Source of the DNA: Burkholderiaceae bacterium
Lineage (GTDB): Bacteria > Pseudomonadota > Gammaproteobacteria > Burkholderiales > Burkholderiaceae_D
Length of the DNA stretch: 64,000 nucleotides
Assembly: GCA_004298905.1 (NCBI GenBank)
Contig: SCTK01000019.1
Location: forward strand, 62,001-126,000
Direction: 5' to 3'
Under the pieces are notes generated by a model. The model did not search any database. It saw only the letters and a list, made by a program, of their open reading frames with translations, and was not told the origin of the DNA. A program made the translations under genes and the position numbers. Position 1 is the stretch's first letter, and each line of letters starts with the position of its first letter. Positions 1-64,000 of the stretch are shown here, in pieces.

Positions 1-1
1 T

Positions 2-349
2 GGCGCACCGACTTCATCGACGCTGATTGCAGACGTCACTTGCAAGATCCTGCCGCAACTGTTTGCGCGCGGCCCGGATGCTGGCGGCCTCTATCATCTG
101 ACTGCACGCGGACAAACGAGTTGGCATGGTTATGCCGAAGCGATTCTGGAGGCACTGCGGCAATCACGGCCGCACGCTCATGTCGCGACACTGACGGCGG
201 TGAGTGGCACCACTTACCCTACCGCCGCAACGCGCCCGGCAAATTCGCAACTCGACACCAGCAAGCTCCGCCAACACTTTGGTATTGCGCTGCCGGATTG
301 GAAGACCGGCGTGCTGGAATGTTTGTCCGAACTCGGCCTGCGCAAATAA
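2..349 (+). CDS. rfbD: dTDP-4-dehydrorhamnose reductase, C-terminal part
   Basis: The frame is open from the left edge, so only the last 115 residues are present. RfbD reduces dTDP-4-keto-L-rhamnose to dTDP-L-rhamnose in the cytoplasm, the last step of the rhamnose donor pathway for O-antigen or exopolysaccharide. The visible part has features typical of the family's C-terminus: GLYHLTARGQTSWHGYAEAI, then a TYPTAATRPANSQLDTSKL stretch and LPDWKTGVLECL just before the end. The TYPT-x-A-x-RPANS-x-LD-x-SKL segment is the recognisable RfbD signature. The catalytic N-terminal Rossmann part lies outside the window. It is followed at once by a hairpin and then by an EpsA-like regulator, which fits a polysaccharide locus to the left. 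Confidence 0.88.
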   Translation, partial: GAPTSSTLIADVTCKILPQLFARGPDAGGLYHLTARGQTSWHGYAEAILEALRQSRPHAHVATLTAVSGTTYPTAATRPANSQLDTSKLRQHFGIALPDWKTGVLECLSELGLRK

Positions 350-353
350 AAAG

Positions 354-381
354 GGCAGGCTGACGTTGCCATCAGCCTGCC
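354..381 (+). terminator. Hairpin behind rfbD
   Basis: GGCAGGCTGA and TCAGCCTGCC form a perfect 10-bp stem around an 8-nt loop, starting 4 nt after the rfbD stop codon. There is no T-run on the plus strand. On the minus strand the stem is followed by CTTTTTATTT, so it would act best for minus-strand transcripts. Its position still suggests it ends the rfbD operon. Confidence 0.6.
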
Positions 382-534
382 GCAGCGCTACCGGTAAGTT
401 GCCGGGAAAACAACTTGCCTACCTTCAAACTTCAGTCTGTCACATGCTTCGGCCCACAAGCCAACCGCATCACGAGGTCCAGGTGGAGATTAGAGCAATC
501 ACCAGGAAGTGGCATTATTCCCGTTTCGATACCC

Positions 535-577
535 GGCTGAAATAGTCCTTTCAGCCCATCCGAATGGACTATTGACA
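535..577 (+). promoter_or_regulatory. Nested inverted repeats and a -35 box before the LuxR gene
   Basis: Two short perfect inverted repeats overlap here: GGCTGAAA/TTTCAGCC (535-542, 549-556) and AATAGTCC/GGACTATT (541-548, 566-573). A consensus -35 box TTGACA (572-577) follows directly. No good -10 box is seen at 16-18 nt spacing. This is the only structure noticed in the gap 382-628 and would suit a regulator-controlled promoter of the downstream gene. Confidence 0.35.
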
Positions 578-628
578 GACTGCGGCAAACATGCGATCTA
601 GGTAGCTGCCTGATTGTTTGCCGAGACG

Positions 629-1396
629 ATGCGATCCGATCCAATCCTGAATGCCCTGTGCCGGCTGGCCAAGGCGACCACGACAGAAACTCTCAACGAA
701 AGTCTGGAGCAATCCCTCCTCCCCTTGTTGCAACCTTCCTCGCTCGTGCTGGCCTGGGGACGCCGTGCGCCGCACTTCACCATGGCGCCGGTCTATGCCA
801 GTGCCGGTTTTCCAGAAGGCTTGTTGCACAGTTTCCGCATCACCGACCCCTTCTTTGCCATCCCCCTGCTGGACAGTCTGAATGTCGATGAACCCCCACG
901 TCATGCGCAAATAAGCCACCTCGTTCAGGAAGAACACAAACTGTGGTGGGGAATCTTCAAGCAAAAGGGTTTCGAGAAACTCTATGTGGCGGGCAGCACC
1001 GATCTGCGCAGCAAGTATCTGACCTATCTGTGCGCGACCGATATTCAGCTGAACCACGATCTCAGTGCTGATGCCGTCTGCGATCTGCTGGGCGTCCTCA
1101 CCCCCGTGCTGCATGACACACTGGGACGTATCCGCCGCGAAAAGAAACGCTTGAAAGAAAAACGCGGTGATACTTTGCTAAGCCCGCGCGAACAGGAGAT
1201 TCTGGGCTGGGTGAGAAAGGGAAAAACGAATGCCGAAATCTCCGCCATTCTCGGCATCTCATTCCCCACCATCAAGAATCACGTGCAGAACATCATCAAC
1301 AAACTGAATGTGAGCAATCGTGCAGCAGCGGTCGACAAGGCCTTTGGCCCCAGCGATGAGACAACGATGTTGAATACGTGGATGGCGCAGGACTGA
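629..1396 (+). CDS. LuxR-family transcriptional regulator, EpsA-like
   Basis: A 255-residue protein with an N-terminal sensory-like region (about 1-180) and a C-terminal LuxR helix-turn-helix (about 185-245). The HTH shows LSPREQEILGWVRKGKTNAE, then ISFPTIKNHVQNII and a final KLNVSNRAAAV. The N-terminus does not look like a homoserine-lactone binding domain. The overall length and an LVLAWGRR stretch near residue 45 resemble the EpsA regulators found beside exopolysaccharide/PEP-CTERM loci, which fits rfbD upstream. That assignment is from memory of the family. An in-frame TTG at 614 would add five residues; I prefer the ATG at 629, though neither has a strong ribosome binding site. Confidence 0.7.
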   Translation: MRSDPILNALCRLAKATTTETLNESLEQSLLPLLQPSSLVLAWGRRAPHFTMAPVYASAGFPEGLLHSFRITDPFFAIPLLDSLNVDEPPRHAQISHLVQEEHKLWWGIFKQKGFEKLYVAGSTDLRSKYLTYLCATDIQLNHDLSADAVCDLLGVLTPVLHDTLGRIRREKKRLKEKRGDTLLSPREQEILGWVRKGKTNAEISAILGISFPTIKNHVQNIINKLNVSNRAAAVDKAFGPSDETTMLNTWMAQD

Positions 1397-1427
1397 GGGA
1401 GTTCTAAACAAGATTGCGTTTTGGCTC

Positions 1428-1479
1428 TGCATTGCCAATCGACTAAGTGCGCAAACAACGCGCACAAAGTCGTTGGTTA
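1428..1479. repeat. 52-bp REP-like palindromic repeat, copy A
   Basis: This segment and 35088-35139 align over 52 nt without gaps, with roughly 80 percent identity. Both contain the arms CGACTAAG and AAGTCG flanking an inner stem. The inner stem differs between copies but still pairs (GTGCGC/GCGCAC here, GCGCT/AGCGC in copy B). Both copies lie just downstream of a plus-strand gene. Confidence 0.6.
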
Positions 1480-1586
1480 TCGCGAGCAGCCGCAGGCGGG
1501 CAAGCGCACGTGATACTGAACAAGAATTTATGCACGTCCAGTTGGCACAAGTGTGCGCAGGTTTTTCTTGATCAGTACTGAATTGA

Positions 1587-1607
1587 AGCGGCGCACACTG
1601 CGCCGCT
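1587..1607 (-). terminator. Hairpin downstream of tRNA-Pro
   Basis: AGCGGCGCA and TGCGCCGCT form a perfect 9-bp stem with a 3-nt loop, 11 nt beyond the encoded CCA end of the minus-strand tRNA. The T-run is weak (TTCAATTC), so this may be a processing or weak termination hairpin. Confidence 0.5.
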
Positions 1608-1618
1608 GGAAGAAAAAC

Positions 1619-1695
1619 TGGTCGGAGTACAAGGATTCGAACCTTGGACCCCCTGGTCCCAAACCAGGTGCGCTACCGGGCTGCGCCACACTCCG
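1619..1695 (-). tRNA. tRNA-Pro (anticodon UGG)
   Basis: The minus strand folds into a full cloverleaf of 77 nt. The acceptor stem is CGGAGTG/TACTCCG with one G-T pair, the D arm contains GCGCAGCCCGGTAGCGC, and the anticodon stem CCTGG/CCAGG encloses the loop TTTGGGA. The anticodon TGG corresponds to plus positions 1659-1661. The T arm contains GGTTCGAATCC, and the 3' CCA is encoded at 1621-1619. It reads CCN proline codons, mainly CCA and CCG. No integrase gene or att duplication was seen beside it. Confidence 0.96.
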
Positions 1696-1807
1696 AGGGG
1701 CCGGATTATAACCGAGCCGGCCAGTGAGGGTCAATGTGAAAGCCTTTTATCACCCTCCATATCACCGCCCACCGACGTAGTTTATTTTAGGCTTGGAGCG
1801 CACAAAA

Positions 1808-2761
1808 TCAAGCCCGTGCACTTGTTTCCGGGTCGATTGGCTGCGGCCAGTCCAGGGTGCGTGTACTGGAAAAATAATGCGCGGCGCCGGTCAGCGGATC
1901 TCGAAATGCGATCGCCCGCGCCAGCAGCTGCAAGGGCTGGGAAACATCATCCGCCTTGCACGGCAATGCCACCGGATAAAAAGCATCGTTGAGAATCGGC
2001 AGACCCAGCGCCGCCATATGCACGCGCAGTTGATGTTGCTTGCCGGTGTGCGGTTGCAAACGATACAAGCTCACCGCGCCGCGCTGTTCCAGCAATTCAA
2101 TCAGCGTTTCCGTATTGGCTGTCCCCGGCACTTCCTGCATGCGGAAAAACGGCGTACCGGGTACCAGACGGCTGCGATAAGTCAGCGGCAGCGCGAGATC
2201 GGTGCGCGTCGCGGCCAGCGCTTCATACACCTTGGTCACCTTGCGTTGCTGAAACAGGGTCTGATAGGCACCCCGCGTCGCCGGGTTATGGGAAAAAATG
2301 ACCACGCCCGCCGTTTCGCGGTCGATGCGATGAATCGGCGTCAGATGTTCCAGACCCGTGCTCTTTCTCAAACGCACCAGCAGAGTCTGCTGCAAAAAAC
2401 GTCCCGACGGAATCACGGGCAGAAAATGCGGCTTGTCAGCCACCAGAAGATGCGCATCCTGATACAGAATGCGCTCGGCAAAGGGAATCGGCGTTTCGTG
2501 CGCCAGGCTGCGGTAATAAAAAATGCAATCGCCCCGACGCACCGGACTATCGGGCTGCAAGCGTGTCCCGGCAGCATCGACCACCTCGCCCTGGCGCATG
2601 CGTTCCAGCCAGACAGTGGGTTCGATATGTGGAAATTGCGTTTGCAGAAAGGCCAGCAGATTGGGCCAGTGACCTTCCGGCAACCAGATGTAGCTGGCAG
2701 CCACACCATCGCGCGGCGGCAGCGGTGAGGACGGCGAACCCGCCACTGCCGGGTCAGCCAA
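1808..2761 (-). CDS. RluA-family RNA pseudouridine synthase
   Basis: The protein isomerises uridine to pseudouridine in rRNA or tRNA. The catalytic-aspartate motif is HRIDRETAGVVIFSH (about residues 165-180), followed later by the family motif LQPHTGKQHQLRVHMAALGL and LLARAIAFRDPLTG near the end. No separate S4 domain is evident at the N-terminus. The frame is open back into pstB, with an ATG at 2845. Since pstB ends at 2769, I place the start at the TTG at 2761; a GTG at 2746 is the alternative. It follows pstB with almost no gap and may be transcribed with the pst operon. The exact RNA target cannot be read from the sequence. Confidence 0.85.
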   Translation of the reverse strand: MADPAVAGSPSSPLPPRDGVAASYIWLPEGHWPNLLAFLQTQFPHIEPTVWLERMRQGEVVDAAGTRLQPDSPVRRGDCIFYYRSLAHETPIPFAERILYQDAHLLVADKPHFLPVIPSGRFLQQTLLVRLRKSTGLEHLTPIHRIDRETAGVVIFSHNPATRGAYQTLFQQRKVTKVYEALAATRTDLALPLTYRSRLVPGTPFFRMQEVPGTANTETLIELLEQRGAVSLYRLQPHTGKQHQLRVHMAALGLPILNDAFYPVALPCKADDVSQPLQLLARAIAFRDPLTGAAHYFSSTRTLDWPQPIDPETSARA

Positions 2762-2768
2762 AGTCGTA

Positions 2769-3548
2769 TCAGCCGAAACGGCCGGTAATGTAGTCTTCCG
2801 TTTCCTTGCGGCTGGGCTTGATGAACAGTTGTTCGGTATCGCCAAATTCGATCAATTCGCCCAGGTACATGTAAGCCGTGTAATCGGAAACGCGTGCCGC
2901 CTGCTGCATATTGTGCGTCACGATGACCACCGTGTAATCGGACTTGAGTTCGTGGATCAACTCTTCGATCTTGGCAGTGGACAGCGGATCGAGCGCGGAA
3001 CACGGTTCGTCGAGCAGCAGCACTTCCGGCTTGATGGCGATGCCGCGCGCGATGCACAGACGCTGCTGCTGACCACCGGACAAACCGTAACCGCTCTGAT
3101 TGAGCTTGTCCTTGACCTCATTCCACAGCGCCGCCTTGGTCAGCGCCCATTCGATGCGCTCGGCCATTTCGGCCTTGGACAGATTTTCAAACAAGCGCAC
3201 ACCAAAGGCGATGTTGTCGTAGATAGACATCGGGAACGGTGTCGGCTTCTGGAACACCATGCCGATCTTGGCGCGAATCAGCGAAATATCTTTCTTCGAT
3301 GTCAGCAGGTTTTCGCCGCCCATCACGATCTCGCCCTCGGCGCGTTGTTCCGGGTATAACTCAAACATGCGATTGAACGTGCGCAGCAAGGTAGATTTTC
3401 CGCAACCCGACGGGCCGATGAAAGCCGTCACCATGCGCTCGGGAATATCCAGCGTGACATTCTTCAAGGCATGAAATTTACCGTAGTAGAAATTCAGGTC
3501 GTTGACCTTGAGCTTGATCTGGGGTGTCGTTTCGTTAAGCATGCTCAT
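2769..3548 (-). CDS. pstB: Phosphate ABC transporter ATP-binding protein
   Basis: PstB hydrolyses ATP on the cytoplasmic face to drive phosphate uptake through PstA and PstC. The 259-residue protein has Walker [17 protein letters not shown] (about 45-60), the Q-loop region [19 protein letters not shown] typical of PstB, the ABC signature [13 protein letters not shown] (about 155) and Walker [14 protein letters not shown] with the switch histidine in [14 protein letters not shown] lies 4 nt before the ATG at 3548. It is the last pst gene here, 11 nt after pstA. The usual partner phoU is not next to it; a pseudouridine synthase follows instead. Confidence 0.97.
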
Positions 3549-3559
3549 TCAACCCTTAG

Positions 3560-4423
3560 TTAACCTTTTTGTTTCGAGAACATCGAGCGGGCAAAGATAT
3601 TGATGCCCAGCACCAGCAAGGTAATCAGTGCGGCCCCACCCCACGCGAGCCGATGCCAGTCTGCATAGGGACTCATGGCGAACTGGAAAATCACCACCGG
3701 CAGATTGGCCATCGGCCCGTTCATGTTCGCCGACCAGAATTGATTGTTCAAGGCCGTGAAGAGCAGCGGCGCTGTCTCACCGGCGATGCGCGCCACCGCC
3801 AGCAACAGGCCGGTCAGGATCCCGGCGCGGGCGGCGCGATAGCAAATCATCACCACCATTTTCCACTGCGGGCAACCGAGCGCCACCGCCGCTTCGCGCA
3901 GGCTGTTGGGCACGAGACGGAGCATGTCATCGGTCGTGCGCACGACCACCGGCACCACGATCAATGCCAGCGCGAATGCGCCCGCCCAGCCGGAGAAGTG
4001 GCCCACTTTCGCCACGTACACGGAATAGACAAACAAGCCGATGACAATCGACGGCGCGGAAAGCAACACATCGTTGATGAAGCGTGTCGCCGGCGCCAGC
4101 CAGCCACGGCGTCCGTATTCGGCCAGATAAGTGCCCGCCAGAATACCGACCGGCGTACCCATCAGCGTGCCTATACCCGCCATCATCACGCTACCGAAAA
4201 TGGCATTGGACAAACCGCCATCGCTGCCCGGTGGTGGCGTCATGGCATAGAACAGGCTGGGGCGAATCAGGGCCTCAAATCCTTCAAACAACAAGATCGA
4301 CAGAATCCAGACCAACCAGAACAAACCAAAAATCAGGGCCAGTGTTGACAGCACCAGCATGACGGCGTTACGGCGGCGGCGACGACGGTAGATCGGATTG
4401 CTCATGGCAATGCGGTCGTCCAT
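3560..4423 (-). CDS. pstA: Phosphate ABC transporter permease PstA
   Basis: One of the two inner-membrane permease subunits of the high-affinity phosphate transporter. The 287-residue protein begins with the basic cytoplasmic stretch YRRRRRRN, then a long hydrophobic segment (about 20-45) and five further membrane segments. The permease EAA-like loop is [18 protein letters not shown] (about 180-197). The ATG at 4423 starts one base after the pstC stop (TGATATG) and has AAGGAG six bases upstream, supporting translational coupling to pstC. Length is normal for PstA. Confidence 0.96.
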
Positions 4424-4424
4424 A

Positions 4425-5495
4425 TCAGCTCCTTGCGCCTTCCTGCCGCGCCAGTCGGAGCAGCAGCAACTTGGAAGCTGCCAGCACCACGGTCGTGATC
4501 AAGAACAGAATCAGACCCAGCTCGATCAACGACGAGGTATACAAATCGCCCACCGCTTCAGTAAATTCGTTCGCCAGCGCCGATGCAATGCTGTTACCGG
4601 GCGCCAGCAACGAGCGGTTCAACTCATGCGCATTGCCAATTACAAATGTCACCGCCATGGTTTCGCCGAGCGCGCGGCCCAGACCGAGCATGACACCACC
4701 GACCACGCCGATGCGGGTATAGGGCAGCACCACTTTCCACACCACTTCCCAGGTCGTCGAGCCCAGACCGTAGGCGGACTCTTTCAACAATACCGGTACC
4801 AGTTCAAACACATCGCGCATCACGGCGGTGATGAAAGGGATGACCATGATGGCAAGAATGATCCCTGCCGCCAGCACACCAATGCCCAGAGGTGGCCCGG
4901 CAAACAAACCGCCAACCACGGGCAGCTTGCCCAGGGTCTTGATCAGGAAGGGTTGTACGTAATGTTGAAACAGCGGCGCAAATACAAACAGCCCCCACAT
5001 GCCATAGATGATCGAAGGAATGGCCGCCAGCATTTCAATGGCCGTGCCCAGCGGGCGCTTGAGCCAGGCCGGAGACAGCTCGGTTAGAAACAAGGCGATG
5101 CCGAAACTCACCGGCAGTGCAATCAGCAGCGCAATGGCCGATGTCACCAAGGTGCCGACGATAGGCACCCAGGCGCCGAAATCCTCTTCCACCGGATCCC
5201 AGTTGTCGTGCCAGAGAAACTCAATCCCGAATTTGTGCAGCGACGGCAGGCTGCCATGCACCAGCGAAATCAGGATGGCAATCAGAATGCTGAAAACGAG
5301 AAAGGTAAAGAAACGCGTGACGTAGCGAAACAAGGCGTCATAGAGCGCATTTCTGGTTTTTTTCATTGGCGCACCACTCGATCCTGATCTCGTTTTTGAC
5401 TCTGACTCTGTTCTGGACTCAATCAATTCCCCCAGTTCTGCAACCGCGCTGCCTGGAAATTCCGGAGAAATTATATGGGTTTGAGCGGGCGTCAT
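4425..5495 (-). CDS. pstC: Phosphate ABC transporter permease PstC
   Basis: Second permease subunit of the Pst transporter, with about six membrane helices and the conserved loop [21 protein letters not shown] start it at the ATG at 5495 ([10 protein letters not shown]), which has AGG eight bases upstream and gives 356 residues. The ATG at 5366 ([10 protein letters not shown]) gives a core-length protein of 313 residues and is a real alternative. The frame is open to 5561, but that would place the start inside the terminator behind pstS, so it is unlikely. The first 43 residues of the chosen form are acidic and Ser-rich, an unusual N-terminal extension if translated. Confidence 0.93.
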
Positions 5496-5547
5496 TTTAA
5501 CCTGTTTGAATGCGGTCACATAACCAGCGACAAGCTTGAGACGAAAA

Positions 5548-5575
5548 AAACAGGACGACATGCGCCGTCCTGTTT
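5548..5575 (-). terminator. Terminator or attenuator between pstS and pstC
   Basis: On the minus strand AAACAGGACG and CGTCCTGTTT form a 10-bp stem with an 8-nt loop, followed by a run of seven T (TTTTTTTCGTC). This is a strong intrinsic terminator directly after pstS. With partial read-through it would give more PstS than membrane subunits, as expected for a binding-protein transporter. Confidence 0.85.
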
Positions 5576-5612
5576 CTGCCTCATTCCGCTTTTCAGCGCA
5601 ATCTTGACCGCC

Positions 5613-6650
5613 TTAGTAGATCGGCTTGCCGGCTGGATCTTTCAACAGTTTTTTCCATTCGGCTTGAATCAGCTTCACCACAGAATCAGGCATGGACACG
5701 TAATCAAGCTCATCCGCCAATTTCTGACCGTGCTTGAATGACCATTCATAGAACTTCAGCACTTCCTTGCCCATTTCAGGTTTGTCCTGGATCTTGTGCA
5801 TCAGGATGAATGATGCGCCGGTGATAGGCCAGCTTTTAGCACCCGCCTGATTGGTCAGCACCAGATACATGCCCGGCGCTTTGGCCCAATCGGCATTGGA
5901 AGCTGCTGCTCTGAAACTGTCATCGTTGGGCATGACGAATTTGCCATCGGCGTTGCCCAGTGCTGCGATCGGCAGATTGTTTTGCTTGGCGTAGGCGTAC
6001 TCCACATAGCCAATCGCCCCTTCGATTTTCTGCACATAGGAAGCGACACCTTCGTTACCTTTGCCGCCCACACCCACGGGCCACTTGACCGAGCTATCGA
6101 CGCCAGGACCGTTTTTCCAATCCTCTGCGACCTGCGACAGGTAATTCACAAACAGGAAGGTCGTGCCCGAACCATCGGAACGATGCACCACGGCAATGTC
6201 GGTATCCGGCAGATTCACACCCTTGTTGATGACTACCAATGCCGGGTCATTCCATTTCTTGATCTTGCCCAGATAGATGTCTGCCAGCGCTTGACCGGTC
6301 AGTTTGATCTCGCCGGACTTGAGGCCCTTCAGGTTGATCACCGGTACCACGCCGCCCATGATGGCGGGGAATTGCATCAGCCCGGCTTCTTCCAGCTCTT
6401 CCGGTTTCAACGGCTTGTCGGAGGCGCCAAAGTCAACGGTCTTGGCCTTGATCTGCTTGATGCCGCCACCCGAACCGATCGATTGATAGTTCAGCTTGGT
6501 ACCGGTTTCCTTGTTGTAGACATCGGCCCACTTGGCATAGATCGGATAGGGAAAGGTCGCGCCAGCGCCCGTAATTTCGGCGGCTTGTACTGCGCCCATG
6601 GCGCTCAGCATCAGTGCCGAAACAGCAAATTTGTTGATCGTGAATTTCAT
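5613..6650 (-). CDS. pstS: Periplasmic phosphate-binding protein
   Basis: The secreted receptor that binds phosphate and delivers it to PstCA. A Sec signal peptide covers about residues 1-23 (MKFTINKFAVSALMLSAMGA, cleavage after VQA-A). The mature start AEITGAGATFPYPIYAKWAD is typical of PstS, as are IGSGGGIKQI, DFGASDKPL and the phosphate-contacting VVHRSDGSGTTFLF. Length (345) is normal. AGAGGA precedes the ATG by 5 nt. A near-consensus Pho box lies 50 nt upstream, and a terminator separates the gene from pstCAB. Confidence 0.97.
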   Translation of the reverse strand: MKFTINKFAVSALMLSAMGAVQAAEITGAGATFPYPIYAKWADVYNKETGTKLNYQSIGSGGGIKQIKAKTVDFGASDKPLKPEELEEAGLMQFPAIMGGVVPVINLKGLKSGEIKLTGQALADIYLGKIKKWNDPALVVINKGVNLPDTDIAVVHRSDGSGTTFLFVNYLSQVAEDWKNGPGVDSSVKWPVGVGGKGNEGVASYVQKIEGAIGYVEYAYAKQNNLPIAALGNADGKFVMPNDDSFRAAASNADWAKAPGMYLVLTNQAGAKSWPITGASFILMHKIQDKPEMGKEVLKFYEWSFKHGQKLADELDYVSMPDSVVKLIQAEWKKLLKDPAGKPIY

Positions 6651-6698
6651 CTCTTCCTCTTGGGTTGGTTACAACAGGCGGAAGTGTATTAACGGCAT

Positions 6699-6716
6699 GT
6701 GACAGGAATATGACAG
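6699..6716 (-). promoter_or_regulatory. Pho box of the pst operon
   Basis: The minus strand reads CTGTCATATTCCTGTCAC, two CTGTCA half-sites spaced 11 bp apart, matching the PhoB consensus at nearly every position. A -10-like TTAATA lies about ten bases downstream, the usual geometry for PhoB-activated promoters that lack a good -35 box. It predicts induction of pstS under phosphate limitation. Confidence 0.92.
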
Positions 6717-6746
6717 GAGCGGTATGACGATTGAAGCTCGTTGAGC

Positions 6747-6774
6747 TTGCCTTTGTTTAAACAATCATTAAAAT
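6747..6774 (+). promoter_or_regulatory. Promoter and palindromic operator of the ars operon
   Basis: TTGCCT and TAAAAT are spaced by 16 nt. The spacer begins with a perfect 12-bp palindrome TTGTTTAAACAA (6753-6764), a likely ArsR operator placed to block RNA polymerase. The -10 box ends only 9 nt before the arsR ATG, so the transcript would be leaderless or nearly so. Confidence 0.6.
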
Positions 6775-6783
6775 CTTGAAATC

Positions 6784-7107
6784 ATGAACGAAACCCAAGT
6801 CATTGCCGCCCTGGCCGCCCTCGCCCAGCAACACCGGCTGCGCGCCTATCGCGCACTGGTAGTCGCGGGAAATGAAGGCGTCACAGCGGGCATTCTGGCC
6901 GAAGCACTGGGCCTGTCGCCCGCCGCACTGTCGTTCCATTTGAAGGAACTGACCCATGCCGGGCTGATCGCCCCGGTGCAGGAAGGCCGCTTCATGCGCT
7001 ACCGCGCCAACTACGCATCGATGACTGCCTTGCTCAACTACATGACGGAAAATTGTTGCGCTGGGAAACTACAAAGCTGCGATGCTCCACATTGTTGCAA
7101 TGTTTAA
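6784..7107 (+). CDS. arsR: ArsR-family metalloregulatory repressor
   Basis: A 107-residue winged-helix repressor expected to leave its operator when arsenite binds. The recognition helix region is AEALGLSPAALSFHLKELTH (about 39-58), followed by the wing. The classical ELCVCDL metal site is absent. Instead cysteines cluster at the C-terminus (ENCCAGKLQSC and HCCNV), as in the ArsR subtype with C-terminal As(III) ligands. It heads the operon with arsC and an aquaporin. No Shine-Dalgarno is visible, and the promoter is so close that the mRNA may be leaderless. Confidence 0.88.
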   Translation: MNETQVIAALAALAQQHRLRAYRALVVAGNEGVTAGILAEALGLSPAALSFHLKELTHAGLIAPVQEGRFMRYRANYASMTALLNYMTENCCAGKLQSCDAPHCCNV

Positions 7108-7127
7108 CTCTCTCTGAACCATTCTCC

Positions 7128-7625
7128 ATGTTCTGCCCAACCAGCAACGTTCTTTTCCTCTGCACCGGCAACTCCGCCCGCAGCGTATTGGCCGAATGCG
7201 CGCTCAACCATTTCGGCGCGGGCCGCTTTCGTGCGTACAGCGCGGGCAGTCAGCCCACCGGGCGCGTCAACCCCTTCGCCATTGAAGCGCTGCAAAAAGC
7301 AGGCATCCCGGCGCAAGGCTTGCGCAGCAAAAGCTGGGATGAATTTGCCCAGGCCGATGCGCCGCACATGCACCTCATCATCACCGTGTGCGACAACGCT
7401 GCGGGCGAAGTCTGCCCGGTGTGGCCCGGCCACCCGGCCAACGCCCACTGGGGCCATCCCGATCCCGCCGCCGTCGAGGGCAGCGACGACGACAAGCGCC
7501 GCGCGTTTGAACAAACGCTGATAAACCTGACGCGCCAGATTCAATTGCTGGTCAATCTGCCCCCTGAAAAACTCGAACGCCTGAGTCTGGAAGCGGAAGC
7601 AAAATGCATCGGACAACCGTCATGA
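7128..7625 (+). CDS. arsC: Arsenate reductase, low-molecular-weight phosphatase fold
   Basis: Reduces arsenate to arsenite in the cytoplasm using a cysteine relay. The N-terminal P-loop is CTGNSARS (C-x5-R, residues 11-18), typical of the LMW-PTP-like ArsC rather than the glutaredoxin-linked class. A second conserved segment, ITVCDNAAGEVCPVWPG (about 83-99), carries the additional cysteines of the relay. The start at 7128 (MFCPTSNVLF) places the P-loop at the normal distance; an upstream ATG at 7053 would overlap arsR and adds unlikely residues. Its stop overlaps the ATG of the next gene. Confidence 0.92.
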   Translation: MFCPTSNVLFLCTGNSARSVLAECALNHFGAGRFRAYSAGSQPTGRVNPFAIEALQKAGIPAQGLRSKSWDEFAQADAPHMHLIITVCDNAAGEVCPVWPGHPANAHWGHPDPAAVEGSDDDKRRAFEQTLINLTRQIQLLVNLPPEKLERLSLEAEAKCIGQPS

Positions 7626-8290
7626 ATTCGATGCGCAAGTTTTTCGCCGAAGCCCTCGGCACCGGCGGCTTGCTTGCCGTTGTCGTCGGCTCCGGCATCA
7701 TGGCCGAGCGGCTGGCGGGCGGCAATGTCGCGCTGGCTTTGCTGGCCAATGCCCTCGCGACCGGCGCTGGTCTGTTTGTGTTGATCGTAACGCTGGCGCC
7801 CGTTTCCGGCGCGCACTTCAATCCCATCGTCTCGCTGTCAGCCTGGCGCGATGGCGCACTGAGCACGCGTGCGCTGTTTGCCACTATCACCGCGCAAATC
7901 ATCGGCGCGATTCTCGGTGTCTTACTCACGCACGCAATGTTTGAACTGCCCTTTCCGCTCTGGTCAGAAAAAGTGCGTCACGGCAGCGGCCAGTGGATCG
8001 CTGAAGCGGTTGCCAGTTTTGGTCTTGTCCTCCTGATCCTGCGTTTGCAAAAACAATCCGTGCCACTGATCGCCGCCGCCGTCGGTCTCTACATCACCGC
8101 CGCCTACTGGTTCACCGCCTCAACCTCGTTCGCCAATCCCGCCGTCACCATTGCGCGCGCCTTTTCCAACACCTTCGCCGGCATCCTGCCCGCCGATGTG
8201 CCCTACTTCATACTGGCGCAACTGGTGGGTCTGCTGCTGGCGCGCGGCGCGCACCGATTGCTGGGGCCGGTGCAGTATCAGGGGGCGTAA
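7622..8290 (+). CDS. MIP-family aquaporin/aquaglyceroporin of the ars operon
   Basis: A 222-residue membrane channel with about six helices and the two half-helix motifs of the MIP family, here HFNPIVS (about 62) and FANPAVT (about 172). The first motif is NPI instead of NPA. Its ATG overlaps the arsC stop (ATGA), so translation is coupled. In some bacteria an aquaporin (AqpS type) stands in for ArsB and lets arsenite made by ArsC flow out, which is the most likely job here since no ArsB or Acr3 gene is present nearby. Substrate selectivity is inferred from context. Confidence 0.88.
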   Translation: MNSMRKFFAEALGTGGLLAVVVGSGIMAERLAGGNVALALLANALATGAGLFVLIVTLAPVSGAHFNPIVSLSAWRDGALSTRALFATITAQIIGAILGVLLTHAMFELPFPLWSEKVRHGSGQWIAEAVASFGLVLLILRLQKQSVPLIAAAVGLYITAAYWFTASTSFANPAVTIARAFSNTFAGILPADVPYFILAQLVGLLLARGAHRLLGPVQYQGA

Positions 8291-8344
8291 AGGCTTTTGT
8301 TCTTATTGAGTAAAATCGGGCACGCTCAACCCACCGCCCCACCC

Positions 8345-10153
8345 ATGTCCGCCGCGCAAGCCCGTCATCTGCTCAACACTGTCTTCGGCTATCCCGAGTT
8401 TCGCGGTCAGCAGGAAAACATCATCACGCATGTGGCCAGCGGTGGCGATGCGCTGGTGCTGATGCCCACGGGCGGCGGCAAATCGCTGTGCTATCAAATT
8501 CCTGCGCTATTACGTGACGGTGTCGGCGTGGTGATCTCGCCGCTGATTGCCTTGATGCAGGATCAAGTCGATGCGCTGGCCGAGGTCGGCGTGCGCGCTG
8601 CCTTTCTCAACTCCACGCAAACGTTTGAAGAAACCGTGCAGACCGAGCGCCGCGTGCGCAATGGCGAACTTGATCTCGTCTATGTCGCACCGGAGCGGCT
8701 GCTGACCTCACGTTGCCTGGAGCTGATCGAGCAATCGCAGATCGCCTTGTTCGCCATCGACGAAGCGCATTGCGTGTCGCAATGGGGTCACGACTTCCGC
8801 CCGGAATACATCAAGCTGTCGATCCTGCACGAACGCTTTCCACAGATTCCGCGCATCGCGCTCACCGCCACCGCCGATCCGCAAACGCGCGCCGAGATCG
8901 TGCAGCGTTTGCAACTGGAAGACGCGCTGCAATTCGTCGCCTCGTTCGACCGCCCCAACATTCGTTACCAGATCGTCGAAAAGAATAATGGCCGCAAGCA
9001 ATTGCTCGATTTCATTCAGGGCGAACATGCGGGCGACGCGGGCATCGTCTATTGCCTGTCGCGCAAGAAAGTGGAAGAGACCGCCGAGTTTCTCAACGAC
9101 AATGGCGTCACTGCCCTGCCCTATCACGCCGGCATGGATAACGGTACACGCAGCGCGCATCAATCACGCTTCCTGCGCGAAGACGGCATCGTCATGGTCG
9201 CCACCAGCGCCTTCGGCATGGGCATCGACAAACCCGACGTGCGCTTTGTCGCGCATCTCGATTTGCCGAAGAGTATCGAAGGCTACTATCAGGAAACCGG
9301 CCGCGCGGGCCGCGACGGCGCCGCCGCCAATGCGTGGATGGCCTACGGCTTGCAGGATGTGGTGCAGCAGCGCCGCATGATCGACGAATCCGAAGCCAGC
9401 GAACTGTTCAAGAAAACGCAAGGCGCAAAACTCGACGCCATGCTCGGCCTGTGCGAAACGCTCGACTGCCGCCGCGTGCGCCTGCTCGATTATTTCGCGC
9501 AGCACTCCGCCCCTTGCGGCAATTGCGATACCTGTCTGACGCCGCCCGTGTCATTCGACGGCAGCGTGGCGATGCAAAAACTGCTCTCCACGATTTACCG
9601 CACCGAACAACGCTTCGGCGCCATGCACGTGTTCGATGTCCTGCGTGGCATCGAATCCGACAAGGTCAAACAATGGCGCCACGATCAGCTCACCACCTTC
9701 GCCATCGGCGCCGACCGCAGCGAACCGGAATGGCGCGCCATCCTGCGCCAGGCGATCGCCCTCGGCCTGGTGATGGTCGATCACGACGCCTACAGCGCAC
9801 TCAAGCTCACCGATGACGCCAAACCCGTCTTGCGCGGCGAACGAAAAATTCAACTGCGCGAATACCAGAAACCGCTCAAGCAAAAATGCCCGCCCAAAAC
9901 AAAAAGTTTTGTCGAAAGCGATTTGTCCTCCGCAGCGCAGCAGGTATTCGACAAACTGCGCGACTGGCGCATGGCCACCGCCCGCACCCACAACGTCCCC
10001 GCCTACGTCATCTTCCACGACACCACCCTGCGCGAAATCGCACAAGCTATGCCCACCTCGCTGGACGCACTACGCGGCATCACTGGGGTCGGGGAGAAAA
10101 AATTGCAGACCTATGGCGCGGAGATTGTGGCGTTGATTGAAGGCTTGGCTTGA
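8345..10153 (+). CDS. recQ: ATP-dependent DNA helicase RecQ
   Basis: A 3'-5' superfamily 2 helicase acting in recombination and stalled-fork repair. Walker A is [16 protein letters not shown] (about 41-56), the DEAH box is [17 protein letters not shown] (about 140), and motif VI is [11 protein letters not shown] (about 320). Four zinc-ligand cysteines lie in CETLDCRR and APCGNCDTC (about 365-395), followed by the winged-helix RQC region and a C-terminal HRDC domain (about 525-602, ending [16 protein letters not shown]). The ATG at 8345 gives 602 residues, the usual RecQ length; a TTG at 8297 would add 16. Confidence 0.97.
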
Positions 10154-10312
10154 AGTCATGAAGACGCCGCGAAAGGACGCCGGAAAAATACTTGCTCAAC
10201 AACAATGGCGCCGTTATGCTTGCGCACAAGCGTGCAGCCAGAACATGTCGCACTTACCTCTTCATCGTGTCGCGGTAAAAATCCGCTACCCAATGAATTC
10301 AATCGCATGCAG

Positions 10313-10384
10313 CCTTACTGCCGGAGTTATACGACATCGCTACCGGATTATTGTACAAACGATGTCGTATACATCAGGTTAGGC
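10313..10384 (+). repeat. Inverted repeat ending in GTTAGGC, attC-like
   Basis: A perfect 12-bp inverted repeat TATACGACATCG/CGATGTCGTATA (10328-10339, 10360-10371) with a 20-nt spacer sits 35 nt before the next gene. It is bordered on the left by GCCTTAC and on the right by GTTAGGC. GTTAGGC fits the integron core GTTRRRY, and the left box differs from RYYYAAC at one position. No integron integrase was seen, so it could equally be a regulatory palindrome. The rest of the gap 10154-10406 shows nothing else. Confidence 0.3.
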
Positions 10385-10406
10385 CCACGAGAAGTAGGTT
10401 TCCACT

Positions 10407-10925
10407 ATGGATATCGTCAATTTCATCCGAAGCTACCCTGCATGGGCGCAGGTACTGTTTGTCGTCTGCCTTGTTGTTCAACTCTTCTTGGCTCTACTGG
10501 CGCCCCGCGAAGCGCAGCCCAGTACTGGGCAAGCGACCAAGGGGATGTCGTCTGTCAATGCGCCACAACAATCCGCATCTGGTCATGGAAACATCCAGAT
10601 TGCACAGGCTGCGAACGTACACATTGGCGCGTTACCGCAGGCAAATCAGATTCACGCGGAGAAGTTGGCCAGTTTCATCGTTGAAGGCCAAAGGCTGCGC
10701 GAGAGACTGAGTGAAGTTCCCCCGCCGGTCGGGGAACATAACGCGTGGGTTGAACGCGTAAACGACTACCTTCGGACGAACGTTGGGGCCGCATACGAGG
10801 TGAGATTTGGCGACTTCAGTGGCATGACGTTCTACGGCGATGCGTCAGAACGATCAAATATGTCACGGTCCATCGAAGGGCGATCACGAAGACTGCATGA
10901 ATTCATTGCCGAATTGTCGCGGTGA
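10407..10925 (+). CDS. Small membrane-anchored protein of unknown function
   Basis: I do not recognise this 172-residue protein. It has one N-terminal membrane helix (about residues 14-32, VLFVVCLVVQLFLALL). A Gly/Gln/Ala-rich linker follows (SGHGNIQIAQAANVHIGALP, about 58-77), then a charged, probably helical domain to the end. The GNIQI-type linker resembles short motifs seen in some small bacterial membrane and effector-associated proteins, but that is only an impression. AAGTAGG lies eight bases before the ATG. It stands alone behind recQ, preceded by an attC-like palindrome and followed by a large palindromic repeat, a setting that suggests acquired DNA. Confidence 0.6.
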   Translation: MDIVNFIRSYPAWAQVLFVVCLVVQLFLALLAPREAQPSTGQATKGMSSVNAPQQSASGHGNIQIAQAANVHIGALPQANQIHAEKLASFIVEGQRLRERLSEVPPPVGEHNAWVERVNDYLRTNVGAAYEVRFGDFSGMTFYGDASERSNMSRSIEGRSRRLHEFIAELSR

Positions 10926-10982
10926 ACGCACGTAGGACGGCCCCCGCCAGACGTCACTAGCGCAACGCGTGTAAGTCAGAAC

Positions 10983-11099
10983 TCGTAGGGCGGAAAAGCG
11001 CAGCACCTTCCGCCGTATGTTGGTCACATTGGCATGGATTTTCCTGCTGCCGCATGCGGCGGAAGGTGCTGCGCTTTTCCGCCCTACGAATGCGGTTCC
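10983..11099. repeat. Large palindrome with 33-bp perfect arms
   Basis: The arms 10983-11015 and 11057-11099 pair perfectly over 33 bp, starting TCGTAGGGCGG and ending with the reverse complement. A 41-nt spacer allows a few more pairs. Sequences of the type CGTAGGGCGGA-x-AAGCG are common dispersed palindromes in proteobacterial genomes, so this is probably a non-coding mobile repeat. It may also end transcription of the preceding gene. Confidence 0.75.
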
Positions 11100-11113
11100 A
11101 TCACAAAATAATC

Positions 11114-11169
11114 CTGGCATCACGGCGCAACGTGGTTATACTAGAAATTATTTTAATCTAGTATAACCA
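11114..11169 (+). promoter_or_regulatory. Promoter with 13-bp palindromic operator over the start codon
   Basis: CTGGCA (11114-11119) and TATACT (11137-11142) are spaced by 17 nt, a plausible sigma70 promoter. The -10 box lies inside the left arm of a perfect inverted repeat TGGTTATACTAGA/TCTAGTATAACCA (11133-11145, 11157-11169, spacer 11 nt). The last base of the right arm is the A of the gene's ATG. A bound dimer would block both transcription and translation start, suggesting tight repression. Confidence 0.6.
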
Positions 11170-12218
11170 TGACCCCCTACACCGACCTCTCGCTGACCGC
11201 GCAAACAGCCTATGCGCAATTGTTCGATGCGGCGCTGTCGTCCGAGCCAATGCGTTCGATTGCCGATCTGCCGGGTTCGTTTGCGGCCAAGACCGTCAAG
11301 GGGCACAAGTACTGGTATTTTCAATACACCGAACCCTCGGGCCAGTTGCGGCAGATTTTTGTGGGGCCGGACAATGATGCCGTGGCGGCGTTGATCCAGC
11401 GCAAGTCTTCCGGGTCTTCCCGGCAGGCGCTGTCTGCGCTGGCGCAATCGGCTGGCGCACTGGGTTGCGCCGTGATTCTTCCGCGCCATTTCCACGTGAT
11501 TCGTCGCCTGTCCGAATACGGCTTTTTCCACGCTGGTGGCGTGCTGGTGGGCACGCATGCGTTTCTGGGCTTTGGCAACATGCTCGGTGTCGCTTGGGGC
11601 GATGTCTCGCGCACGCAGGATATCGACTTCGCCCATGCCGGAAAAAATCTGTCGCTGGCACTGCCCGCCAATATCGAAGTGCATATCCCTGCCGCGATCG
11701 AATCGCTGGGAATGGGTTTCCTGCCGGTCGCCAGTCTGTCTTCAAAGGCCGGGGCGACTTATCTCAATCCGCGTGAACCGGACTTTCGTCTCGATTTTCT
11801 GACCACGCTGCATCGGGGCGGCGAAAAGCCCTATACGCATCCGCAATTGCAGGTCACGCTGCAACCGCTCAAGTTCATGGAGTTCTCGCTGGAAAACGTG
11901 CAGCAGGCGGCGTTGTTCTGTGCCGAAGGCGCGGTGATCGTGAATGTGCCCCACCCGGCGCGGTATGCGCTGCACAAGCTGCTGGTCTATGGCGAAAGAA
12001 CCGGGACGTTTGCTGCCAAGGGGAACAAGGACATCATGCAGGCCGGTTGCCTGCTCACGCTGATGAAAGAGCGCCGCCCGTGGGAAGTGGAAGCGGCCTG
12101 GAAGGATTTGATCAGTCGCGGCCCGGGTTGGGTAACACGCGCCAAGCGCGGCTTGCGTGGCGTGGACAAGGCATTTCCTGCGCTGAAGCTAGCAGGCTGG
12201 TTGAAATTGCCGGTGTAG
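11169..12218 (+). CDS. Nucleotidyltransferase-fold protein (GSU2403-like)
   Basis: A 349-residue protein that appears to belong to the GSU2403 / NTP_transf_8 group of nucleotidyltransferase-fold proteins. The candidate catalytic region is GGVLVGTHAFLGFGNMLGV (about 122-140) followed by SRTQDIDFAH (about 147-156), reading as the fold's G-x(n)-D-x-D pattern. Later conserved-looking parts are PREPDFRLDFLT (about 198) and HPARYALHKLLVYGERTG (about 261), the latter typical of the family's C-terminal helical part. No substrate is known to me. It has no obvious ribosome binding site, and its ATG overlaps a palindrome. Confidence 0.65.
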   Translation: MTPYTDLSLTAQTAYAQLFDAALSSEPMRSIADLPGSFAAKTVKGHKYWYFQYTEPSGQLRQIFVGPDNDAVAALIQRKSSGSSRQALSALAQSAGALGCAVILPRHFHVIRRLSEYGFFHAGGVLVGTHAFLGFGNMLGVAWGDVSRTQDIDFAHAGKNLSLALPANIEVHIPAAIESLGMGFLPVASLSSKAGATYLNPREPDFRLDFLTTLHRGGEKPYTHPQLQVTLQPLKFMEFSLENVQQAALFCAEGAVIVNVPHPARYALHKLLVYGERTGTFAAKGNKDIMQAGCLLTLMKERRPWEVEAAWKDLISRGPGWVTRAKRGLRGVDKAFPALKLAGWLKLPV

Positions 12219-12240
12219 TAAAAATCGCAGGCAGAAAAAA

Positions 12241-12290
12241 ACCGGAGCCGGTTTGTTTTTTCATACAGACAAAAACAAATCGACTCCGGT
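12241..12290. terminator. Bidirectional terminator between convergent genes
   Basis: A 20-bp stem (12241-12260 with 12271-12290, one mismatch and one G-T pair) contains ACCGGAG at its base and T-rich/A-rich arms near a 10-nt loop. It lies between the convergent nucleotidyltransferase-fold gene and dihydroxyacetone kinase gene and can serve both. Confidence 0.8.
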
Positions 12291-12319
12291 TCATCACGCG
12301 CCGCTGATGCGGCGGTGAA

Positions 12320-13966
12320 TCAGCTTGCTTTAACTGCAGCAGCGAAGGCAAAGGAAATTGCCGTGGCGCCCGGGTCTTGAATGCCGATCAGGTTGGTCGA
12401 GCCCACATAGGACGAACGGCCTGCGCCTGCCTTGGTCATCGATGCGGTGGCGATGGCGCCTTTTTCAGCGGCATCCGCAGCGGCGTTGAGGCTGCCGCTC
12501 TTGAGTTCGGCAATCGCGGGAATCATGGCGTCGAGCATGGTACGGTCACCGGCCTTGGCGCCACCGTAGTGTTGAACTGCGCCGATGCCGGCTTCAAATG
12601 CTGCGTGCCAGCTGTTCGATTTCGCCATTTCGGTACCGGCGGCGGTGAAGAAGATGGACATCAACACACCGCTCGAACCACCCATGGTTTTGCCGAGCAA
12701 TTCGCCAACGGCGAGGCAGAGTTGGCTGGGGTTGTTCAGCGGCAGAGCCTTGGCGCTGAATTTCTCGACCACGCTGCGGGCGGCGTTGGCGAAGGTGGTG
12801 CCGGTATCGCCGTCACCCACTTTGGCGTCCAGTGCGTTCAGTTCGGATTCCTTGGCGATCAGTTCTTCGCACACGGCTTTCACCAGTGCAGCGGCGCGGT
12901 CGTTGTGCGAGGCTTCGAATTGGGCCAGGTGCGCAAACTTGGGCATCGGCAGAATCGTGGGAGTCTCGAGTTTGGTGCCACGAATCCAGGCAATCGGCTC
13001 GACCGGCGACAGCAGCGCTTCGCGGCGTTGATCGTTCAACTCGACCAGCGACAGCGAGAAGCCGTTCATGTCGAGCGAGGTCATCAGCGGCCCCGGGCCG
13101 AACACGATCTCGACGCGTTTGCCGAAACGGTTGACGACTTCGTTGGCCACCACGCTCATTTCGATCGGAGGCACAGCGCCCAGATCGTTGATGAGCAGCG
13201 CAAATTTGTGTTCGCCGGGGAGTTTCTTGTCCAGCACTTCAACCATCATGTCGACGACGTGCTGCACCGATTTCGGTTCGATGGTGGCAACGCCCGGCTC
13301 GCCGTGAATGCCCAGACCCAGTTCGGCCTGACGGTGCGCTTTTTCACCGGAACGGCGCTGCGGCTCTTGTCCGGGAATCGTGCAACTGGACAACGAAATG
13401 CCCAGCGAGTAAGTGGCTTTGGCAGCTTCCAAAGCAGCTTGCTTGACGACGTCCAGCGAAGCGCCTTTTTCGGCCAGGTGGCCGGCGACCTTGTGGACGA
13501 ACAGGGTACCGGCGATACCGCGCGGTTTCGGCGCATCGGGAATGGCGATGTCGTCAGCGACGATGACCATCTCGACCTTGCGGCCCATCTGCTTGGCTTT
13601 TTCCGCGGCGAGACCGAAGTTCAAACGGTCGCCGGTGTAGTTCTTGACGATCAGCAAACAACCGGCATCGCCGGTAACGGCGAGAATACCGGCCAGCACT
13701 GCATCCACGCTGGGGGATGCGAAAATTTCGCCCGACACAGCAGCGGTCAGCATGCCAGCGCCGACAAAGCCGGCGTGCGCGGGTTCGTGACCGGCACCAC
13801 CGCCAGACACGATAGCAACTTTGCTCTTGTCCCAATCCTTGCGGACGATGACCTTGATGTGCGGATAGCCATCAAGGCGCGCAAGTTTATTGCCACCCGA
13901 ACTGAGCAACAGCCCGTCAATGGCTTCGGTAACAATGGTTTCTCGAGTATTCAGGAAGCGTTTCAT
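12320..13966 (-). CDS. Dihydroxyacetone (glycerone) kinase, DhaK-DhaL fusion
   Basis: ATP-dependent enzyme that phosphorylates dihydroxyacetone to DHAP. The DhaK domain (about 1-330) contains SGGGAGHEPAHAGFVGAGML (52-71) and VKNYTGDRLNFGLAAE. The substrate-binding histidine sits in LGLGIHGEPGVA (about 215). The DhaL domain (about 365-545) has the Mg-ATP motif DAKVGDGDTGTTFANAA and LGKTMGGSSGVLMSIF. Both domains in one chain indicate the ATP-using type rather than the PTS-coupled type. AGGTAGAG precedes the ATG. A promoter is visible at 14106-14077. The divergent neighbour is a methylglyoxal synthase that consumes DHAP. Confidence 0.95.
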   Translation of the reverse strand: MKRFLNTRETIVTEAIDGLLLSSGGNKLARLDGYPHIKVIVRKDWDKSKVAIVSGGGAGHEPAHAGFVGAGMLTAAVSGEIFASPSVDAVLAGILAVTGDAGCLLIVKNYTGDRLNFGLAAEKAKQMGRKVEMVIVADDIAIPDAPKPRGIAGTLFVHKVAGHLAEKGASLDVVKQAALEAAKATYSLGISLSSCTIPGQEPQRRSGEKAHRQAELGLGIHGEPGVATIEPKSVQHVVDMMVEVLDKKLPGEHKFALLINDLGAVPPIEMSVVANEVVNRFGKRVEIVFGPGPLMTSLDMNGFSLSLVELNDQRREALLSPVEPIAWIRGTKLETPTILPMPKFAHLAQFEASHNDRAAALVKAVCEELIAKESELNALDAKVGDGDTGTTFANAARSVVEKFSAKALPLNNPSQLCLAVGELLGKTMGGSSGVLMSIFFTAAGTEMAKSNSWHAAFEAGIGAVQHYGGAKAGDRTMLDAMIPAIAELKSGSLNAAADAAEKGAIATASMTKAGAGRSSYVGSTNLIGIQDPGATAISFAFAAAVKAS

Positions 13967-14076
13967 GGTCTCTACCTACTGGGTTTGAGTGGATGCAAAA
14001 ATTCTGAGATGACTGCGGGGCGCGGCATTTTTGAATCCATGCCTTTGCGCAGGATGTCTCCAGAGCGTGGTTTAGC

Positions 14077-14106
14077 AGTTTAGTTTAGTATTTGAAAAAG
14101 CGTCAA
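14077..14106 (-). promoter_or_regulatory. Promoter of the dihydroxyacetone kinase gene
   Basis: On the minus strand TTGACG (14106-14101) and TAAACT (14082-14077) are separated by 18 nt, about 110 bp before the kinase ATG. Confidence 0.5.
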
Positions 14107-14201
14107 CCGCCTCAAACCCCGTGCTCCGGGCCGCTGCGATTGAAGTTCTTCTTCAAAAGGCCGCTATTATAGCGAACTGGCACGCCGCGAATTTGGCCCG
14201 G

Positions 14202-14229
14202 TTGACGCACTGCAACATTGCTATTTAAT
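14202..14229 (+). promoter_or_regulatory. Promoter of the methylglyoxal synthase gene
   Basis: TTGACG (14202-14207) and TTTAAT (14224-14229) are separated by 16 nt, giving a short leader before the ATG at 14261. Both divergent promoters in this 294-bp gap use the same TTGACG -35 box. Confidence 0.6.
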
Positions 14230-14260
14230 CTGTCGTTTACTCATCGCCACCCTCCATCCC

Positions 14261-15157
14261 ATGTCTGCAAAACCGCCCCGCTATCGTATTGGTCTGGCCG
14301 CCAACCGTGCTCATCAGGATGCCGACGACTCGGCGCTGGTGCGTCTGCTGCGCGATGGGCGCTCGGCCATCAATCACCTGCAACCGCAATTGGTGATCGT
14401 CGGCCGGACGCTGGATGCCGTCGAGCGCCACGGCCTGCTGTCCGGCTATCCGCATATCGAGCGTTTCCCTTACGGCCGCGAAGGCGGGCTGATGAAACTG
14501 GTGTCGCGCATCGTCGAAGACGACCCCACACGCAATCTGGATGCCGTGATTTACCTGATGGACCCGGTCGATCCCTCGTCCAATTTCCCCGAAGCGCTGG
14601 CGCTCAAGCGCCAATGCGTGATTCACAGCAAGCCCTATCTTTCGACGCTGGCGGGTGCGCGCGAGTGGTTTGAACTGGAAGCGGTGGCCACCGGTGCCGC
14701 CCCCGATCCCAGCCTGGACGATGTGTTCAATCTCGAAAACGAAAGCATCGCCCTGATCGCCCACGACGCGATGAAAGACCGCATGGTCGAACTGGCCGAA
14801 AAACATTTTGCTCTGCTCGACCGCTTCGCCATGCGCTGCGCCACCGGCACCACCGGCGGCCTGCTCAATCAACTGGCGCAAAAAATCAAGGGCAAGGACG
14901 CCGGCCGCAGCTGGGTGCGCCCCTTCCTCAGCGGCCCGCTGGGCGGCGATGCGCAGATCGCCGAACTGATTTTGAATCGCGAATGCCGCCGCGTGCTGTT
15001 CCTCGAAGACCCGCATGTCGCACGTCAGCACGAAGCCGATATCCAACTGCTGGAACGCGCCGCCCGCACCGTCACCGATTACGCTTCGTGCAGCAGCGAT
15101 GTGAAAAATGTCGAGCGCTGGTTGAGTCAGATGGCTCTGCGCAGCAAGCGGGCATAG
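14261..15157 (+). CDS. mgsA: Methylglyoxal synthase, tandem-domain form
   Basis: Converts DHAP to methylglyoxal and phosphate, relieving sugar-phosphate overload. Ordinary MgsA has about 150 residues; this protein has 298 and appears to be two MgsA-fold units in tandem. The C-terminal unit (about 160-298) keeps the active-site features: IALIAHDAMKDRM, ATGTTGG, the catalytic aspartate in SGPLGGDAQIAEL, and histidine plus aspartate in DPHVARQHEADI. The N-terminal unit (about 10-150) has the same order of elements (GLAANRAHQDAD, EGGLMKLVS, YLMDPVDPSSNFPEAL), but the GGD and the histidine are missing, so it is probably inactive or regulatory. It is divergent from dihydroxyacetone kinase. Confidence 0.9.
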   Translation: MSAKPPRYRIGLAANRAHQDADDSALVRLLRDGRSAINHLQPQLVIVGRTLDAVERHGLLSGYPHIERFPYGREGGLMKLVSRIVEDDPTRNLDAVIYLMDPVDPSSNFPEALALKRQCVIHSKPYLSTLAGAREWFELEAVATGAAPDPSLDDVFNLENESIALIAHDAMKDRMVELAEKHFALLDRFAMRCATGTTGGLLNQLAQKIKGKDAGRSWVRPFLSGPLGGDAQIAELILNRECRRVLFLEDPHVARQHEADIQLLERAARTVTDYASCSSDVKNVERWLSQMALRSKRA

Positions 15158-15168
15158 TCAGAACAAAC

Positions 15169-15196
15169 AAACGCCAACGATCACTCGTTGGCGTTT
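15169..15196. terminator. Terminator behind mgsA
   Basis: AAACGCCAACGA and TCGTTGGCGTTT form a perfect 12-bp stem with loop TCAC, 12 nt after the mgsA stop. It lies between convergent genes and can work in both directions. Confidence 0.85.
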
Positions 15197-15230
15197 CTGC
15201 CGAACCTACTCTAGTTACTACCACCTTTGC

Positions 15231-15905
15231 TTAACGCAAAACAGTGGCAGCACGTGTGCCCTGCATTTCAACATCGACCCGACGATCAGGTTGCAGGCAC
15301 GAAATCAGCGCCGCATTTTTCGGGCCTTTGCAATCACCGGCCAGTGTCACCGGTTGGGATTCGCCTTTGCCTTCTGCAGAAATGCTATTCGCCCGAACGT
15401 CTTTACTGATCAGATAGTCTCTCACCGTATTGGCGCGGCGCTGTGAAAGGTCCTGGTTGTAGGCGGCACTGCCAATGCGATCGGCATGACCGGTGGCCAC
15501 AATCGATTCATAGGTTGCACCTTTGACCTGTTGCGCCAGGTCATCAAGCATAACCTTGCCTTCTGGCTTCAACTCTGACTTGTCGAAGGCAAAGAGCGCA
15601 TCTGCCGAGAAGCTCACTTTTTGTGGCGGCTGAATCACTTCAGGCGCAACGGCCACTGGACCCGCCGCGGTTGGCGGCATGAATTCAGGCGTTACGGCCA
15701 CTGGCGCACTTGGATCGCACTGTTCCGACTCACTTGAGGTTGTCCACCTCCCGGTATGCCAGCACAATCCAGTGCCACTGACGACCACCGATCCGCCCTT
15801 CTCCGTCAGATAACCTTGATCGCGCGCCTCTTGAGCGGATGCGAAGGTGGGAATCAGTAGTGTTGTGGCGCAAGCGGCCAACATAAATCGTGTCATTGAT
15901 TTCAT
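15231..15905 (-). CDS. OmpA-family outer-membrane/peptidoglycan-binding protein
   Basis: A 224-residue exported protein. The signal peptide is about residues 1-24 (MTRFMLAACATTLLIPTFASA). A variable region with two CxxxxxC-like cysteines and a Pro-rich linker repeating PVAVxPEFMPP/PVAVAPEVIQPP follows. The C-terminal OmpA domain (about 100-210) has LFAFDKSELKPEG, ATGHADRIGSAAYNQDLSQR and RRANTVRDYLISK, the peptidoglycan-binding signature. No N-terminal beta barrel is present. The start at 15905 is fixed by AGGAG ten bases upstream; the frame runs open to 16037. It lies at the left end of a stress-gene cluster, with a 16-bp dyad about 100 bp upstream. Confidence 0.9.
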   Translation of the reverse strand: MKSMTRFMLAACATTLLIPTFASAQEARDQGYLTEKGGSVVVSGTGLCWHTGRWTTSSESEQCDPSAPVAVTPEFMPPTAAGPVAVAPEVIQPPQKVSFSADALFAFDKSELKPEGKVMLDDLAQQVKGATYESIVATGHADRIGSAAYNQDLSQRRANTVRDYLISKDVRANSISAEGKGESQPVTLAGDCKGPKNAALISCLQPDRRVDVEMQGTRAATVLR

Positions 15906-16001
15906 AACAAGTACTCCTATTAAATATTTAATCCTTTGTTGATTGGCGTAGCCAAATGACCATGCCAATGTTTCAACATAGGCGCGTATGGAGATATTGT
16001 T

Positions 16002-16017
16002 TGTGCGCAGGCGTACA
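16002..16017 (+). promoter_or_regulatory. 16-bp dyad, site 1 (OmpA upstream region)
   Basis: TGTGCGCAGGCGTACA. It matches sites 2 (16528) and 3 (18074), with half-sites TGTRYGC and GCGTACA around a central NG. It lies about 97 bp upstream of the OmpA-like start codon. Confidence 0.55.
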
Positions 16018-16146
16018 TAGCGCGGACAGGAAACCAATTCACGATAGTGTGCGAGGGATGCTGTCTATTTTTTCACCGCCGCTCTTTTCGCTATCACTCT
16101 CTAGCGGCCGGTTTTCTTCGCGGCGTTGAAATCGTCGTCAGGCAGC

Positions 16147-16362
16147 TTACTTCGGACGATCGTCCTTGGTGAGTTCTTCAAAGCTGAGAATTTGTTTCTC
16201 CGCTTCGTCCTTCGTGATGCCGTAGGCCTCCTGTATCTTGCCCGCCAATTCAACGCGCTTGCCGGCAATCACATCAAGCTGATCGTTAGTGAGTTTGCCC
16301 CACTGCGCTTTCACCTTGCCTTGATACTGCTTCCAGTTTCCTGCAACGGTATCCCAGTTCAT
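16147..16362 (-). CDS. CsbD-family stress protein
   Basis: A 71-residue hydrophilic cytoplasmic protein of the CsbD/YjbJ type, often strongly induced in general stress but without a known biochemical role. The family features are the start MNWDTVAGNWKQYQGKVKAQ, then WGKLTNDQLDVIAGKRVELA and the C-terminal GITKDEAEKQI. AAGGAG lies 6 nt before the ATG at 16362, which decides the start; the frame is open to 16413. It is transcribed divergently from the DUF3309 gene. Confidence 0.92.
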   Translation of the reverse strand: MNWDTVAGNWKQYQGKVKAQWGKLTNDQLDVIAGKRVELAGKIQEAYGITKDEAEKQILSFEELTKDDRPK

Positions 16363-16527
16363 CTCAATCTCCTTCTGCTCGAAGTTCGATTGGCAGAATT
16401 GCCAACCGGGCATTCTGTGTTTCCGTCCGGCTGCCGTTACGCGTGCGTCTGGTGCAACGGCAAACTGGATTGATCGTTTGAAAACTCAGGATGCAGGTAC
16501 AGGGTAGGCGCTGGCTGACACGATGTC

Positions 16528-16543
16528 GGTGCGTTGGCGTACA
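16528..16543 (+). promoter_or_regulatory. 16-bp dyad, site 2 (CsbD/DUF3309 divergent region)
   Basis: GGTGCGTTGGCGTACA, sharing the right half-site GCGTACA and most of the left half-site with sites 1 and 3. It lies between the CsbD gene (minus) and the DUF3309 gene (plus), about 110 bp before the latter. Confidence 0.5.
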
Positions 16544-16655
16544 GACGATTCCGTCCACTTGACTAACATGCAGAAAAGGGACACGCCGCAAAGCGCACGA
16601 AAAGTAGCGTGAGCGTCGCGAAAGTTTTTCAAATACTTCTGCAAGGAGAAATGAA

Positions 16656-16814
16656 ATGACATTAGGAACAATTTTGTTGATCGTGCTGGTGTTACTGCTG
16701 ATCGGTGCAATTCCAAGCTGGCCCCACAGCAGATCGTGGGGCTACGGGCCCAGCGGTGGTCTTGGCCTGGTGCTGGTGATCCTGCTGATTCTGTGGATGA
16801 TGGGAAAAATCTAA
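16656..16814 (+). CDS. DUF3309-family small membrane protein
   Basis: A 52-residue protein, MTLGTILLIVLVLLLIGAIP followed by SWPHSRSWGYGPSGG and a second hydrophobic segment ending in WMMGKI. Two membrane helices flank a short Trp/Gly-rich loop, the standard form of DUF3309. Function is unknown. GGAGAA lies upstream. An earlier ATG at 16651 is stopped at once (ATG AAA TGA). It is one of several very small stress-cluster genes. Confidence 0.88.
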   Translation: MTLGTILLIVLVLLLIGAIPSWPHSRSWGYGPSGGLGLVLVILLILWMMGKI

Positions 16815-16974
16815 CCCGTCACGCGTGAATTGGCAATGCAGGGCAATGCATGGCTCCGAATCTCGGCCTTGCCAATACGATGAAACGTTCGGAGAGTGCT
16901 TCTTGATTCGATTCAAGCATCGAGAAGCTTTGGACTTTATTGCTTGTTTGTAATCTTATTTGGAGCATTTGATC

Positions 16975-17289
16975 ATGACACAACAACTCAAACGTTTTTC
17001 CGCTTTCTTCGTTGCGGTGCTGTTTTCCGTGATCGCGGGTTGCGCAGCGACACCGACGCATCAATCGACTGCAAGCTATGTCGACGACACCGTCCTGACC
17101 ACAAAGGTCAAGGCAGCCGTGTTCAACGAACCGACACTGAAGTCCGCCGAAATCAACGTCGAAACCTACAAGGGTGTGGTGCAACTGAGCGGCTTTGTCA
17201 GCTCCGATGCCGCCATTCACAAGGCCGTCGCGATTGCACGCGGCGTCGAGGGTGTGCAGTCAGTCAAGAACGACATGCGGCTCAAGTAA
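16975..17289 (+). CDS. BON-domain lipoprotein
   Basis: A 104-residue envelope protein. It has a lipoprotein signal (FFVAVLFSVIAGC, lipobox IAGC, about residues 12-24), then one BON domain (about 35-104) with DDTVLTTKVKAAVFNEPTLK, INVETYKGVVQLSGFVSS and a final GVEGVQSVKNDMRLK. BON domains bind phospholipid, and OsmY/DolP-type proteins support envelope integrity under stress. GGAG lies nine bases before the ATG at 16975, which I prefer to the TTG at 16960. Confidence 0.92.
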   Translation: MTQQLKRFSAFFVAVLFSVIAGCAATPTHQSTASYVDDTVLTTKVKAAVFNEPTLKSAEINVETYKGVVQLSGFVSSDAAIHKAVAIARGVEGVQSVKNDMRLK

Positions 17290-17364
17290 CCGCAGGCCGG
17301 GTTGCCGAACTGGTGGCCCATACCAGGCAACCCGGCTGACTGATTTTCAATGAGAGGAAATGAA

Positions 17365-17529
17365 ATGCTTAACTATGCTGCTGTATTTTTTGTCATCGCA
17401 CTGATCGCTGCCGTGTTCGGTTTTACCGGCATCGCAGCGGGTGCAGTGGGGATCGCGAAGGTGTTGTTCTTCGTGTTTGTCGTGCTGTTTGCGATTTCGT
17501 TGATCTACGGATTGTTACGACGCGCTTGA
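17365..17529 (+). CDS. DUF1328-family small membrane protein
   Basis: A 54-residue, almost wholly hydrophobic protein with two membrane helices: [20 protein letters not shown], then [15 protein letters not shown] and a closing LIYGLLRRA. This matches DUF1328 (YtjA type). Its function is unknown; relatives often lie beside BON and CsbD genes. GAGAGGAA lies just before the ATG. A strong hairpin follows. Confidence 0.92.
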
Positions 17530-17576
17530 ACGTGCGGCCTTCCGGCCGCTCGCATCACACTGGTTCATGAAAGCAC

Positions 17577-17610
17577 AAGGGATACTCTGCCCATAGGCAA
17601 AGTATCCCTT
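17577..17610 (+). terminator. Terminator hairpin behind the DUF1328 gene
   Basis: AAGGGATACT and AGTATCCCTT form a 10-bp stem, with TGCC/GGCA extending it inward. The run after it is short (TTTCTCG). A GCGGCC-TTCC-GGCCGC hairpin just upstream (about 17534) may assist. Confidence 0.65.
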
Positions 17611-17631
17611 TCTCGTATGTGTCTCCCTACA

Positions 17632-17665
17632 TGTGATGCGCCACCCGATACGGTGGCGCATCACA
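17632..17665 (-). terminator. Hairpin behind the glycine-zipper lipoprotein gene
   Basis: TGTGATGCGCCACC and GGTGGCGCATCACA make a perfect 14-bp stem with a 6-nt loop, 12 nt beyond the minus-strand stop codon. No T-run follows, so it may act mainly as an mRNA-stabilising end. Confidence 0.55.
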
Positions 17666-17677
17666 CATCCAGCCTCA

Positions 17678-17896
17678 TTATTTTTTGTTGACTTCGTGGC
17701 CAATCACGCCACCCACCACAGCACCGCCAACGGTTCCGGCCGTACTACCCCCCGTCAGGATGGCCCCGCCGACCGCACCGACGCCCGCGCCAATGGCGGT
17801 ATTCCGGTCTCGTGTCGACATACCGGAACAAGCACCCAGGCTGAGCAACAGCGCGAGCGTCACTCCACTGAGCGTAAATCTTTGCATGGTTTTCAT
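17678..17896 (-). CDS. Glycine-zipper lipoprotein, OsmB-like
   Basis: A 72-residue lipoprotein. The signal is MQRFTLSGVTLALLLSLGAC, with the acylated cysteine about residue 23. The mature part has two Gly-rich helices (NTAIGAGVGAVGGAILTGG and AGTVGGAVVGGVIGHEVNKK) that form the glycine-zipper 2TM motif. Such proteins are osmotically or stationary-phase induced outer-membrane components. AAAGGGG lies before the ATG at 17896; an ATG three codons later is also possible. A dyad element lies about 180 bp upstream, next to the divergent Crp/Fnr gene. Confidence 0.88.
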   Translation of the reverse strand: MKTMQRFTLSGVTLALLLSLGACSGMSTRDRNTAIGAGVGAVGGAILTGGSTAGTVGGAVVGGVIGHEVNKK

Positions 17897-18073
17897 GGTG
17901 TTACCCCTTTCTCAGAATTCAGAATTGTGAAGTGCCGCATCGGCAAACCGCCGGACAAACACTTGTCTTCGTCAACATCGCACTGCTTGCAAGCAACGCG
18001 CATTGCCACGGTGCAGAGATCGACCGCTGTTGGCTCTGACCTATTCAGTCTAGGCGGAGAGCCCTGCACTGTC

Positions 18074-18089
18074 TGTATGCTGGCGTACA
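18074..18089 (+). promoter_or_regulatory. 16-bp dyad, site 3 (Crp/Fnr gene upstream region)
   Basis: TGTATGCTGGCGTACA. With its reverse complement TGTACGCCAGCATACA this is the most symmetric of the three sites (TGTAYGC on both arms around two central bases). It lies about 140 bp before the Crp/Fnr-type start codon and about 180 bp before the divergent lipoprotein gene. Confidence 0.55.
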
Positions 18090-18230
18090 TATCGGAGTCC
18101 GTGCCCGCAAAAATCAGACGATTCCTGCTGCCGGCTTCCGAAAATGTCGCCCATAATCGGATCGAACCGTAATAGCGCGCTGTGACGGCTACGCCTCGTG
18201 GTTATCTCGGCGAATGATGGGAGATCACCC

Positions 18231-18950
18231 ATGCCCTCTTCTTACGACCCTTGTCAAAATCACCTTCTCGCCGCCCTGCCGGCGGACGAGCGCGTGCGCA
18301 TCTTCCCGTATCTCGAACGGGTTCCGCTGGCACTCGGCGAAGGGCTGTATGAGCCCGACATTCAGATGCGCCATGTCTATTTCCCCACCACCTCGATCGT
18401 GTCCCTGCTCTATGTCATGGAGGATGGAGCATCGGCTGAAATTGCCGTGGTTGGCAACGAGGGCATCGTCGGGGTGTCTCTCTTCATGGGGGGTGAAAGC
18501 ACGTCCAGCCGGGCGGTCGTGCAAAGTGCCGGGCATGCCTACCGGCTGCGCGGGCAACTGCTGAAAGCCGAGTTCTATCGCGCCGGCCCGATGCAGCGTC
18601 TCTTGCTGCGTTACACCCAATCGCTGCTGACACAAATGGCACAGACCGCCGTATGCAACCGCCACCATTCGCTGGACCAGCAGCTCTGCCGCTGGCTGCT
18701 ACTGAGCCTCGACCGCCTACCCGCCAATGAGTTGGTCATGACGCAGGAATTGATTGCCAATATGTTGGGCGTGCGCCGCGAAGGTGTGACGGAGGCGGCC
18801 GGAAACCTGCAAAAAGCCGGTTTGATCGAATACCACCGTGGCCACATTACCGTGCTCGACCGCGTCGCGTTGGAAGCGCGCGCGTGTGAGTGTTATGCAG
18901 TGGTCAAGAGAGAGTGCGATCGATTATTGCCGGATGAAATCGGCGCATAA
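18231..18950 (+). CDS. Crp/Fnr-family transcriptional regulator
   Basis: A 239-residue cytoplasmic regulator. Residues about 25-140 form a cyclic-nucleotide-binding-like beta barrel (HVYFPTTSIVSLLYVMEDGA, IAVVGNEGIVGVSLFMGGES), but the cAMP phosphate-binding signature and Fnr-type cysteines are not seen. The C-terminal winged helix (about 145-225) has VMTQELIANMLGVRREGVTE. This short-effector class is widespread in Burkholderiales. GGGAG lies 8 nt before the ATG at 18231. It closes the stress cluster, and one of the three shared dyads is in its own upstream region, so it is the natural candidate to bind them (inference). Confidence 0.9.
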   Translation: MPSSYDPCQNHLLAALPADERVRIFPYLERVPLALGEGLYEPDIQMRHVYFPTTSIVSLLYVMEDGASAEIAVVGNEGIVGVSLFMGGESTSSRAVVQSAGHAYRLRGQLLKAEFYRAGPMQRLLLRYTQSLLTQMAQTAVCNRHHSLDQQLCRWLLLSLDRLPANELVMTQELIANMLGVRREGVTEAAGNLQKAGLIEYHRGHITVLDRVALEARACECYAVVKRECDRLLPDEIGA

Positions 18951-19119
18951 GCCGGTCGTCCGCTTTTCACCCGGGACACCCGCAGGACAATCACTTGAAG
19001 ATGGAACTGCGCGGCCCCTCCCCCCTTCAAGGGCTGATCTTTACCCACAACTCGGCACCGACCTTCGTGGAGGCGTGCCGGGGGTTGCCCGGCGGCAATC
19101 TCTGCACTTCGTAGTACCG

Positions 19120-19206
19120 CGAAAAAGGGGTCAGACTCGATATTTTCTGTGGCATCGCACTTCGCAAAAGCACCTCGAAGAAAAATCGAATCTGACCCCA
19201 TTTTCG
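19120..19206. repeat. Inverted repeat of the GGGGTCAGA type
   Basis: Arms 19120-19141 and 19185-19206 pair over 22 bp with few mismatches; the core is GGGGTCAGACTCGAT versus ATCGAATCTGACCCC. This motif is typical of short mobile palindromes tied to REP-associated (Y1) transposases, though no transposase is present here. It lies between the convergent Crp/Fnr and GGDEF-EAL genes. The remainder of 18951-19119 shows no gene. Confidence 0.7.
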
Positions 19207-19223
19207 CTACGTCTCTTGGCACC

Positions 19224-21431
19224 TCAGAACGGTACGCTGTTCCCAAGGTGTTGTTCAAATTCCTTCAAGGGCATGGGCCGGCTGAATAGGTAGCCCTGAA
19301 AACCGTGGCAACCGTGCAGCCCCAGGAATTCGCGCTGCGCTTCCGTTTCCACACCTTCCGCGATCACTGCAAGCCCCAGGGTATGTCCCAGTGTCAGTAC
19401 CGTGCAGGCAATGGCGGCATCGTTCCGGTTGGTGAGCACATCGTGGATGAAAGACTTGTCGATCTTCAACTGGCCCAGGGGCAGGCGCTTCAGGTAGGAC
19501 AGTGATGAATAGCCGGTGCCGAAATCATCCAGCGACAAACCGACACCGTGCGCCGTCAGGGTGGCCATCTTTTCAATGGTGCCTTCGACATCGTCCAGCA
19601 TCACGCTTTCTGTCAATTCCAGTTTGAGCTTTTTCGGATCGGCACCGGCACGTTCGAGCGCGGTGATGACCCGTTCGACAAAGTCCGGCTGGCGAAATTG
19701 CAGGGCGCTGATATTGATAGCCAGGGTGAGGTGGGCGGTTGCCGGGCGCGTGGCCCATTGGCTCAGCTGAGCACAGGCCATGTTCAATACCCATTGACCC
19801 AGCGATTCAATCAGGCCGCTGTCTTCCGCCAGCGGGATGAATTCGCTGGGCAGAATCAGGCCGCGCTGCGGGTGCTGCCAGCGCACCAACGCCTCGACCC
19901 CGGTGATGTGCTGATGGTCGTCCATCTGCGGCTGGAAGTAGAGCAGAAACTGATTTCCCAGCACGCCCTGACGCAAGTCGTACTTCAGGGCAGCGCCAAT
20001 GGATACGGCGGCCTGGACATCACCATCGCCATCGAAGAAGCGCATGGTATTGCGGCCGGCGGCCTTGGCCTGATACATGGTCAGGTCGGCCTGCTTCAAC
20101 AGTTCAGCGGCGTTGTATTGACGATCACCAAACAGGACAATGCCGATACTGGCCGTGCTGTGATATTCATGGCCGGCCAGCTGATAGGGTTTGCGCAGTT
20201 CCGCGACAATTTTTTCACCGGCCGTTTTGGCCTGCGCGGCCGCTTCTACGGGGTGTTCGCTCAGGTCGGCCAGCATCAGCACGAATTCGTCGCCGCCCAG
20301 ACGCGCTACCGTATCGCCTGCGCGCGCGCACTCGGTCAGGCGCTGCGCGACTTGCAACAGCAGCAGATCCCCCTTGTCGTGGCCATGGGTATCGTTCAGG
20401 GTTTTGAAATGGTCCAGGTCGATGAACATCAGCGCGCCTTCGAGCCGCGTGCGGGCGCTGGTCGCCAGCACTTGATGCAAGCGGTCCATCAACAAGCGCC
20501 GGTTGGGCAGCAGGGTCAACGCATCGTAGAACGCGAGTTGATTGATCTCTTCCCACGATTTGCGCTGTGAAATATCGACCATCGTATAGACGTACTGCGT
20601 GACTTTCTTTTTTTGATCTGTCACGGCGGTGATGGTCAGCCATTCGGGGTAGACCTTGTCATTTTTGCGCCGGCTCAATACTTCGCCTTGCCAGAGTCCG
20701 AAACAGTTGACGCTCTCGCGAATCGCCTCGTAAAAGGACTCATCATGCAGCCCCGAGTGGACCAGGCTGGGCGTCTTGCCGATGGCTTCTTCGGCGCAAT
20801 AGCCGGTGATGTCGCTGAAAGCACGGTTGACCCGCAGGATCACCCAATTGGCATCGGTGATCATGATGCCTTCCTGCGTCTCGAAGGCAGCGGCGGCGAT
20901 GCGCAGTTCGGCCTCCGCTGCCTTGCGTTCACCGATGTCGGTCAATGTGATGCGGAGTAGTGGAACCGCTTCTTGCGTCATCACGCGCACAGAATCCAGT
21001 TGCACATGCAAGGCATGGTCATCGCGAGTCTTGAGGGTCAATTCGATGCGCGACGGGTCTTCACGTTTTAGTGCGTCGCGAAAATACAGATGCCAACGAT
21101 GGCTGTCTTCGGCGGTCACCAGGCGCACAAAGGCATGCTTCAGCAATTGCCTGCGTTCCTTGCCGAGCAGTCCGGTCGCGGTCAGATTGGCTTCGACGAT
21201 CATGCCCTGCGCATTCAGCGTGAGATAACCGACCGGGGCAAAATCATACAAATCGACAAAACGGTCGTGTGCTGTCTCCAGCGCAACCTGGGCGCGCCGC
21301 AACTCCTCGTTTTGCATTTCCAGTTCGACCTGATGCACTTGCGGTTCATGCAGCAGTTCCTCCGGGCGCATCGTTGGCTGCATCAGCAGTGGCAATTCAG
21401 CCTGATCTGATGCCTTCCATTTTTGTGGCAT
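19224..21431 (-). CDS. PAS-GGDEF-EAL cyclic-di-GMP protein
   Basis: A 735-residue signalling protein without membrane segments. A coiled N-terminus leads into two PAS domains (about 55-175 and 180-300, the second with DISQRK at its end). A GGDEF domain follows (about 310-470, with DLDHFKTLNDTHGHDKGD and an intact LGGDEFV), then an EAL domain (about 490-735). The EAL domain keeps GVEALVRWQHP, the metal-binding DDFGTGYSSLSYLK and AEGVETEAQ, so both cyclase and phosphodiesterase activities are possible. The gene starts 12 nt after a CheB-CheR-PAS fusion with GAGGGAG as ribosome binding site, so the two are probably one operon and may share signal input. Confidence 0.95.
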   Translation of the reverse strand: MPQKWKASDQAELPLLMQPTMRPEELLHEPQVHQVELEMQNEELRRAQVALETAHDRFVDLYDFAPVGYLTLNAQGMIVEANLTATGLLGKERRQLLKHAFVRLVTAEDSHRWHLYFRDALKREDPSRIELTLKTRDDHALHVQLDSVRVMTQEAVPLLRITLTDIGERKAAEAELRIAAAAFETQEGIMITDANWVILRVNRAFSDITGYCAEEAIGKTPSLVHSGLHDESFYEAIRESVNCFGLWQGEVLSRRKNDKVYPEWLTITAVTDQKKKVTQYVYTMVDISQRKSWEEINQLAFYDALTLLPNRRLLMDRLHQVLATSARTRLEGALMFIDLDHFKTLNDTHGHDKGDLLLLQVAQRLTECARAGDTVARLGGDEFVLMLADLSEHPVEAAAQAKTAGEKIVAELRKPYQLAGHEYHSTASIGIVLFGDRQYNAAELLKQADLTMYQAKAAGRNTMRFFDGDGDVQAAVSIGAALKYDLRQGVLGNQFLLYFQPQMDDHQHITGVEALVRWQHPQRGLILPSEFIPLAEDSGLIESLGQWVLNMACAQLSQWATRPATAHLTLAINISALQFRQPDFVERVITALERAGADPKKLKLELTESVMLDDVEGTIEKMATLTAHGVGLSLDDFGTGYSSLSYLKRLPLGQLKIDKSFIHDVLTNRNDAAIACTVLTLGHTLGLAVIAEGVETEAQREFLGLHGCHGFQGYLFSRPMPLKEFEQHLGNSVPF

Positions 21432-21443
21432 GGCTTCGCTCCC

Positions 21444-24434
21444 TCACTGGCTGGCAACGTCTTTCATTGCCAGCAAAATCAATTCATTATTTCCCGTTAT
21501 GTCCACCAGGCGGCGCGCGTTGAGCAGCAAGCGGCGCGGGCCGACGATGGGGAAGTCATATACCACCGCATAGTCTTCGAAGCTCTGCTGGTGCGGCAGG
21601 ATGTTCTCCAGCAATTCGCGCAGGTCGGGAATATCCCACTGGCGGTTACCAAGATCGTAGATACGCCGTCCCAGCGTTTCTTCCGCGCTGACCTTGAATG
21701 CACTATAGAACGAAGGGCTGGCGGAAACCACGTCCAGATCGCCATTCAGCACGAGCAGCGGTTCGCGTATCGTATCGACGATACCTTTGGCCAGTTCCAG
21801 TACCTTGCGCGCCGCCGCATGGGCCAGCCGTTCGGTAATGTCGGCAAAGGTCAGCACCACGCCATCAATGACATTGTCCATGGTGCGGTAAGGTTGAATC
21901 CGCACCAGATACCAGGATCCGCTGGGGCCGCCGACTTCGCGTTCCATCGGCACCAGGGTGTCGAGCACTGTCTGCGCATCGGTGAGCAGATCTTCGTAGT
22001 GCAGATCGGATTTGATGTCGCCCAGCGGCCGGCCCACATCCGACTCGACCAGGCGATAGACGCGCGTCGCATCGCGTGTAAAGCGGCGCACCACCATATT
22101 GCGGTTGAGAAAAATAGTGCCGAAATGAATGTTGTCGAGCAGGTTCTTCATGTCGTTCTGCATACGCGCCATTTCTTCGATCTTGTTTTGCAGTTCGGCA
22201 TTGACGGTGATCAACTCCTCGTTGATCGATTGCAATTCTTCCTTGGAGGTTTCCAGCTCTTCGTTGGTGGACTGAAGTTCCTCGTTGGTCGATTGCATCT
22301 CTTCATTGGTCGATTTCAATTCCTCGTTGGAGGCTTGCTGTTCTTCCACAATGGCTTGAAGATTTTCTTTCGTATAGCCGAGTTCGTGCTCCAGTGCCTC
22401 AATGCGGCGCGTTTCCGCGGAAGCAACTGACCCTGCCGCAGCACGGCTGCGTCTGGATGCCGGTTTTTTCACCACCGGGTGCGGCACCTCCTGAAAACTG
22501 ATCACCAGCAGATGCTGATTCTCACTGAGGCCCTGCAGCGGACGGATGCTGAAACTCATCGTCTGAAAATCGTCATTGGTCTTGACGGTGACTTCGCGAT
22601 TCAATACCGGCATCTCTTGACTGGCGGCATTGCGCAGCGCTTCGCGCAATTCAAGCTGCAACCCTTCGCGCGCCATTTCGACCACATCGAAGGTCGCCTT
22701 GCCGGGGGCGGGGCGCAGATACTTGCCGGTCTCGCCATGCACGTAGAGGATGTTACCGGCCAGATCGGTCACCACCGAAGCCGGAGCGAAGGATTGCAAC
22801 AGCAGGCGGCGGGCGAATTCAGCAAAGTTGTTTTCTTTCATACGCGGAGCAAGTTCTTCTGGAATTTTGTGAGTTGTTGGCAAGGGGAGTGGCAGTGGCA
22901 GTTTGCCCGCCGTCAGAGTTCGGGTCGCGGGCGCTGAATCGATGGTCTTGTAAAACTTCCACTTGCGGTCGAGCGCAGTGAACATCCCCATCGGATTGCC
23001 GATGCTTTCCGAGGGCGAGAGAAACAGCACCCCACCGCGTTTGATGGCGTAATGGAACGTGGCAATCAGCCGCTCCTGGAGATCCGGCTCCAGGTAGATC
23101 ATCAGGTTGCGGCACGCGAGCAGATCAAGACGGGTGAAGGGCGGATCCTTGATCACGTTCTGCACCGCGAACACCACCATCTCGCGGATTTCCTTTTTCA
23201 CCCGGTAGCCCACTGCGTCTTCCTTGATGAAAAAACGGCGCAAGCGTTCGGGAGAAATATCCTGGCCGATGCTGAAGGAATAGACCCCGGTGCGCGCGAT
23301 GGCAATCGCGTCTTCGTCGAGGTCGGTGGCGTACATCTGCACCTTCAATTCGTGCTGCGCCTCATCCATCGCTTCGCGCAGCAGCATGGCGATCGAGTAG
23401 GCTTCTTCGCCCGTGGCGCAACCGGCGACCCAGATGCGAAACACGGCATCGGCGGATTTGTCCTTGATCTGTGCCGGCAGAATTTCCCGGCGCAGCAGCT
23501 CGAATGCCTCGGCATCGCGGAAGAAGCTGGTGACATTAATGAGCACTTCCTGAAACAGCTTGTGCACTTCGGCCGGTTGCTCCTTGAGATAGCGGGCATA
23601 GTCTTCCATGCTTTCCAGATTGTGTTGCAGCATGCGCCGCTCGATGCGGCGGCCGATGGTGCTCTTCTTGTACTGGGAGAAATCGTTGCCCGTGACTCTG
23701 CGCAAGTGCATCAAGATGCGATTCATGCTGTTGACGCTGCTCGGTGCTGCAGGTGTCCCATCATCGTGCCGGGTCAATCTGCGCACGCCTTTTTGCAATG
23801 CCTCGGGCATGTTCCCCGCCGGCATGACATGGGTGGCATAACCGGCCTTGATTGCACTGGCGGGCATACCGTCGTATTTGGCAGTCGCGGGCTCCTGCAC
23901 CAGCGCAATGCCACCAGCGCCGAGAATGCTGCGCAGTCCCTGCGTGCCATCGGTGCCGGTGCCGGACAGGATGATGCCGATGGCTTCCTCACCCTGATCT
24001 TCGGCCAGTGAACGCATGAACCCGTCGATTGGCATGCGGTGTCCCCGCGGTTGATCCGGCAGATGCAATTGCAGGGTGCCCTGAAAAATCACCATGTCGC
24101 GGTTGGGCGGAATCACATAGACATGGTTGGGGACGACTTTCATCTGATCCTGCACCTCCAGGATCGGCAAGGAAGTACAGCGCTGCAGAATTTCGCCGAG
24201 GATGCTCGGATGATTGGGATCAAGGTGCTGAACCAGCACGAACGCCATGCCCGTGTCGGCAGGAAGATGGGAAAAAAATTGTTCAAACGCTTCCAGCCCA
24301 CCGGCGGAAGCGCCCAGCGCCACGATGGGAAACTTGCCCGTCTCCTGCGTTTCAGTCGCTGCCTTGACCTCGCGCCCGGCGTTGCTGTCGGCGCTGCTGG
24401 CGTTGGTTTTTTCCGTTGCCTTGCTGGTTGCCAC
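21444..24434 (-). CDS. CheB-CheR-PAS fusion signalling protein
   Basis: A 996-residue cytoplasmic protein. Residues about 35-220 form a CheB methylesterase domain with the serine in GASAGGLEAF, histidine in VQHLDPNHPS and aspartate in SGTGTDGTQG; no receiver domain precedes it. Residues about 235-500 form a CheR methyltransferase with ERRMLQHNLESM, FFRDAEAF, VAGCATGEEAYSIAM and CRNLMIYLEPDLQ. A PAS region (about 540-640) is followed by a long coiled coil built on repeats of STNEEL and ELQS (about 690-770) and two C-terminal PAS domains. No histidine-kinase domain follows, unlike many relatives. Relatives regulate receptors or kinases outside canonical chemotaxis. The next gene encodes a GGDEF-EAL protein. 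Confidence 0.94.
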   Translation of the reverse strand: MATSKATEKTNASSADSNAGREVKAATETQETGKFPIVALGASAGGLEAFEQFFSHLPADTGMAFVLVQHLDPNHPSILGEILQRCTSLPILEVQDQMKVVPNHVYVIPPNRDMVIFQGTLQLHLPDQPRGHRMPIDGFMRSLAEDQGEEAIGIILSGTGTDGTQGLRSILGAGGIALVQEPATAKYDGMPASAIKAGYATHVMPAGNMPEALQKGVRRLTRHDDGTPAAPSSVNSMNRILMHLRRVTGNDFSQYKKSTIGRRIERRMLQHNLESMEDYARYLKEQPAEVHKLFQEVLINVTSFFRDAEAFELLRREILPAQIKDKSADAVFRIWVAGCATGEEAYSIAMLLREAMDEAQHELKVQMYATDLDEDAIAIARTGVYSFSIGQDISPERLRRFFIKEDAVGYRVKKEIREMVVFAVQNVIKDPPFTRLDLLACRNLMIYLEPDLQERLIATFHYAIKRGGVLFLSPSESIGNPMGMFTALDRKWKFYKTIDSAPATRTLTAGKLPLPLPLPTTHKIPEELAPRMKENNFAEFARRLLLQSFAPASVVTDLAGNILYVHGETGKYLRPAPGKATFDVVEMAREGLQLELREALRNAASQEMPVLNREVTVKTNDDFQTMSFSIRPLQGLSENQHLLVISFQEVPHPVVKKPASRRSRAAAGSVASAETRRIEALEHELGYTKENLQAIVEEQQASNEELKSTNEEMQSTNEELQSTNEELETSKEELQSINEELITVNAELQNKIEEMARMQNDMKNLLDNIHFGTIFLNRNMVVRRFTRDATRVYRLVESDVGRPLGDIKSDLHYEDLLTDAQTVLDTLVPMEREVGGPSGSWYLVRIQPYRTMDNVIDGVVLTFADITERLAHAAARKVLELAKGIVDTIREPLLVLNGDLDVVSASPSFYSAFKVSAEETLGRRIYDLGNRQWDIPDLRELLENILPHQQSFEDYAVVYDFPIVGPRRLLLNARRLVDITGNNELILLAMKDVASQ

Positions 24435-24559
24435 TAACTGCTCCCCCTTCGCTTGCCCTTAGCCAGGCATGGTACTCGCTATCAATTGATTTGTTGTGAC
24501 TTTCTTGAACACTTTCACAGCCACTGTGCTGCATCCCGCCCACCGGCCGGCAACGTTAC

Positions 24560-24610
24560 TTGACTCCTTCCATCCTTAATGTATAGTAAGGAAATAATTT
24601 TCCTACAGGA
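24560..24610 (+). promoter_or_regulatory. Promoter and operators of the toxin-antitoxin pair
   Basis: TTGACT (24560-24565) and TATAGT (24582-24587) are spaced by 16 nt, a strong sigma70 promoter. Two palindromes follow at once: AGGAAA-taat-TTTCCT (24589-24604) and TCCT-ac-AGGA (24601-24610). They are placed for repression by the antitoxin. Confidence 0.7.
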
Positions 24611-24621
24611 ATCCATACATC

Positions 24622-24861
24622 ATGACCACCTCCACTCTAACCACCAAAGGGCAGGTCACCATCCCGCAGGATGTACGGCAACGGCTGGGGCTGGACGCGG
24701 GCGACCGGATCGAGTTCGTGGAGATCGATCACGGTCTGTTTGCCATCCAACCGGCTACCGACGATGTCCGCACCTTGAAAGGCTTGCTGCGCAAACCGGC
24801 CAAGCCGGTACACATTGAAGACATGAACGCAGCCATTCGCAAACGCGGAGCCGGCCGATGA
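24622..24861 (+). CDS. AbrB/MazE-type antitoxin
   Basis: A 79-residue swapped-hairpin DNA-binding protein; residues 1-45 carry TTKGQVTIPQDVRQRLGLDA and GDRIEFVEIDHGLFAI, the AbrB/VapB signature. The C-terminal tail, rich in Lys and Arg (LLRKPAKPVHIEDMNAAIRK), would wrap the toxin. Its TGA overlaps the ATG of the PIN-domain gene (ATGA), as usual in toxin-antitoxin operons. The palindromes upstream fit autoregulation. Confidence 0.92.
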   Translation: MTTSTLTTKGQVTIPQDVRQRLGLDAGDRIEFVEIDHGLFAIQPATDDVRTLKGLLRKPAKPVHIEDMNAAIRKRGAGR

Positions 24862-25253
24862 TCGGGATCGACACCAATGTACTGATGCGCTACATCGCCC
24901 AGGACGATCCGGCGCAGTCGCGCCGTGCAACCGCCTTCATTGAGAACGAATGCAGCCCAACCACACCCGGATTCGTCGGCTTGCTCGTGCTGGCAGAAGT
25001 TGTGTGGGTCAGCGAAAGCGTGTACGAGGCCAGCCGCGAAGAAGTGGCGCACATCCTGCGGCGGATTCTGGGCATCAGGCAATTAGTGGTGGAAGACGCT
25101 GAAACCGCGTGGAAAGCCCTGCGCTTGTTCGAAGCCAGTCAGGCAGATTTTTCCGATTGTCTGATTGCCTGCTCGGCCAGCAAGGCGGGCTGTGAATCTG
25201 TGGTCTCATTCGACAAACAGGCCGCGAAAATGGGGATGACATTGCTGAAATAG
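24858..25253 (+). CDS. PIN-domain toxin, VapC-like
   Basis: A 131-residue predicted Mg-dependent ribonuclease. The acidic residues of the PIN active site are present: D5 in MIGIDTNVLMRYIAQDD, E43 in the LVLAEVVWV helix, D95 in ASQADFSDCLIACSA and a further aspartate in VVSFDKQAAK (about 117). Length is normal for VapC. Translation is coupled to the antitoxin. The RNA target cannot be told from the sequence. Confidence 0.92.
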   Translation: MIGIDTNVLMRYIAQDDPAQSRRATAFIENECSPTTPGFVGLLVLAEVVWVSESVYEASREEVAHILRRILGIRQLVVEDAETAWKALRLFEASQADFSDCLIACSASKAGCESVVSFDKQAAKMGMTLLK

Positions 25254-25336
25254 TCTCCTGGTTTCGCGTACCATTCGCCTTCACCCGCTTTCCCCTGCTC
25301 CGCACGTTCTTCCGCACACTTTTCCGGTTTCCTATC

Positions 25337-27181
25337 TTGATCCAGTTCCGCAATCTCACCCTCGCCCGTGGCGCGCGCCGCCTCATCATTGATGCTTCGA
25401 TGCAGATTCACCCCGGCTGGCGCGTTGGGGTCGTGGGGGCCAATGGCAGCGGCAAGTCGAGTTTGTTTTCCTTGTTGCGTGACGGGCTACATACCGATGC
25501 CGGGGATGTGTCGATTCCGGCCCATTGGACGATTGCTTCGGTGGCGCAGGAAACGCCGGCGCTGGCCACTGCGGCGGTGGACTATGTGCTGGACGGCGAT
25601 GCGGAATTGCGCCAGATCGAGCGCGCTCTGTTGCAAGCCGAAACCGACCACGATGGCCACATGATCGGCGAGTTGCACGGACGCTTGTCAGAGATCGACG
25701 GTTACAGCGCGCCCTCGCGTGCCGCCACGTTGCTGCACGGCCTCGGATTTTCCGATGCGGATTTCACCCGGCCGGTGTCGGATTTTTCCGGCGGCTGGCG
25801 CATGCGGCTGAATCTGGCGCAGGCGCTGATGTGCCGTTCCGATTTGTTGTTGCTCGATGAGCCGACCAATCACCTGGATCTGGATGCCGTCGTGTGGCTG
25901 GAGAAATGGCTGTCGAGTTATCGCGGCACCATGTTGCTGGTGTCGCACGACCGCGATTTTCTCGACGGCACGGTGACACACATCGCGCACTTGTACGATC
26001 AGCGGCTGACGCTGTATACCGGCAACTATTCTTCGTTTGAAGATCAACGCGCTTCGCAACTCGCCGTGCAACAGGCGATGTTTGAAAAGCAGCAGCGCGA
26101 AGTGGCGCATCTGACCAAATACATCGACCGCTTCCGTGCCCAGGCCACCAAGGCGCGCCAGGCGCAAAGCCGCATCAAGGCGCTGGCACGGATGGAAAAG
26201 ATGAGCGCGGCGCACGTCGATGCACCGTTCGATTTCATGTTTCCCGAACCGGCGCGCGCGCCCGATCCGCTGCTGGCGCTGGACAATGTGTGCCTGGGTT
26301 ATGACGACACGCTGATTATCGACACACTGAAACTCGATTTGCGTCCCGGCGCGCGCATCGGCCTGCTGGGCCCGAACGGCGCGGGCAAATCGACGCTGAT
26401 CAAGCATCTGGCCGGCGAACTCGCGCCGCTCACCGGTGTGCGCACCGAAGGCAAAGGCTTGATCGTCGGCTACTTCGCCCAGCATCAACTGGAACAACTG
26501 CGTCCCGACGAATCGCCGCTGCAACACTTGCAACGCATGGAGCCGCGCGTGCGCATGCAGGATCATCGCGACTATCTCGGCAGTTTCGATTTTCGCGGCG
26601 CGATGGCCGACGCGCCGATTGCGCCGCTCTCCGGCGGCGAAAAATCGCGCCTCGCCCTGGCGCTGCTGGTGCGTTGCCGCCCCAACCTTTTATTGCTGGA
26701 CGAGCCGACCAATCACCTCGATCTGGAAATGCGCCACGCGCTCACGAAGGCACTGGCCGAATACGAAGGCAGCATGGTGCTGGTGTCGCACGACCGCACG
26801 CTGCTGCGCATGACCTGCAACGATTTCATTCTGGTGGCCGACGGCCAGGCGCAACCCTTCGACGGCGATCTGGACGATTACCTGGTCTGGCTGACCGAAC
26901 GCAACGCCGCGCAAAACACGGCGCGTAATACCGCGCTCAAGGATGCGCGAAGTGCATCGACCGCAATGCCCGCCACGCCAGTACCGGAAAAGAAAATGGC
27001 GCAGTGGCAAAGCGAAAAAGCCGCGCTGGAACTTCAACTCGCCGACCCTGCGCTCTATGAAAAAGCGCAAGCCGCTGCCCTGCAAAGCACTACGCAACAA
27101 CAGGCCGCCTTGATGCAAAAACTGGAACAGGCAGAAGCGCGCTGGCTGGAGATTCACGAGCAGCTGGAAGTGAACGATTAG
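25337..27181 (+). CDS. ABC-F ATPase, YheS-like
   Basis: A 614-residue soluble protein with two ABC ATPase domains and no membrane segments. Domain 1 has Walker A GANGSGKSSLFSLL (about 34), signature VSDFSGGWRMRL and Walker B LLLLDEPTNHLDLDAVVWLE. The inter-domain linker (about 240-300) contains KYIDRFRAQATKARQAQSRI. Domain 2 has GPNGAGKSTLIKHL, APLSGGEKSRLAL and LLLLDEPTNHLDLEMRHAL. A charged coiled coil ends the protein. Sequence and order match the YheS group, which acts at the ribosome. The start is TTG at 25337, fixed by the typical N-terminus MIQFRNLTLARGARRL. Confidence 0.94.
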   Translation: MIQFRNLTLARGARRLIIDASMQIHPGWRVGVVGANGSGKSSLFSLLRDGLHTDAGDVSIPAHWTIASVAQETPALATAAVDYVLDGDAELRQIERALLQAETDHDGHMIGELHGRLSEIDGYSAPSRAATLLHGLGFSDADFTRPVSDFSGGWRMRLNLAQALMCRSDLLLLDEPTNHLDLDAVVWLEKWLSSYRGTMLLVSHDRDFLDGTVTHIAHLYDQRLTLYTGNYSSFEDQRASQLAVQQAMFEKQQREVAHLTKYIDRFRAQATKARQAQSRIKALARMEKMSAAHVDAPFDFMFPEPARAPDPLLALDNVCLGYDDTLIIDTLKLDLRPGARIGLLGPNGAGKSTLIKHLAGELAPLTGVRTEGKGLIVGYFAQHQLEQLRPDESPLQHLQRMEPRVRMQDHRDYLGSFDFRGAMADAPIAPLSGGEKSRLALALLVRCRPNLLLLDEPTNHLDLEMRHALTKALAEYEGSMVLVSHDRTLLRMTCNDFILVADGQAQPFDGDLDDYLVWLTERNAAQNTARNTALKDARSASTAMPATPVPEKKMAQWQSEKAALELQLADPALYEKAQAAALQSTTQQQAALMQKLEQAEARWLEIHEQLEVND

Positions 27182-27226
27182 GGTTTGTTGACAATTGAAT
27201 CGAAGTGGATGGATTGCGTCGATATA

Positions 27227-27325
27227 ACCGTTCGTGGTGAGTAGCGCAAAGCGCGTATCGAACCACCACGGTGCATCCTGCCCTTCGATACGCCTGAAAA
27301 ACACAGGCTACTCAGGGCGAACGGT
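27227..27325. repeat. Composite palindromic repeat
   Basis: Outer arms ACCGTTCG-tgg-TGAGTAGC and GGCTACTCA-ggg-CGAACGGT pair, and an inner pair GCGTATCGAA/TTCGATACGC lies between them. Such CGTTCG-x-GAG-x-TCGAA palindromes are common in proteobacterial genomes. It sits between two convergent genes and may also stop transcription. Confidence 0.65.
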
Positions 27326-27382
27326 GCATTTTTGAGTTCGGCAAACCATCAATTTATCGAACTCATTAATTATCAACAGACC

Positions 27383-28228
27383 CTAGTCCTTTTTGGCCTT
27401 GCCATTTTTCTTGACTGGCGCCATCTCGGCCGCGGCTTCGGCGGCTTTGACGTCGCGCACTTTTTCTACTTCTTCAAGAAAGCCGCGCAATAGCGGATCG
27501 CTGTCCATCAAGTCGCCACCGCCGGTGTGAAACTCGGGATGCCATTGCACGCCGACGACAAAACCGGCGCCCTTCCAGCGCACGCATTCGATGATGCCAT
27601 CATCGCCCACGGCTTCAACGGACAGATCCGAACCCAGCTTGTCGATGGCTTGATGGTGAATGCTGCTCACGCGCACCCGCTCGGTGTCGGGATAGCGTGC
27701 CGCCAGCCAGGTGTCGGGGTTGATGAGAATGTCGTGGCGATGCAGGTCATACAAGCCGTCGTCCACATGCTTGTGGGCGTCCGGCCGCTGCGTGGAAATA
27801 TCCTGATAGAGCGTGCCGCCCAGCGCGACGTTGATCAGTTGCAGGCCGCGGCACACACCCAGCACCGGCTTGCCCTGCGCGATGAATTCCCACAGCAGAT
27901 CGATCTCGTACAAATCGCGCACACGATCCCCGGCCCATTCGGGTTTGAGCACTTCGGCGCCGTAACTCATCGGACTGACGTCGGCACCGCCCTGCAATAC
28001 CAGACCATCGAGTTCGTTGACATAAGCCTTGGTGGAAATTTCGCGCCGCCCCAGGTCGCCATCGGCTTCGATGGTCGGCAGCATGAACATCAGCGCGCCG
28101 CGTCGCATCACCCAGTGGGCAATCGACTGCTCCAGATATTGCAGCGTCTTGCCGCGAAAGCCGAGCTCGGTCGGCGGCGCGTGCATCAGCCGGGCAGACA
28201 ATCCGATACGGAGGCGTTTTGTTTGCAT
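27383..28228 (-). CDS. Class I glutamine amidotransferase-like hydrolase (PuuD type)
   Basis: A 281-residue cytoplasmic enzyme resembling gamma-glutamyl-GABA hydrolases and related C26-family peptidases. The nucleophile elbow is KPVLGVCRGLQLINVALGG (cysteine about 124), and the histidine and glutamate are in VVGVQWHPEFH (about 228-231). An oxyanion-region motif LDGLVLQGGADVSP (about 73-86) is also typical. The last 35 residues are a Lys/Ala-rich tail not usual for the family. No putrescine-pathway genes are nearby; the next gene is a YbdK-type ligase, so the real substrate is uncertain. Confidence 0.85.
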   Translation of the reverse strand: MQTKRLRIGLSARLMHAPPTELGFRGKTLQYLEQSIAHWVMRRGALMFMLPTIEADGDLGRREISTKAYVNELDGLVLQGGADVSPMSYGAEVLKPEWAGDRVRDLYEIDLLWEFIAQGKPVLGVCRGLQLINVALGGTLYQDISTQRPDAHKHVDDGLYDLHRHDILINPDTWLAARYPDTERVRVSSIHHQAIDKLGSDLSVEAVGDDGIIECVRWKGAGFVVGVQWHPEFHTGGGDLMDSDPLLRGFLEEVEKVRDVKAAEAAAEMAPVKKNGKAKKD

Positions 28229-28277
28229 ATTGGATTACACAAATAACTGCAAAACTTTTTGCCACAGAGAAGAACAT

Positions 28278-28376
28278 TCCTCCCCCTTCAAGGGGGAGGC
28301 TAGGAGGGGGATGGGTTTCCTGCATGTAGCGACAAACCCCATCCCCACCCTAGCCCTCCCCTTGAAGGGGAGGGGA
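28278..28376. repeat. G/C-run palindromic repeat
   Basis: Two oppositely oriented copies of a unit of about 41 bp flank a short spacer; each unit contains CCCCCTTCAAGGGGG and a GGGGGATGGG-type tail. A related short form is at 54566-54588. It separates two minus-strand genes and is probably a mobile non-coding palindrome. Confidence 0.7.
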
Positions 28377-28403
28377 AAAATCTTCTCCGTGTTCTCTGCT
28401 CAA

Positions 28404-29519
28404 TCAGCCATGCCACAGCATCGCCTGCCGCCGCACGACTTCGGCCAGTGAATGCTCTTCCTGATGCAGCTGCAAGATCCATTGCGCATCGTTGCCGCGC
28501 GCGAGCATCTCTTCCTTGAGATTGGACAGCGCCCGATCCGATCCCAATTCGGCGGCGTGATTTTCCAGCGCGCGCAGCGTTTTCTTGATGTGATCGCGCA
28601 ATGGAATGTGCTCGCCCGTGCCCGGTTCGACGTAGGTGCCATCAAGCCCGAAGCGGCACGCCTGAAAGCGATTGAAGGTATAGACCAGGTAATCGTCTTC
28701 CTGCGGCACGAACGGACGCTCGATGGTGAGCCAGCGCGACAGCGCCTGAATGTAAGCAGCGATCTGGGCGGCTTTCTCAATCGTCAGCGGGGTATCCATC
28801 ACGCGCACTTCGATCGTGCCGAATTCAGGTTTGGGGCGAATGTCCCAGTAGAAATCTTTCATCCCCTGGACCACGCCCGTGCGCGTCATCTTGTCGAAGT
28901 ACACCTCGAAGTCCTGCCAGGTGAGTGCAAACGGCGCGCGCCCCGACAATGGAAAGGCAAACACGGAATTGAGCCGCGCCGAATTGAAACCGGTATTGAT
29001 CCCCTGCACGAACGGCGAGCTGGCCGACAGCGCTATGAAGTGCGGAATGTAGCGCGACAGACAATGCAGGAGATTGAGCGCGTGATCGGGGCCGGGGCAG
29101 CCGATATGCACGTGCTGGCCGAAGATGGTGAATTGCTTGGACAGGTAACCGTACAGCTCCGACAAATAATGAAAGCGCGGCGCATCGAAAATGCGCTGCT
29201 TGCTCCACTGCTGAAACGGATGCGTGCCGCCGCCGCTGATCATGACGTCGAGCTTGTCGGCACTTTGTTTGAGCACGCCGCGAATCTCGGTCAATTGCTC
29301 CACCACTTCGCCATAGGTGTTGCAAATGCCGGTCGAGATTTCGATCATGCTCTCGGTGATCTCCGGCTTGATCTCACCCGGATGCTGTTTCTTTTCCAGC
29401 AGGCGCAACAGATTTTTGGCGTTGGGGCTCAGATCGTAGTCGTGCGGATTGATGAGCTGCAATTCCAGCTCGACCCCCAGGGTCAGCGATTTGGATTGGG
29501 CAAAAGCTTCCAGCGGCAT
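28404..29519 (-). CDS. ybdK: Carboxylate-amine ligase, YbdK/GCS2 family
   Basis: A 371-residue ATP-dependent ligase related to glutamate-cysteine ligase type 2. Recognisable features are [20 protein letters not shown] near the start, [20 protein letters not shown] (about 46-65), HVHIGCPG (about 136) and [14 protein letters not shown] (about 232), which together make the metal/ATP site. In E. coli YbdK shows weak glutamate-cysteine ligase activity; the real role is unclear. The ATG at 29519 is followed by [10 protein letters not shown], a normal family start. A strong hairpin separates it from the antiporter gene. Confidence 0.9.
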
Positions 29520-29544
29520 GACTATCTCCTTGATCGATGAATAA

Positions 29545-29635
29545 TGACGCTCGCTGCGCTTTGCATGACGGCGCTACGCGCCTATGAAGTTTTCATAGGC
29601 GCGTAGCGCCGTCATGCGAAGCGTAGCAAGCGTCA
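29545..29635. repeat. Near-perfect 44-bp hairpin
   Basis: Arms 29545-29588 and 29592-29635 pair over 44 bp with only three mismatches and a 3-nt loop. The outer part reads TGACGC-x-TCGCTGCGCTTTGC, and the inner part GACGGCGCTACGCGCC pairs perfectly. The hairpin ends 4 bp before the stop codon of the antiporter gene, so that gene is transcribed towards it. Confidence 0.9.
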
Positions 29636-29639
29636 TGCT

Positions 29640-30839
29640 TCATGTGCCAATCTCGTCGACCCAGCGCAAAGCTTGACGCGTCAGGATCGGGCCCACCAAT
29701 TCGAGAACAGCCATGGCACCGAAAATGACCAGCCCGGCTTGCACATACAACGCGGGGAACAATTCCTGAAAATCGAAAGCAATCGCAAACGCCAACCCCG
29801 ACATGGGCGTCAATGCCAGGCCCAGCGCCAGGCCCTGCTTCAGGGTGATGCCGCTCGGCAGACTCATCAGCAATACGCCGCCCACCTTGGCCAGCAGGCG
29901 CACTCCCAGCACCGCAAAGCCGACGAACCCGCCCAGCATGAGCGCGCTCACATGCAAGGACATATTCGTCAGCACAAACATCAACATCACCAGCACCGCG
30001 CCCGCTGTGCCGAAATGCCGCGGCCACAGCAAGGGCCGATCCGACATGTGACGCAACAGAATGCCGGCCAGCAAGGGCACCAGCAGCGTGGACAACTTCG
30101 CCAGCGTCACCACCGAGATCACCACCAGCAAGAGCGCAAACAACAACACGGCGCCCTGCTGGTTGCGCAAATCGAATCTGCGGTTGAGAAAACGCACGCC
30201 TTGCGCCATCACCACAGCCAGCAGAAAGGAACCTGACACCAGATAAATCGGCAGCAGTGCCGCCGTCAGCACATCACCCCGAAACTGTTGCAGCATATAG
30301 GCGATCGCCAGCTTGCTGCCGAGCAGGACATACATCGCATTCAATGCGGTATGCAGCAGCAGGCGCTCGGTAATCTGGCCGCGCGCGCCCGACTCGGCCG
30401 TCACCCACAACACGGCGGCAGGCGACGTGCAAGCCGCAATACTGGAGACCGCCAGAATCACCGGCAACTTGTAACCGCAAAAATGCAGCAGCGCATAGAC
30501 GGCGGCGACAGTCAGCGCCGTCTCCAGCAGGCTGGACAACAACAACCAGGGATTGGCGCGCAGCCAGCGCAGGCTGACTCGGCTGCCCAGCTCGAACAAC
30601 AGCAGAGCCAGACCGATATCGACAATGATGCGCAAGGCATCCAGATGGCGCAGCACATCGACAGGAATATCCACCGCACCCGCGACCAGACCCACCAGCG
30701 CGTACCCGGCAATGCGCGGCATGCGCAGCAGACGAAACAGCACCTCACCGATCAAGGCCGCTGCCGCCAGGGCAATAGCCACATAAAAAAATCCATCGGG
30801 GGCCGGTGGCCAGTCAGGCAAGAATTGGGGGAACTGCAC
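29640..30839 (-). CDS. CPA2-family cation/proton antiporter
   Basis: A 399-residue inner-membrane protein of about 12 helices, with the Na+/H+ exchanger fold of the Kef/CPA2 type. Conserved-looking parts are LRMPRIAGYALVGLVAGAV (first discontinuous helix region), DIGLALLLFELGSRVSLRWL with the central aspartate and glutamate, and LTPMSGLAFAIAFDFQELFP late in the chain. No C-terminal TrkA-N or USP domain follows. The start is GTG at 30839 with AGGAG seven bases upstream; the frame runs open to 31007 through a repeat, and the ATG seen nearby is out of frame. The transported ion is not evident. Confidence 0.85.
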   Translation of the reverse strand: MQFPQFLPDWPPAPDGFFYVAIALAAAALIGEVLFRLLRMPRIAGYALVGLVAGAVDIPVDVLRHLDALRIIVDIGLALLLFELGSRVSLRWLRANPWLLLSSLLETALTVAAVYALLHFCGYKLPVILAVSSIAACTSPAAVLWVTAESGARGQITERLLLHTALNAMYVLLGSKLAIAYMLQQFRGDVLTAALLPIYLVSGSFLLAVVMAQGVRFLNRRFDLRNQQGAVLLFALLLVVISVVTLAKLSTLLVPLLAGILLRHMSDRPLLWPRHFGTAGAVLVMLMFVLTNMSLHVSALMLGGFVGFAVLGVRLLAKVGGVLLMSLPSGITLKQGLALGLALTPMSGLAFAIAFDFQELFPALYVQAGLVIFGAMAVLELVGPILTRQALRWVDEIGT

Positions 30840-30862
30840 GGCATGCTCCTGTCTTCGATTTA

Positions 30863-30992
30863 AGCCCCTCTCCCTCCGGGAGAGGGGTTGGGGTGAGGGC
30901 AAGCGGACTGAATTGGCACCTTCATCGGATCGCAGACCGTTGGCCCTCACCCGGCCCTGCGGGCCACCCTCTCCCGCTGATGCGGGCGAGGG
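30863..30992. repeat. Palindromic repeat before nadK
   Basis: The left unit (CCCTCTCCCTCCGGGAGAGG, then GGTTGGGGTGAGGGC) and the right unit (GCCCTCACCC and ACCCTCTCCC with an inserted GGCCCTGCGGGCC hairpin) are inverted copies. This CCCTCTCC/GGTGAGGG type is a very common dispersed repeat in Proteobacteria. It lies in the divergent gap between the antiporter gene and nadK. Confidence 0.75.
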
Positions 30993-31103
30993 TAACCTCC
31001 TCGCCAACCTTTTGTCCTACAGAAAACCTGAATGAACCATGAATAATTCAACCACAAAACAGCAAGGCTGGATTCGCCCGGCCAGCTATGCTCTAATCCA
31101 CGC

Positions 31104-32006
31104 ATGCAGAATATACGAATTCCCCCCAATGCAACCATTGCCCTGATCGGCAAATACAACGCACAAGGTATCCTTGAACCCTTGCGGGCGATTGCAGCCA
31201 TGCTGCTGCAGCGCGGCCACACGGTGCTGGTCGATCAAGCCACCGCCCAACATGGCGACCTGAGCCAATGCACCCCCGCCACACTGGATGAAATCGGCCA
31301 GCGCGCGCAACTGGCCGTGGTGGTCGGTGGCGACGGCACCTTGCTCGGCATCGCCCGCCAGCTCGCCCCGCATGCCGTGCCGCTGATCGGCATCAACCAG
31401 GGCCGCCTCGGTTTCATGACCGACATTCCGCTGGCGCAAGCCAACCAGGCCCTCCAGTCCATCCTCGACGGCCAGTACGAAGCCGAGCAGCGCACCATGC
31501 TGCACGCGCAAGTGGTACGCGACGAGCAGGAAATTTTTGCCAGCGTTGCGGTCAACGATGTCGTCGTCAGCCGTGGCTCCAACGGTGGTCTGGTGGAACT
31601 GTCGGTGGCCGTCAACGGACAGCCCATGACCACGCAGCGCGCCGACGGCTTGATCGTCGCCACGCCCACCGGCTCGACCGCCTATGCCTTGTCAGCGAGT
31701 GGGCCGATCCTGCATCCGCAACTGGCAGGACTGCTGCTGGTACCCATCGCCCCGCACGCCCTGACCAACCGGCCGATCGCTCTGCCCGATGACAGCCACA
31801 TCGAAATCACGATCCGCGGCGGCCGCGCCATCTCCGCGCATTTCGATATGCAGTCGTACACCGAAATTCAGGAAGGCGACCGCATCCGCGTCCAGCGTTC
31901 GCATCATCATGTGCGCCTGCTGCACCCCGTCGGCTACAACTACTTCGCCATGCTGCGCGAGAAGCTGCACTGGAATACCAGTCCGCTGCTCGATGCTGAA
32001 AAATAA
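31104..32006 (+). CDS. nadK: NAD kinase
   Basis: Phosphorylates NAD to NADP in the cytoplasm. The 300-residue protein has the family motif VVVGGDGTLLGIARQL (about 74-89, catalytic aspartate in GGDG), then LIGINQGRLGFMTDIP, the nucleotide-contact stretch VNDVVVSRGSNGGLVE, and the second signature ADGLIVATPTGSTAYALSAS (about 178-197). PIAPHALTNRPI follows, as in other NadK. Length is normal. recN lies downstream, an arrangement often seen in Betaproteobacteria; hrcA and a CIRCE element, often divergent there, are not present. Confidence 0.97.
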   Translation: MQNIRIPPNATIALIGKYNAQGILEPLRAIAAMLLQRGHTVLVDQATAQHGDLSQCTPATLDEIGQRAQLAVVVGGDGTLLGIARQLAPHAVPLIGINQGRLGFMTDIPLAQANQALQSILDGQYEAEQRTMLHAQVVRDEQEIFASVAVNDVVVSRGSNGGLVELSVAVNGQPMTTQRADGLIVATPTGSTAYALSASGPILHPQLAGLLLVPIAPHALTNRPIALPDDSHIEITIRGGRAISAHFDMQSYTEIQEGDRIRVQRSHHHVRLLHPVGYNYFAMLREKLHWNTSPLLDAEK

Positions 32007-32046
32007 ATTGGTTCATCACCACGGGACATGAGGAAAATCAAAAGCT

Positions 32047-32132
32047 GGACGCAGAGACCGCAGAGAAGCGCAAAGGCCGCAGAGAAAGACTTTCTCTGCG
32101 CTCTCTGCGTTTCCTCCGCGGTCTCTGCGTCC
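32047..32132. repeat. GCAGAGACC palindromic repeat
   Basis: GGACGCAGAGACCGC at the left and its reverse complement at the right end form arms around an inner CGCAGAGAAAG/CTTTCTCTGCG hairpin. CGCAGAGA-rich palindromes of this kind are widespread in bacterial genomes. It lies between nadK and recN. Confidence 0.7.
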
Positions 32133-32168
32133 CGCTTGAAGTTTTTTCCATAGTACAAAACCACAATC

Positions 32169-33818
32169 ATGCTGTTATCCCTCGCCATTCGCGACTTTGT
32201 CATCGTTGATCTACTTGAGCTGGATTTTTCCAGTGGCTTCACCGTCCTCTCCGGCGAAACCGGCGCAGGAAAATCCATTCTGATCGACGCGCTGTCACTT
32301 ACGCTCGGCGAACGTGCCGACACCAGTGTCATCCGTGAAGGCAGCAGCAAAGCCGACATCTGCGCCACCTTCGCCCTCCCCGCCACACTGACTGATTGGT
32401 TGCAGGAACAAGGCTTCGACGCTGAAGACGGCACCTTGCTCTTGCGCCGTGTGGTCGATTCCAGCGGCCGCTCCAAGGCCTACATCAACGGCGCGCCCGC
32501 CACGCTGACGCAGCTGCGCGAAGCAGGCGAATTCCTGGTCGATATTCACGGCCAGCACGCGCATCAATCGCTGCTGAAAAACGATGCCCAGCGGCAACTG
32601 CTCGACACGCATGCCGGTCTCGTCGAACTCGATCGTGAAGTCGGCCAGCATTTCCGCCACTGGCAACAACTCGCCAAACAAATCGAGCACCTGAAAACCA
32701 GCGCCGAAGCGCTGGAAAAAGAACGCGACCGCCTGCAATGGCAAGTTGAAGAACTCGAACTGCTGTCCCCGCAGCCGGGCGAATGGGACGAAGTGCAGAA
32801 CGAACACAAGCGCCTCGCCCACGCTGCCAGCCTGCTCGAAGGCGCGCAAACCGCCGTCAATACGCTGTCGGAAGACGACGGTGCCGCGCTCGAACAACTC
32901 GGCAGCCAGCTCGCCCGCCTGCAAAATCTTGCGCAATACGACACCGCCCTGCAGCCCGTGCTGGAAGCGCTCGAACCCGCCGAGATTCATCTGCAGGAAG
33001 CCGTGCACGCGCTCAACAAATATCTCGACCGCGCCGAACTCGATCCCGCCAGATTGCAGGAAGTCGAAAGCCGCGTCGAAGCCCTGCACAGCGCCGCGCG
33101 CAAATTCCGCGTCACGCCGGACGAACTGCCCGCCACACTCGAAACATTCCGCACCGAACTCGCCAGCCTGCAAGGCGCCAGCGACATGGCCGCACTCGAA
33201 GCGCAAGCCAAAGCCGCAGAAACCGCCTACCGCACCAGCGCCAAATCGCTCAGCCAGCAACGCAACAAAGCCGCGAAAGATTTGACCAAAGCCGTCACCG
33301 ACGCGATGCAAACCCTCAGCATGGCCGGCGGCCAATTCGTCGTCGCGCTCAACAGCTGCGAGCCCACCAACCACGGCCTAGAACAAATCGAATACCTCGT
33401 CGCCGGCCACGCCGGTGTCGCCCCACGCCCGCTGAACAAAGTCGCCTCCGGCGGCGAACTCGCCCGCATCAGCCTCGCCCTCTCCGTCATCACCAGCGCC
33501 GCCACCCCCGTCCCAACATTGATCTTCGACGAAGTGGACAGCGGCATCGGCGGCGGCGTCGCCGAAGTCGTCGGCAAATTGCTGCGCCAACTTGGGCAAA
33601 CGAGACAGGTGCTCTGCGTCACCCACCTGCCGCAGGTTGCCGCGCAAGGCGAGCATCATCTGGCAGTGAGCAAAAAAACTTCAGCCGAAGGCAAAACTCT
33701 CAGCCAAATCACGCCGCTGGATCGCAGCACGCGGGTGGATGAGATTGCGCGGATGCTGGGGGGGTTGGAGATTACCGATACGACGCGCAAGCATGCGCGC
33801 GAGATGTTGGCGCTTTGA
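32169..33818 (+). CDS. recN: DNA repair protein RecN
   Basis: An SMC-like ATPase of double-strand-break repair, 549 residues. Walker A is SGETGAGKSILIDALSLTLG (about 28-47); a long coiled coil (about 150-360) rich in Glu, Leu and Arg connects it to the C-terminal half. There the signature VASGGELARISLAL, Walker B TLIFDEVDSGIGGGVAEVVG and the D/H-loop LCVTHLPQVAAQGEHHLAV appear in order. Length is typical. No LexA box was noticed in the short upstream gap. Confidence 0.97.
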   Translation: MLLSLAIRDFVIVDLLELDFSSGFTVLSGETGAGKSILIDALSLTLGERADTSVIREGSSKADICATFALPATLTDWLQEQGFDAEDGTLLLRRVVDSSGRSKAYINGAPATLTQLREAGEFLVDIHGQHAHQSLLKNDAQRQLLDTHAGLVELDREVGQHFRHWQQLAKQIEHLKTSAEALEKERDRLQWQVEELELLSPQPGEWDEVQNEHKRLAHAASLLEGAQTAVNTLSEDDGAALEQLGSQLARLQNLAQYDTALQPVLEALEPAEIHLQEAVHALNKYLDRAELDPARLQEVESRVEALHSAARKFRVTPDELPATLETFRTELASLQGASDMAALEAQAKAAETAYRTSAKSLSQQRNKAAKDLTKAVTDAMQTLSMAGGQFVVALNSCEPTNHGLEQIEYLVAGHAGVAPRPLNKVASGGELARISLALSVITSAATPVPTLIFDEVDSGIGGGVAEVVGKLLRQLGQTRQVLCVTHLPQVAAQGEHHLAVSKKTSAEGKTLSQITPLDRSTRVDEIARMLGGLEITDTTRKHAREMLAL

Positions 33819-33906
33819 ATCTTTTCGGCATATTTCCGGAATTTCAGATCGTACATTTTCCCGAGCGAAACGATTAGACCTCTGTCTTAAATAATGGAGC
33901 TTATTA

Positions 33907-35022
33907 ATGTTTAGAATTGGCCGCATAGTCGGAACTGTTTTTTTCTTGCAATGGGTTCTCTGTGCACCGTCAATTGCACAGGAAAAAGCCGCCGGAGGGA
34001 TGTCCTTCAAGCCATATTTGGCTGATGGCGCACCAATTCAAACAGAAGAGTACTGCGGATACCGTAATGCCAACCAGGACTGGCTGGGGCGCGACTTGGG
34101 GGAAGGCGTGCATGTCGAGGTAGGCCTTAAGTATGAAAAAGGTATGCCAATATCGGCCACTCTGCTATTTCGTTACTACGACGGAAAATTGGAGCTTTCA
34201 CCTAATGAATTTGAATTGCGTGCATTCCCAGGTGAAAAGATTTTTAAGCCCAGTGAAATTCGTCGGGACCTCTACAAGCCGAACAACGGTCACTGTGCCC
34301 AGTATGGCGAATGGGTATATTTAAAATTTCCTGTTCAACCCGAGATGGTTGAACAAGTAGCACTTGTTTTTCCCAGCGATACCGTAAAGAAAAAAGAAAC
34401 CATCAAGGTTCGGCCTTTCCGCTTTGAAAAGACAGATGGGGCAGCCGGTAGCAATTCCCTGTCAAGGGTGAAGCCAATCAATGTCACACCACCCTTATCC
34501 GCCGAAGACATGCAGTCCTGCGATCCAGGCATCGCAATAGCTGCGGCTGAGGAAGTAGTTAATAAACCGTCCACCCTGAAGGAGCCTTTGCAATTGTTCA
34601 TGGCTGCAGCAGTTTTTTTCCAACATGGGGCAAAAGATAAGGCTGTATTTTGGTTCTATGCAGCCCAACTACGTGTCCGATATCAGCTTGTATTTGAGCA
34701 AGGAGACTTGGGACAGATATTATCCATCATGCTCATGACCGTCGGGCCACCAATAAACAACTATGCGTTTCAGGATGTCGAAAAACTTAATCGAATACTC
34801 GATACGGTCTTGGCGTGGGACAAAACTGCACCAAACCCCTTCCGAAATAAAAATCAGCCAAAGGACATTGAAGCCAAGCTGGAAAAGGTCTACTCAGGTT
34901 TTTATGATCTAAAGGTAAAACTCTCAACGGAAAGAGAGGCCTTGGAACAAGCAGCCAAACTTGCAGCGCCACAAATGGAACTCATGTCGGAGCAATTACG
35001 CAATCGACCATGCCCAAATTAG
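33907..35022 (+). CDS. Secreted protein of unknown function
   Basis: I do not recognise this 371-residue protein. The first 25 residues form a signal peptide (IGRIVGTVFFLQWVLCAPSIAQ) that would export it to the periplasm. The middle (about 40-170) looks beta-rich, with YCGYRNANQDWLGRDLGEGV and a FRYYDGKLELSPNEF strand. A second, helical part (about 205-360) starts PPLSAEDMQSCDPGIAIAAA and contains FFQHGAKDKAVFWFYAAQLR, which resembles helical repeats (SEL1/TPR-like impression only). GGAG lies seven bases before the ATG. Its codon use is more AT-rich than recN beside it, suggesting a different origin. Confidence 0.7.
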   Translation: MFRIGRIVGTVFFLQWVLCAPSIAQEKAAGGMSFKPYLADGAPIQTEEYCGYRNANQDWLGRDLGEGVHVEVGLKYEKGMPISATLLFRYYDGKLELSPNEFELRAFPGEKIFKPSEIRRDLYKPNNGHCAQYGEWVYLKFPVQPEMVEQVALVFPSDTVKKKETIKVRPFRFEKTDGAAGSNSLSRVKPINVTPPLSAEDMQSCDPGIAIAAAEEVVNKPSTLKEPLQLFMAAAVFFQHGAKDKAVFWFYAAQLRVRYQLVFEQGDLGQILSIMLMTVGPPINNYAFQDVEKLNRILDTVLAWDKTAPNPFRNKNQPKDIEAKLEKVYSGFYDLKVKLSTEREALEQAAKLAAPQMELMSEQLRNRPCPN

Positions 35023-35087
35023 CGAGGTAGTGTGGGCAACTCGTTGCCCACGCGTCCAATCGATACGTGGCTGCGTGTGCAATGCCC

Positions 35088-35139
35088 TGCATAGCCATTC
35101 GACTAAGCGCTCAAAAAACAAGCGCCAAGTCGCTGGTTA
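35088..35139. repeat. 52-bp REP-like palindromic repeat, copy B
   Basis: Aligned with 1428-1479 over 52 nt. Inner stem AGCGCT/AGCGC replaces GTGCGC/GCGCAC of copy A while the outer CGACT/AGTCG pair is kept, so the fold is conserved although the bases differ. Confidence 0.6.
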
Positions 35140-35195
35140 AGTTGCACACCCTACAAATTCAAACCCGTTGCAACCATGACAGATTAAGGAAGCGA

Positions 35196-35477
35196 ATGGA
35201 ACATGTACTGATCATTCACGTCGTCAAAGACTACCTTGCATGGAAGAGCGTCTTCGATAACGCCGCGTCTCTCCGAAAAGATGCGGGGGAGCAGAGTTAT
35301 CAGGTACTGAAATACGACGACAACCCCAACACGATCGTCCACTTTTCCAGATGGGCGTCGATTGCCAAAGCCAAGGCATTCTTTGAATCGCCGCAACTGG
35401 TTGAAATCCGCAAACAGGCCGGTGTCGAGGCGCCGCAGTTCATTTACCTGCACAAGCTCGAAGAGGGTGTGCTTTGA
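35196..35477 (+). CDS. ABM-like dimeric alpha/beta-barrel protein, full-length copy
   Basis: A 93-residue small cytoplasmic protein with the pattern of antibiotic-biosynthesis-monooxygenase-like ferredoxin folds: strand MEHVLIIHVVKDYLAWKSVF, helix, then NTIVHFSRWASIAKAKAFFE and a terminal QFIYLHKLEEGVL strand. The enzymatic role is unknown. AAGGA precedes the ATG at 35196, deciding against the longer frame from 35067. A shortened copy lies at 38231. The next gene is DUF1653, and the pair is duplicated about 3 kb downstream. Confidence 0.75.
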   Translation: MEHVLIIHVVKDYLAWKSVFDNAASLRKDAGEQSYQVLKYDDNPNTIVHFSRWASIAKAKAFFESPQLVEIRKQAGVEAPQFIYLHKLEEGVL

Positions 35478-35510
35478 ACGTGCAAAGACTGGCGAAAGGC
35501 GCATAAGACT

Positions 35511-35759
35511 ATGTCCGATTTACCCCCGCTACCGGAGACACGCCTGGGCCGGTATCGGCATTACAAAGGCGGCGAGTACGAAGTGGTTGGCGTTGCGCGT
35601 CACAGCGAAAGCCTGGAAGCGCTAGTGGTGTATCGGCCGCTCTATAACGCTTCGGGCTTGTGGGTGCGCCCGCACGAGATGTTCTTCGAGCACGTTACAG
35701 TTGACGGCAAGTTGCAGCCGCGTTTTACCTTTTTGGAATCACCAAGGAATTCTGCATGA
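35511..35759 (+). CDS. DUF1653 protein, copy 1
   Basis: An 82-residue soluble protein: LGRYRHYKGGEYEVVGVARH, a central LVVYRPLYNASGLWVRPHEM and a C-terminal VDGKLQPRFTFLE. This matches DUF1653, a compact beta domain of unknown function. Its stop codon overlaps the ATG of the following membrane protein (ATGA). A second copy at 39223 is about 85 percent identical by eye. Confidence 0.88.
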   Translation: MSDLPPLPETRLGRYRHYKGGEYEVVGVARHSESLEALVVYRPLYNASGLWVRPHEMFFEHVTVDGKLQPRFTFLESPRNSA

Positions 35760-36118
35760 CACTCGCTGCCGCGTGGATCATTTTCATTCTGGGCCTGGGC
35801 CACATGGTGGTTGGCCTCGTGATGTTCAGGGCTCCGCTGATGGCAGCGGTGCGTGAGGGCCTGGTGGGAAAATTCACCATGAACCCGGAGCGGCGCACGG
35901 CGTTCTGGTTCATGATCTTTGGACCCTTGCTGATCATGGGCGGCCATGTGGCGATTCATGCAGTCAATGTGGCCGATGCGGAGCTGCTGAAGATCGCGGG
36001 CTTCTATCTGTTTGCCACCGGGATTGCCGGGACGCTGGCATTGCCCAGGTCACCCTTTGTGGTGGCGCTACTCGTCGCACCTGTGTTTATCGCTGCGGGG
36101 TATGGCTGGATCGCCTGA
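35756..36118 (+). CDS. Small four-helix membrane protein (DUF6463-like)
   Basis: A 120-residue inner-membrane protein with four hydrophobic segments: about 3-27 (AAAWIIFILGLGHMVVGLVMF), 48-68, 78-96 and 100-118. The N-terminal GLGHMVVGLV and the central ERRTAFWFMIFGPLLIMGGH are like the DUF6463 family as I remember it. Function is unknown. Translation is coupled to the DUF1653 gene by an ATGA overlap. Confidence 0.75.
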   Translation: MTLAAAWIIFILGLGHMVVGLVMFRAPLMAAVREGLVGKFTMNPERRTAFWFMIFGPLLIMGGHVAIHAVNVADAELLKIAGFYLFATGIAGTLALPRSPFVVALLVAPVFIAAGYGWIA

Positions 36119-36146
36119 ACGGGCAGCCCGTGGAACACTCAACCAC

Positions 36147-38039
36147 TCACGCAGCGATGCGGTAACTGTCGCCCCCAGACTTCTTCGCCTGATACATGGC
36201 GACGTCGGCTTTCTTGAGATGGTCGTCGAAGTTGATGTCGTCCGGTAGACACCAGGCCACACCGATGCTGAGTTTGTTGTCAGCGTCCAAGCCATTGCAA
36301 TGAATCGGCGCGTCAAATGCAGCGCGTATGCGTTCGAGAATGACATTCAGCAAGTCATCGTCCAGCGGTGCGCTGAATAGCACCACGAATTCGTCGCCAC
36401 CGAGGCGACCGACGATGTCGGTTTCGCGCACCGAGTCGCGCAATCGGTGTGCAACCTTGATCAATAATTCGTCGCCGACGTCATGGCCGTGCGTGTCGTT
36501 GACGGCTTTGAGTCGATCGAGATCAATCAGCGCCAGCGCAAATCTGCTTTGCTGGCGCTTGGCCAGGCCGAGCAAATAGTCGAAGCGTTCCATCAGCATG
36601 CGCCGGTTGGGCAGGCCGGTCATCGCATCGTAATACGCCATGTGGGTTAACTGTTCTTCACTTTTGCGCAGCAGATCCAACGTTCGCTTGTGGTTTTCCA
36701 CTTCTTCGGCCAATTCCAAGGTGCGAAATTTGACCTTGTATTCCAGTTCTTTCTCATGCTGTTCGGCATCGCGCAGGCGTGCGGTTTTTTCCTCTAATGC
36801 GAGTTGTTGCGCCAGTTCTTTCTCGTGCATGAACAGGTTGATCCGTTCCGCCAGCGCTTGCGAAAACATGATGGCTTCCCACGCGCCAGCCACTACGAAC
36901 AGCATCCGATTAAACACACTGGCCTCTGCCTGACCCCGCCCCAGCAACAGCAGCAGGTTGAGCGAGAAAATGACGGGGCCGTGACCGAGCAGGTAATACC
37001 AGGCCGGACGGAAACCCTTGAGTGCGCGATAGACTGCGCCACCGATGAGCAACACGAATACGGGGAAGGCGGCGTAGTGGATCACCACACCGGTGAAACC
37101 GAACCAGCCCAGCAGCGCCGTCACTATGGTGATGCCATACAGACCCACAAAGAGATACAGGAGGCGATCAAACCAGCGCGTCAAGCCGCCACCCTGCAGC
37201 AGCCACAACGGGAACAAGGTGAGCAGCATGGCATACAGCGCGATCAGCGCCTGATTCAGGCCCGTAATCCGATAACCACTGTCGGGCCAGAGCAGTTGCG
37301 ACCCGAGGCCATTGAGGTCAGCCGCAAACAGAGTGAAACTGACCATCGTCAGGGAATAGACCAGATACAGTCGATCACGCAGACGCAGATACAACAACAG
37401 GTTGTACAAGCCGAGACCGACGAGAACGCCGATGCACGCGCCCAGCAACAGATATTCGAGCAGTGCGCGCTGCGACCAATCTTCCAGTTGCCAGATGCGC
37501 AGCGGCAGAATGCTGGCATTGAGGGTGACGACGCGGAAGTAGAGCGTGACGGGTTGGTTGGCCGGTAGATCAACCGGATACAGGTACTGACGATAGGCGA
37601 AGGGCCGTTGCCGGAAGGGATGCGCATCGCCCGCCGTCTGCACGCTGTATTGGCCGTTGGCTTCGGGGCGATACAGGCTCAGCTCATCGACCGAGAACGG
37701 TTGCATTTCCAGCCACCAGCGGGCGGGCGTATCGGCGTTGCGGTTCAGGGTAATGCGCAACCAGACTGGATGTGGGATCAACCCCAGACCGACGACGCCA
37801 TGCGAGGGTTCGAAGTGCGCGTCCGCCCGCACCTGTTCCACGTTCATGTGATCGGTTTGATCAATGAATAAATCGACGTCGGCGTTCAGGCCCTTGCCAC
37901 TGCTGGCAGTATCGATGACGACAGGCGCCGCCTGCACCGGCGACAGCAGGACCACCAATGTTGTGATGGCAATGACTGTCAGCCAGTGTCTGACCCTCTG
38001 GGACACTGTGCGGATTACTGGCGGTGCGACGGGGTTCAT
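36147..38039 (-). CDS. 7TMR-DISM membrane diguanylate cyclase
   Basis: A 630-residue inner-membrane sensor. After an N-terminal signal or anchor (about 18-38) comes a periplasmic 7TMR-DISM extracellular domain (about 45-185, with HPVWLRITLNRNADTPARWW and ELSLYRPEANGQY). Seven membrane helices follow (about 190-395), then a coiled coil rich in Glu/Lys (about 405-465). A GGDEF domain (about 470-630) ends the protein, with YDAMTGLPNRRMLMERFDYL, DLDRLKAVNDTHGHDVGD and an intact LGGDEFVVLF. It should make cyclic di-GMP in response to a periplasmic ligand, often a carbohydrate in this class. I choose the ATG at 38039; the frame is open to 38132. Confidence 0.92.
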   Translation of the reverse strand: MNPVAPPVIRTVSQRVRHWLTVIAITTLVVLLSPVQAAPVVIDTASSGKGLNADVDLFIDQTDHMNVEQVRADAHFEPSHGVVGLGLIPHPVWLRITLNRNADTPARWWLEMQPFSVDELSLYRPEANGQYSVQTAGDAHPFRQRPFAYRQYLYPVDLPANQPVTLYFRVVTLNASILPLRIWQLEDWSQRALLEYLLLGACIGVLVGLGLYNLLLYLRLRDRLYLVYSLTMVSFTLFAADLNGLGSQLLWPDSGYRITGLNQALIALYAMLLTLFPLWLLQGGGLTRWFDRLLYLFVGLYGITIVTALLGWFGFTGVVIHYAAFPVFVLLIGGAVYRALKGFRPAWYYLLGHGPVIFSLNLLLLLGRGQAEASVFNRMLFVVAGAWEAIMFSQALAERINLFMHEKELAQQLALEEKTARLRDAEQHEKELEYKVKFRTLELAEEVENHKRTLDLLRKSEEQLTHMAYYDAMTGLPNRRMLMERFDYLLGLAKRQQSRFALALIDLDRLKAVNDTHGHDVGDELLIKVAHRLRDSVRETDIVGRLGGDEFVVLFSAPLDDDLLNVILERIRAAFDAPIHCNGLDADNKLSIGVAWCLPDDINFDDHLKKADVAMYQAKKSGGDSYRIAA

Positions 38040-38230
38040 CAGATTACTCTTTGTTTGCTTTCCAGCAGGCTTATGCGGCCGCTTTCCGCTTGCGAAATCC
38101 TGGCTGTTCTTTGTGTTGTTCGGGACGCACATGTGTACGGTTTTTCATTATCACATTACACTCGCAGCAGCGCCTTCAAGTTCGCATTGATTTGCAATTC
38201 CGTAATCTTGCCACGAATTGAGGATACCGA

Positions 38231-38377
38231 ATGGAACATGTACTGATCATTCACGCCGTCAAGGACTACCTGGCCTGGAAGCGCGTTTTCGATAACGCCG
38301 CGTCTCTGCGCAAAGAGGCCGGTGTCGAAGCGCCGCAATTCGTTTACCTGCACAAGCTGGAAGAGGGTGTGCTTTGA
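38231..38377 (+). CDS. ABM-like protein, internally deleted copy
   Basis: A 48-residue copy of the 35196 gene. Its first 31 residues (MEHVLIIHAVKDYLAWKRVF and following) and last 17 (VEAPQFVYLHKLEEGVL) align well with the full copy, but the 45 residues between are absent. The join lies where the full copy has RKDAG at 27-31 and RKQAG at 72-76; the short copy has RKEAG once. The frame is kept. The loss removes half of the barrel fold, so the product is unlikely to fold normally; it may be a relic. Confidence 0.75.
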   Translation: MEHVLIIHAVKDYLAWKRVFDNAASLRKEAGVEAPQFVYLHKLEEGVL

Positions 38378-38495
38378 ACCTGGCTGTCGCTACCTTGACA
38401 GGCAAGACGGTATCTACGCTTGCCGGTTATTTTTAATTATCGTTCCCGGCCTTTTACCGCGAGACCGCAACATTCGGACTGGATGTTTAAACGCG

Positions 38496-38523
38496 TTGAC
38501 ACATTCGGCCTATCGGCTATACT
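38496..38523 (+). promoter_or_regulatory. Promoter of the second toxin-antitoxin pair
   Basis: TTGACA (38496-38501) and TATACT (38518-38523) with a 16-nt spacer, 24 nt before the antitoxin ATG. This is close to the sigma70 consensus. Confidence 0.75.
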
Positions 38524-38547
38524 CGCCGCAACATAGAGAGGCCCACC

Positions 38548-38802
38548 ATGGCAACCACAGTGAAATTGACGATTCAGCAATGGGGTAACAGTCTGGCGGT
38601 ACGCATCCCGTCTGCCGTCGCGCGGCCCGCCCATTTCAAGGTCGGTCAGCCGGTTGAGATGACGCTGGAAGAATCGGGGCTGATGCTCAAGCCGGTCGGC
38701 GCACCCAAGCTGACGCTTAACCAGAAGCTGGCGCGGTACGATGCCGGGCTGCACGGCGGTGAAGTCATGGCCAGCCAGCCGGTCGGTGTTGAGGTGCTCT
38801 GA
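38548..38802 (+). CDS. MazE/ChpBI-type antitoxin
   Basis: An 84-residue AbrB-fold antitoxin: VKLTIQQWGNSLAVRIPSAV and QPVEMTLEESGLMLKPV are the MazE signature, followed by a flexible tail (LTLNQKLARYDAGLHGGEVM) that would occupy the toxin's RNA groove. GAGAGG lies upstream of the ATG. The stop overlaps the toxin start (TGATG). Confidence 0.93.
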   Translation: MATTVKLTIQQWGNSLAVRIPSAVARPAHFKVGQPVEMTLEESGLMLKPVGAPKLTLNQKLARYDAGLHGGEVMASQPVGVEVL

Positions 38803-39170
38803 TGGCGCGCGGCAAGGCCTGGACACCAGACCGCGGTGATGTGATCTGGATCGATTGCAATCCGCAAGCTGGCAGAGAAATGAAAGACGTGCATCCGCTG
38901 CTGGTGCTTTCGCCGGGCGCATTCAATGCCAAAACCGGCATCGTCATCGGCCTGCCCATGACCACTGCTGCGTACAACGAAACCAATCCGTTTGCCGTGC
39001 GATTCGACGGGCCAAAACGTGTGGTGAGCTACATCCTCACTCATCAACCCAAATCGTTCGACTGGAAAATGCGGCGCGCGAAACCGCACCCGATGAAACA
39101 TGTCCCGGAAGAAATATTGGCACAGGCGTGTGAATCACTGAATCAGATCATCATGATCGGGCAGTCGTAA
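38802..39170 (+). CDS. MazF/ChpB-type endoribonuclease toxin
   Basis: A 122-residue toxin expected to cut mRNA at short motifs. The MazF/PemK pattern is clear: DRGDVIWIDCNPQAGREMKD (RGDVIWID near residue 11), HPLLVLSPGAFN and GIVIGLPMTT. VVSYILTHQPKSFDWKMRRA, the family's QxxxxDWxxR-like strand with the catalytic region, follows. Coupled to the antitoxin by a TGATG overlap. This module lies between the second copies of the ABM-like and DUF1653 genes. Confidence 0.94.
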   Translation: MARGKAWTPDRGDVIWIDCNPQAGREMKDVHPLLVLSPGAFNAKTGIVIGLPMTTAAYNETNPFAVRFDGPKRVVSYILTHQPKSFDWKMRRAKPHPMKHVPEEILAQACESLNQIIMIGQS

Positions 39171-39222
39171 ATCAATCAGGCCGGGCTCGATCAATTCTTG
39201 CATGTGGGAGACACATAAGACC

Positions 39223-39474
39223 ATGTCCGATTTACCCCCGCTTCCGGAGACACGCCTGGGTCGCTATCGGCATTACAAGGGTGGCGAGTACGAAGTGGTT
39301 GGCGTTGCACATCACAGCGAAAGCCTGGAACCGCTGGTGGTCTACCGGCCGCTCTACAACGACTCAGGCTTGTGGGTGCGCCCGCACGCGATGTTCTTTG
39401 AGGACGTTGCGTTGGACGGTAAGTTGCAGCCAAGGTTTACCCGGATGGAAACAGAGTTACCCGGCGCGCGGTAG
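39223..39474 (+). CDS. DUF1653 protein, copy 2
   Basis: An 83-residue protein nearly identical to the 35511 gene through its DUF1653 core (LGRYRHYKGGEYEVVGVAHH, LVVYRPLYNDSGLWVRPHAM), then diverging after QPRFT. Start at the ATG at 39223 by alignment with copy 1; an upstream ATG at 39202 would add seven residues. The copy is followed by a Kelch-type gene rather than the DUF6463-like gene. Confidence 0.87.
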   Translation: MSDLPPLPETRLGRYRHYKGGEYEVVGVAHHSESLEPLVVYRPLYNDSGLWVRPHAMFFEDVALDGKLQPRFTRMETELPGAR

Positions 39475-39538
39475 CTGTTAACAGGTCAGTTTCAATTTGC
39501 GCTTTCGATCTCCCGGTCAAGACCGATACAATGTTGCA

Positions 39539-42004
39539 ATGAAATTCCCGACCCCGGCTTTCTCCAAATATTTTTTCGCGCTGGTCCTGGTTCTACTGTG
39601 CGTCAGACTCTGGTACGTACGTCTGAGGGATGCAGAAGATTTCAGTCCGCCGCCACCTGCAACTGTAGTGGTTCAGGTTGCGGAACCGGCACCGCCGCCA
39701 GCCGCTGCAGATGGCGTCACGCCTGTACTCGCGACCATCAATTGGCTGAATCCAGAAAACCCGGTTGCGATTCCGCTCAGTTGGCGTGGTACGCGTTTCC
39801 TGCTGGAAACGCAGGATGGTCTGCAAATCTGGGATAGCGACACTCTTCAAAAAATCCCGCTGCAACACCCGGTTGCCGATGGCCGCTTGCTGGAACATAT
39901 ATGGATGAGGACAGAGCAGCCACTCCAGCATGGCACCTTGTTCGCCGTCAGTTCCGCCGACGCATCGGCCCCTGCGGCCACGCTTTACTGGATAGACAAC
40001 GGCCAGACGAAAATTGGAAAGCGTCTTGATCTTCCCGCCGGCTTTATGCCTTCGACGCTGGTAGCGGTTACAGGAGATACGGCACTGCTCTGTGCGGCGA
40101 AATCTCAGCGCGCATTGCTTGTGAGTCTCGGAAGCGGGGAGTTGAAGCAGTTGACCGCGGCAGGAACCTCAGCACTGCATGCATCTCTCTTGACAGAGAT
40201 GCAGAAGATGGGAATCGTCGGTCCGCTCGAAGGTATCGGTGAGCTTGTCGAAACTCCAGGTATCAACCACTCCACCGACACGCGTCCACTGGTACTCAAC
40301 ACCCGCGGTTGCACCTGGAGTGCGCGCAAGTTGCCGGAGCCATTGGCCAGCGCACGAAACCTGGAGATATTACCGGTCATGCTCGGCTCTTTTTCCAGAC
40401 CGGGCATTGTTGCGGCGAGCTGGCTCGAACCGGGCAGCAATGCGCCGCGAACGCTCCAGACGCCGCTGGTCTGGGACGGAGAAAGCCAGCAATGGCAGGC
40501 CCGGCAGACTGGCGATTTCTCCGGCATTGCGCCACAACGCCTGGCAGGCGTCAGAGCGGAACAATGGGTCTATGGGGTTGATCTGGCGGAGGGCAGGTTC
40601 GCCTTTCTCGCACAGGTGGAAGAACGCTGGCGCGAGGCGACGCAACGTCTCCCGGCTGCCGAAGGGATCAAGCTGCTGCCCATCGGCAATGAAGGGGTGC
40701 TGGCGCTGTTGATCGATAGCCGCCAGCCGGGCCGCATCGTGCGTCTCGACCCGGCCCCGGAACACTGGCTTGCTGCGCGGTTTCGCGGCAGCGTATCGCC
40801 TAACGATGCCGCCATTCCTTTCAACGGCGGCGCGATGATTGTGGAAAGTTCGAAGTCCAGCCATGTGACGCTGATCAAGCCAGACGATTCCAACCCCACA
40901 CAACTCCCCGATCTGCCCTACCCGCAAAGCAAGGTTTCAGGCACGCAACTGGGCGATGGTTCGGTGGTTGTTTTTGGTGGTCAAATCAATGATTGCGCTT
41001 ACACGCACCCCTGCCCCCAGGCACCTCTGCCGAGTTTTCGCTGGATCCCCACCGAAAACCGCTGGCAACCTTTGACGGCGCTGGCGGTGCAGTTTGCGGC
41101 GGGAGAACCCTTCGATGAGGGGGCATCGCGACGCAGCGATTTTGTTCTGCATGGCGGCAAGGAAATTTTCTATTTATCCAGCAATGAATTGCAATCGGAC
41201 AATGACACCAAAGCACAGCCGACGGTTCTGTTTCACTGGCAACTGGGCGGCGCCACTCAATCGCTAGCCGCCACGCGCATCAGCCGCGCCAACGCCACGC
41301 TGATCGAGCTTGACGATGGCCGCTTTGCCGTGATGGGAGGGGCCGCTGCAAACGAGCCCCCCACGCCGGCGTGCAGCGCCTGCCAAAGCAAACGGCAAGC
41401 GGAAGTGCGACGGCTCAGGGACAAACTCGCCCATGCGCGCCGCACTGGAGAAAATTCTGCGGAAGAAGAAGAGGACGAAGATCCGGAACAGCAGGTGCCG
41501 CCCTGCGCGGCCTGCGAGATTCTGGAGAGAAACAAGTACATGAGTTTTTCACGCAGTTGCGAAATTTACGATCCGCGCAGCGAACGCTGGTCCTGGGGCC
41601 CAAGCCCGGTTCACCCGGCAGGGCGCGCAGTCAAACTCGCCAATGGGCGGATATTTAAACTGGGGCTGCTGGGTTACAACTCGACCGACGCCGAATACGC
41701 CGCCGAAACCGCCGATGCAAGACTGTCGCAATGGGTTGCTGCGCCGTCATTTCCATTGGGCAGATCGACGGTCATCAATGACTTCTTTGCCATCGGTAAT
41801 CAAGTACTCGTGGTTCTATCCAAGCCCGCGGATCGTTATGTGTTGTGGGACGACGCGAGCCAGAGTTGGCAAGTGCTCCCCCTGCCCCGGCATGCCGATT
41901 GGGGGCTGCGCGACATACCTGTGCATGTGGGCGTTGCCGGGGAAGGGAAGCTACTGATGATCTACCCGCGCAGCTTTGAATATCTTGCATGGCCTTTCCA
42001 ATGA
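39539..42004 (+). CDS. Large membrane-anchored Kelch-like protein, first of a pair
   Basis: An 821-residue protein with an N-terminal membrane anchor (about 10-25, YFFALVLVLLCVRLWYV), so the bulk is periplasmic. Repeating blade-like segments with D-G-x-F/V-V-x-G-G endings (QLGDGSVVVFGG about 475, LDDGRFAVMGG about 595) indicate a Kelch/galactose-oxidase-type propeller. An insertion at about 611-660 carries two CxxC pairs (ACSACQSKRQ and PPCAACEILE) around a charged helical segment, so it may bind a metal or form disulfides. No catalytic residues are recognised. The next gene encodes a larger relative and overlaps the end of this region in another frame, suggesting co-expression. Confidence 0.75.
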   Translation: MKFPTPAFSKYFFALVLVLLCVRLWYVRLRDAEDFSPPPPATVVVQVAEPAPPPAAADGVTPVLATINWLNPENPVAIPLSWRGTRFLLETQDGLQIWDSDTLQKIPLQHPVADGRLLEHIWMRTEQPLQHGTLFAVSSADASAPAATLYWIDNGQTKIGKRLDLPAGFMPSTLVAVTGDTALLCAAKSQRALLVSLGSGELKQLTAAGTSALHASLLTEMQKMGIVGPLEGIGELVETPGINHSTDTRPLVLNTRGCTWSARKLPEPLASARNLEILPVMLGSFSRPGIVAASWLEPGSNAPRTLQTPLVWDGESQQWQARQTGDFSGIAPQRLAGVRAEQWVYGVDLAEGRFAFLAQVEERWREATQRLPAAEGIKLLPIGNEGVLALLIDSRQPGRIVRLDPAPEHWLAARFRGSVSPNDAAIPFNGGAMIVESSKSSHVTLIKPDDSNPTQLPDLPYPQSKVSGTQLGDGSVVVFGGQINDCAYTHPCPQAPLPSFRWIPTENRWQPLTALAVQFAAGEPFDEGASRRSDFVLHGGKEIFYLSSNELQSDNDTKAQPTVLFHWQLGGATQSLAATRISRANATLIELDDGRFAVMGGAAANEPPTPACSACQSKRQAEVRRLRDKLAHARRTGENSAEEEEDEDPEQQVPPCAACEILERNKYMSFSRSCEIYDPRSERWSWGPSPVHPAGRAVKLANGRIFKLGLLGYNSTDAEYAAETADARLSQWVAAPSFPLGRSTVINDFFAIGNQVLVVLSKPADRYVLWDDASQSWQVLPLPRHADWGLRDIPVHVGVAGEGKLLMIYPRSFEYLAWPFQ

Positions 42005-42017
42005 CTCGCTCGAAAAA

Positions 42018-45000
42018 ATGATGAATATGCGCCGCATGTCTTTGCTTCAAATCTTGTTCGCTACAGTCCTTGGCTCGGGTGTGGTGGTATTGCAGACGAA
42101 TGCAGGGGCCGGCGGCACGGTAACCGATGCGTCTGCTCCCGTGGAAGCGGGCGTGGCCGGAGCCCTGCGCACGATAGGCGCATACCCACAGGAACGCGGC
42201 GTCGGACACACCGTTACCGCACTTCCCGACGGCCGAGTATTCGTCTATGGACACCGGCCGGTCGCTACACCCATCGACGCCGTCATACTGGATCCGAAAT
42301 TGCGGAACGCCGAACTCAACAGCGTGACGCCCGTGATGTGGGATCCCAAACTTCATGGCTGGAAAGCCATCGAGAATCCACCCGAGTGTCAGTTCTCGGC
42401 TTATCTTCACACCGCCACTGCGCTAGCGGATGGACGCGTGCTGATTGGCGGCGGCCTGTGCGACATCCCGCGTAGTCGTGACGATACGCGGCCGCATGTA
42501 CCGCACACCGCCCTTTCGTTATGGAACGATGCTGCGCAGAAATGGGAGTCGGCCCCGGAGCTTTTCCAGGCGCGCATTTATCACACCGCCACATTGCTGA
42601 CCGATGGCGGCGTCCTGTTTGTCGGTGGCGAAAGCGATACGCGCGCCAGCGATAAAACCGAGCCCGTGCTCGACAGCGTGGAATTGTTTCGCGACGGAAA
42701 GATTTCGCAGCTCCCCCATTTACACAGCGCCCGTGCAAAACACACTGCGGTTCGAATGGCGGATGGAACAGTGCTGGTGGCCGGTGGCATTGTGATGGAT
42801 GGCCGCGCACTGGCTGCAGTTGAAATATGGGATCCGGCAAAACAGGCATGGCGAGATGCGCCACCATTGAAGACGCCGCGCTATGGACATACGGCTGCGC
42901 TGCTGAGCGATGGCCGCGTCATGATCTCGGGTGGCATCAGCCAAGAGAACATGCCGACGGCGTCGGTCGAAATATTCGATCCCAAAACCAATCAATGGTC
43001 CGATAGCGCGCCTTTGCTGACGCCGCTGCAAAGACATGCATCCATCGTGCTCGGGAATGGCGATGTGCTGATCGTCGGCATCGGTATTGATCGGGATCAT
43101 CCATTTCCGCAAGCCATGCTGTGGGAAAAATCGACCGGCCAGTGGCGACCGGCGGGCGAATTTTCTCCTTACCGGTACAAGGGTTCGCAATCGTATGCGC
43201 TGGCGCCCATCCCACTGAAGAACGATGCAGTGCTGGTTTTCGATTCGGCCAGCATCATGCAGTGGGCGCCTTCGAGTGGAGTCACTGGCCATTCAGCCTA
43301 TGGCGGACGTGATGGCTATGCGAGCATTCTGCTGAACGACGGCCGCATCATGCTGGCGGGCGGCAATACCCTGATGCCCGGTGGGCGGATCGGCGCCCTG
43401 CCGTTGGATTGGGTCGAAATTTATGATCCCGCCACCGGCCGGTTTTCGGTCACAGGACGGTTGACCCAGCCACGCGAGGCTCTTTCCGCCATCGTGTTGA
43501 ACGATGGCCGTGCCGTGGTTGCCAGCAATTGGCCGCACGCGCCGTATAACGTCAGACCGGCCTCGCATCGCTTTGCCGAGATCTGGGATCCGAGAACCGG
43601 ACAGTGGAGCGCGCTGAACACGATTCATTTCGATACACCAGACTGGCTCAGCCTTGAAAAGATCGGCAAGTTGAACGATGGCCGTCTGCTATTCATCTTT
43701 TCGGTGGAATTCAATTATCGTGCGCTGATATGGGACCCGCGTACCGAAACGACTGAAGCGAAGCAAGTCAGCGCCACGCATCGCATTGGCGCTCACATCG
43801 CAATCATTCCCGATGGCCGTGTGCTTTTTGAGGGCGGGCGATCCGGACGGAATATGGACGAAACACGGCTGCCTGAGGTATGGGACAGCCGCACAGGGAA
43901 AGTCGAAGCGCTGCCCTATCCTCCTAAATGGTTTTACGGTGGCGTCGAACCATTAACACTGAAAAGCGGCAATGTGCTGCTGATCGACCGTTCCAGTTCC
44001 GGTAATGATCCGAAACCTGTGGTGCTGTGGGATGCGTTGAACGGCGCATGGCGCTTACTGCCGCCTCTGCCTGTCAGCGAAGAAACTGGAATCAGAAAAC
44101 CCCAGATGATTGAACTGAGCGATGGGTCGCTGCTCACCGAAACACTGCGTCTGCAACCCGGTGCTTCGTCCTGGTCCGCCGTCCAGCGTTTTCCGCAAGC
44201 GCAGGCGACCTTGATGCAATTGCCATCGGGGCAGGTGATTGCCCTCTCACTCTCTTCACCGCATGCTGCCTACTTCAATCAGCATGCCGGACAGTGGCAA
44301 ATCCAAACACCTGCATATTATTTGCGTCGCAAGGAAAAACCCAGGCCGGTACTTCTTGAGTTGGCAGATGGCCGGGTGATGGTCTCGGGAAATATCGACA
44401 CGGAAGGCTGGCCCAGAGAAACCACCACCCAGATCTGGGATCCGAAATCAGGAGCGTGGACTTCCACCGGAAAGCTGGCCAACATATACACGGGCGTATC
44501 GGAAGCCGTTCGCCTGCCTTCCGGTCAGGTGGTATTTGTGGGTACTGACCGTGGTGGCAATCTCAGGTGCGAGATCGGTCATCCTGCCGACAATACCTGG
44601 AGCGACTGCGGCGCTTCCATGCCGGTCAAGAATTCGCCCGCGCAATTCACGCTTACTTCGCTGCAGGACGGTCGCGCCGTTTTGATGTTTGGCCAGTCAG
44701 AAGTGTATGCGTATCGCGAGCAAGCCGCACAATGGCTGCCGCTGCGAGAAGACATTACGCGCGAACCGAACGTCATTGCAATGAGCAGCCACGCATTCCG
44801 CCTGCCCGACGGATGTCTGATCTCCGGCCCGCCGTTCCGCATTTCCAACTCAACTACGGGGAAAGAACTTTATCCCGCATCACCGGTGACAGGAATCAAG
44901 GACAGCGATGCGCGCATGATCGTACTTGCAGACGGTACTGTGGTCGTGGCCGGTTATCCGGAAGGTGCAGATGGAATGGGTGAAGGATTCTTCCATCGCA

Positions 45001-45695
45001 AGGCCTCATGCGCCGGGTTTGAAACCCAGGACGGCGACGAACGCTACATGCCCGCCATCTCTGCAGCTGCATCTTCGTCAATGCCGATTGCAGCCATCGC
45101 CACCACGGACTCATGGTGGCAACGGTACGTCGCAATAATTGCCCCCTACAAGTGGCTGCTGCTGGCCGTGCTCATGCCTTTCGTGCTGTACCGACCGCTG
45201 CGCAAGTTAGTGCTGCATTTTAATGGCGGCGATCCGACACTGACGATGCCCAGAAATTTCGTCATCGGCATGCGCACCCTGTTCTACGGAATTGCGGTGC
45301 TTATCGCACTGGCATTGCTGCTGCCCAGGACGAGTTTCTTCCGACCCTCGGAAGCATCTCGCACAAACGCGGCAACTGCATCACCCTGCCGCTTTATCGG
45401 CGTCTGGACTTCTACGCGTTCGGGAGCGCAGTATCAGATCACCTTGACTGACGACGGCAGATACGCCACCGATCCCATTGCAGATGGATCCGGCAGCGCT
45501 CGAATTCACACCGGAACCTGGGAAATTCAAGGTGACAAAATGATATGGCATCACGATCTCGTCAAAGGCGAAGTGGCGGATATCAACCCGATTCGCCAGG
45601 AAAGCGATGGCGCTTTTACACTGATCGAGGAGAATGGCGAATCGTCCAGATTTATGCGGCAGAAGAAAATCGATTCGGCCACGTGCAGCCAGTAA
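42018..45695 (+). CDS. Giant Kelch-repeat protein, second of a pair
   Basis: A 1225-residue exported protein. A signal or anchor lies at about residues 5-30 (LLQILFATVLGSGVVVL). About eighteen repeats of the type L-x-D-G-R-V-L-x-x-G-G follow (for example LPDGRVFVYG, LADGRVLIGGG, LSDGRVMISGG, LADGTVVVAG), spaced about 50 residues apart; this is enough for two or three beta propellers. Two membrane helices follow (about 1042-1060 and 1085-1105). A separate C-terminal domain (about 1124-1225, FIGVWTSTRSGAQYQITLTD) looks like a small beta barrel. The role is unknown; surface binding is possible. Start is the ATG at 42018; an ATG at 41976 lies inside the preceding gene. Confidence 0.8.
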   Translation: MMNMRRMSLLQILFATVLGSGVVVLQTNAGAGGTVTDASAPVEAGVAGALRTIGAYPQERGVGHTVTALPDGRVFVYGHRPVATPIDAVILDPKLRNAELNSVTPVMWDPKLHGWKAIENPPECQFSAYLHTATALADGRVLIGGGLCDIPRSRDDTRPHVPHTALSLWNDAAQKWESAPELFQARIYHTATLLTDGGVLFVGGESDTRASDKTEPVLDSVELFRDGKISQLPHLHSARAKHTAVRMADGTVLVAGGIVMDGRALAAVEIWDPAKQAWRDAPPLKTPRYGHTAALLSDGRVMISGGISQENMPTASVEIFDPKTNQWSDSAPLLTPLQRHASIVLGNGDVLIVGIGIDRDHPFPQAMLWEKSTGQWRPAGEFSPYRYKGSQSYALAPIPLKNDAVLVFDSASIMQWAPSSGVTGHSAYGGRDGYASILLNDGRIMLAGGNTLMPGGRIGALPLDWVEIYDPATGRFSVTGRLTQPREALSAIVLNDGRAVVASNWPHAPYNVRPASHRFAEIWDPRTGQWSALNTIHFDTPDWLSLEKIGKLNDGRLLFIFSVEFNYRALIWDPRTETTEAKQVSATHRIGAHIAIIPDGRVLFEGGRSGRNMDETRLPEVWDSRTGKVEALPYPPKWFYGGVEPLTLKSGNVLLIDRSSSGNDPKPVVLWDALNGAWRLLPPLPVSEETGIRKPQMIELSDGSLLTETLRLQPGASSWSAVQRFPQAQATLMQLPSGQVIALSLSSPHAAYFNQHAGQWQIQTPAYYLRRKEKPRPVLLELADGRVMVSGNIDTEGWPRETTTQIWDPKSGAWTSTGKLANIYTGVSEAVRLPSGQVVFVGTDRGGNLRCEIGHPADNTWSDCGASMPVKNSPAQFTLTSLQDGRAVLMFGQSEVYAYREQAAQWLPLREDITREPNVIAMSSHAFRLPDGCLISGPPFRISNSTTGKELYPASPVTGIKDSDARMIVLADGTVVVAGYPEGADGMGEGFFHRKASCAGFETQDGDERYMPAISAAASSSMPIAAIATTDSWWQRYVAIIAPYKWLLLAVLMPFVLYRPLRKLVLHFNGGDPTLTMPRNFVIGMRTLFYGIAVLIALALLLPRTSFFRPSEASRTNAATASPCRFIGVWTSTRSGAQYQITLTDDGRYATDPIADGSGSARIHTGTWEIQGDKMIWHHDLVKGEVADINPIRQESDGAFTLIEENGESSRFMRQKKIDSATCSQ

Positions 45696-45794
45696 GCGCC
45701 GCAAGTATTTGTATGGCTGGATTTCCTGATTCAAAACTTGTAAGGTGAAAAACGCTGCAACACCGAAAATTTATCTCGTTCAGAGGAGGTCATC

Positions 45795-46241
45795 ATGTCA
45801 ACCAACACAGTCCGTTTTCACCGCGTACTGCGTGCGCCGCCCGAAAGAATCTATCGCGCATTTCTCGATGCCGATGCCCTGGTGAAGTGGCTGCCGCCAA
45901 ACGGCTTTACCGCCAAGGTGCATCATCTGGATGCGCGGGTCGGTGGAAGTTGCAAGATGTCGTTCACGAACTTCACCACGCAGCAGAGCAATTCGTTTGG
46001 CGGTGAGTATCTTGAACTGGTGCCGCATGAACGCATTTGCTACACGGACAAATTCGATGATCCGAATCTGCCCGGCGAGATGCGCACCACGGTCTCTTTG
46101 CGGCAAGTGTTTTGCGGCACCGAGTTGAACATCGTGCAGGAAGGGATTCCCGAAATCATCCCGCCGGAGATGTGCTATCTCGGCTGGCAGGAATCGCTTG
46201 CGTTGCTGGCAAAACTGGTCGAAGCCGAAATCCGCGAGTAG
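45795..46241 (+). CDS. SRPBCC/AHSA1-family protein
   Basis: A 148-residue soluble protein with the START-like fold of the activator-of-Hsp90-homologue group: RVLRAPPERIYRAFLDADAL, KWLPPNGFTAKVHHLDARVG near residue 35 and a terminal CYLGWQESLALLAKLVEAEI. Members bind hydrophobic ligands, but the ligand here is unknown. GAGGAGG lies before the ATG. It stands alone, convergent with an esterase gene. Confidence 0.9.
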   Translation: MSTNTVRFHRVLRAPPERIYRAFLDADALVKWLPPNGFTAKVHHLDARVGGSCKMSFTNFTTQQSNSFGGEYLELVPHERICYTDKFDDPNLPGEMRTTVSLRQVFCGTELNIVQEGIPEIIPPEMCYLGWQESLALLAKLVEAEIRE

Positions 46242-46263
46242 CGGGCGCGCACACGCCATCGGG

Positions 46264-47295
46264 TCAACGGTGATTGAAGAAATCCCACATCACATCGTTG
46301 GCCGAGATGGCCTGTGACGGCGCTTTATCGCCGCGCGGTTTCACACCGCCGGGCCACGAGTGGCCGCCGGTCTCGGTAACGCAGAGTTGCACTTGAGTGC
46401 CACCACGGCACGGCGCATAGACTTCGCAATACGCGCCGGCCTTGTCCAGCGTGCGGTGCGGTGTGGGCGCGCAGCCGTTCAGCCGCACCCACTTGGCAAT
46501 CGAGACGGGTACTGCGGTGAAATCGGTGACCTTGTCCTGGCTGACCGAGCCTGGCCCGGCGCCGCCGGTAAACAACACGTGGTCATCGTCCCTGGCGTGA
46601 ATGTGCAGGATGGATACGGGGTTGGCGGGATTGCAACTGCGCGTGCTATCGGTGCCGGCCACCGGCGCGACAGCACTGAACACGTCGGACATTTCGCACG
46701 CCAGACGATAGGCCATGAGGCCGCCATTCGACATGCCGGTCGCGTAGATGCGGTTGCGGTCGATGTTGAGCTGGCGGGTGAGGTTGGCAACCATCTGGCG
46801 GATAAAGCCGACATCATCCACGTTCGCATCGCGTGCGCCGCCGCAGCAATTGCCGGCATTCCAGGTCGCGAATTTGCCGCTGTTCAGTTTGCTGAAACCA
46901 TTGGGGAACACCACGACGAAGCCTTCGCGGTCTGACTTGGTGAGCAAGCCGTAATAGGTGTCGTTCGCCATGTAATCCATACTGCCGCCGCCACCGTGCA
47001 GCGCCACCAGCAGCGCTGCGGGTGTGGCCGCATCGTACCGGCCCGGCACGTGCACCCGATACATTCGCGTCAAGCCATCGTGCTGGATCGTGAACGTGTA
47101 ATCGCCCGGCTGCGTGATGCTGTCACCGGTGTCGGCATTGGCTTCAGGAGCGGGCTGCTTTTGCAGGCGTTGCTGCAAGCGTTCTTTCAGCCGCTGGCGC
47201 AGCGTGCCGTCCTGCGCGGCACTGGGCAGCGGCAGCATGACGGCACTGCAGATGAGCAGTGCGAGTGCAAGGAATGGTCGAGTGCGTGGCTTCAT
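46264..47295 (-). CDS. PHB-depolymerase-like secreted esterase
   Basis: A 343-residue exported alpha/beta hydrolase of the esterase-PHB/LpqC type. The signal peptide is about residues 1-27 (PFLALALLICSAVMLPLPSA). The oxyanion-hole region is LLVALHGGGGSMDYM (about 95-110), and the nucleophile elbow is ATGMSNGGLMAYRLACEM (serine about 191). The acid and histidine follow in HIHARDDDHVLF and ETGGHSWPG (about 319). Paired cysteines (GNCCGG, RSCNP, NGC, YCEVYAPC) fit a periplasmic or secreted enzyme. Substrate could be a polyester or feruloyl ester; this cannot be settled here. The ATG at 47295 is preferred because it starts the signal peptide. Confidence 0.88.
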   Translation of the reverse strand: MKPRTRPFLALALLICSAVMLPLPSAAQDGTLRQRLKERLQQRLQKQPAPEANADTGDSITQPGDYTFTIQHDGLTRMYRVHVPGRYDAATPAALLVALHGGGGSMDYMANDTYYGLLTKSDREGFVVVFPNGFSKLNSGKFATWNAGNCCGGARDANVDDVGFIRQMVANLTRQLNIDRNRIYATGMSNGGLMAYRLACEMSDVFSAVAPVAGTDSTRSCNPANPVSILHIHARDDDHVLFTGGAGPGSVSQDKVTDFTAVPVSIAKWVRLNGCAPTPHRTLDKAGAYCEVYAPCRGGTQVQLCVTETGGHSWPGGVKPRGDKAPSQAISANDVMWDFFNHR

Positions 47296-47375
47296 GGATT
47301 CTGCTTTGAATAGGCCATGCCATTCTAGTGCCAATGGCCTGTGCGTGTACATTCACTCCGGTCTGACGCTGAAAG

Positions 47376-47406
47376 AAAAAATGGCATCCGCTAGATGCCA
47401 TTTTTT
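47376..47406 (-). terminator. Intrinsic terminator of the nitrate-assimilation operon
   Basis: ATGGCATC and GATGCCAT form an 8-bp stem with a 5-nt loop, flanked by A5 on one side and T5 on the other, so it is bidirectional. On the minus strand it lies 22 nt beyond the stop of the Fe-S/DmsC fusion gene. Confidence 0.85.
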
Positions 47407-47428
47407 CATTGCAGTTTGTTGCTGACGT

Positions 47429-49279
47429 TCAGTGCAGCGCCGACTCCGGCAGCACACCGACTTGCGGCATGTTGGCGAGGCCGGTTTCGCGGGCGTGTTG
47501 CTCGAAACCTTTGTTGCGCCAGAAGAAAGCGCCGGGCATGGTGGTGGGGATCACCAACACGTAGAACAGGGCGCGGCCGATCAAGGCGGTGGCGACGATG
47601 ACCAGTGCAGCCAACATCCACAGCGCAGCGCCGAGACTACCATCGACACCAGCCAGTGCCAGCGCGCCGATCAAGGCGAGGCCAACACCAATGCCGATGT
47701 TGCGCAGGAGGTAGGTGTTACCGAATGTCGTGCGCTGTTCCAGATGCGCGGCGGCGCCTTCGGCACCTTCGGCTTTCAGGTCGCGTGCGTGAGCGATCAG
47801 GCCGATGCCTTCGAGCACCAAACCAGCGGCCATCGGCCAGACCAGCACTGTAAGCAGACCGGTGAACGATTGGCCTTGTGCCGTCAACACGGCGGCATAG
47901 ACGACACCAACGGTCAGCGTGCCCAAGGTCAGCATCGAACCGAAGAACGAACTCAACACTTGCCAGTGGTTCCAGAATGGGCGCGCTCTAATGCGATAAA
48001 TCTTGTGCATCGCATACAGCGCCACGGGGCCGGAAACGACACCGAGCCAGGCCACAGGTGTGACCAGGGTCTGCACGAAATGCTCCGGCAGCAGCCAGGT
48101 GAAGAGGCTGGGGAAGGTGGTCAGCAATGCATACGCGCCGAGCGCGTTGAAGAACACGGCCACCCCCGCCACTTCGCGGCTGACAGGAGAATAACGCAGG
48201 TTGTTGAAGGCACGATAGAAACGATGCGGCTTGCCCAGGTGCATGGTCGAGGTGTACAGGCCGAAAGTTTCCAATGCCAGCAGCGCAAACAGCAAGGCCG
48301 AATAGGCCACCGGATGCGCCGCGGGCGACAAGACTTCGAGACCAAACATCGGGCCAAAGAACAACGTGAGGAATGCGCCCACAACCCCCTGCGTAATCAA
48401 CGTGAAGAGCACCAGCGGATCTTCACGCGAACGCAGTTTTTTCAAGCTCCACTTGCGTTCGATTTTTTTATCGGCTACTTGCGGTACGTAGCGCGTCTTG
48501 CCTGCCTCTTCTTTTTTTACATACACCAGCGGCATGGTGTCGGTGCGGCGCATTTCGCGCGGCAATTCCTTGACCTGCTGGAAGCGGATGTTGGGATGCG
48601 TAATGTCCGGCGTCGGGAAGCCGGGAATTTCCAGCTTGGTTTGCACGCGATTGGCGGGTGCCGTTTCGATCACGCCAAAGTCCAGCGCGCCTGCCAAACA
48701 GGCGGCGGCGCAGGCGGGTTTCAAACCGACTTCGAGACGGTCCACGCACATATTGCATTTCGACACCTGACCCTTGATCGGGTCGAGCTGCGGCGCGTTG
48801 TACGGGCAGACCCAGGTGCAGTAACCGCAGCCGAAACAAATGTCCGGGTCTTGCAGCACCGCGCCGTATTCGGCGAACTTGGTGTAGGCGCGCGTCGGGC
48901 AGCCTTTCAGGCACACGGGGTCATCGCAATGGTTGCACGCCATCGAAATGTTCATGCGCTTGAAGTCGGGATAGGTGCCGCCTTCAACGTAACCGACCGA
49001 GCGGAAACTGATGTGCGCAGGCAGATCGTTCTTTTCGCTGCAGGCCGCTTCACAAGCGTGGCAGGCGATGCAGTTGTCCGAGGTGAAATGGAAACCGTGC
49101 TGTTTGTAGCGATCCGGGTTTTCGGAAATCCCGGCGTCGCTGTTGATGTTCAGACTGACACCGGCGAGCGGATCGTTCAGATTGATCAGTTGAATCGGCT
49201 TGCCGTGCTGGTTGAGTTCCGCGCCATTGGACGGCGGCACAAACGCGTAGGAGGGTTCTTCGGGGCGTACCTTGAACAT
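47429..49279 (-). CDS. Fused four-cluster Fe-S protein and DmsC-type membrane anchor
   Basis: A 616-residue fusion that should carry electrons between quinol and a molybdoenzyme. The N-terminal half (about 60-250) has four cysteine groups of the DmsB type: CIACHACEAACSEKND, CNHCDDPVCLKGCP, CFGCGYCTWVCPYNAP and CNMCVDRLEVGLKPACAAAC, for four [4Fe-4S] clusters. After a linker, the C-terminal half (about 310-600) has eight or so membrane helices of the DmsC/YnfH family (HLGKPHRFYRAFNNLRYSPV). The first 55 residues are an extra segment. The gene lies 14 nt after the molybdopterin oxidoreductase gene, its likely catalytic partner. Start fixed by AGAGAGAAAG before the ATG at 49279. Confidence 0.92.
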   Translation of the reverse strand: MFKVRPEEPSYAFVPPSNGAELNQHGKPIQLINLNDPLAGVSLNINSDAGISENPDRYKQHGFHFTSDNCIACHACEAACSEKNDLPAHISFRSVGYVEGGTYPDFKRMNISMACNHCDDPVCLKGCPTRAYTKFAEYGAVLQDPDICFGCGYCTWVCPYNAPQLDPIKGQVSKCNMCVDRLEVGLKPACAAACLAGALDFGVIETAPANRVQTKLEIPGFPTPDITHPNIRFQQVKELPREMRRTDTMPLVYVKKEEAGKTRYVPQVADKKIERKWSLKKLRSREDPLVLFTLITQGVVGAFLTLFFGPMFGLEVLSPAAHPVAYSALLFALLALETFGLYTSTMHLGKPHRFYRAFNNLRYSPVSREVAGVAVFFNALGAYALLTTFPSLFTWLLPEHFVQTLVTPVAWLGVVSGPVALYAMHKIYRIRARPFWNHWQVLSSFFGSMLTLGTLTVGVVYAAVLTAQGQSFTGLLTVLVWPMAAGLVLEGIGLIAHARDLKAEGAEGAAAHLEQRTTFGNTYLLRNIGIGVGLALIGALALAGVDGSLGAALWMLAALVIVATALIGRALFYVLVIPTTMPGAFFWRNKGFEQHARETGLANMPQVGVLPESALH

Positions 49280-49293
49280 GTTTCTTTCTCTCT

Positions 49294-51474
49294 TTAGAAC
49301 GACCGCGCAGCGACGTTGATCGCGGCGGCTTCTTGCTGGTTGCTGGCCGGTTCGATTTTCACCGAGCATTGTTTGAATGCGGGCTGACGCGAATGCGGAT
49401 CGAGCAGCCCGAGCGTCAAGCGGTTTACGCACTCATGGAAGTGGAATGGAATGAACACCATGTTGGGGGCGACGCGCTGCGTCAACTGCACCAACACCAC
49501 CGCATCGCCACGGCGCGAAATCAGGCGCGCATAGGTCATGTGCTCGATGCCCAGCTTCTTCGCTGAATCGGGATTCATCTCCATATACGGCGTCGGGCTG
49601 AACTTGTTGACGTTGCCGATTTTGCCGGTACGCGTGCGTGTGTGGAAATGCTCGACCACGCGGCCGCTGTTGAGCCAGAACGGATATTCCTCGTCCGGGC
49701 GTTCGTTGTTGTCGACGAAGGGCAGCGGAATCAGTTTGGCCTTGCCGTCGTAATGCTGGAACACACCGTCGGTGTACAGGCGCGGCGTGCCGGTTTCGGC
49801 GCCTTCCGCGCAGGGCCACTGAATGCCGCGCTGTTTTTCAATCTTGTCGTGGCTCATGCCGGAGTAATTGAGCATGCGGCCTTGCGACAGTTCGCGCATT
49901 TCGTCGAACACGGCAGCCGCCGTTTCCGGGAAGCGGATTTTCCTGCCCTGCTCCCAACGCTTGGCCAGTTCGTTGAAAATCCACATGTCGGGCTTGGAAT
50001 TTCCGTGCGGCTCCATCACCTTGCGCACCAGGTTAACGCGGCGTTCGGTGTTGGTGAAGCAGCCTTCCTTCTCACCCCATAGCGCGGCGGGCAGGAACAC
50101 GTGCGCGTACTTCGTGCACTCGACGTCGGCATAGGCGTCCTGCACCACCATGAATTCGAGCTTCTCCAGCGTCTTCTTGATACGCGGCGTATTCGGCATC
50201 GAAGTCATCGGATTGGTGGCGATCAGCCACAACGCCTTGATCTGGCCGGTCTCGATCGCCGGGAAAATATCGGTCATGAACATGCCGCGTTTTTTCGGGA
50301 AGAACTCGGGGTCAATGCCCCAGAACTTGGCGATGTCTTCGCGATCCTTGTCTTTCTCCAGCGCGCGATAACCGGGCAGGCCCGAAGCAGACGACCATTC
50401 GCGCGTGCCCATGGCATTGCACTGGCCGGTGATCGACAGGCTGGTGCCGCCGGGTTTGCCGATGTTGCCGGTGATCAGGTTCAGACTGTTGATGCCGACC
50501 ACGCCGTCGGAACCGTGCGTGCTCTGGTTGATGCCCATGGTCCAGATCGACATGGCGGCACCGGCCTTGGCATACAGGCGCGCGACCACGCGGATGGTAT
50601 CTTCGTCGATGCCGCAGATTCTCGATGCGGTGATCGGATCGTATTGCTCAACCAACGTCTTGAATTCTTCGAAGCCGCTGCAATGCGCATCGATATAGGC
50701 CTGATCCTGCAAACCCTCTTTCAGTATCACATGCGCCAGCGCATTGAGCAGCACGACGTCAGTACCGGGCGTGATCGGCAGGTGAATGTCAGCCATCTGC
50801 GCAAACATCGTCACGCGCGGATCGACGACGATGATCGGGAACTTGCGTTTTTCCAGCGCCATCTTCAAGCGCCAGAAAATGATCGGGTGCTGCTCCGGCA
50901 AGTTGGAGCCGAACGCCATCAGGCATTCGGTGGAATCGAAGTCGTCATAGCATCCGGGCGGGCCGTCGGAACCGAACGAACGCTTGTAACCCGAGACGGC
51001 CGACGCCATGCACAGCGTGGTGTTGCCGTCGTAGTTGTTGGTGCCGATCACGCCGCGCGCCAGCTTGCCCAGCGTGTAAAACTCTTCGGTCAGGATCTGG
51101 CCGGTGGACACGATGGCCACCGAATCGCGGCCGTATTTTTCCTGAATCCGTTTGATCTCGGCGGCGGTTTTATCCAGCGCTTCGTCCCAACCCGCTTCGC
51201 GGTAACTGTCGATCACGCGATCGCGCAGCAGCGGCGTCTTGCCACGATTGGCCGAGTTGAATAGCTCGTGTTCAAAAATCCCCTTGATGCACAGCTTGCC
51301 CTGATTCACTGGCGCATTGCCCACGCCGCGCGAACCGACCGCTTTCCCTTCGGCGTTAATCCCGACTTCGATCGAACAACCGGTCGAGCAGTAACCGCAG
51401 GTGGTGTACTTCCATTCGACTGCGCCCTTGTCGGCGATCTTGATCGGATTCTTTGTATGACGGCCAAATAACAC
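49294..51474 (-). CDS. Molybdopterin oxidoreductase, nitrate-reductase-like
   Basis: A 726-residue catalytic subunit of the DMSO-reductase superfamily. The N-terminal [4Fe-4S] site is CGYCSTGCSIEVG followed by GKLCIKG (about 26-64). The Mo-pterin regions resemble the assimilatory nitrate reductases: TLCMASAVSGYKRSFGSDGP, VVDPRVTMFAQMADIHLPI and GINQSTHGSDGVVGINSLNL. It differs from the NasA encoded next door in shorter length and in the TREWSSASGLPGYR segment. No twin-arginine signal is visible, so it should stay in the cytoplasm. The next gene supplies a quinol-linked membrane anchor. A sigma54-like element lies 67 bp upstream. Nitrate is the likely substrate from context, not proved. Confidence 0.88.
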   Translation of the reverse strand: MLFGRHTKNPIKIADKGAVEWKYTTCGYCSTGCSIEVGINAEGKAVGSRGVGNAPVNQGKLCIKGIFEHELFNSANRGKTPLLRDRVIDSYREAGWDEALDKTAAEIKRIQEKYGRDSVAIVSTGQILTEEFYTLGKLARGVIGTNNYDGNTTLCMASAVSGYKRSFGSDGPPGCYDDFDSTECLMAFGSNLPEQHPIIFWRLKMALEKRKFPIIVVDPRVTMFAQMADIHLPITPGTDVVLLNALAHVILKEGLQDQAYIDAHCSGFEEFKTLVEQYDPITASRICGIDEDTIRVVARLYAKAGAAMSIWTMGINQSTHGSDGVVGINSLNLITGNIGKPGGTSLSITGQCNAMGTREWSSASGLPGYRALEKDKDREDIAKFWGIDPEFFPKKRGMFMTDIFPAIETGQIKALWLIATNPMTSMPNTPRIKKTLEKLEFMVVQDAYADVECTKYAHVFLPAALWGEKEGCFTNTERRVNLVRKVMEPHGNSKPDMWIFNELAKRWEQGRKIRFPETAAAVFDEMRELSQGRMLNYSGMSHDKIEKQRGIQWPCAEGAETGTPRLYTDGVFQHYDGKAKLIPLPFVDNNERPDEEYPFWLNSGRVVEHFHTRTRTGKIGNVNKFSPTPYMEMNPDSAKKLGIEHMTYARLISRRGDAVVLVQLTQRVAPNMVFIPFHFHECVNRLTLGLLDPHSRQPAFKQCSVKIEPASNQQEAAAINVAARSF

Positions 51475-51540
51475 GCTACTCCTCCTGTGATTGTTACACG
51501 CACCTTTTCAGCGCTCGTGAAGTCCATTCGAGGTGAATCA

Positions 51541-51556
51541 TGCAAGAAACGTGCTA
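51541..51556 (-). promoter_or_regulatory. Sigma54-like promoter of the second molybdoenzyme
   Basis: The minus strand reads TAGCACGTTTCTTGCA. Apart from AG for GG at -24 it matches TGGCACG-N4-TTGCA with correct 10-nt spacing between the -24 and -12 dinucleotides. It is weaker than the two sites near nirB and narK. Confidence 0.5.
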
Positions 51557-51677
51557 GAAAAGTGCGTCCATCGAACAGGGTTGCATGGCGCCTTGTTTGG
51601 CAAGGGAAATCATCCTGTCCGCCTTAAGGCCGGCGGTTCAGATTGCCTAAAATACAGGCGCAAGGCCGTCTGATTTA

Positions 51678-51700
51678 GTGCGTAGCGAGAAGCTACGCAC
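51678..51700 (-). terminator. Hairpin behind nasA
   Basis: GTGCGTAGC and GCTACGCAC pair over 9 bp with a 5-nt loop, 20 nt past the nasA stop on the minus strand, without a strong T-run. The rest of the gap 51475-51719 holds the sigma54-like site and no gene. Confidence 0.5.
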
Positions 51701-51719
51701 CATGTCTGAGCATGTCCGG

Positions 51720-54491
51720 CTATTGCGTCGTTGCCGATGCTTTCTGCAAAAGAATCCGCTTGATCTCCGGCACGCAAGAGCCGCAGTTGGTGCCGCATTT
51801 GAGCGTGCCTTGCAGCGCGGAGAGCAAAGCTTCGGGCGGGCCGGAGAGTTCTTCCAGCGTTTCGGCGATTTCACTTTCCGCAACATTCAGGCAGCTACAA
51901 ATTACCTTGCCGCGCGCGTGGAAACCCGCCGGTGGCTTGGTGGTCGGCATCAACAGGAGCAAACGCAGGCTTGCAACCGATTGGCCATTTTGCAGGTATT
52001 CCTTGAGCCAGCCTTCGGCCGCCAGATCGCCCGCGAGGGCCACGGCTTGCAGGCTGTCTTGCTGAACCAGCAGCCTGCGCATATTGCCTTTGCGCGCATC
52101 GGCATAGGCCAGCACCTCGGCCCGGTCCAGACCGAAGTGCGCTTCGATTTCGCGCCGCACTTCTTCGGGCGCGGGTTCATGCGCGGCAGCGCGGAACAGC
52201 ACGCCAATTTTTTCGCGGCCGAACAGAACGCAGGAAGCATAGACAAAGCGCGGCATGTATTCGCGCAACGCCTGCTGCACTTCCAGCGCGCGTTCCTGCG
52301 GCAGCCAGCCGAACACGACATAGCTCCAGGCCAGATCGGCTTTGACGATCTTGGCGGCGGCGTGTTTCAGTTCCGGCTGTTTGGAACTGGGGTCGAGCGC
52401 AGGAATCGTCAGCGCATTCACGCCCAGCGCGGCATGTCCGTGCCCGGCCGTGCCGGACACGAATTCCGGCCCCCAGTGCATGCCGATGAAAGCCTGCCCC
52501 GGCGCGATTTCCTCGCTGGCCTGCGCCAGCAACACCTGGCTGCCGCGCCGCGTGGTCACATACACCAGACTGCCCTCACCAATCTGACGACGCTCCATAT
52601 CGTTGGGGTTCATCTGCACCGACGGTTCCGGCGCATGCGCAAACAGTTGCGGCACAGTGCCGGTACGGCTCATGCTGTGCCATTGGTCGCGCAGGCGGCC
52701 GGTGTTCAAGCGGAAAGGGTAGCGCGCATCGACCGGCTCGGCCACTTGCGTGTACATCGTGTTGACAAATTTCGCCTTGCCGTTGGCCGTGGGGAAGATG
52801 CCGTCTTCGTACAGCCGCACCTTGCCGTGGGTTGCGCCTTCCGGCATCGGCCATTGCTGTGGACCGGCGGTTTCGAGTATTCGGTACGACAAGCCGGTGA
52901 TGTCGAGATCGCGCCCGCGCGTCGATTCGCGGTGTTCGTTCCAGACCTGCTCGGCAGTTTGATAAGGGAACAGCGTGGCTTGGCCGGGGCGCAGTGTGTG
53001 TTCGAGCCGCCGGGCAAAATCGACCGCGATGTCCCAGTCGGCGCGCGCTTGACCCATTGCTGGCACGGCGACATTGACCCGTGTGATGCGGCGCTCGGAA
53101 TTGGTGACCGTGCCTTCCTTCTCGCCCCAGGTTGCCGCGGGCAACAGCACATCGGCATAGGGCACGGTGGCGGTGGTTTTGTAGGCTTCCTGCACCACCA
53201 CCAGCTCGGCCTTGCGCAGCGCTTCATGCACCACCTTTTGATCGGGCAGCGATTGCGCCGGATTGGTACAGGCGATCCAGATCATCTTGATCTCGCCGTT
53301 GCGCACCGCTTCAAACATTTCAACTGCCGTCTTGCCGGGTTTCTCGGGCACGCTCTCGACGCCCCACAGCGCAGCGACTTCGGCGCGGTGTTCGGGATTG
53401 GCCAGATCGCGATGTGCCGGCAGGAGATTGGACATGCCGCCCACTTCGCGCCCGCCCATCGCGTTGCCCTGGCCGGTCAGCGAGAAGGGCCCCGCGCCCG
53501 GTTTGCCGATCTGGCCGGTGGCCAGATGCAGGTTGATCAGCGCGGCATTCTTGGCCGTGCCGGACGAGGATTGATTCAGACCCTGGCAATACAGTGACAG
53601 TGTGGCCTTCGATTGCGCGAACCACAATGCCGCCGTCTGCAAATCTTCCGCCTTGATGCCGCAGGTATCCGCAACAAAAGCGGGGGTGTAGTCGCGCACC
53701 GTGCGCTTCAATTCAGCAAAGCCTTCGGTATGCGTGCCGATGTAATCGAGATCGACCAGGTCTTCCCACAGCAGGATGTGCAGCATGCCATTGAATAGCG
53801 CGATATCGGTGCCGGGCTGGATCGCCAGATGCAGATCGGCCTGCAATGCAGTATCGGTGCGGCGCGGATCGACGACGACGATGCGCATGCCGGGATTCTT
53901 TTTCTTCGCATCCTCGATGCGGCGGAAGACGATCGGGTGTGCGAATGCCGTGTTCGAACCGGCGATGAACAGCGTTTCGCAATGATCGAAGTCCTCATAC
54001 GCAGCGGGCGGCGCATCGGCGCCCAGCGTCTGCTTGTACCCCGCCACCGCCGAACTCATGCACAGGCGCGAATTGGTATCGAGGTTGTTGGTGCCGATCA
54101 AGCCCTTGGCGAGTTTGTTGAAGACGTAATAGTCCTCGGTCAGCAACTGGCCGGAAATATAGAACGCCACACTGTCCGGGCCGTGCGTGCGGATGCAATC
54201 GGCAAATTTCTGCGCCACATGATCGAGCGCGGCATCCCAGGCAACGCGCTGACGCGGTGCGTCCTTGCTGTTGCGCAGCTCGGGATACAAGGCGCGCGTT
54301 TGCCACTGGATCGTGCGTTGCGCAGACAGATGCAGCGTGCTGCCCTTGGTGCACAGGCGGCCAAAGTTGGCGGGATGATCCGGATCGCCGCGCACGCCGG
54401 TGATGTCATCGCCCTGGGATTGAATAATGACGCCGCAACCCACGCCGCAATAGGGGCAGGTGGCCTTGGTTTCTCGTGGTGAAACTGACAT
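51720..54491 (-). CDS. nasA: Assimilatory nitrate reductase catalytic subunit
   Basis: Reduces nitrate to nitrite in the cytoplasm. The 923-residue protein has the N-terminal [4Fe-4S] motif CPYCGVGCGVIIQ with GRLCTKG (about 12-48). Mo-bis-MGD regions follow (RLCMSSAVAGYKQTLGADAP, VVVDPRRTDTALQADLHLAI and GLNQSSSGTAKNAALINLHL). The NasA hallmark ATGQIGKPGAGPFSLTGQGN, then AMGGREVGGMSN, is present. A C-terminal BFD-like [2Fe-2S] domain (about 865-920) has ICSCLNVAESEIAE and GTNCGSCVPEIKR. The insert near 790-850 resembles the NirB-like electron-input region of long NasA forms. It follows nirD in the operon. Confidence 0.97.
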   Translation of the reverse strand: MSVSPRETKATCPYCGVGCGVIIQSQGDDITGVRGDPDHPANFGRLCTKGSTLHLSAQRTIQWQTRALYPELRNSKDAPRQRVAWDAALDHVAQKFADCIRTHGPDSVAFYISGQLLTEDYYVFNKLAKGLIGTNNLDTNSRLCMSSAVAGYKQTLGADAPPAAYEDFDHCETLFIAGSNTAFAHPIVFRRIEDAKKKNPGMRIVVVDPRRTDTALQADLHLAIQPGTDIALFNGMLHILLWEDLVDLDYIGTHTEGFAELKRTVRDYTPAFVADTCGIKAEDLQTAALWFAQSKATLSLYCQGLNQSSSGTAKNAALINLHLATGQIGKPGAGPFSLTGQGNAMGGREVGGMSNLLPAHRDLANPEHRAEVAALWGVESVPEKPGKTAVEMFEAVRNGEIKMIWIACTNPAQSLPDQKVVHEALRKAELVVVQEAYKTTATVPYADVLLPAATWGEKEGTVTNSERRITRVNVAVPAMGQARADWDIAVDFARRLEHTLRPGQATLFPYQTAEQVWNEHRESTRGRDLDITGLSYRILETAGPQQWPMPEGATHGKVRLYEDGIFPTANGKAKFVNTMYTQVAEPVDARYPFRLNTGRLRDQWHSMSRTGTVPQLFAHAPEPSVQMNPNDMERRQIGEGSLVYVTTRRGSQVLLAQASEEIAPGQAFIGMHWGPEFVSGTAGHGHAALGVNALTIPALDPSSKQPELKHAAAKIVKADLAWSYVVFGWLPQERALEVQQALREYMPRFVYASCVLFGREKIGVLFRAAAHEPAPEEVRREIEAHFGLDRAEVLAYADARKGNMRRLLVQQDSLQAVALAGDLAAEGWLKEYLQNGQSVASLRLLLLMPTTKPPAGFHARGKVICSCLNVAESEIAETLEELSGPPEALLSALQGTLKCGTNCGSCVPEIKRILLQKASATTQ

Positions 54492-54565
54492 GGACTTCCA
54501 GACGGGAGGCTTGTTGCTATCAGATTAGCCAACAGCAACAAGAATGCCAGAGATTGCTGCGAATC

Positions 54566-54588
54566 TCCTCCCCTTCAAGGGGGAGGGG
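54566..54588. repeat. Short C/G-run hairpin between nirD and nasA
   Basis: CTCCCC-TTCAA-GGGGGAG and flanking bases form a small hairpin of the same kind as the unit in the repeat at 28278-28376. Confidence 0.5.
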
Positions 54589-54594
54589 TATAGA

Positions 54595-54921
54595 TCAGGA
54601 AGCTATTTCGGCTTTGTCGAGGAAGACTTGATCGCCTTCCAGCTTGATGGCGAACTTCTGCACACAGCCTTCGTCAGGCGCGACAGCACAACCCTTGTCC
54701 ATTTCGATATTCCAGTTGTGCAACGGACAGGCGACGCGCTTGCCGTGCACGATGCCCTGCGACAGCGGGCCGCCCTTGTGCGGACATTTGTCGAGCAGGG
54801 CAAACACTTCATTGTCGGCATTGCGGAAGATCGCGATATCGTGACCATGATCACGACGCACTACGCGCGCACCCAGTACCGGCACGTCGTCGATTTTGCA
54901 AATAGGAATCCAGTTACTCAT
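54595..54921 (-). CDS. nirD: Nitrite reductase small subunit, Rieske-type
   Basis: A 108-residue cytoplasmic partner of NirB in NADH-dependent reduction of nitrite to ammonium. It has a Rieske fold with apparent [2Fe-2S] ligands, CPHKGGPLSQG and CPLHNWNIEM (C-x-H and C-x2-H). The terminal region KFAIKLEGDQVFLDKAEIA is typical. The ATG at 54921 lies 54 nt after the nirB stop, and the GGTGTGAAGC ribosome binding site is weak. Length is normal for NirD. Confidence 0.94.
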   Translation of the reverse strand: MSNWIPICKIDDVPVLGARVVRRDHGHDIAIFRNADNEVFALLDKCPHKGGPLSQGIVHGKRVACPLHNWNIEMDKGCAVAPDEGCVQKFAIKLEGDQVFLDKAEIAS

Positions 54922-54975
54922 GCTTCACACCAGGAAAAATTCGTATGCAGAGCGCACTCTGCATACCGTGATTGA

Positions 54976-57405
54976 TTAAATGGGAATGATCTCGAACTGC
55001 TTGCGATCAACATGCGCCTTGTCCAGCTCTTTCCACGGATCGGGTGCGCCTTCCAGATCGAACAGCAGACGTTCATACAAGGCCTTGCGGTTGTCGGCAT
55101 CGTCGACGATGCGCTGCTTGATGTAGTCGAGACCCACACGCTGCACATAGTGCACGGTGCGATCCAGGTACCAGGCTTCTTCGCGATACAGTTGCAGGAA
55201 AGCGGCGGAGTATTCCATCACTTCTTCCTGCGTCTTGACCTTGCACAGGAACTCGGCCACTTCGGTCTTGATGCCGCCGTTACCCGCGACATACAGCTCG
55301 TAACCCGAATCGACACCGATCACGCCGACGTCTTTGATGCCAGCCTCGGCGCAGTTACGCGGGCAGCCCGACACGGCCAGCTTGACCTTGTGCGGCGAAT
55401 ACATACCAAACAGCATCTTCTCCAGCTTGACGCCCAGCTTCATCGATTCCTGCGTGCCGAAACGGCAGTGCTCGGAACCGACGCAGGTCTTCACGGTACG
55501 GATCGATTTGCCGTAGGCGTGGCCTGAAGGCATGTCCAGATCTTTCCAGACATTCTGCAAATCTTCCTTCTTGATGCCGAGCAAGTCGATGCGCTGACCG
55601 CCGGTGACCTTCACCGTCGGCACATTGTATTTCTCGGCCACGTCAGCAATGCGGCGCAATTCCGCTGGTGTGGTCAACCCACCCCACATACGCGGCACAA
55701 CGGAATAAGTGCCGTCTTTTTGAATGTTGGCGTGTGCGCGTTCGTTGATGAAGCGCGATTGCGGATCGTCTTTCGCCTCTTTCGGCCAAGTCGAGATCAG
55801 GTAATAGTTGATCGCAGGACGGCAGCTCGAGCAGCCGTTCGGCGTACGCCAGCCCAGGCCTTCGAAGACCTCTTTGCTGGTCAGCCAGTGCTGCTCGCGA
55901 ATCGCCTTGCGCGCATCGGCGTGCGAGGCATCGGTACAACCGCACATGGCCTTCTTCTGTGGGGCAGCAGAATAATCGCCGCCCGCAGTGAACATCAGAA
56001 TCTGTTCGACCAGGCCGGTACACGAACCGCAGGACGCCGAGGCCTTGGTGTGCTTGCGCACTTCGTCGAGCGTGAACAGGCCCTTTTCCTTGATCGCCTT
56101 GCAGATGGTGCCCTTGTTGACGCCGTTGCAGCCGCACACTTCGGCATTATCGGCCATCGTGGCAGCCTTGTTCTGGCCTTCGTGACCGGTATCGCCGAGG
56201 TTGTTCTCACCGAACATCAGCTGATCACGGATCTCGGTGACGTTCTTGCCTTCGCGCAGCAGTTTGAAATACCAGGAGCCGTCGACGGTATCGCCATACA
56301 GGCAGGCGCCGACCAGTTTGTTGTCCTTCAGCACGAGGCGCTTGTACACGCCGCCGATTGGATCGGACAGAGTAATTTCTTCGCAGCCTTCGCCGCCCAT
56401 GAAGTTGCCGGCAGAGAAGAGATCGACACCGGTGACTTTCAGCTTGGTCGAGGTGACCGAACCTTCATAGCGGCCAATACCGAATTCGGCCAGGTGGTTC
56501 GCACACACTTTGCCCTGTTCGAACAGCGGCGCGACCAGGCCATAAGCAATGCCGCGATGGCTGACGCACTCGCCCACAGCGTACACGCGTGGGTCGTAAG
56601 TCTGCATCGTGTCGTTGACGACAATGCCGCGATTGCAATGAATACCAGCGCTCTCGGCCAGTTCGGTATTGGGGCGTATGCCGACCGCCATCACCACCAG
56701 TTCCGCCGGAATTTCCATGCCATCCTTGAAGCGGATGGATTTCACATGACCGGCATCGTCGCCAATCAACGCTTCGGTGTTTTTTTGCAGCAGGAAATTG
56801 ATGCCCTTGTCTTCCAGCGACTTCTGCAGCAGATCGGCCGCCGTCTTGTCGAGCTGACGCTCCATCAGCCACGGCATCAGGTGCACTACCGTCACATCCA
56901 TGCCGCGCAACTTCAAGCCGTTGGCCGCTTCCAGGCCCAGCAGGCCGCCACCGATGACCACCGCATGCTTGTGCTGCTTCGCGGCTTCGATCATGTAATT
57001 GGTGTCATAAATATCGCGGTAGCCGATCACGCCTTTCAAATCCTTGCCCGGCACCGGCAGGATGAAGGGGTTGGAACCGGTGGACAGCAGCAGACGATCA
57101 TAGGTTTCGGTCGTGCCGTCTTCGGCGATCACCAGACGATTCTTGCGGTCGATCTTGGTAATTTTTTTGTTCAGGTGCAGATTGATCTTGTTTTCTTCAT
57201 ACCAATCGACATCATTGAGCATGATGTCCTTGATGGTCTGCTCACCGGCCAGTACGGGCGAGAGCAGAATGCGGTTGTAATTGGCGTGCGGCTCGGCACC
57301 AAACACCGTGATGTCGTACATGTCCGGCGCAATTTTCAACAGCTCTTCCAGCGTGCGCACACCGGCCATGCCGTTGCCGACCATCACCAATTTCATCTTT
57401 TTCAT
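54976..57405 (-). CDS. nirB: NADH-dependent nitrite reductase large subunit
   Basis: Catalyses six-electron reduction of nitrite to ammonium. The 809-residue protein starts with an FAD/NADH domain (VMVGNGMAGVRTLEELLKIA, then the NADH motif VVIGGGLLGLEAANGLKLRG, about 145). It continues with the BFD-like [2Fe-2S] region (CGCNGVNKGTICKAIKEKG and ASCGSCTGLVEQI, about 420-470). The sulfite/nitrite reductase half (about 540-800) has the siroheme-[4Fe-4S] ligands VGSEHCRFGTQ and SGCPRNCAEAGIKD. GGAG lies nine bases before the ATG. It begins the operon nirB-nirD-nasA and has a sigma54 promoter 41 bp upstream. Confidence 0.97.
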   Translation of the reverse strand: MKKMKLVMVGNGMAGVRTLEELLKIAPDMYDITVFGAEPHANYNRILLSPVLAGEQTIKDIMLNDVDWYEENKINLHLNKKITKIDRKNRLVIAEDGTTETYDRLLLSTGSNPFILPVPGKDLKGVIGYRDIYDTNYMIEAAKQHKHAVVIGGGLLGLEAANGLKLRGMDVTVVHLMPWLMERQLDKTAADLLQKSLEDKGINFLLQKNTEALIGDDAGHVKSIRFKDGMEIPAELVVMAVGIRPNTELAESAGIHCNRGIVVNDTMQTYDPRVYAVGECVSHRGIAYGLVAPLFEQGKVCANHLAEFGIGRYEGSVTSTKLKVTGVDLFSAGNFMGGEGCEEITLSDPIGGVYKRLVLKDNKLVGACLYGDTVDGSWYFKLLREGKNVTEIRDQLMFGENNLGDTGHEGQNKAATMADNAEVCGCNGVNKGTICKAIKEKGLFTLDEVRKHTKASASCGSCTGLVEQILMFTAGGDYSAAPQKKAMCGCTDASHADARKAIREQHWLTSKEVFEGLGWRTPNGCSSCRPAINYYLISTWPKEAKDDPQSRFINERAHANIQKDGTYSVVPRMWGGLTTPAELRRIADVAEKYNVPTVKVTGGQRIDLLGIKKEDLQNVWKDLDMPSGHAYGKSIRTVKTCVGSEHCRFGTQESMKLGVKLEKMLFGMYSPHKVKLAVSGCPRNCAEAGIKDVGVIGVDSGYELYVAGNGGIKTEVAEFLCKVKTQEEVMEYSAAFLQLYREEAWYLDRTVHYVQRVGLDYIKQRIVDDADNRKALYERLLFDLEGAPDPWKELDKAHVDRKQFEIIPI

Positions 57406-57445
57406 CCAGGAACTCCAGTACGATCTTCAGAACAATCCATATATT

Positions 57446-57461
57446 AGCAAAAGCGGTGCCA
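57446..57461 (-). promoter_or_regulatory. Sigma54 promoter of nirB
   Basis: The minus strand reads TGGCACCGCTTTTGCT, with GG and GC separated by exactly 10 nt, matching the -24/-12 consensus. It lies 41 bp before the nirB ATG and implies activation by an enhancer-binding protein such as NtrC under nitrogen limitation. Confidence 0.85.
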
Positions 57462-57564
57462 ATTCCGGGACGACCGCATCAGCGCTTGCTTTCAACGGAC
57501 CTTAACGGACAGACACACAACGTGTTATCGGCATGAATGCACTTTGCCGCACCAGACCATGCCC

Positions 57565-57590
57565 AACATTTGTGCGTTTGCACAAATGTT
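57565..57590. promoter_or_regulatory. Perfect palindrome midway between nirB and narK
   Basis: AACATTTGTGC-gttt-GCACAAATGTT, two 11-bp arms with a 4-nt spacer. It lies about 105 bp from the nirB sigma54 site and about 180 bp from that of narK, a suitable position for an activator shared by both. Confidence 0.65.
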
Positions 57591-57600
57591 CACATTTTCT

Positions 57601-57645
57601 GCACCAACATTGCCCTGTCGCACCAAACTACATTGGCCTGCACCA
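57601..57645 (+). promoter_or_regulatory. Three phased GCACCA repeats
   Basis: GCACCA occurs at 57601-57606, 57620-57625 and 57640-57645, at 19- and 20-bp intervals, so all lie on one face of the helix. A further GCACCA is at 57550-57555. GCACC is the half-site of NtrC boxes, though the usual paired GGTGC partners are mostly lacking. Confidence 0.5.
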
Positions 57646-57769
57646 TCCTCGCAACCCACAATGATGCAACATCATCGACTGCAAGGGCTTCCGCACAACC
57701 GTCAATCATTCCGCGCACAGGCTTGAAACCCGCAGCCAGCCTTGCTGGTGCGCCCCATGCCTCGAGACG

Positions 57770-57785
57770 TGGCACAGCCTTTGCA
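57770..57785 (+). promoter_or_regulatory. Sigma54 promoter of narK
   Basis: TGGCACAGCCTTTGCA fits the consensus TGGCAC-N5-TTGCA, with GG and GC 10 nt apart, 64 bp before the narK ATG. Together with the opposing nirB site it makes a divergent sigma54 pair. Confidence 0.88.
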
Positions 57786-57848
57786 TAGTGCGAACCAGCT
57801 TGTTTATCAGCTCATTTACCCGTTTTGTTTTTCAACTCAAGGAATGTC

Positions 57849-59063
57849 ATGGCAAAAACTTCATTTTTGAAAGCCGGTCACACGCCCAGTCTGATCGCGG
57901 CCTTTCTGTATTTCGACATGAGCTTCATGGTGTGGGTGATGCTCGGCCCATTGGGTGTACAGATCGCCAAGGATCTGGGCCTGAGCGCCGCGCAAAAAGG
58001 TGTGATGGTCAGTACCCCGATTCTGGCCGGTGCGCTGTTGCGCATGGTCTGGGGCATGATGGTCGACCACCTCAAACCGAAAATGGCCGGCCTCATCGGT
58101 CAAGTCATCGTCATCGCCGCGCTGCTGTATGCCTGGCACTTCGGTATTCACAGCTATGAAGAAACACTGATCCTCGGCGTGTTCCTTGGCGTCGCCGGTG
58201 CTTCGTTTGCTGTCGCATTGCCGCTCGCTTCGCGCTGGTATCCGGCGGAACACCAAGGCACCGCGCTCGGCATCGCGGGTGCGGGCAACTCTGGTACCGC
58301 CTTTGCAGCGCTGTTCGGCCCTGGTCTGGCCATCGCCTTCGGCTGGCAAAACGTGTTCGGCATTGCCTGCATTCCGCTGGCGATCACGCTGGTGCTGTAT
58401 TTCATTCTGGCCAAGGACAGCCCGGAATGCCCGCCCGCCAAAACGCTGGGCGATTATCTGAAAGTGCTGAAAGACAAGGACGCCTGGTGGTTCATGCTGT
58501 TCTATAGCGTGACCTTCGGTGGCTTCGTCGGCCTGGCTGCTTCGCTGACGATTTATTTCAACACGCAATACGGTCTGGACCCGAAAATGGCTGGCTACTT
58601 CACCGCTGCCTGCGTATTCGCCGGTTCGCTGATGCGCCCGCTCGGCGGCTTCCTGGCTGACCGTGTCGGTGGCATCAAGTCGCTGTCGCTGATGTACATC
58701 ATGGCCGCTTCGATGATCGCCATCGTCAGTACCGGCCTGGAATCGCAATGGGTCGCGCTGGGTGTATTCATGCTCGCCATGCTGGCGCTGGGCGTGGGCA
58801 ACGGCTCGGTGTTCCAGTTGGTGCCGCAACGCTTCCGCAAGGAAATCGGCGTGATCACCGGACTGGTCGGTATGGCCGGCGGTTTCGGCGGTTACTATCT
58901 GGGCATCAGCCTGGGTTATTCCAGACAACTGACGGGCAGCTACCAAACCGGCTTCCTGATGTTTGCCGCTCTGGCCATCCTTGCCCTGGTCGGCCTGACC
59001 TCGGTGAAAAAACGCTGGCGCACCACCTGGGGCAGCGCAGCAATGACGACTGCCAAGATCTAA
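57849..59063 (+). CDS. narK: Nitrate/nitrite transporter, NNP-type MFS
   Basis: A 404-residue inner-membrane transporter of about 12 helices bringing nitrate into the cell. NNP-family features include GMMVDHLKPKMAGLIGQV (the MFS loop after helix 2, about 75), GNSGTAFAALFGPGLAIAFG (the nitrate signature, about 138-157) and MAGGFGGYYLGISLGYSRQL (the second signature, about 345-364). AAGGA lies seven bases before the ATG at 57849; a TTG-type upstream start at 57825 is unnecessary. It is divergent from nirB and has its own sigma54 promoter. Its placement with nirBD-nasA indicates assimilation rather than respiration. Confidence 0.95.
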   Translation: MAKTSFLKAGHTPSLIAAFLYFDMSFMVWVMLGPLGVQIAKDLGLSAAQKGVMVSTPILAGALLRMVWGMMVDHLKPKMAGLIGQVIVIAALLYAWHFGIHSYEETLILGVFLGVAGASFAVALPLASRWYPAEHQGTALGIAGAGNSGTAFAALFGPGLAIAFGWQNVFGIACIPLAITLVLYFILAKDSPECPPAKTLGDYLKVLKDKDAWWFMLFYSVTFGGFVGLAASLTIYFNTQYGLDPKMAGYFTAACVFAGSLMRPLGGFLADRVGGIKSLSLMYIMAASMIAIVSTGLESQWVALGVFMLAMLALGVGNGSVFQLVPQRFRKEIGVITGLVGMAGGFGGYYLGISLGYSRQLTGSYQTGFLMFAALAILALVGLTSVKKRWRTTWGSAAMTTAKI

Positions 59064-59087
59064 TCACGGTTTGATCGTTACAATGAG

Positions 59088-59120
59088 CGGCGTGCAATTT
59101 CGGTTGCACGCCGTTTTTTT
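59088..59120 (+). terminator. Intrinsic terminator behind narK
   Basis: CGGCGTGCAA and TTGCACGCCG form a 10-bp stem with a 6-nt loop, followed by T7, 25 nt after the narK stop. This is a textbook rho-independent terminator. Confidence 0.95.
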
Positions 59121-59143
59121 ATTCCCCATACCAATACAACACC

Positions 59144-60847
59144 ATGCCGCTCACCATCGCCGCCAGTCATACTTCGCTCACCGGACCGCGTCCGCGCAAT
59201 GAAGATTTTGTCGGCATGGTGACGCCGAATGAACCGGAGCTGTCGACCAAGGGTTTGCTCGCGGCGATTGCCGATGGCGTGTCCGGCAACGATGGCGGGC
59301 GCGAAGCCTCAGAATATTCAGTGCGCGGTTTGTTGACCGATTACTACGCCACCTCGGACACCTGGCCCGTCACGCAATCGCTCGACCGCGTGCTCAAGGC
59401 AATCAACCGCTGGGTCAATCAACAGGGCGCCATCCGGCGCGAACTGGCGGGCATGGCGACCACGCTGACTGCGCTCGTGCTGCGCGGCAATTTCTATTAC
59501 TTCGCGCATGTCGGCGATACGCGTCTGTATCTGCTGCGCGATGGCGCGTTGACGCGGCTGACCACCGACCATGTCTGGGATCGGCCGGAAATGCAGCATG
59601 TGCTCACGCGCGCCATCGGTCTCGATTCGCAACTGGCCGTCGATCACGGCATGGGAGAGACGCGCGTCAATGACGTCTTCCTGCTGGTCAGCGACGGCGT
59701 CTGGTCCAGCCTGACTGAGTACGACATCACCCAACATCTGCTCGCCTTCGCGCAAGGGCAGGTTGACGCTGCCCGCACCAGTGAAGACATCGTCAACGCC
59801 GCGCTGGCCGCTGGTTCGGGTGACAACAGCAGCGCCCTCGTGTTGAAGATCGATGCACTGCCGGAAGAAAATCTGCGCGATGCTGTTTCCGGTTCAGAAC
59901 AATTGCCGGTGCCGCCGAAGCTGAAAGTGGGCCAGAGTATTGATGGCTATGAGGTGGAAGAAATCATCCACGCCTCGCAAGCCACCCTGCTCTATCGCGT
60001 CGTCGATCCGAAAACGCAACGCAAGCTGGTGCTCAAGACCCTGCACCCCGACCGCGCCAACGATGCGCAGGAGCGCAGCGCCTTTGCTCATGAAGAGTGG
60101 CTGGCCAAGCGCGTGGTCGCGCGTTTTTTTCCGCAGGTGATTCAACCCGAACAAAAAAATTATTTCTATTACCTCACCACCTGGCATCCGGGCAGCAACC
60201 TGCAGCAACGGCTCGACGCCGGTGAGCACTTCACGGCGCCCGATGTCATCAACCTTGGCAGCAAACTCGTGCGCGCCATCGGTGCTCTGCACCGGCGCAG
60301 CATCCTGCACCGCGACATCAAGCCCGCCAACGTGCACCTGGGTGACGACGGTGAATTGCGCATCCTCGATCTCGGCGTCGCCCAATCCGGCCTGGAAGCC
60401 GAGAACGCCACCGGCGCACCGCAGGCCGGCACCCCCTCATTTCTCGCGCCGGAGCAATTCGACAACGCGCCACCCTCGCGCCAAACCGATATCTATGCGG
60501 TTGGCGTCACACTGTATTTTCTGCTCACGCGCCGCTATCCCTATGGTGAAGTCGAGCCCTTCCAGCATCCCCGCTTCGGCACGCCCACACCCCCCAGCCG
60601 CACGCGCCACGATTTACCCCTGTGGCTGGAAAATGTATTGCTCAAGGCCGTCGCCAAAGATCCCACCGACCGTTTTGAAACTGCAGAAGAATTTTTGCTC
60701 GCCCTCGAGCGCGGCGCCACCAGCCCGCTACCCCAGCACAGCCGCGCGCCGTTGATCAAGCGCGACCCACTCGCCCTCTGGCGCGCCATCGCACTCACAT
60801 CCATCGTGATCAATCTTCTACTGCTTTACGTATTGGTAGTGCGATAG
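59144..60847 (+). CDS. PP2C phosphatase-Ser/Thr kinase fusion protein
   Basis: A 567-residue bifunctional signalling protein. Residues 1-240 form a PP2C-like phosphatase with the metal-binding aspartates in RPRNEDFVG, AIADGVSGNDGG, HVGDTRLYLLRDG and SGDNSSALVL. Residues about 265-520 form a Hanks-type kinase with the ATP lysine in KLVLKTLHPD, catalytic loop ILHRDIKPANVHLGDDG and the Mg loop as DLG in RILDLGVAQSG instead of DFG. A C-terminal helix (about 545-565) anchors it in the inner membrane. It lies directly behind narK. A similar kinase gene beside nirBD-nasA is known to me from Pseudomonas aeruginosa, which supports a role in nitrate assimilation, but no substrate is known. Confidence 0.92.
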   Translation: MPLTIAASHTSLTGPRPRNEDFVGMVTPNEPELSTKGLLAAIADGVSGNDGGREASEYSVRGLLTDYYATSDTWPVTQSLDRVLKAINRWVNQQGAIRRELAGMATTLTALVLRGNFYYFAHVGDTRLYLLRDGALTRLTTDHVWDRPEMQHVLTRAIGLDSQLAVDHGMGETRVNDVFLLVSDGVWSSLTEYDITQHLLAFAQGQVDAARTSEDIVNAALAAGSGDNSSALVLKIDALPEENLRDAVSGSEQLPVPPKLKVGQSIDGYEVEEIIHASQATLLYRVVDPKTQRKLVLKTLHPDRANDAQERSAFAHEEWLAKRVVARFFPQVIQPEQKNYFYYLTTWHPGSNLQQRLDAGEHFTAPDVINLGSKLVRAIGALHRRSILHRDIKPANVHLGDDGELRILDLGVAQSGLEAENATGAPQAGTPSFLAPEQFDNAPPSRQTDIYAVGVTLYFLLTRRYPYGEVEPFQHPRFGTPTPPSRTRHDLPLWLENVLLKAVAKDPTDRFETAEEFLLALERGATSPLPQHSRAPLIKRDPLALWRAIALTSIVINLLLLYVLVVR

Positions 60848-60879
60848 ATTGAAGCTCATCGGAAAAATCATGAGCACGC

Positions 60880-61458
60880 CTACTTGTCCTGATTTTTCGG
60901 ACGCCGCAGCAGCAGGGACGGATTTTCCTTCACCTTGTCGGTGAATTCGCCCACGTCGCCGAGCACCTTGCTGGTCTTGTTTTCGATGGTGGAAAATCTT
61001 TCCAGCACCTTGGGTAACTGATCGAGCAACGTTGCCAGCTCGCTTGGTTCGGAAGGAATCTCGGGAACCTGATCGGACGGTGTCGCCGCCGTCAGCATCT
61101 GCGCACTGGGGCTGCCGCCGTTCAGTTCGATAAAGATCACCCCCGTGATGCCTTTCAAGTGCAGGCTGGCGCGGGTATCAGTTTTTACCGGCGCGTCCTT
61201 GCGCAGGCGCACATCAACCAGCACCAGACGCGAATTTTCCGGGTCGATACTCATCGCCTTGACGGTACCCACATCGACACCATGAAACTTGACCGGGTCA
61301 CCGAGCGACAGTCCGCTGACCGATTCGGCAAAATGAATGCGATAGAGCACGTCGTCACGATGGCCGGAGTGGCCCAGCCAGATGGCAAAGAATGCTGCCG
61401 CCACCGACAGCACGACAATGAACAGCCCTTCGAGAAAATAGTGGTTGTCAGTTTCCAT
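60880..61458 (-). CDS. MCE/MlaD-like lipid-transport protein
   Basis: A 192-residue protein anchored by an N-terminal membrane helix (about 9-30, EGLFIVVLSVAAAFFAIWLG), with one periplasmic MCE domain (about 40-115): YRIHFAESVSGLSLGDPVKF, HGVDVGTVKAMSIDPENS and a pore-loop region ending VIFIELNGGS. A helical tail follows (ATLLDQLPKVLERFSTIENK). Such proteins form hexameric channels that shuttle phospholipid between membranes with MlaF- and MlaE-like partners. Its start overlaps the end of the ATPase gene. No MlaC or lipoprotein gene follows; the next gene is convergent. Confidence 0.9.
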   Translation of the reverse strand: METDNHYFLEGLFIVVLSVAAAFFAIWLGHSGHRDDVLYRIHFAESVSGLSLGDPVKFHGVDVGTVKAMSIDPENSRLVLVDVRLRKDAPVKTDTRASLHLKGITGVIFIELNGGSPSAQMLTAATPSDQVPEIPSEPSELATLLDQLPKVLERFSTIENKTSKVLGDVGEFTDKVKENPSLLLRRPKNQDK

Positions 61459-62239
61459 GATGCGTTCCTTTATGACTTTGCTGGCTCGCTTTCAGCGCGC
61501 CCTGCGCTCGCGGGTTGTGCAGAAATTCACGGATCCACGGCTGCCTGGATTTCATCAAGCCATCCAGCGTATCGATCACAATCTTCTGTTCGACCAGGAT
61601 GGCGACGCGGTGACAGACCGTGAACAGCGTCGTGAGGTCGTGCGTGACGACCACCACAGTGATGCCCAGGCTGCGGTTCAGTTGCAGGATCAGCGCATCG
61701 ATGCTGCTGGCGATCAGCGGGTCGAGATCGGAGGTCGGCTCGTCCAGGAACAGAATGCGCGGATCGAGCGCCAGCGTGCGCGCCAACGCAGCGCGCTTGA
61801 CCATGCCGCCGGACAGCTGGGCCGGAAACTTGGTGCTGCTGTCGGCCGGCAAGCCCGCCAGCTCCAGTTTCAGCGCGGCGAGCTTTTCCTGTTCCGGCGG
61901 CGGCAGGCCGCTGTATTGACGCAAGGGCAGCAAGACATTCTGCGCCACCGACAGCGAAGAAAACAGCGCGCCTTGCTGGAACAGCACGCCGATCAGCGCG
62001 GCTTTCTCCTCCGGCTCCAGCGTGCCCACTGGTTTGCCATACAACAACACTTCGCCGCGATCAGGGCGATGCAGCCCGGTCAGCGTTTTGAGCAGCACCG
62101 ATTTGCCCGAACCGGAACCGCCGGCGATGCCGATGATTTCGCCGGCTTGAATATCGAAATCAATATTGTCATGTACCGTCTGCTTGCCGAAGCGGTTGAC
62201 AATGCCGCGCGCGGAAATAATTGGCTCGGTTGTTTTCAT
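61448..62239 (-). CDS. MlaF-like ABC transporter ATPase
   Basis: A 263-residue cytoplasmic ATPase: Walker A GIAGGSGSGKSVLLKTLTGL (about 34-53), ABC signature PAQLSGGMVKRAALARTLAL (about 140) and Walker B ILFLDEPTSDLDPLIASSID with the switch histidine in VVVVTHDLTTLFTV. The GMVKRAALAR form of the signature is characteristic of the MlaF/Ttg2A subfamily. Its ATG overlaps the permease gene stop by four bases. Confidence 0.94.
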   Translation of the reverse strand: MKTTEPIISARGIVNRFGKQTVHDNIDFDIQAGEIIGIAGGSGSGKSVLLKTLTGLHRPDRGEVLLYGKPVGTLEPEEKAALIGVLFQQGALFSSLSVAQNVLLPLRQYSGLPPPEQEKLAALKLELAGLPADSSTKFPAQLSGGMVKRAALARTLALDPRILFLDEPTSDLDPLIASSIDALILQLNRSLGITVVVVTHDLTTLFTVCHRVAILVEQKIVIDTLDGLMKSRQPWIREFLHNPRAQGALKASQQSHKGTHHGN

Positions 62240-63369
62240 AGGTCAAGTTTTTCAAACAGAATGGAAAATAAAGCGTCGAGCACAATCACCAGGAAGATGG
62301 ACTTGACCACCGCGCGCGTGGTTTCCTGGCCGACGCTTTCGGCCGAGTCGCGTACACGCAAGCCATGCATACAACCGATCACGGCGATGACGATGGCGAA
62401 GATTGGCGCTTTGAACAGGCCGACAAACAGATCGCTGCCATCGATCGCGCGATGCATCCGATCAAGATATTGCAAGGGCGAGATATGCAGCAACGCCTGC
62501 GCAATCGCGGCACCGCCCAGCAGCCCCATCATGTCGGCGAAAAAAGTCAGCAGTGGCAAAGTGATGATCAGCCCCAGCAGTCGCGGCACCACCAGCAGTT
62601 CGACCGGTTCCATGCCCATCACATTCAGTGCATCGATTTCATCGCGCGCCTTCATTACGCCAATCTCGGCAGTGAAGGCCGAACCGGAACGCCCGGCCAC
62701 CATGATGGCGGTGATCAGCACGCCCATCTCGCGCAGCATCGACACGGCCACCAGGTTGACCATGAAATCCTCGCCGCCGTAGGGTCGCAATTGCGCCACG
62801 CTTTGATAACCGATGACGATGCTGATCATTACCGCCATCAATCCGATAATCGGCAGGGCGCTGATGCCGGTAGCCATCACCTGGTGTGATACCGCGGCCA
62901 GGCGCAGATAACGCGGGTGCAGCAACGCATGGCGTGTGACGCTGGAAACGCGGCCGAGAAAAGTGACGATATCGAGCGTGTCGCGCCACGCCTCATCGGC
63001 GCCCTTGCCGATCTGGATTGCCAGCTCGCGCCAGCGCGGCAGTTTTTTGGGCTGTGGCAATGCTCGCAATTCAAGCCCGCAGACCAGATCGAGCAGCGCG
63101 CTGTGCTCGGGGCGCACGCCGCTGAAGACGATGCCTTGCTCGCGCAATTCACAGAGAAATAACGCGCCGGTCGAGTCGAGCGTGTCGAGATTGCGCAGAT
63201 CGAGGGTGCTTACAGCGCATTTCCTCCGATCGTGTTGCAGCGCCTCTTTTACCTGCGCAAGCGTATGCCAATCCAGCCTGCCTTGCAGCAACAGGCGCTC
63301 ACCTTCTGTATTGATTGCAATTGTTGAAGTGAAATCCGGTGACTGGGTTTGAAACTGAGCTTGCCGCAT
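62236..63369 (-). CDS. STAS-MlaE-type ABC transporter permease
   Basis: A 377-residue inner-membrane protein. The first 110 or so residues form a STAS-like domain (LLLQGRLDWHTLAQVKEALQ, LDLRNLDTLDSTGALFLCEL), fused to an MlaE permease (about 125-377). The MlaE part shows IGLMAVMISIVIGYQSVAQL, MVAGRSGSAFTAEIGVMKAR and EIDALNVMGMEPVELLVVPR, the MlaE conserved core. In E. coli the STAS partner MlaB is a separate protein, so here it is built into the permease. This is the first gene of the three-gene operon. Confidence 0.93.
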   Translation of the reverse strand: MRQAQFQTQSPDFTSTIAINTEGERLLLQGRLDWHTLAQVKEALQHDRRKCAVSTLDLRNLDTLDSTGALFLCELREQGIVFSGVRPEHSALLDLVCGLELRALPQPKKLPRWRELAIQIGKGADEAWRDTLDIVTFLGRVSSVTRHALLHPRYLRLAAVSHQVMATGISALPIIGLMAVMISIVIGYQSVAQLRPYGGEDFMVNLVAVSMLREMGVLITAIMVAGRSGSAFTAEIGVMKARDEIDALNVMGMEPVELLVVPRLLGLIITLPLLTFFADMMGLLGGAAIAQALLHISPLQYLDRMHRAIDGSDLFVGLFKAPIFAIVIAVIGCMHGLRVRDSAESVGQETTRAVVKSIFLVIVLDALFSILFEKLDL

Positions 63370-63592
63370 GGTTCACCCCCGTACGATCTATTCCCTCTCC
63401 CGCATGCGACTCCACCCGCGCTTCAACGCATAGTGGATCGGAGTCCCCTGTAGGGCAGGCTGGAGAATAAAAGGGACTTGAATCTTCTCTCGATTGATGG
63501 GATGGACTGCCCCCGAATTTGCACGGCATCATAGTGCCAGCTGGCGACGATTTGAGAGCGAGTCAGCATAACCAATCCGAGAGGAGCCCGAG

Positions 63593-63733
63593 ATGAATGC
63601 TACAACTGTTGCGGTGGATTTGGCAAAGAATGTGTTTCAACTGGCGGTGGCTGACGACCACTGGAAAGTCGTCGAGCAACAGCGACTCACACGCAGTCAG
63701 TTCGAACGCTGGTTCGACAATCGCAATTGGTGA
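63593..63733 (+). pseudogene. IS110-family transposase, N-terminal fragment
   Basis: Only 46 residues remain: MNATTVAVDLAKNVFQLAVA, then DDHWKVVEQQRLTRSQFERW and a stop after FDNRNW. This is the typical start of an IS110 DEDD transposase with the first catalytic aspartate in VDLAKNVF; intact proteins have about 340 residues. GAGGAG precedes the ATG. After the stop the sequence does not continue as transposase in any frame I checked, so the element is cut off by a rearrangement near 63730. The 223-bp gap before it (63370-63592) probably includes the left end of the element and the promoter of the Mla-like operon. Confidence 0.88.
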
Positions 63734-63917
63734 CGCAGATTCTATGTCGGCACGGGTCACAACAAAACCCACTTCAGATGCAGGATATACGACTGCAAGT
63801 CTTTTCCTCAAGCCAGTATTTTTATCGATCAGTTTCTTGGCTTTGGTGGGAAGTCCATATAGGAAGGGTTCGGCACCATCGCGAGCACACGCCAGAGCGA
63901 ACGCTTGCAGGACTTGC

Positions 63918-63998
63918 TCACTTCTTGGCCTTCGGTGACTCGACCCAACCGTTGTCTTTGAACACGGCCCAGATGGCCATGGAGTGCCCGTGACCGAG
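63918..63998 (-). CDS. C-terminal end of an unidentified gene at the right edge
   Basis: The minus strand is open from the right edge to a TGA at 63920-63918. The visible 26 residues read LGHGHSMAIWAVFKDNGWVE and end in SPKAKK. Too little is present to name a family. Downstream of it on the same strand, in another frame, 63740-63917 also reads like coding sequence (AFALACARDGAEPFLYGLPT, then KAKKLIDKNTGLRKRLAVVY) before running into the IS110 fragment. The region may therefore hold a gene remnant broken by the insertion. Confidence 0.4.
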   Translation of the reverse strand, partial: LGHGHSMAIWAVFKDNGWVESPKAKK

Positions 63999-64000
63999 GT

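Follow-up and report, generated by a model that had tools for sequence, protein, structure and literature searches.

A palindromic candidate operator in a CsbD/OsmB-like/OmpA-like gene cluster, probably bound by the adjacent Crp/Fnr-family protein

Background

In Escherichia coli, the CRP consensus is TGTGA-N6-TCACA, CRP activates from class II promoters, and the residues of the protein that contact cAMP are E72, R82, T127, and S128. The site of FNR, ANR, and FixK reads TTGAT-N4-ATCAA, and NtcA-activated promoters carry a TAN3T -10 box. In cyanobacteria, NtcA is a Crp-family activator whose GTAN8TAC palindrome is centred at about -41.5 (PMC3898017, in part). The Anr-type regulators of Burkholderia are a different group (PMC9104464, PMC3759415, and PMC6127331, each in part), and one Anr-type box is printed in PMC9104464. 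As for the kinds of genes considered here, a CsbD/DUF1328/BON cluster was raised in an antimonite-resistant Achromobacter mutant (PMC11719878, in part), and CsbD, BON, and PRC-barrel were raised in Nostoc (PMC7660261, in part).

Here we analysed a stretch of 64,000 nucleotides from a Burkholderiaceae bacterium (the window), in which a sequence-only reading had picked out three 16-bp dyads of the form TGTRYGC-NG-GCGTACA upstream of small envelope or stress genes and had named the adjacent Crp/Fnr-type protein as the candidate regulator.

Three dyads in a stress-gene cluster

The cluster runs in the order OmpA-like gene (minus strand), site 1; CsbD gene (minus), site 2, DUF3309, BON, and DUF1328 genes (plus); OsmB-like gene (minus), site 3, and Crp/Fnr regulator gene (plus), with the following features:

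15231..15905, minus strand: OmpA-like envelope protein (Pfam OmpA 9.6e-22; NCBIfam OmpABordt below cut-off), start taken at ATG 15905
16000..16019, no strand assigned: candidate operator 1, 20-mer TTTGTGCGCAGGCGTACATA, upstream of the OmpA-like gene; 21.4 bits, window rank 2 by the independent matrix
16147..16362, minus strand: CsbD family protein (Pfam CsbD 8.5e-18), start taken at ATG 16362
16526..16545, no strand assigned: candidate operator 2, TCGGTGCGTTGGCGTACAGA, between the CsbD and DUF3309 genes; 20.5 bits, window rank 3
16656..16814, plus strand: DUF3309 membrane peptide (Pfam 4.7e-24)
16975..17289, plus strand: BON-domain lipoprotein-like protein, OsmY-like (Pfam BON 2.5e-20), without a site of its own
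17365..17529, plus strand: DUF1328 membrane peptide (Pfam 8.3e-14), without a site of its own
17678..17896, minus strand: OsmB-like glycine-zipper lipoprotein (NCBIfam OsmB 4.6e-27, 93.8 bits vs cut-off 98)
18072..18091, no strand assigned: candidate operator 3, TCTGTATGCTGGCGTACATA, between the OsmB-like and regulator genes; 23.6 bits, window rank 1
18231..18950, plus strand: Crp/Fnr-family regulator, cNMP-like domain and HTH_Crp_2 (Pfam, AlphaFold model, structure search)
18771..18803, plus strand: recognition-helix codons, VRREGVTEAAG, residues 181-191 (helix alignment of homologues)

An exact check located all three 16-mers at the positions first given; the consensus needed correction to TGTRCGC-NN-GCGYACA, extended outwards as T.TGT...ACA.A; operator 2 has two core mismatches and correct outer bases. 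Within the window, the pattern as first written gave nine matches at up to three mismatches against a shuffle mean of 7.0, and 27 of 100 shuffles yielded at least nine, which is not significant. Because the pattern did not exceed chance within the window, we examined loci outside it.

Recovery of the motif from other species

We collected 80 loci (764 kb) by the regulator protein alone, and a weight matrix was trained on the DNA upstream of Crp/Fnr-gene homologues from other species only, with the window excluded. De novo palindromic EM over the 350 bp upstream of the regulator in these 80 loci returned TcTGTgCGcTAgCGcACAgA at an estimated occupancy of 77%; the de novo consensus, TCTGTGCGCTAGCGCACAGA, has a CRP-like layout with altered inner bases. 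When exact dyads were counted over the 300 bp preceding the regulator, GTGC-N6, GTGCG-N4, and TGTGCG-N4 led the 4-, 5-, and 6-mer dyads, respectively, and these are one motif. The dyad of the sequence-only reading, made palindromic and allowed one mismatch, had 81 occurrences spread over 43 loci (reversed control, 0) and was absent from the other 37. Matrix matches of at least 14 bits numbered 258 in 81 loci, compared with 3.7 (maximum 15) for column-permuted matrices, a count that is partly circular since the matrix was trained on those same loci. Of 98 regulators whose helix is the same, 29 had no site of at least 16 bits in their own upstream region. At 20 bits or more, 100 sites lay outside and 50 inside called genes, a division that we did not use as evidence, as the gene calls are mixed with antisense shadow ORFs; by eye, several of the genes around "inside" sites are such shadow ORFs, window site 3 included.

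Scored with the matrix from the 80 other loci, the three sites took ranks 1-3 in the window at 20.5-23.6 bits; the fourth match scored 10.5 bits, and the scan found no further window site above that value. In a Markov-3 simulation of 60 windows' worth of sequence, one position scored at or above each site, i.e., about 0.017 per window. The three dyads are real. Across the whole genome (2.48 Mb), the 20-mer TNTGTNCGCNNGCGNACANA with up to two mismatches was found at 18 places vs 7 for the reversed control. A genome-wide scan had been suggested as a check on the original proposal: by matrix score, the cluster sites ranked 1-3 among the 18 places, but rank 4 (C10:33403, 20.2 bits) nearly equals site 2 (20.5 bits) and seems to fall within a reading frame whose translation, judged by eye, resembles an aminotransferase.

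The adjacent regulator and its link to the sites

The window regulator is a member of the Crp/Fnr superfamily, with a cNMP-like beta-barrel and a C-terminal Crp-type HTH: HTH_Crp_2 was matched at 4e-15, and cNMP_binding reached 27.4 bits, just under the cut-off of 27.5. A structure search with its AlphaFold model (pLDDT 88) matched 302 PDB entries at E <=0.001, headed by CRP, FNR, GlxR, and NtcA; the closest among the structure matches listed were mycobacterial CRP, FNR, GlxR, and NtcA, with 15-24% identity. In the recognition helix, the equivalents of CRP R180 and E181, the latter being Glu184, are retained and R185 is replaced by Glu.

Identity with cAMP-CRP or FNR was considered and rejected, and the NtcA model was tried as well. 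For cAMP-CRP, the positions of E72, R82, T127, and S128 are occupied by a gap, T or M, M, and mostly A in 23 subfamily-A sequences (the E. coli CRP reference sequence was identical to PDB 1g6n). For FNR, the 32-sequence alignment has no conserved N-terminal cysteines, the conserved ones being C142, C219, and C221. For NtcA, the protein scored 30.8 bits vs the equivalog-model cut-off of 244.95. C142, H146, C219, and C221 are invariant in the 32 aligned members of subfamilies A and B, and one might guess that the regulator senses a redox or metal signal.

Co-occurrence of regulator and motif across genomes was partial. Among 228 other genomes of the class, 10 contained the strict 20-mer (at most one mismatch), and the regulator was present in 8 of these 10 vs 21 of 228 overall (Fisher 5e-8); 13 of the 21 regulator-positive genomes were without a strict site, and two genomes (G175 and G182) had the strict motif and no good regulator homologue. 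In a set of 59 relatives, the 30 genomes with a good homologue had 195 matches vs 92 controls, and the 29 without one, among which three weak homologues (G007, G044, and G054) were counted, had 79 vs 70, the excess coming mostly from one genome (G001). A hand-picked comparison of 16 genomes is illustrative only, as six of its eight regulator-positives were chosen as motif-positive; it gave 16 matches in 7 of the 8 regulator-positive genomes vs 0 in the 8 others.

The homologues form a subfamily A, with the helix VRREGVTEAA, and a subfamily B, with VRRVGVTKAA and variants. The A helix takes the form VRRSGVTEAA, with Ser for Glu, in Cupriavidus, Burkholderia, and Paraburkholderia, and there the site differs as well: TGTRCG-N4-CGYACA was found in 0 of 13 Ser-181-type loci vs 34 of 77 other loci, and GTACG-N4-CGTAC had 22 copies in 10 of the 13 vs 7 copies in 6 of the 77. 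These 13 loci comprise 11 with verified Ser, one with Ala (L208), and one with an insertion-cut regulator (L209). From CRP genetics, CRP residue 181 is known to read the base pair that is changed in the Ser-type sites. The altered site emerged from exact-dyad counts over whole loci and lies elsewhere than the regulator upstream regions, where EM recovered unrelated sequence instead. The site thus covaries with the recognition helix, as an operator of the adjacent regulator should, in few independent events, since the Ser-181-type loci are all Burkholderiaceae and several are near-identical.

It is unlikely that the sites are owned by another DNA-binding protein that shares the gene neighbourhood. 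The motif is absent near many regulator genes, two motif genomes are without a good homologue, and the loci also carry subfamily-B Crp/Fnr paralogues (RRV..K helix), with the best-conserved sites located at their promoters. All 19 subfamily-B promoters examined had an EM site that was asymmetric and strikingly conserved (majority TATGTGCGCTAGCGYCCAGACR), with TGG in place of TGT in the gene-proximal half, and 18 of the 19 had at least 16 bits by the symmetric matrix. However, these sites stay constant while the subfamily-B helices vary, which makes subfamily A the likelier binder of the dyads. Ownership by another protein is also at odds with the CRP-family layout of the site, with its place as the leading motif immediately before the regulator gene, and with its shift alongside regulator residue 181 at constant promoter spacing.

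Promoter geometry and target genes

We aligned 373 oriented segments downstream of matrix matches of at least 18 bits. In 66 of them, a degenerate -10 box (TAnnnT) stood exactly 39 bases from the site start (offset 39), compared with a background of 2.1 per offset; for offsets 36-39 pooled, P was ~8e-60. Such offset-39 promoters numbered 75, in 42 of 81 loci. The box is degenerate outside TA...T, and the 19-base gap between site and box had no fixed elements in the aligned segments. If the offset-39 T is taken as -12, the site centre falls at -41.5, which is the class II activator position. In the Ser-181-type loci, 11 of 42 segments had TAnnnT at offset 39, and every other offset tested had at most one. 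In the window, the OmpA-like, CsbD, and OsmB-like promoters on the minus strand fit offset 39 to the base:

15975..15980, minus strand: predicted -10 box TATGTT, offset 39 from operator 1
16501..16506, minus strand: predicted -10 box TACCCT of the CsbD promoter, offset 39 from operator 2
16564..16569, plus strand: possible -10 box TAACAT toward DUF3309, offset 38, one base off; weak and unmatched in L170
18047..18052, minus strand: predicted -10 box TAGACT of the OsmB-like promoter, offset 39 from operator 3

By their parts, namely an operator near -41.5, a -10 box, and no -35 element, these are predicted class II promoters. No TAnnnT was found near offset 39 from site 3 toward the regulator gene; the OsmB-like gene is thus a more probable target of site 3 than the regulator is. 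In L170, a locus from a genome of another family, the order CsbD, site, DUF3309, BON is as in the window, and TAnnnT (TAGTCT) at offset 39 is present on the CsbD side only. The sequence-only reading had given each site one or two genes; the geometry bears out OmpA-like, CsbD, and OsmB-like but neither DUF3309, whose box is one base off, nor the regulator, which has none.

For the genes beside sites across the loci, Pfam was run on 190 of the 232 candidate ORFs that point away from a site, and 128 ORFs from site-free gaps of the same loci served as controls. The site ORFs contained HTH_Crp_2 (28), CsbD (13), glycine zipper (11), BON (10), OmpA (4), PRC-barrel (4), DUF4398 (4), DUF3309 (3), DUF1328 (3), and DUF883 (2). 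The controls were mostly GGDEF/PAS proteins, with two CsbD and two DUF4398, and since their tally lists 25 of 53 families, no more than two each can be ascribed to BON, OmpA, and glycine zipper. CsbD was enriched (13/190 vs 2/128, P 0.02), and BON stood at 10/190 vs <=2/128 (P ~0.08). Family by family, target enrichment is modest. The BON and DUF1328 genes of the window are without their own site. Behind the 75 offset-39 promoters, the scan covered 82 of 84 ORFs, leaving out a very long frame and a duplicate, and these 82 matched the OsmB model (12), HTH_Crp_2 (10, Crp/Fnr paralogues), glycine zipper (8), BON (4), CsbD (4), and OmpA (3).

Mode of action

We propose, with a probability of roughly 0.78, that the adjacent Crp/Fnr-type protein has its operators in the three dyads and works as a class II activator. 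The original guess at the owner of the sites has gained support from the de novo recovery, the co-occurrence, the fixed geometry, and the helix-site covariation. Mechanistically, a dimer of the regulator would sit on the 20-bp palindrome, centred at about -41.5, and substitute for the -35 element, which would allow RNA polymerase to use the poor -10 (TAnnnT) before the OmpA-like, CsbD, and OsmB-like genes, presumably upon envelope or osmotic stress. On their opposite sides, sites 2 and 3 may control the DUF3309-BON-DUF1328 genes and the regulator gene.

A regulator that acts mainly as a repressor, through sites that overlap the -35 region and block polymerase, appears improbable. Such a role would agree with the regulators' own promoters, where 20 near-consensus -10 boxes are spread loosely over offsets 35-39 in 71 promoters, a spacing that would suit autoregulation, including autorepression. 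At the target genes, however, the -10 is degenerate and its distance base-exact, and a sigma-70 scan of 15100-19100 found one promoter-like site and none at the predicted -10 positions. Still less credence is due to a promoter element for an alternative sigma factor with no operator: the fixed distance to a -10-like box and the target gene types, which resemble known sigma-S- or sigma-B-controlled genes, would be accounted for, but the element is a 20-bp palindrome that is used on both strands and changes together with a Crp/Fnr helix. Chance or compositional likeness of three GC-rich words, which the insignificant count within the window might have suggested, does not survive the independent matrix or the -10 spacing, nor the reversed and column-permuted controls. 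The adjacent Crp/Fnr protein is thus probably the activator at the dyads.

Distribution and significance

Homologues of the regulator are found on plasmids, including pKLC102 of P. aeruginosa; there, the regulator is followed closely by a hypothetical gene that has a 19.2-bit site in front of it, with TAnnnT at offset 39. Homologue-bearing plasmids also occur in Acidovorax, Variovorax, Cupriavidus, and Burkholderia, in several cases with PRC-barrel, Spy, YSC84, DUF1003, or CsbD neighbours, and the plasmid records examined annotate the regulator subfamily by family name only. A distant relative in Methylocapsa lies near CsbD, two DUF3309, and GlsB genes. We tentatively speculate, with considerable doubt, that Beta- and Gammaproteobacteria could share a self-contained, mobile regulon for envelope stress whose Crp/Fnr paralogues have split into classes with separate operators via residues 181/185 (Glu/Glu, Ser/Glu, and Val/Lys); the conserved asymmetric operator of the subfamily-B genes might then be bound by an A-B heterodimer or be the sign of a cascade from A to B.

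This analysis assigns to a widespread Crp/Fnr subfamily a candidate binding site, a list of targets, and a geometry for its promoters, and it ties poorly understood stress peptides (CsbD, DUF3309, OsmB-like, and BON) to a dedicated putative activator. Specificity switching in the Crp/Fnr family could be tested simply by way of the helix-site covariation.

Comparison with known systems

We found no published account of the motif, the regulator, or the regulon in the open-licence PMC literature, and the earlier remark that no site of this form had been described holds within that literature; its layout is nonetheless that of CRP and NtcA sites. The FNR/ANR/FixK group shares the common fold (A. 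fischeri FNR was among the top structure matches) but differs in its site and in its N-terminal cysteine cluster, which is lacking here. The gene types are like the sigma-S/sigma-B general stress genes (osmB, osmY, csbD, and elaB), whereas control here is apparently exerted via a dedicated Crp/Fnr activator beside the genes. E. coli CRP has the same 16-bp core, 5-6-5 layout, -41.5 position, and R180 and E181 equivalents, but the half-site here is TGTGC-G rather than TGTGA-T, Glu replaces R185, and the positions that contact cAMP are unconserved. The Ser-181 sites, GTACG-N4-CGTAC, are literally GTA-N8-TAC as in NtcA promoters, although here the inner CG..CG and outer T/A are fixed, the genes are others, and NtcA is a nitrogen regulator. 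Within that literature, the regulon therefore appears new, while its proposed mechanism, with a Crp-family protein as class II activator at GTA-N8-TAC-like spacing, is one known from NtcA and CRP.

Predicted operators at subfamily-B promoters and motif matches in a related genome

An asymmetric and very conserved predicted operator, TATGTGCGCTAGCGYCCAGACR, was found in most of 19 promoters of Crp/Fnr genes of subfamily B (recognition helix VRRVGVTKAA and variants), where the sequence at offset 39, counted in bases from operator start to −10 box, is CAnnnT, replacing TAnnnT. Examples include:

L085, L104, L105, L051, L078: TATGTGCGCTAGCGYCCAGACR operator upstream of subfamily-B Crp/Fnr genes

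This operator could be the target of an A-B heterodimer, or else a tuned subfamily-A site.

The dyad motif (one mismatch) had 16 matches, vs 2 for controls, in the related genome G001, in which a search for a regulator homologue detected none. Despite these 16 matches, the 20-mer, the longer form with fixed outer bases, returned 0 there. A different factor whose core is similar may exist.

Gene neighbourhoods and plasmid-borne copies

The regulator is followed at window 19224-24434 by large signalling genes. On reading the sequence, one of these was judged GGDEF/EAL-like and another a CheB/CheR-like fusion; PAS-GGDEF-EAL genes are likewise frequent neighbours at other regulator loci. Plasmid-borne copies include:

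L196 12004-12723: regulator on pKLC102, a P. aeruginosa conjugative plasmid
L209 6001-6519: regulator copy on a Cupriavidus metallidurans plasmid, apparently interrupted by an IS3-like element

On pKLC102, the regulator lies beside a giant gene of glycoside hydrolase family 94; on plasmids of Acidovorax and Paraburkholderia, it is flanked by similar genes of the glucoamylase family.

Conserved cysteine and histidine residues

Residues C142, H146, C219, and C221 of the regulator (window 18231-18950, + strand) are invariant in all 32 aligned members of subfamilies A and B. The latter two cysteines form a C-terminal CxC located past the HTH, a placement that distinguishes this regulator from FNR.
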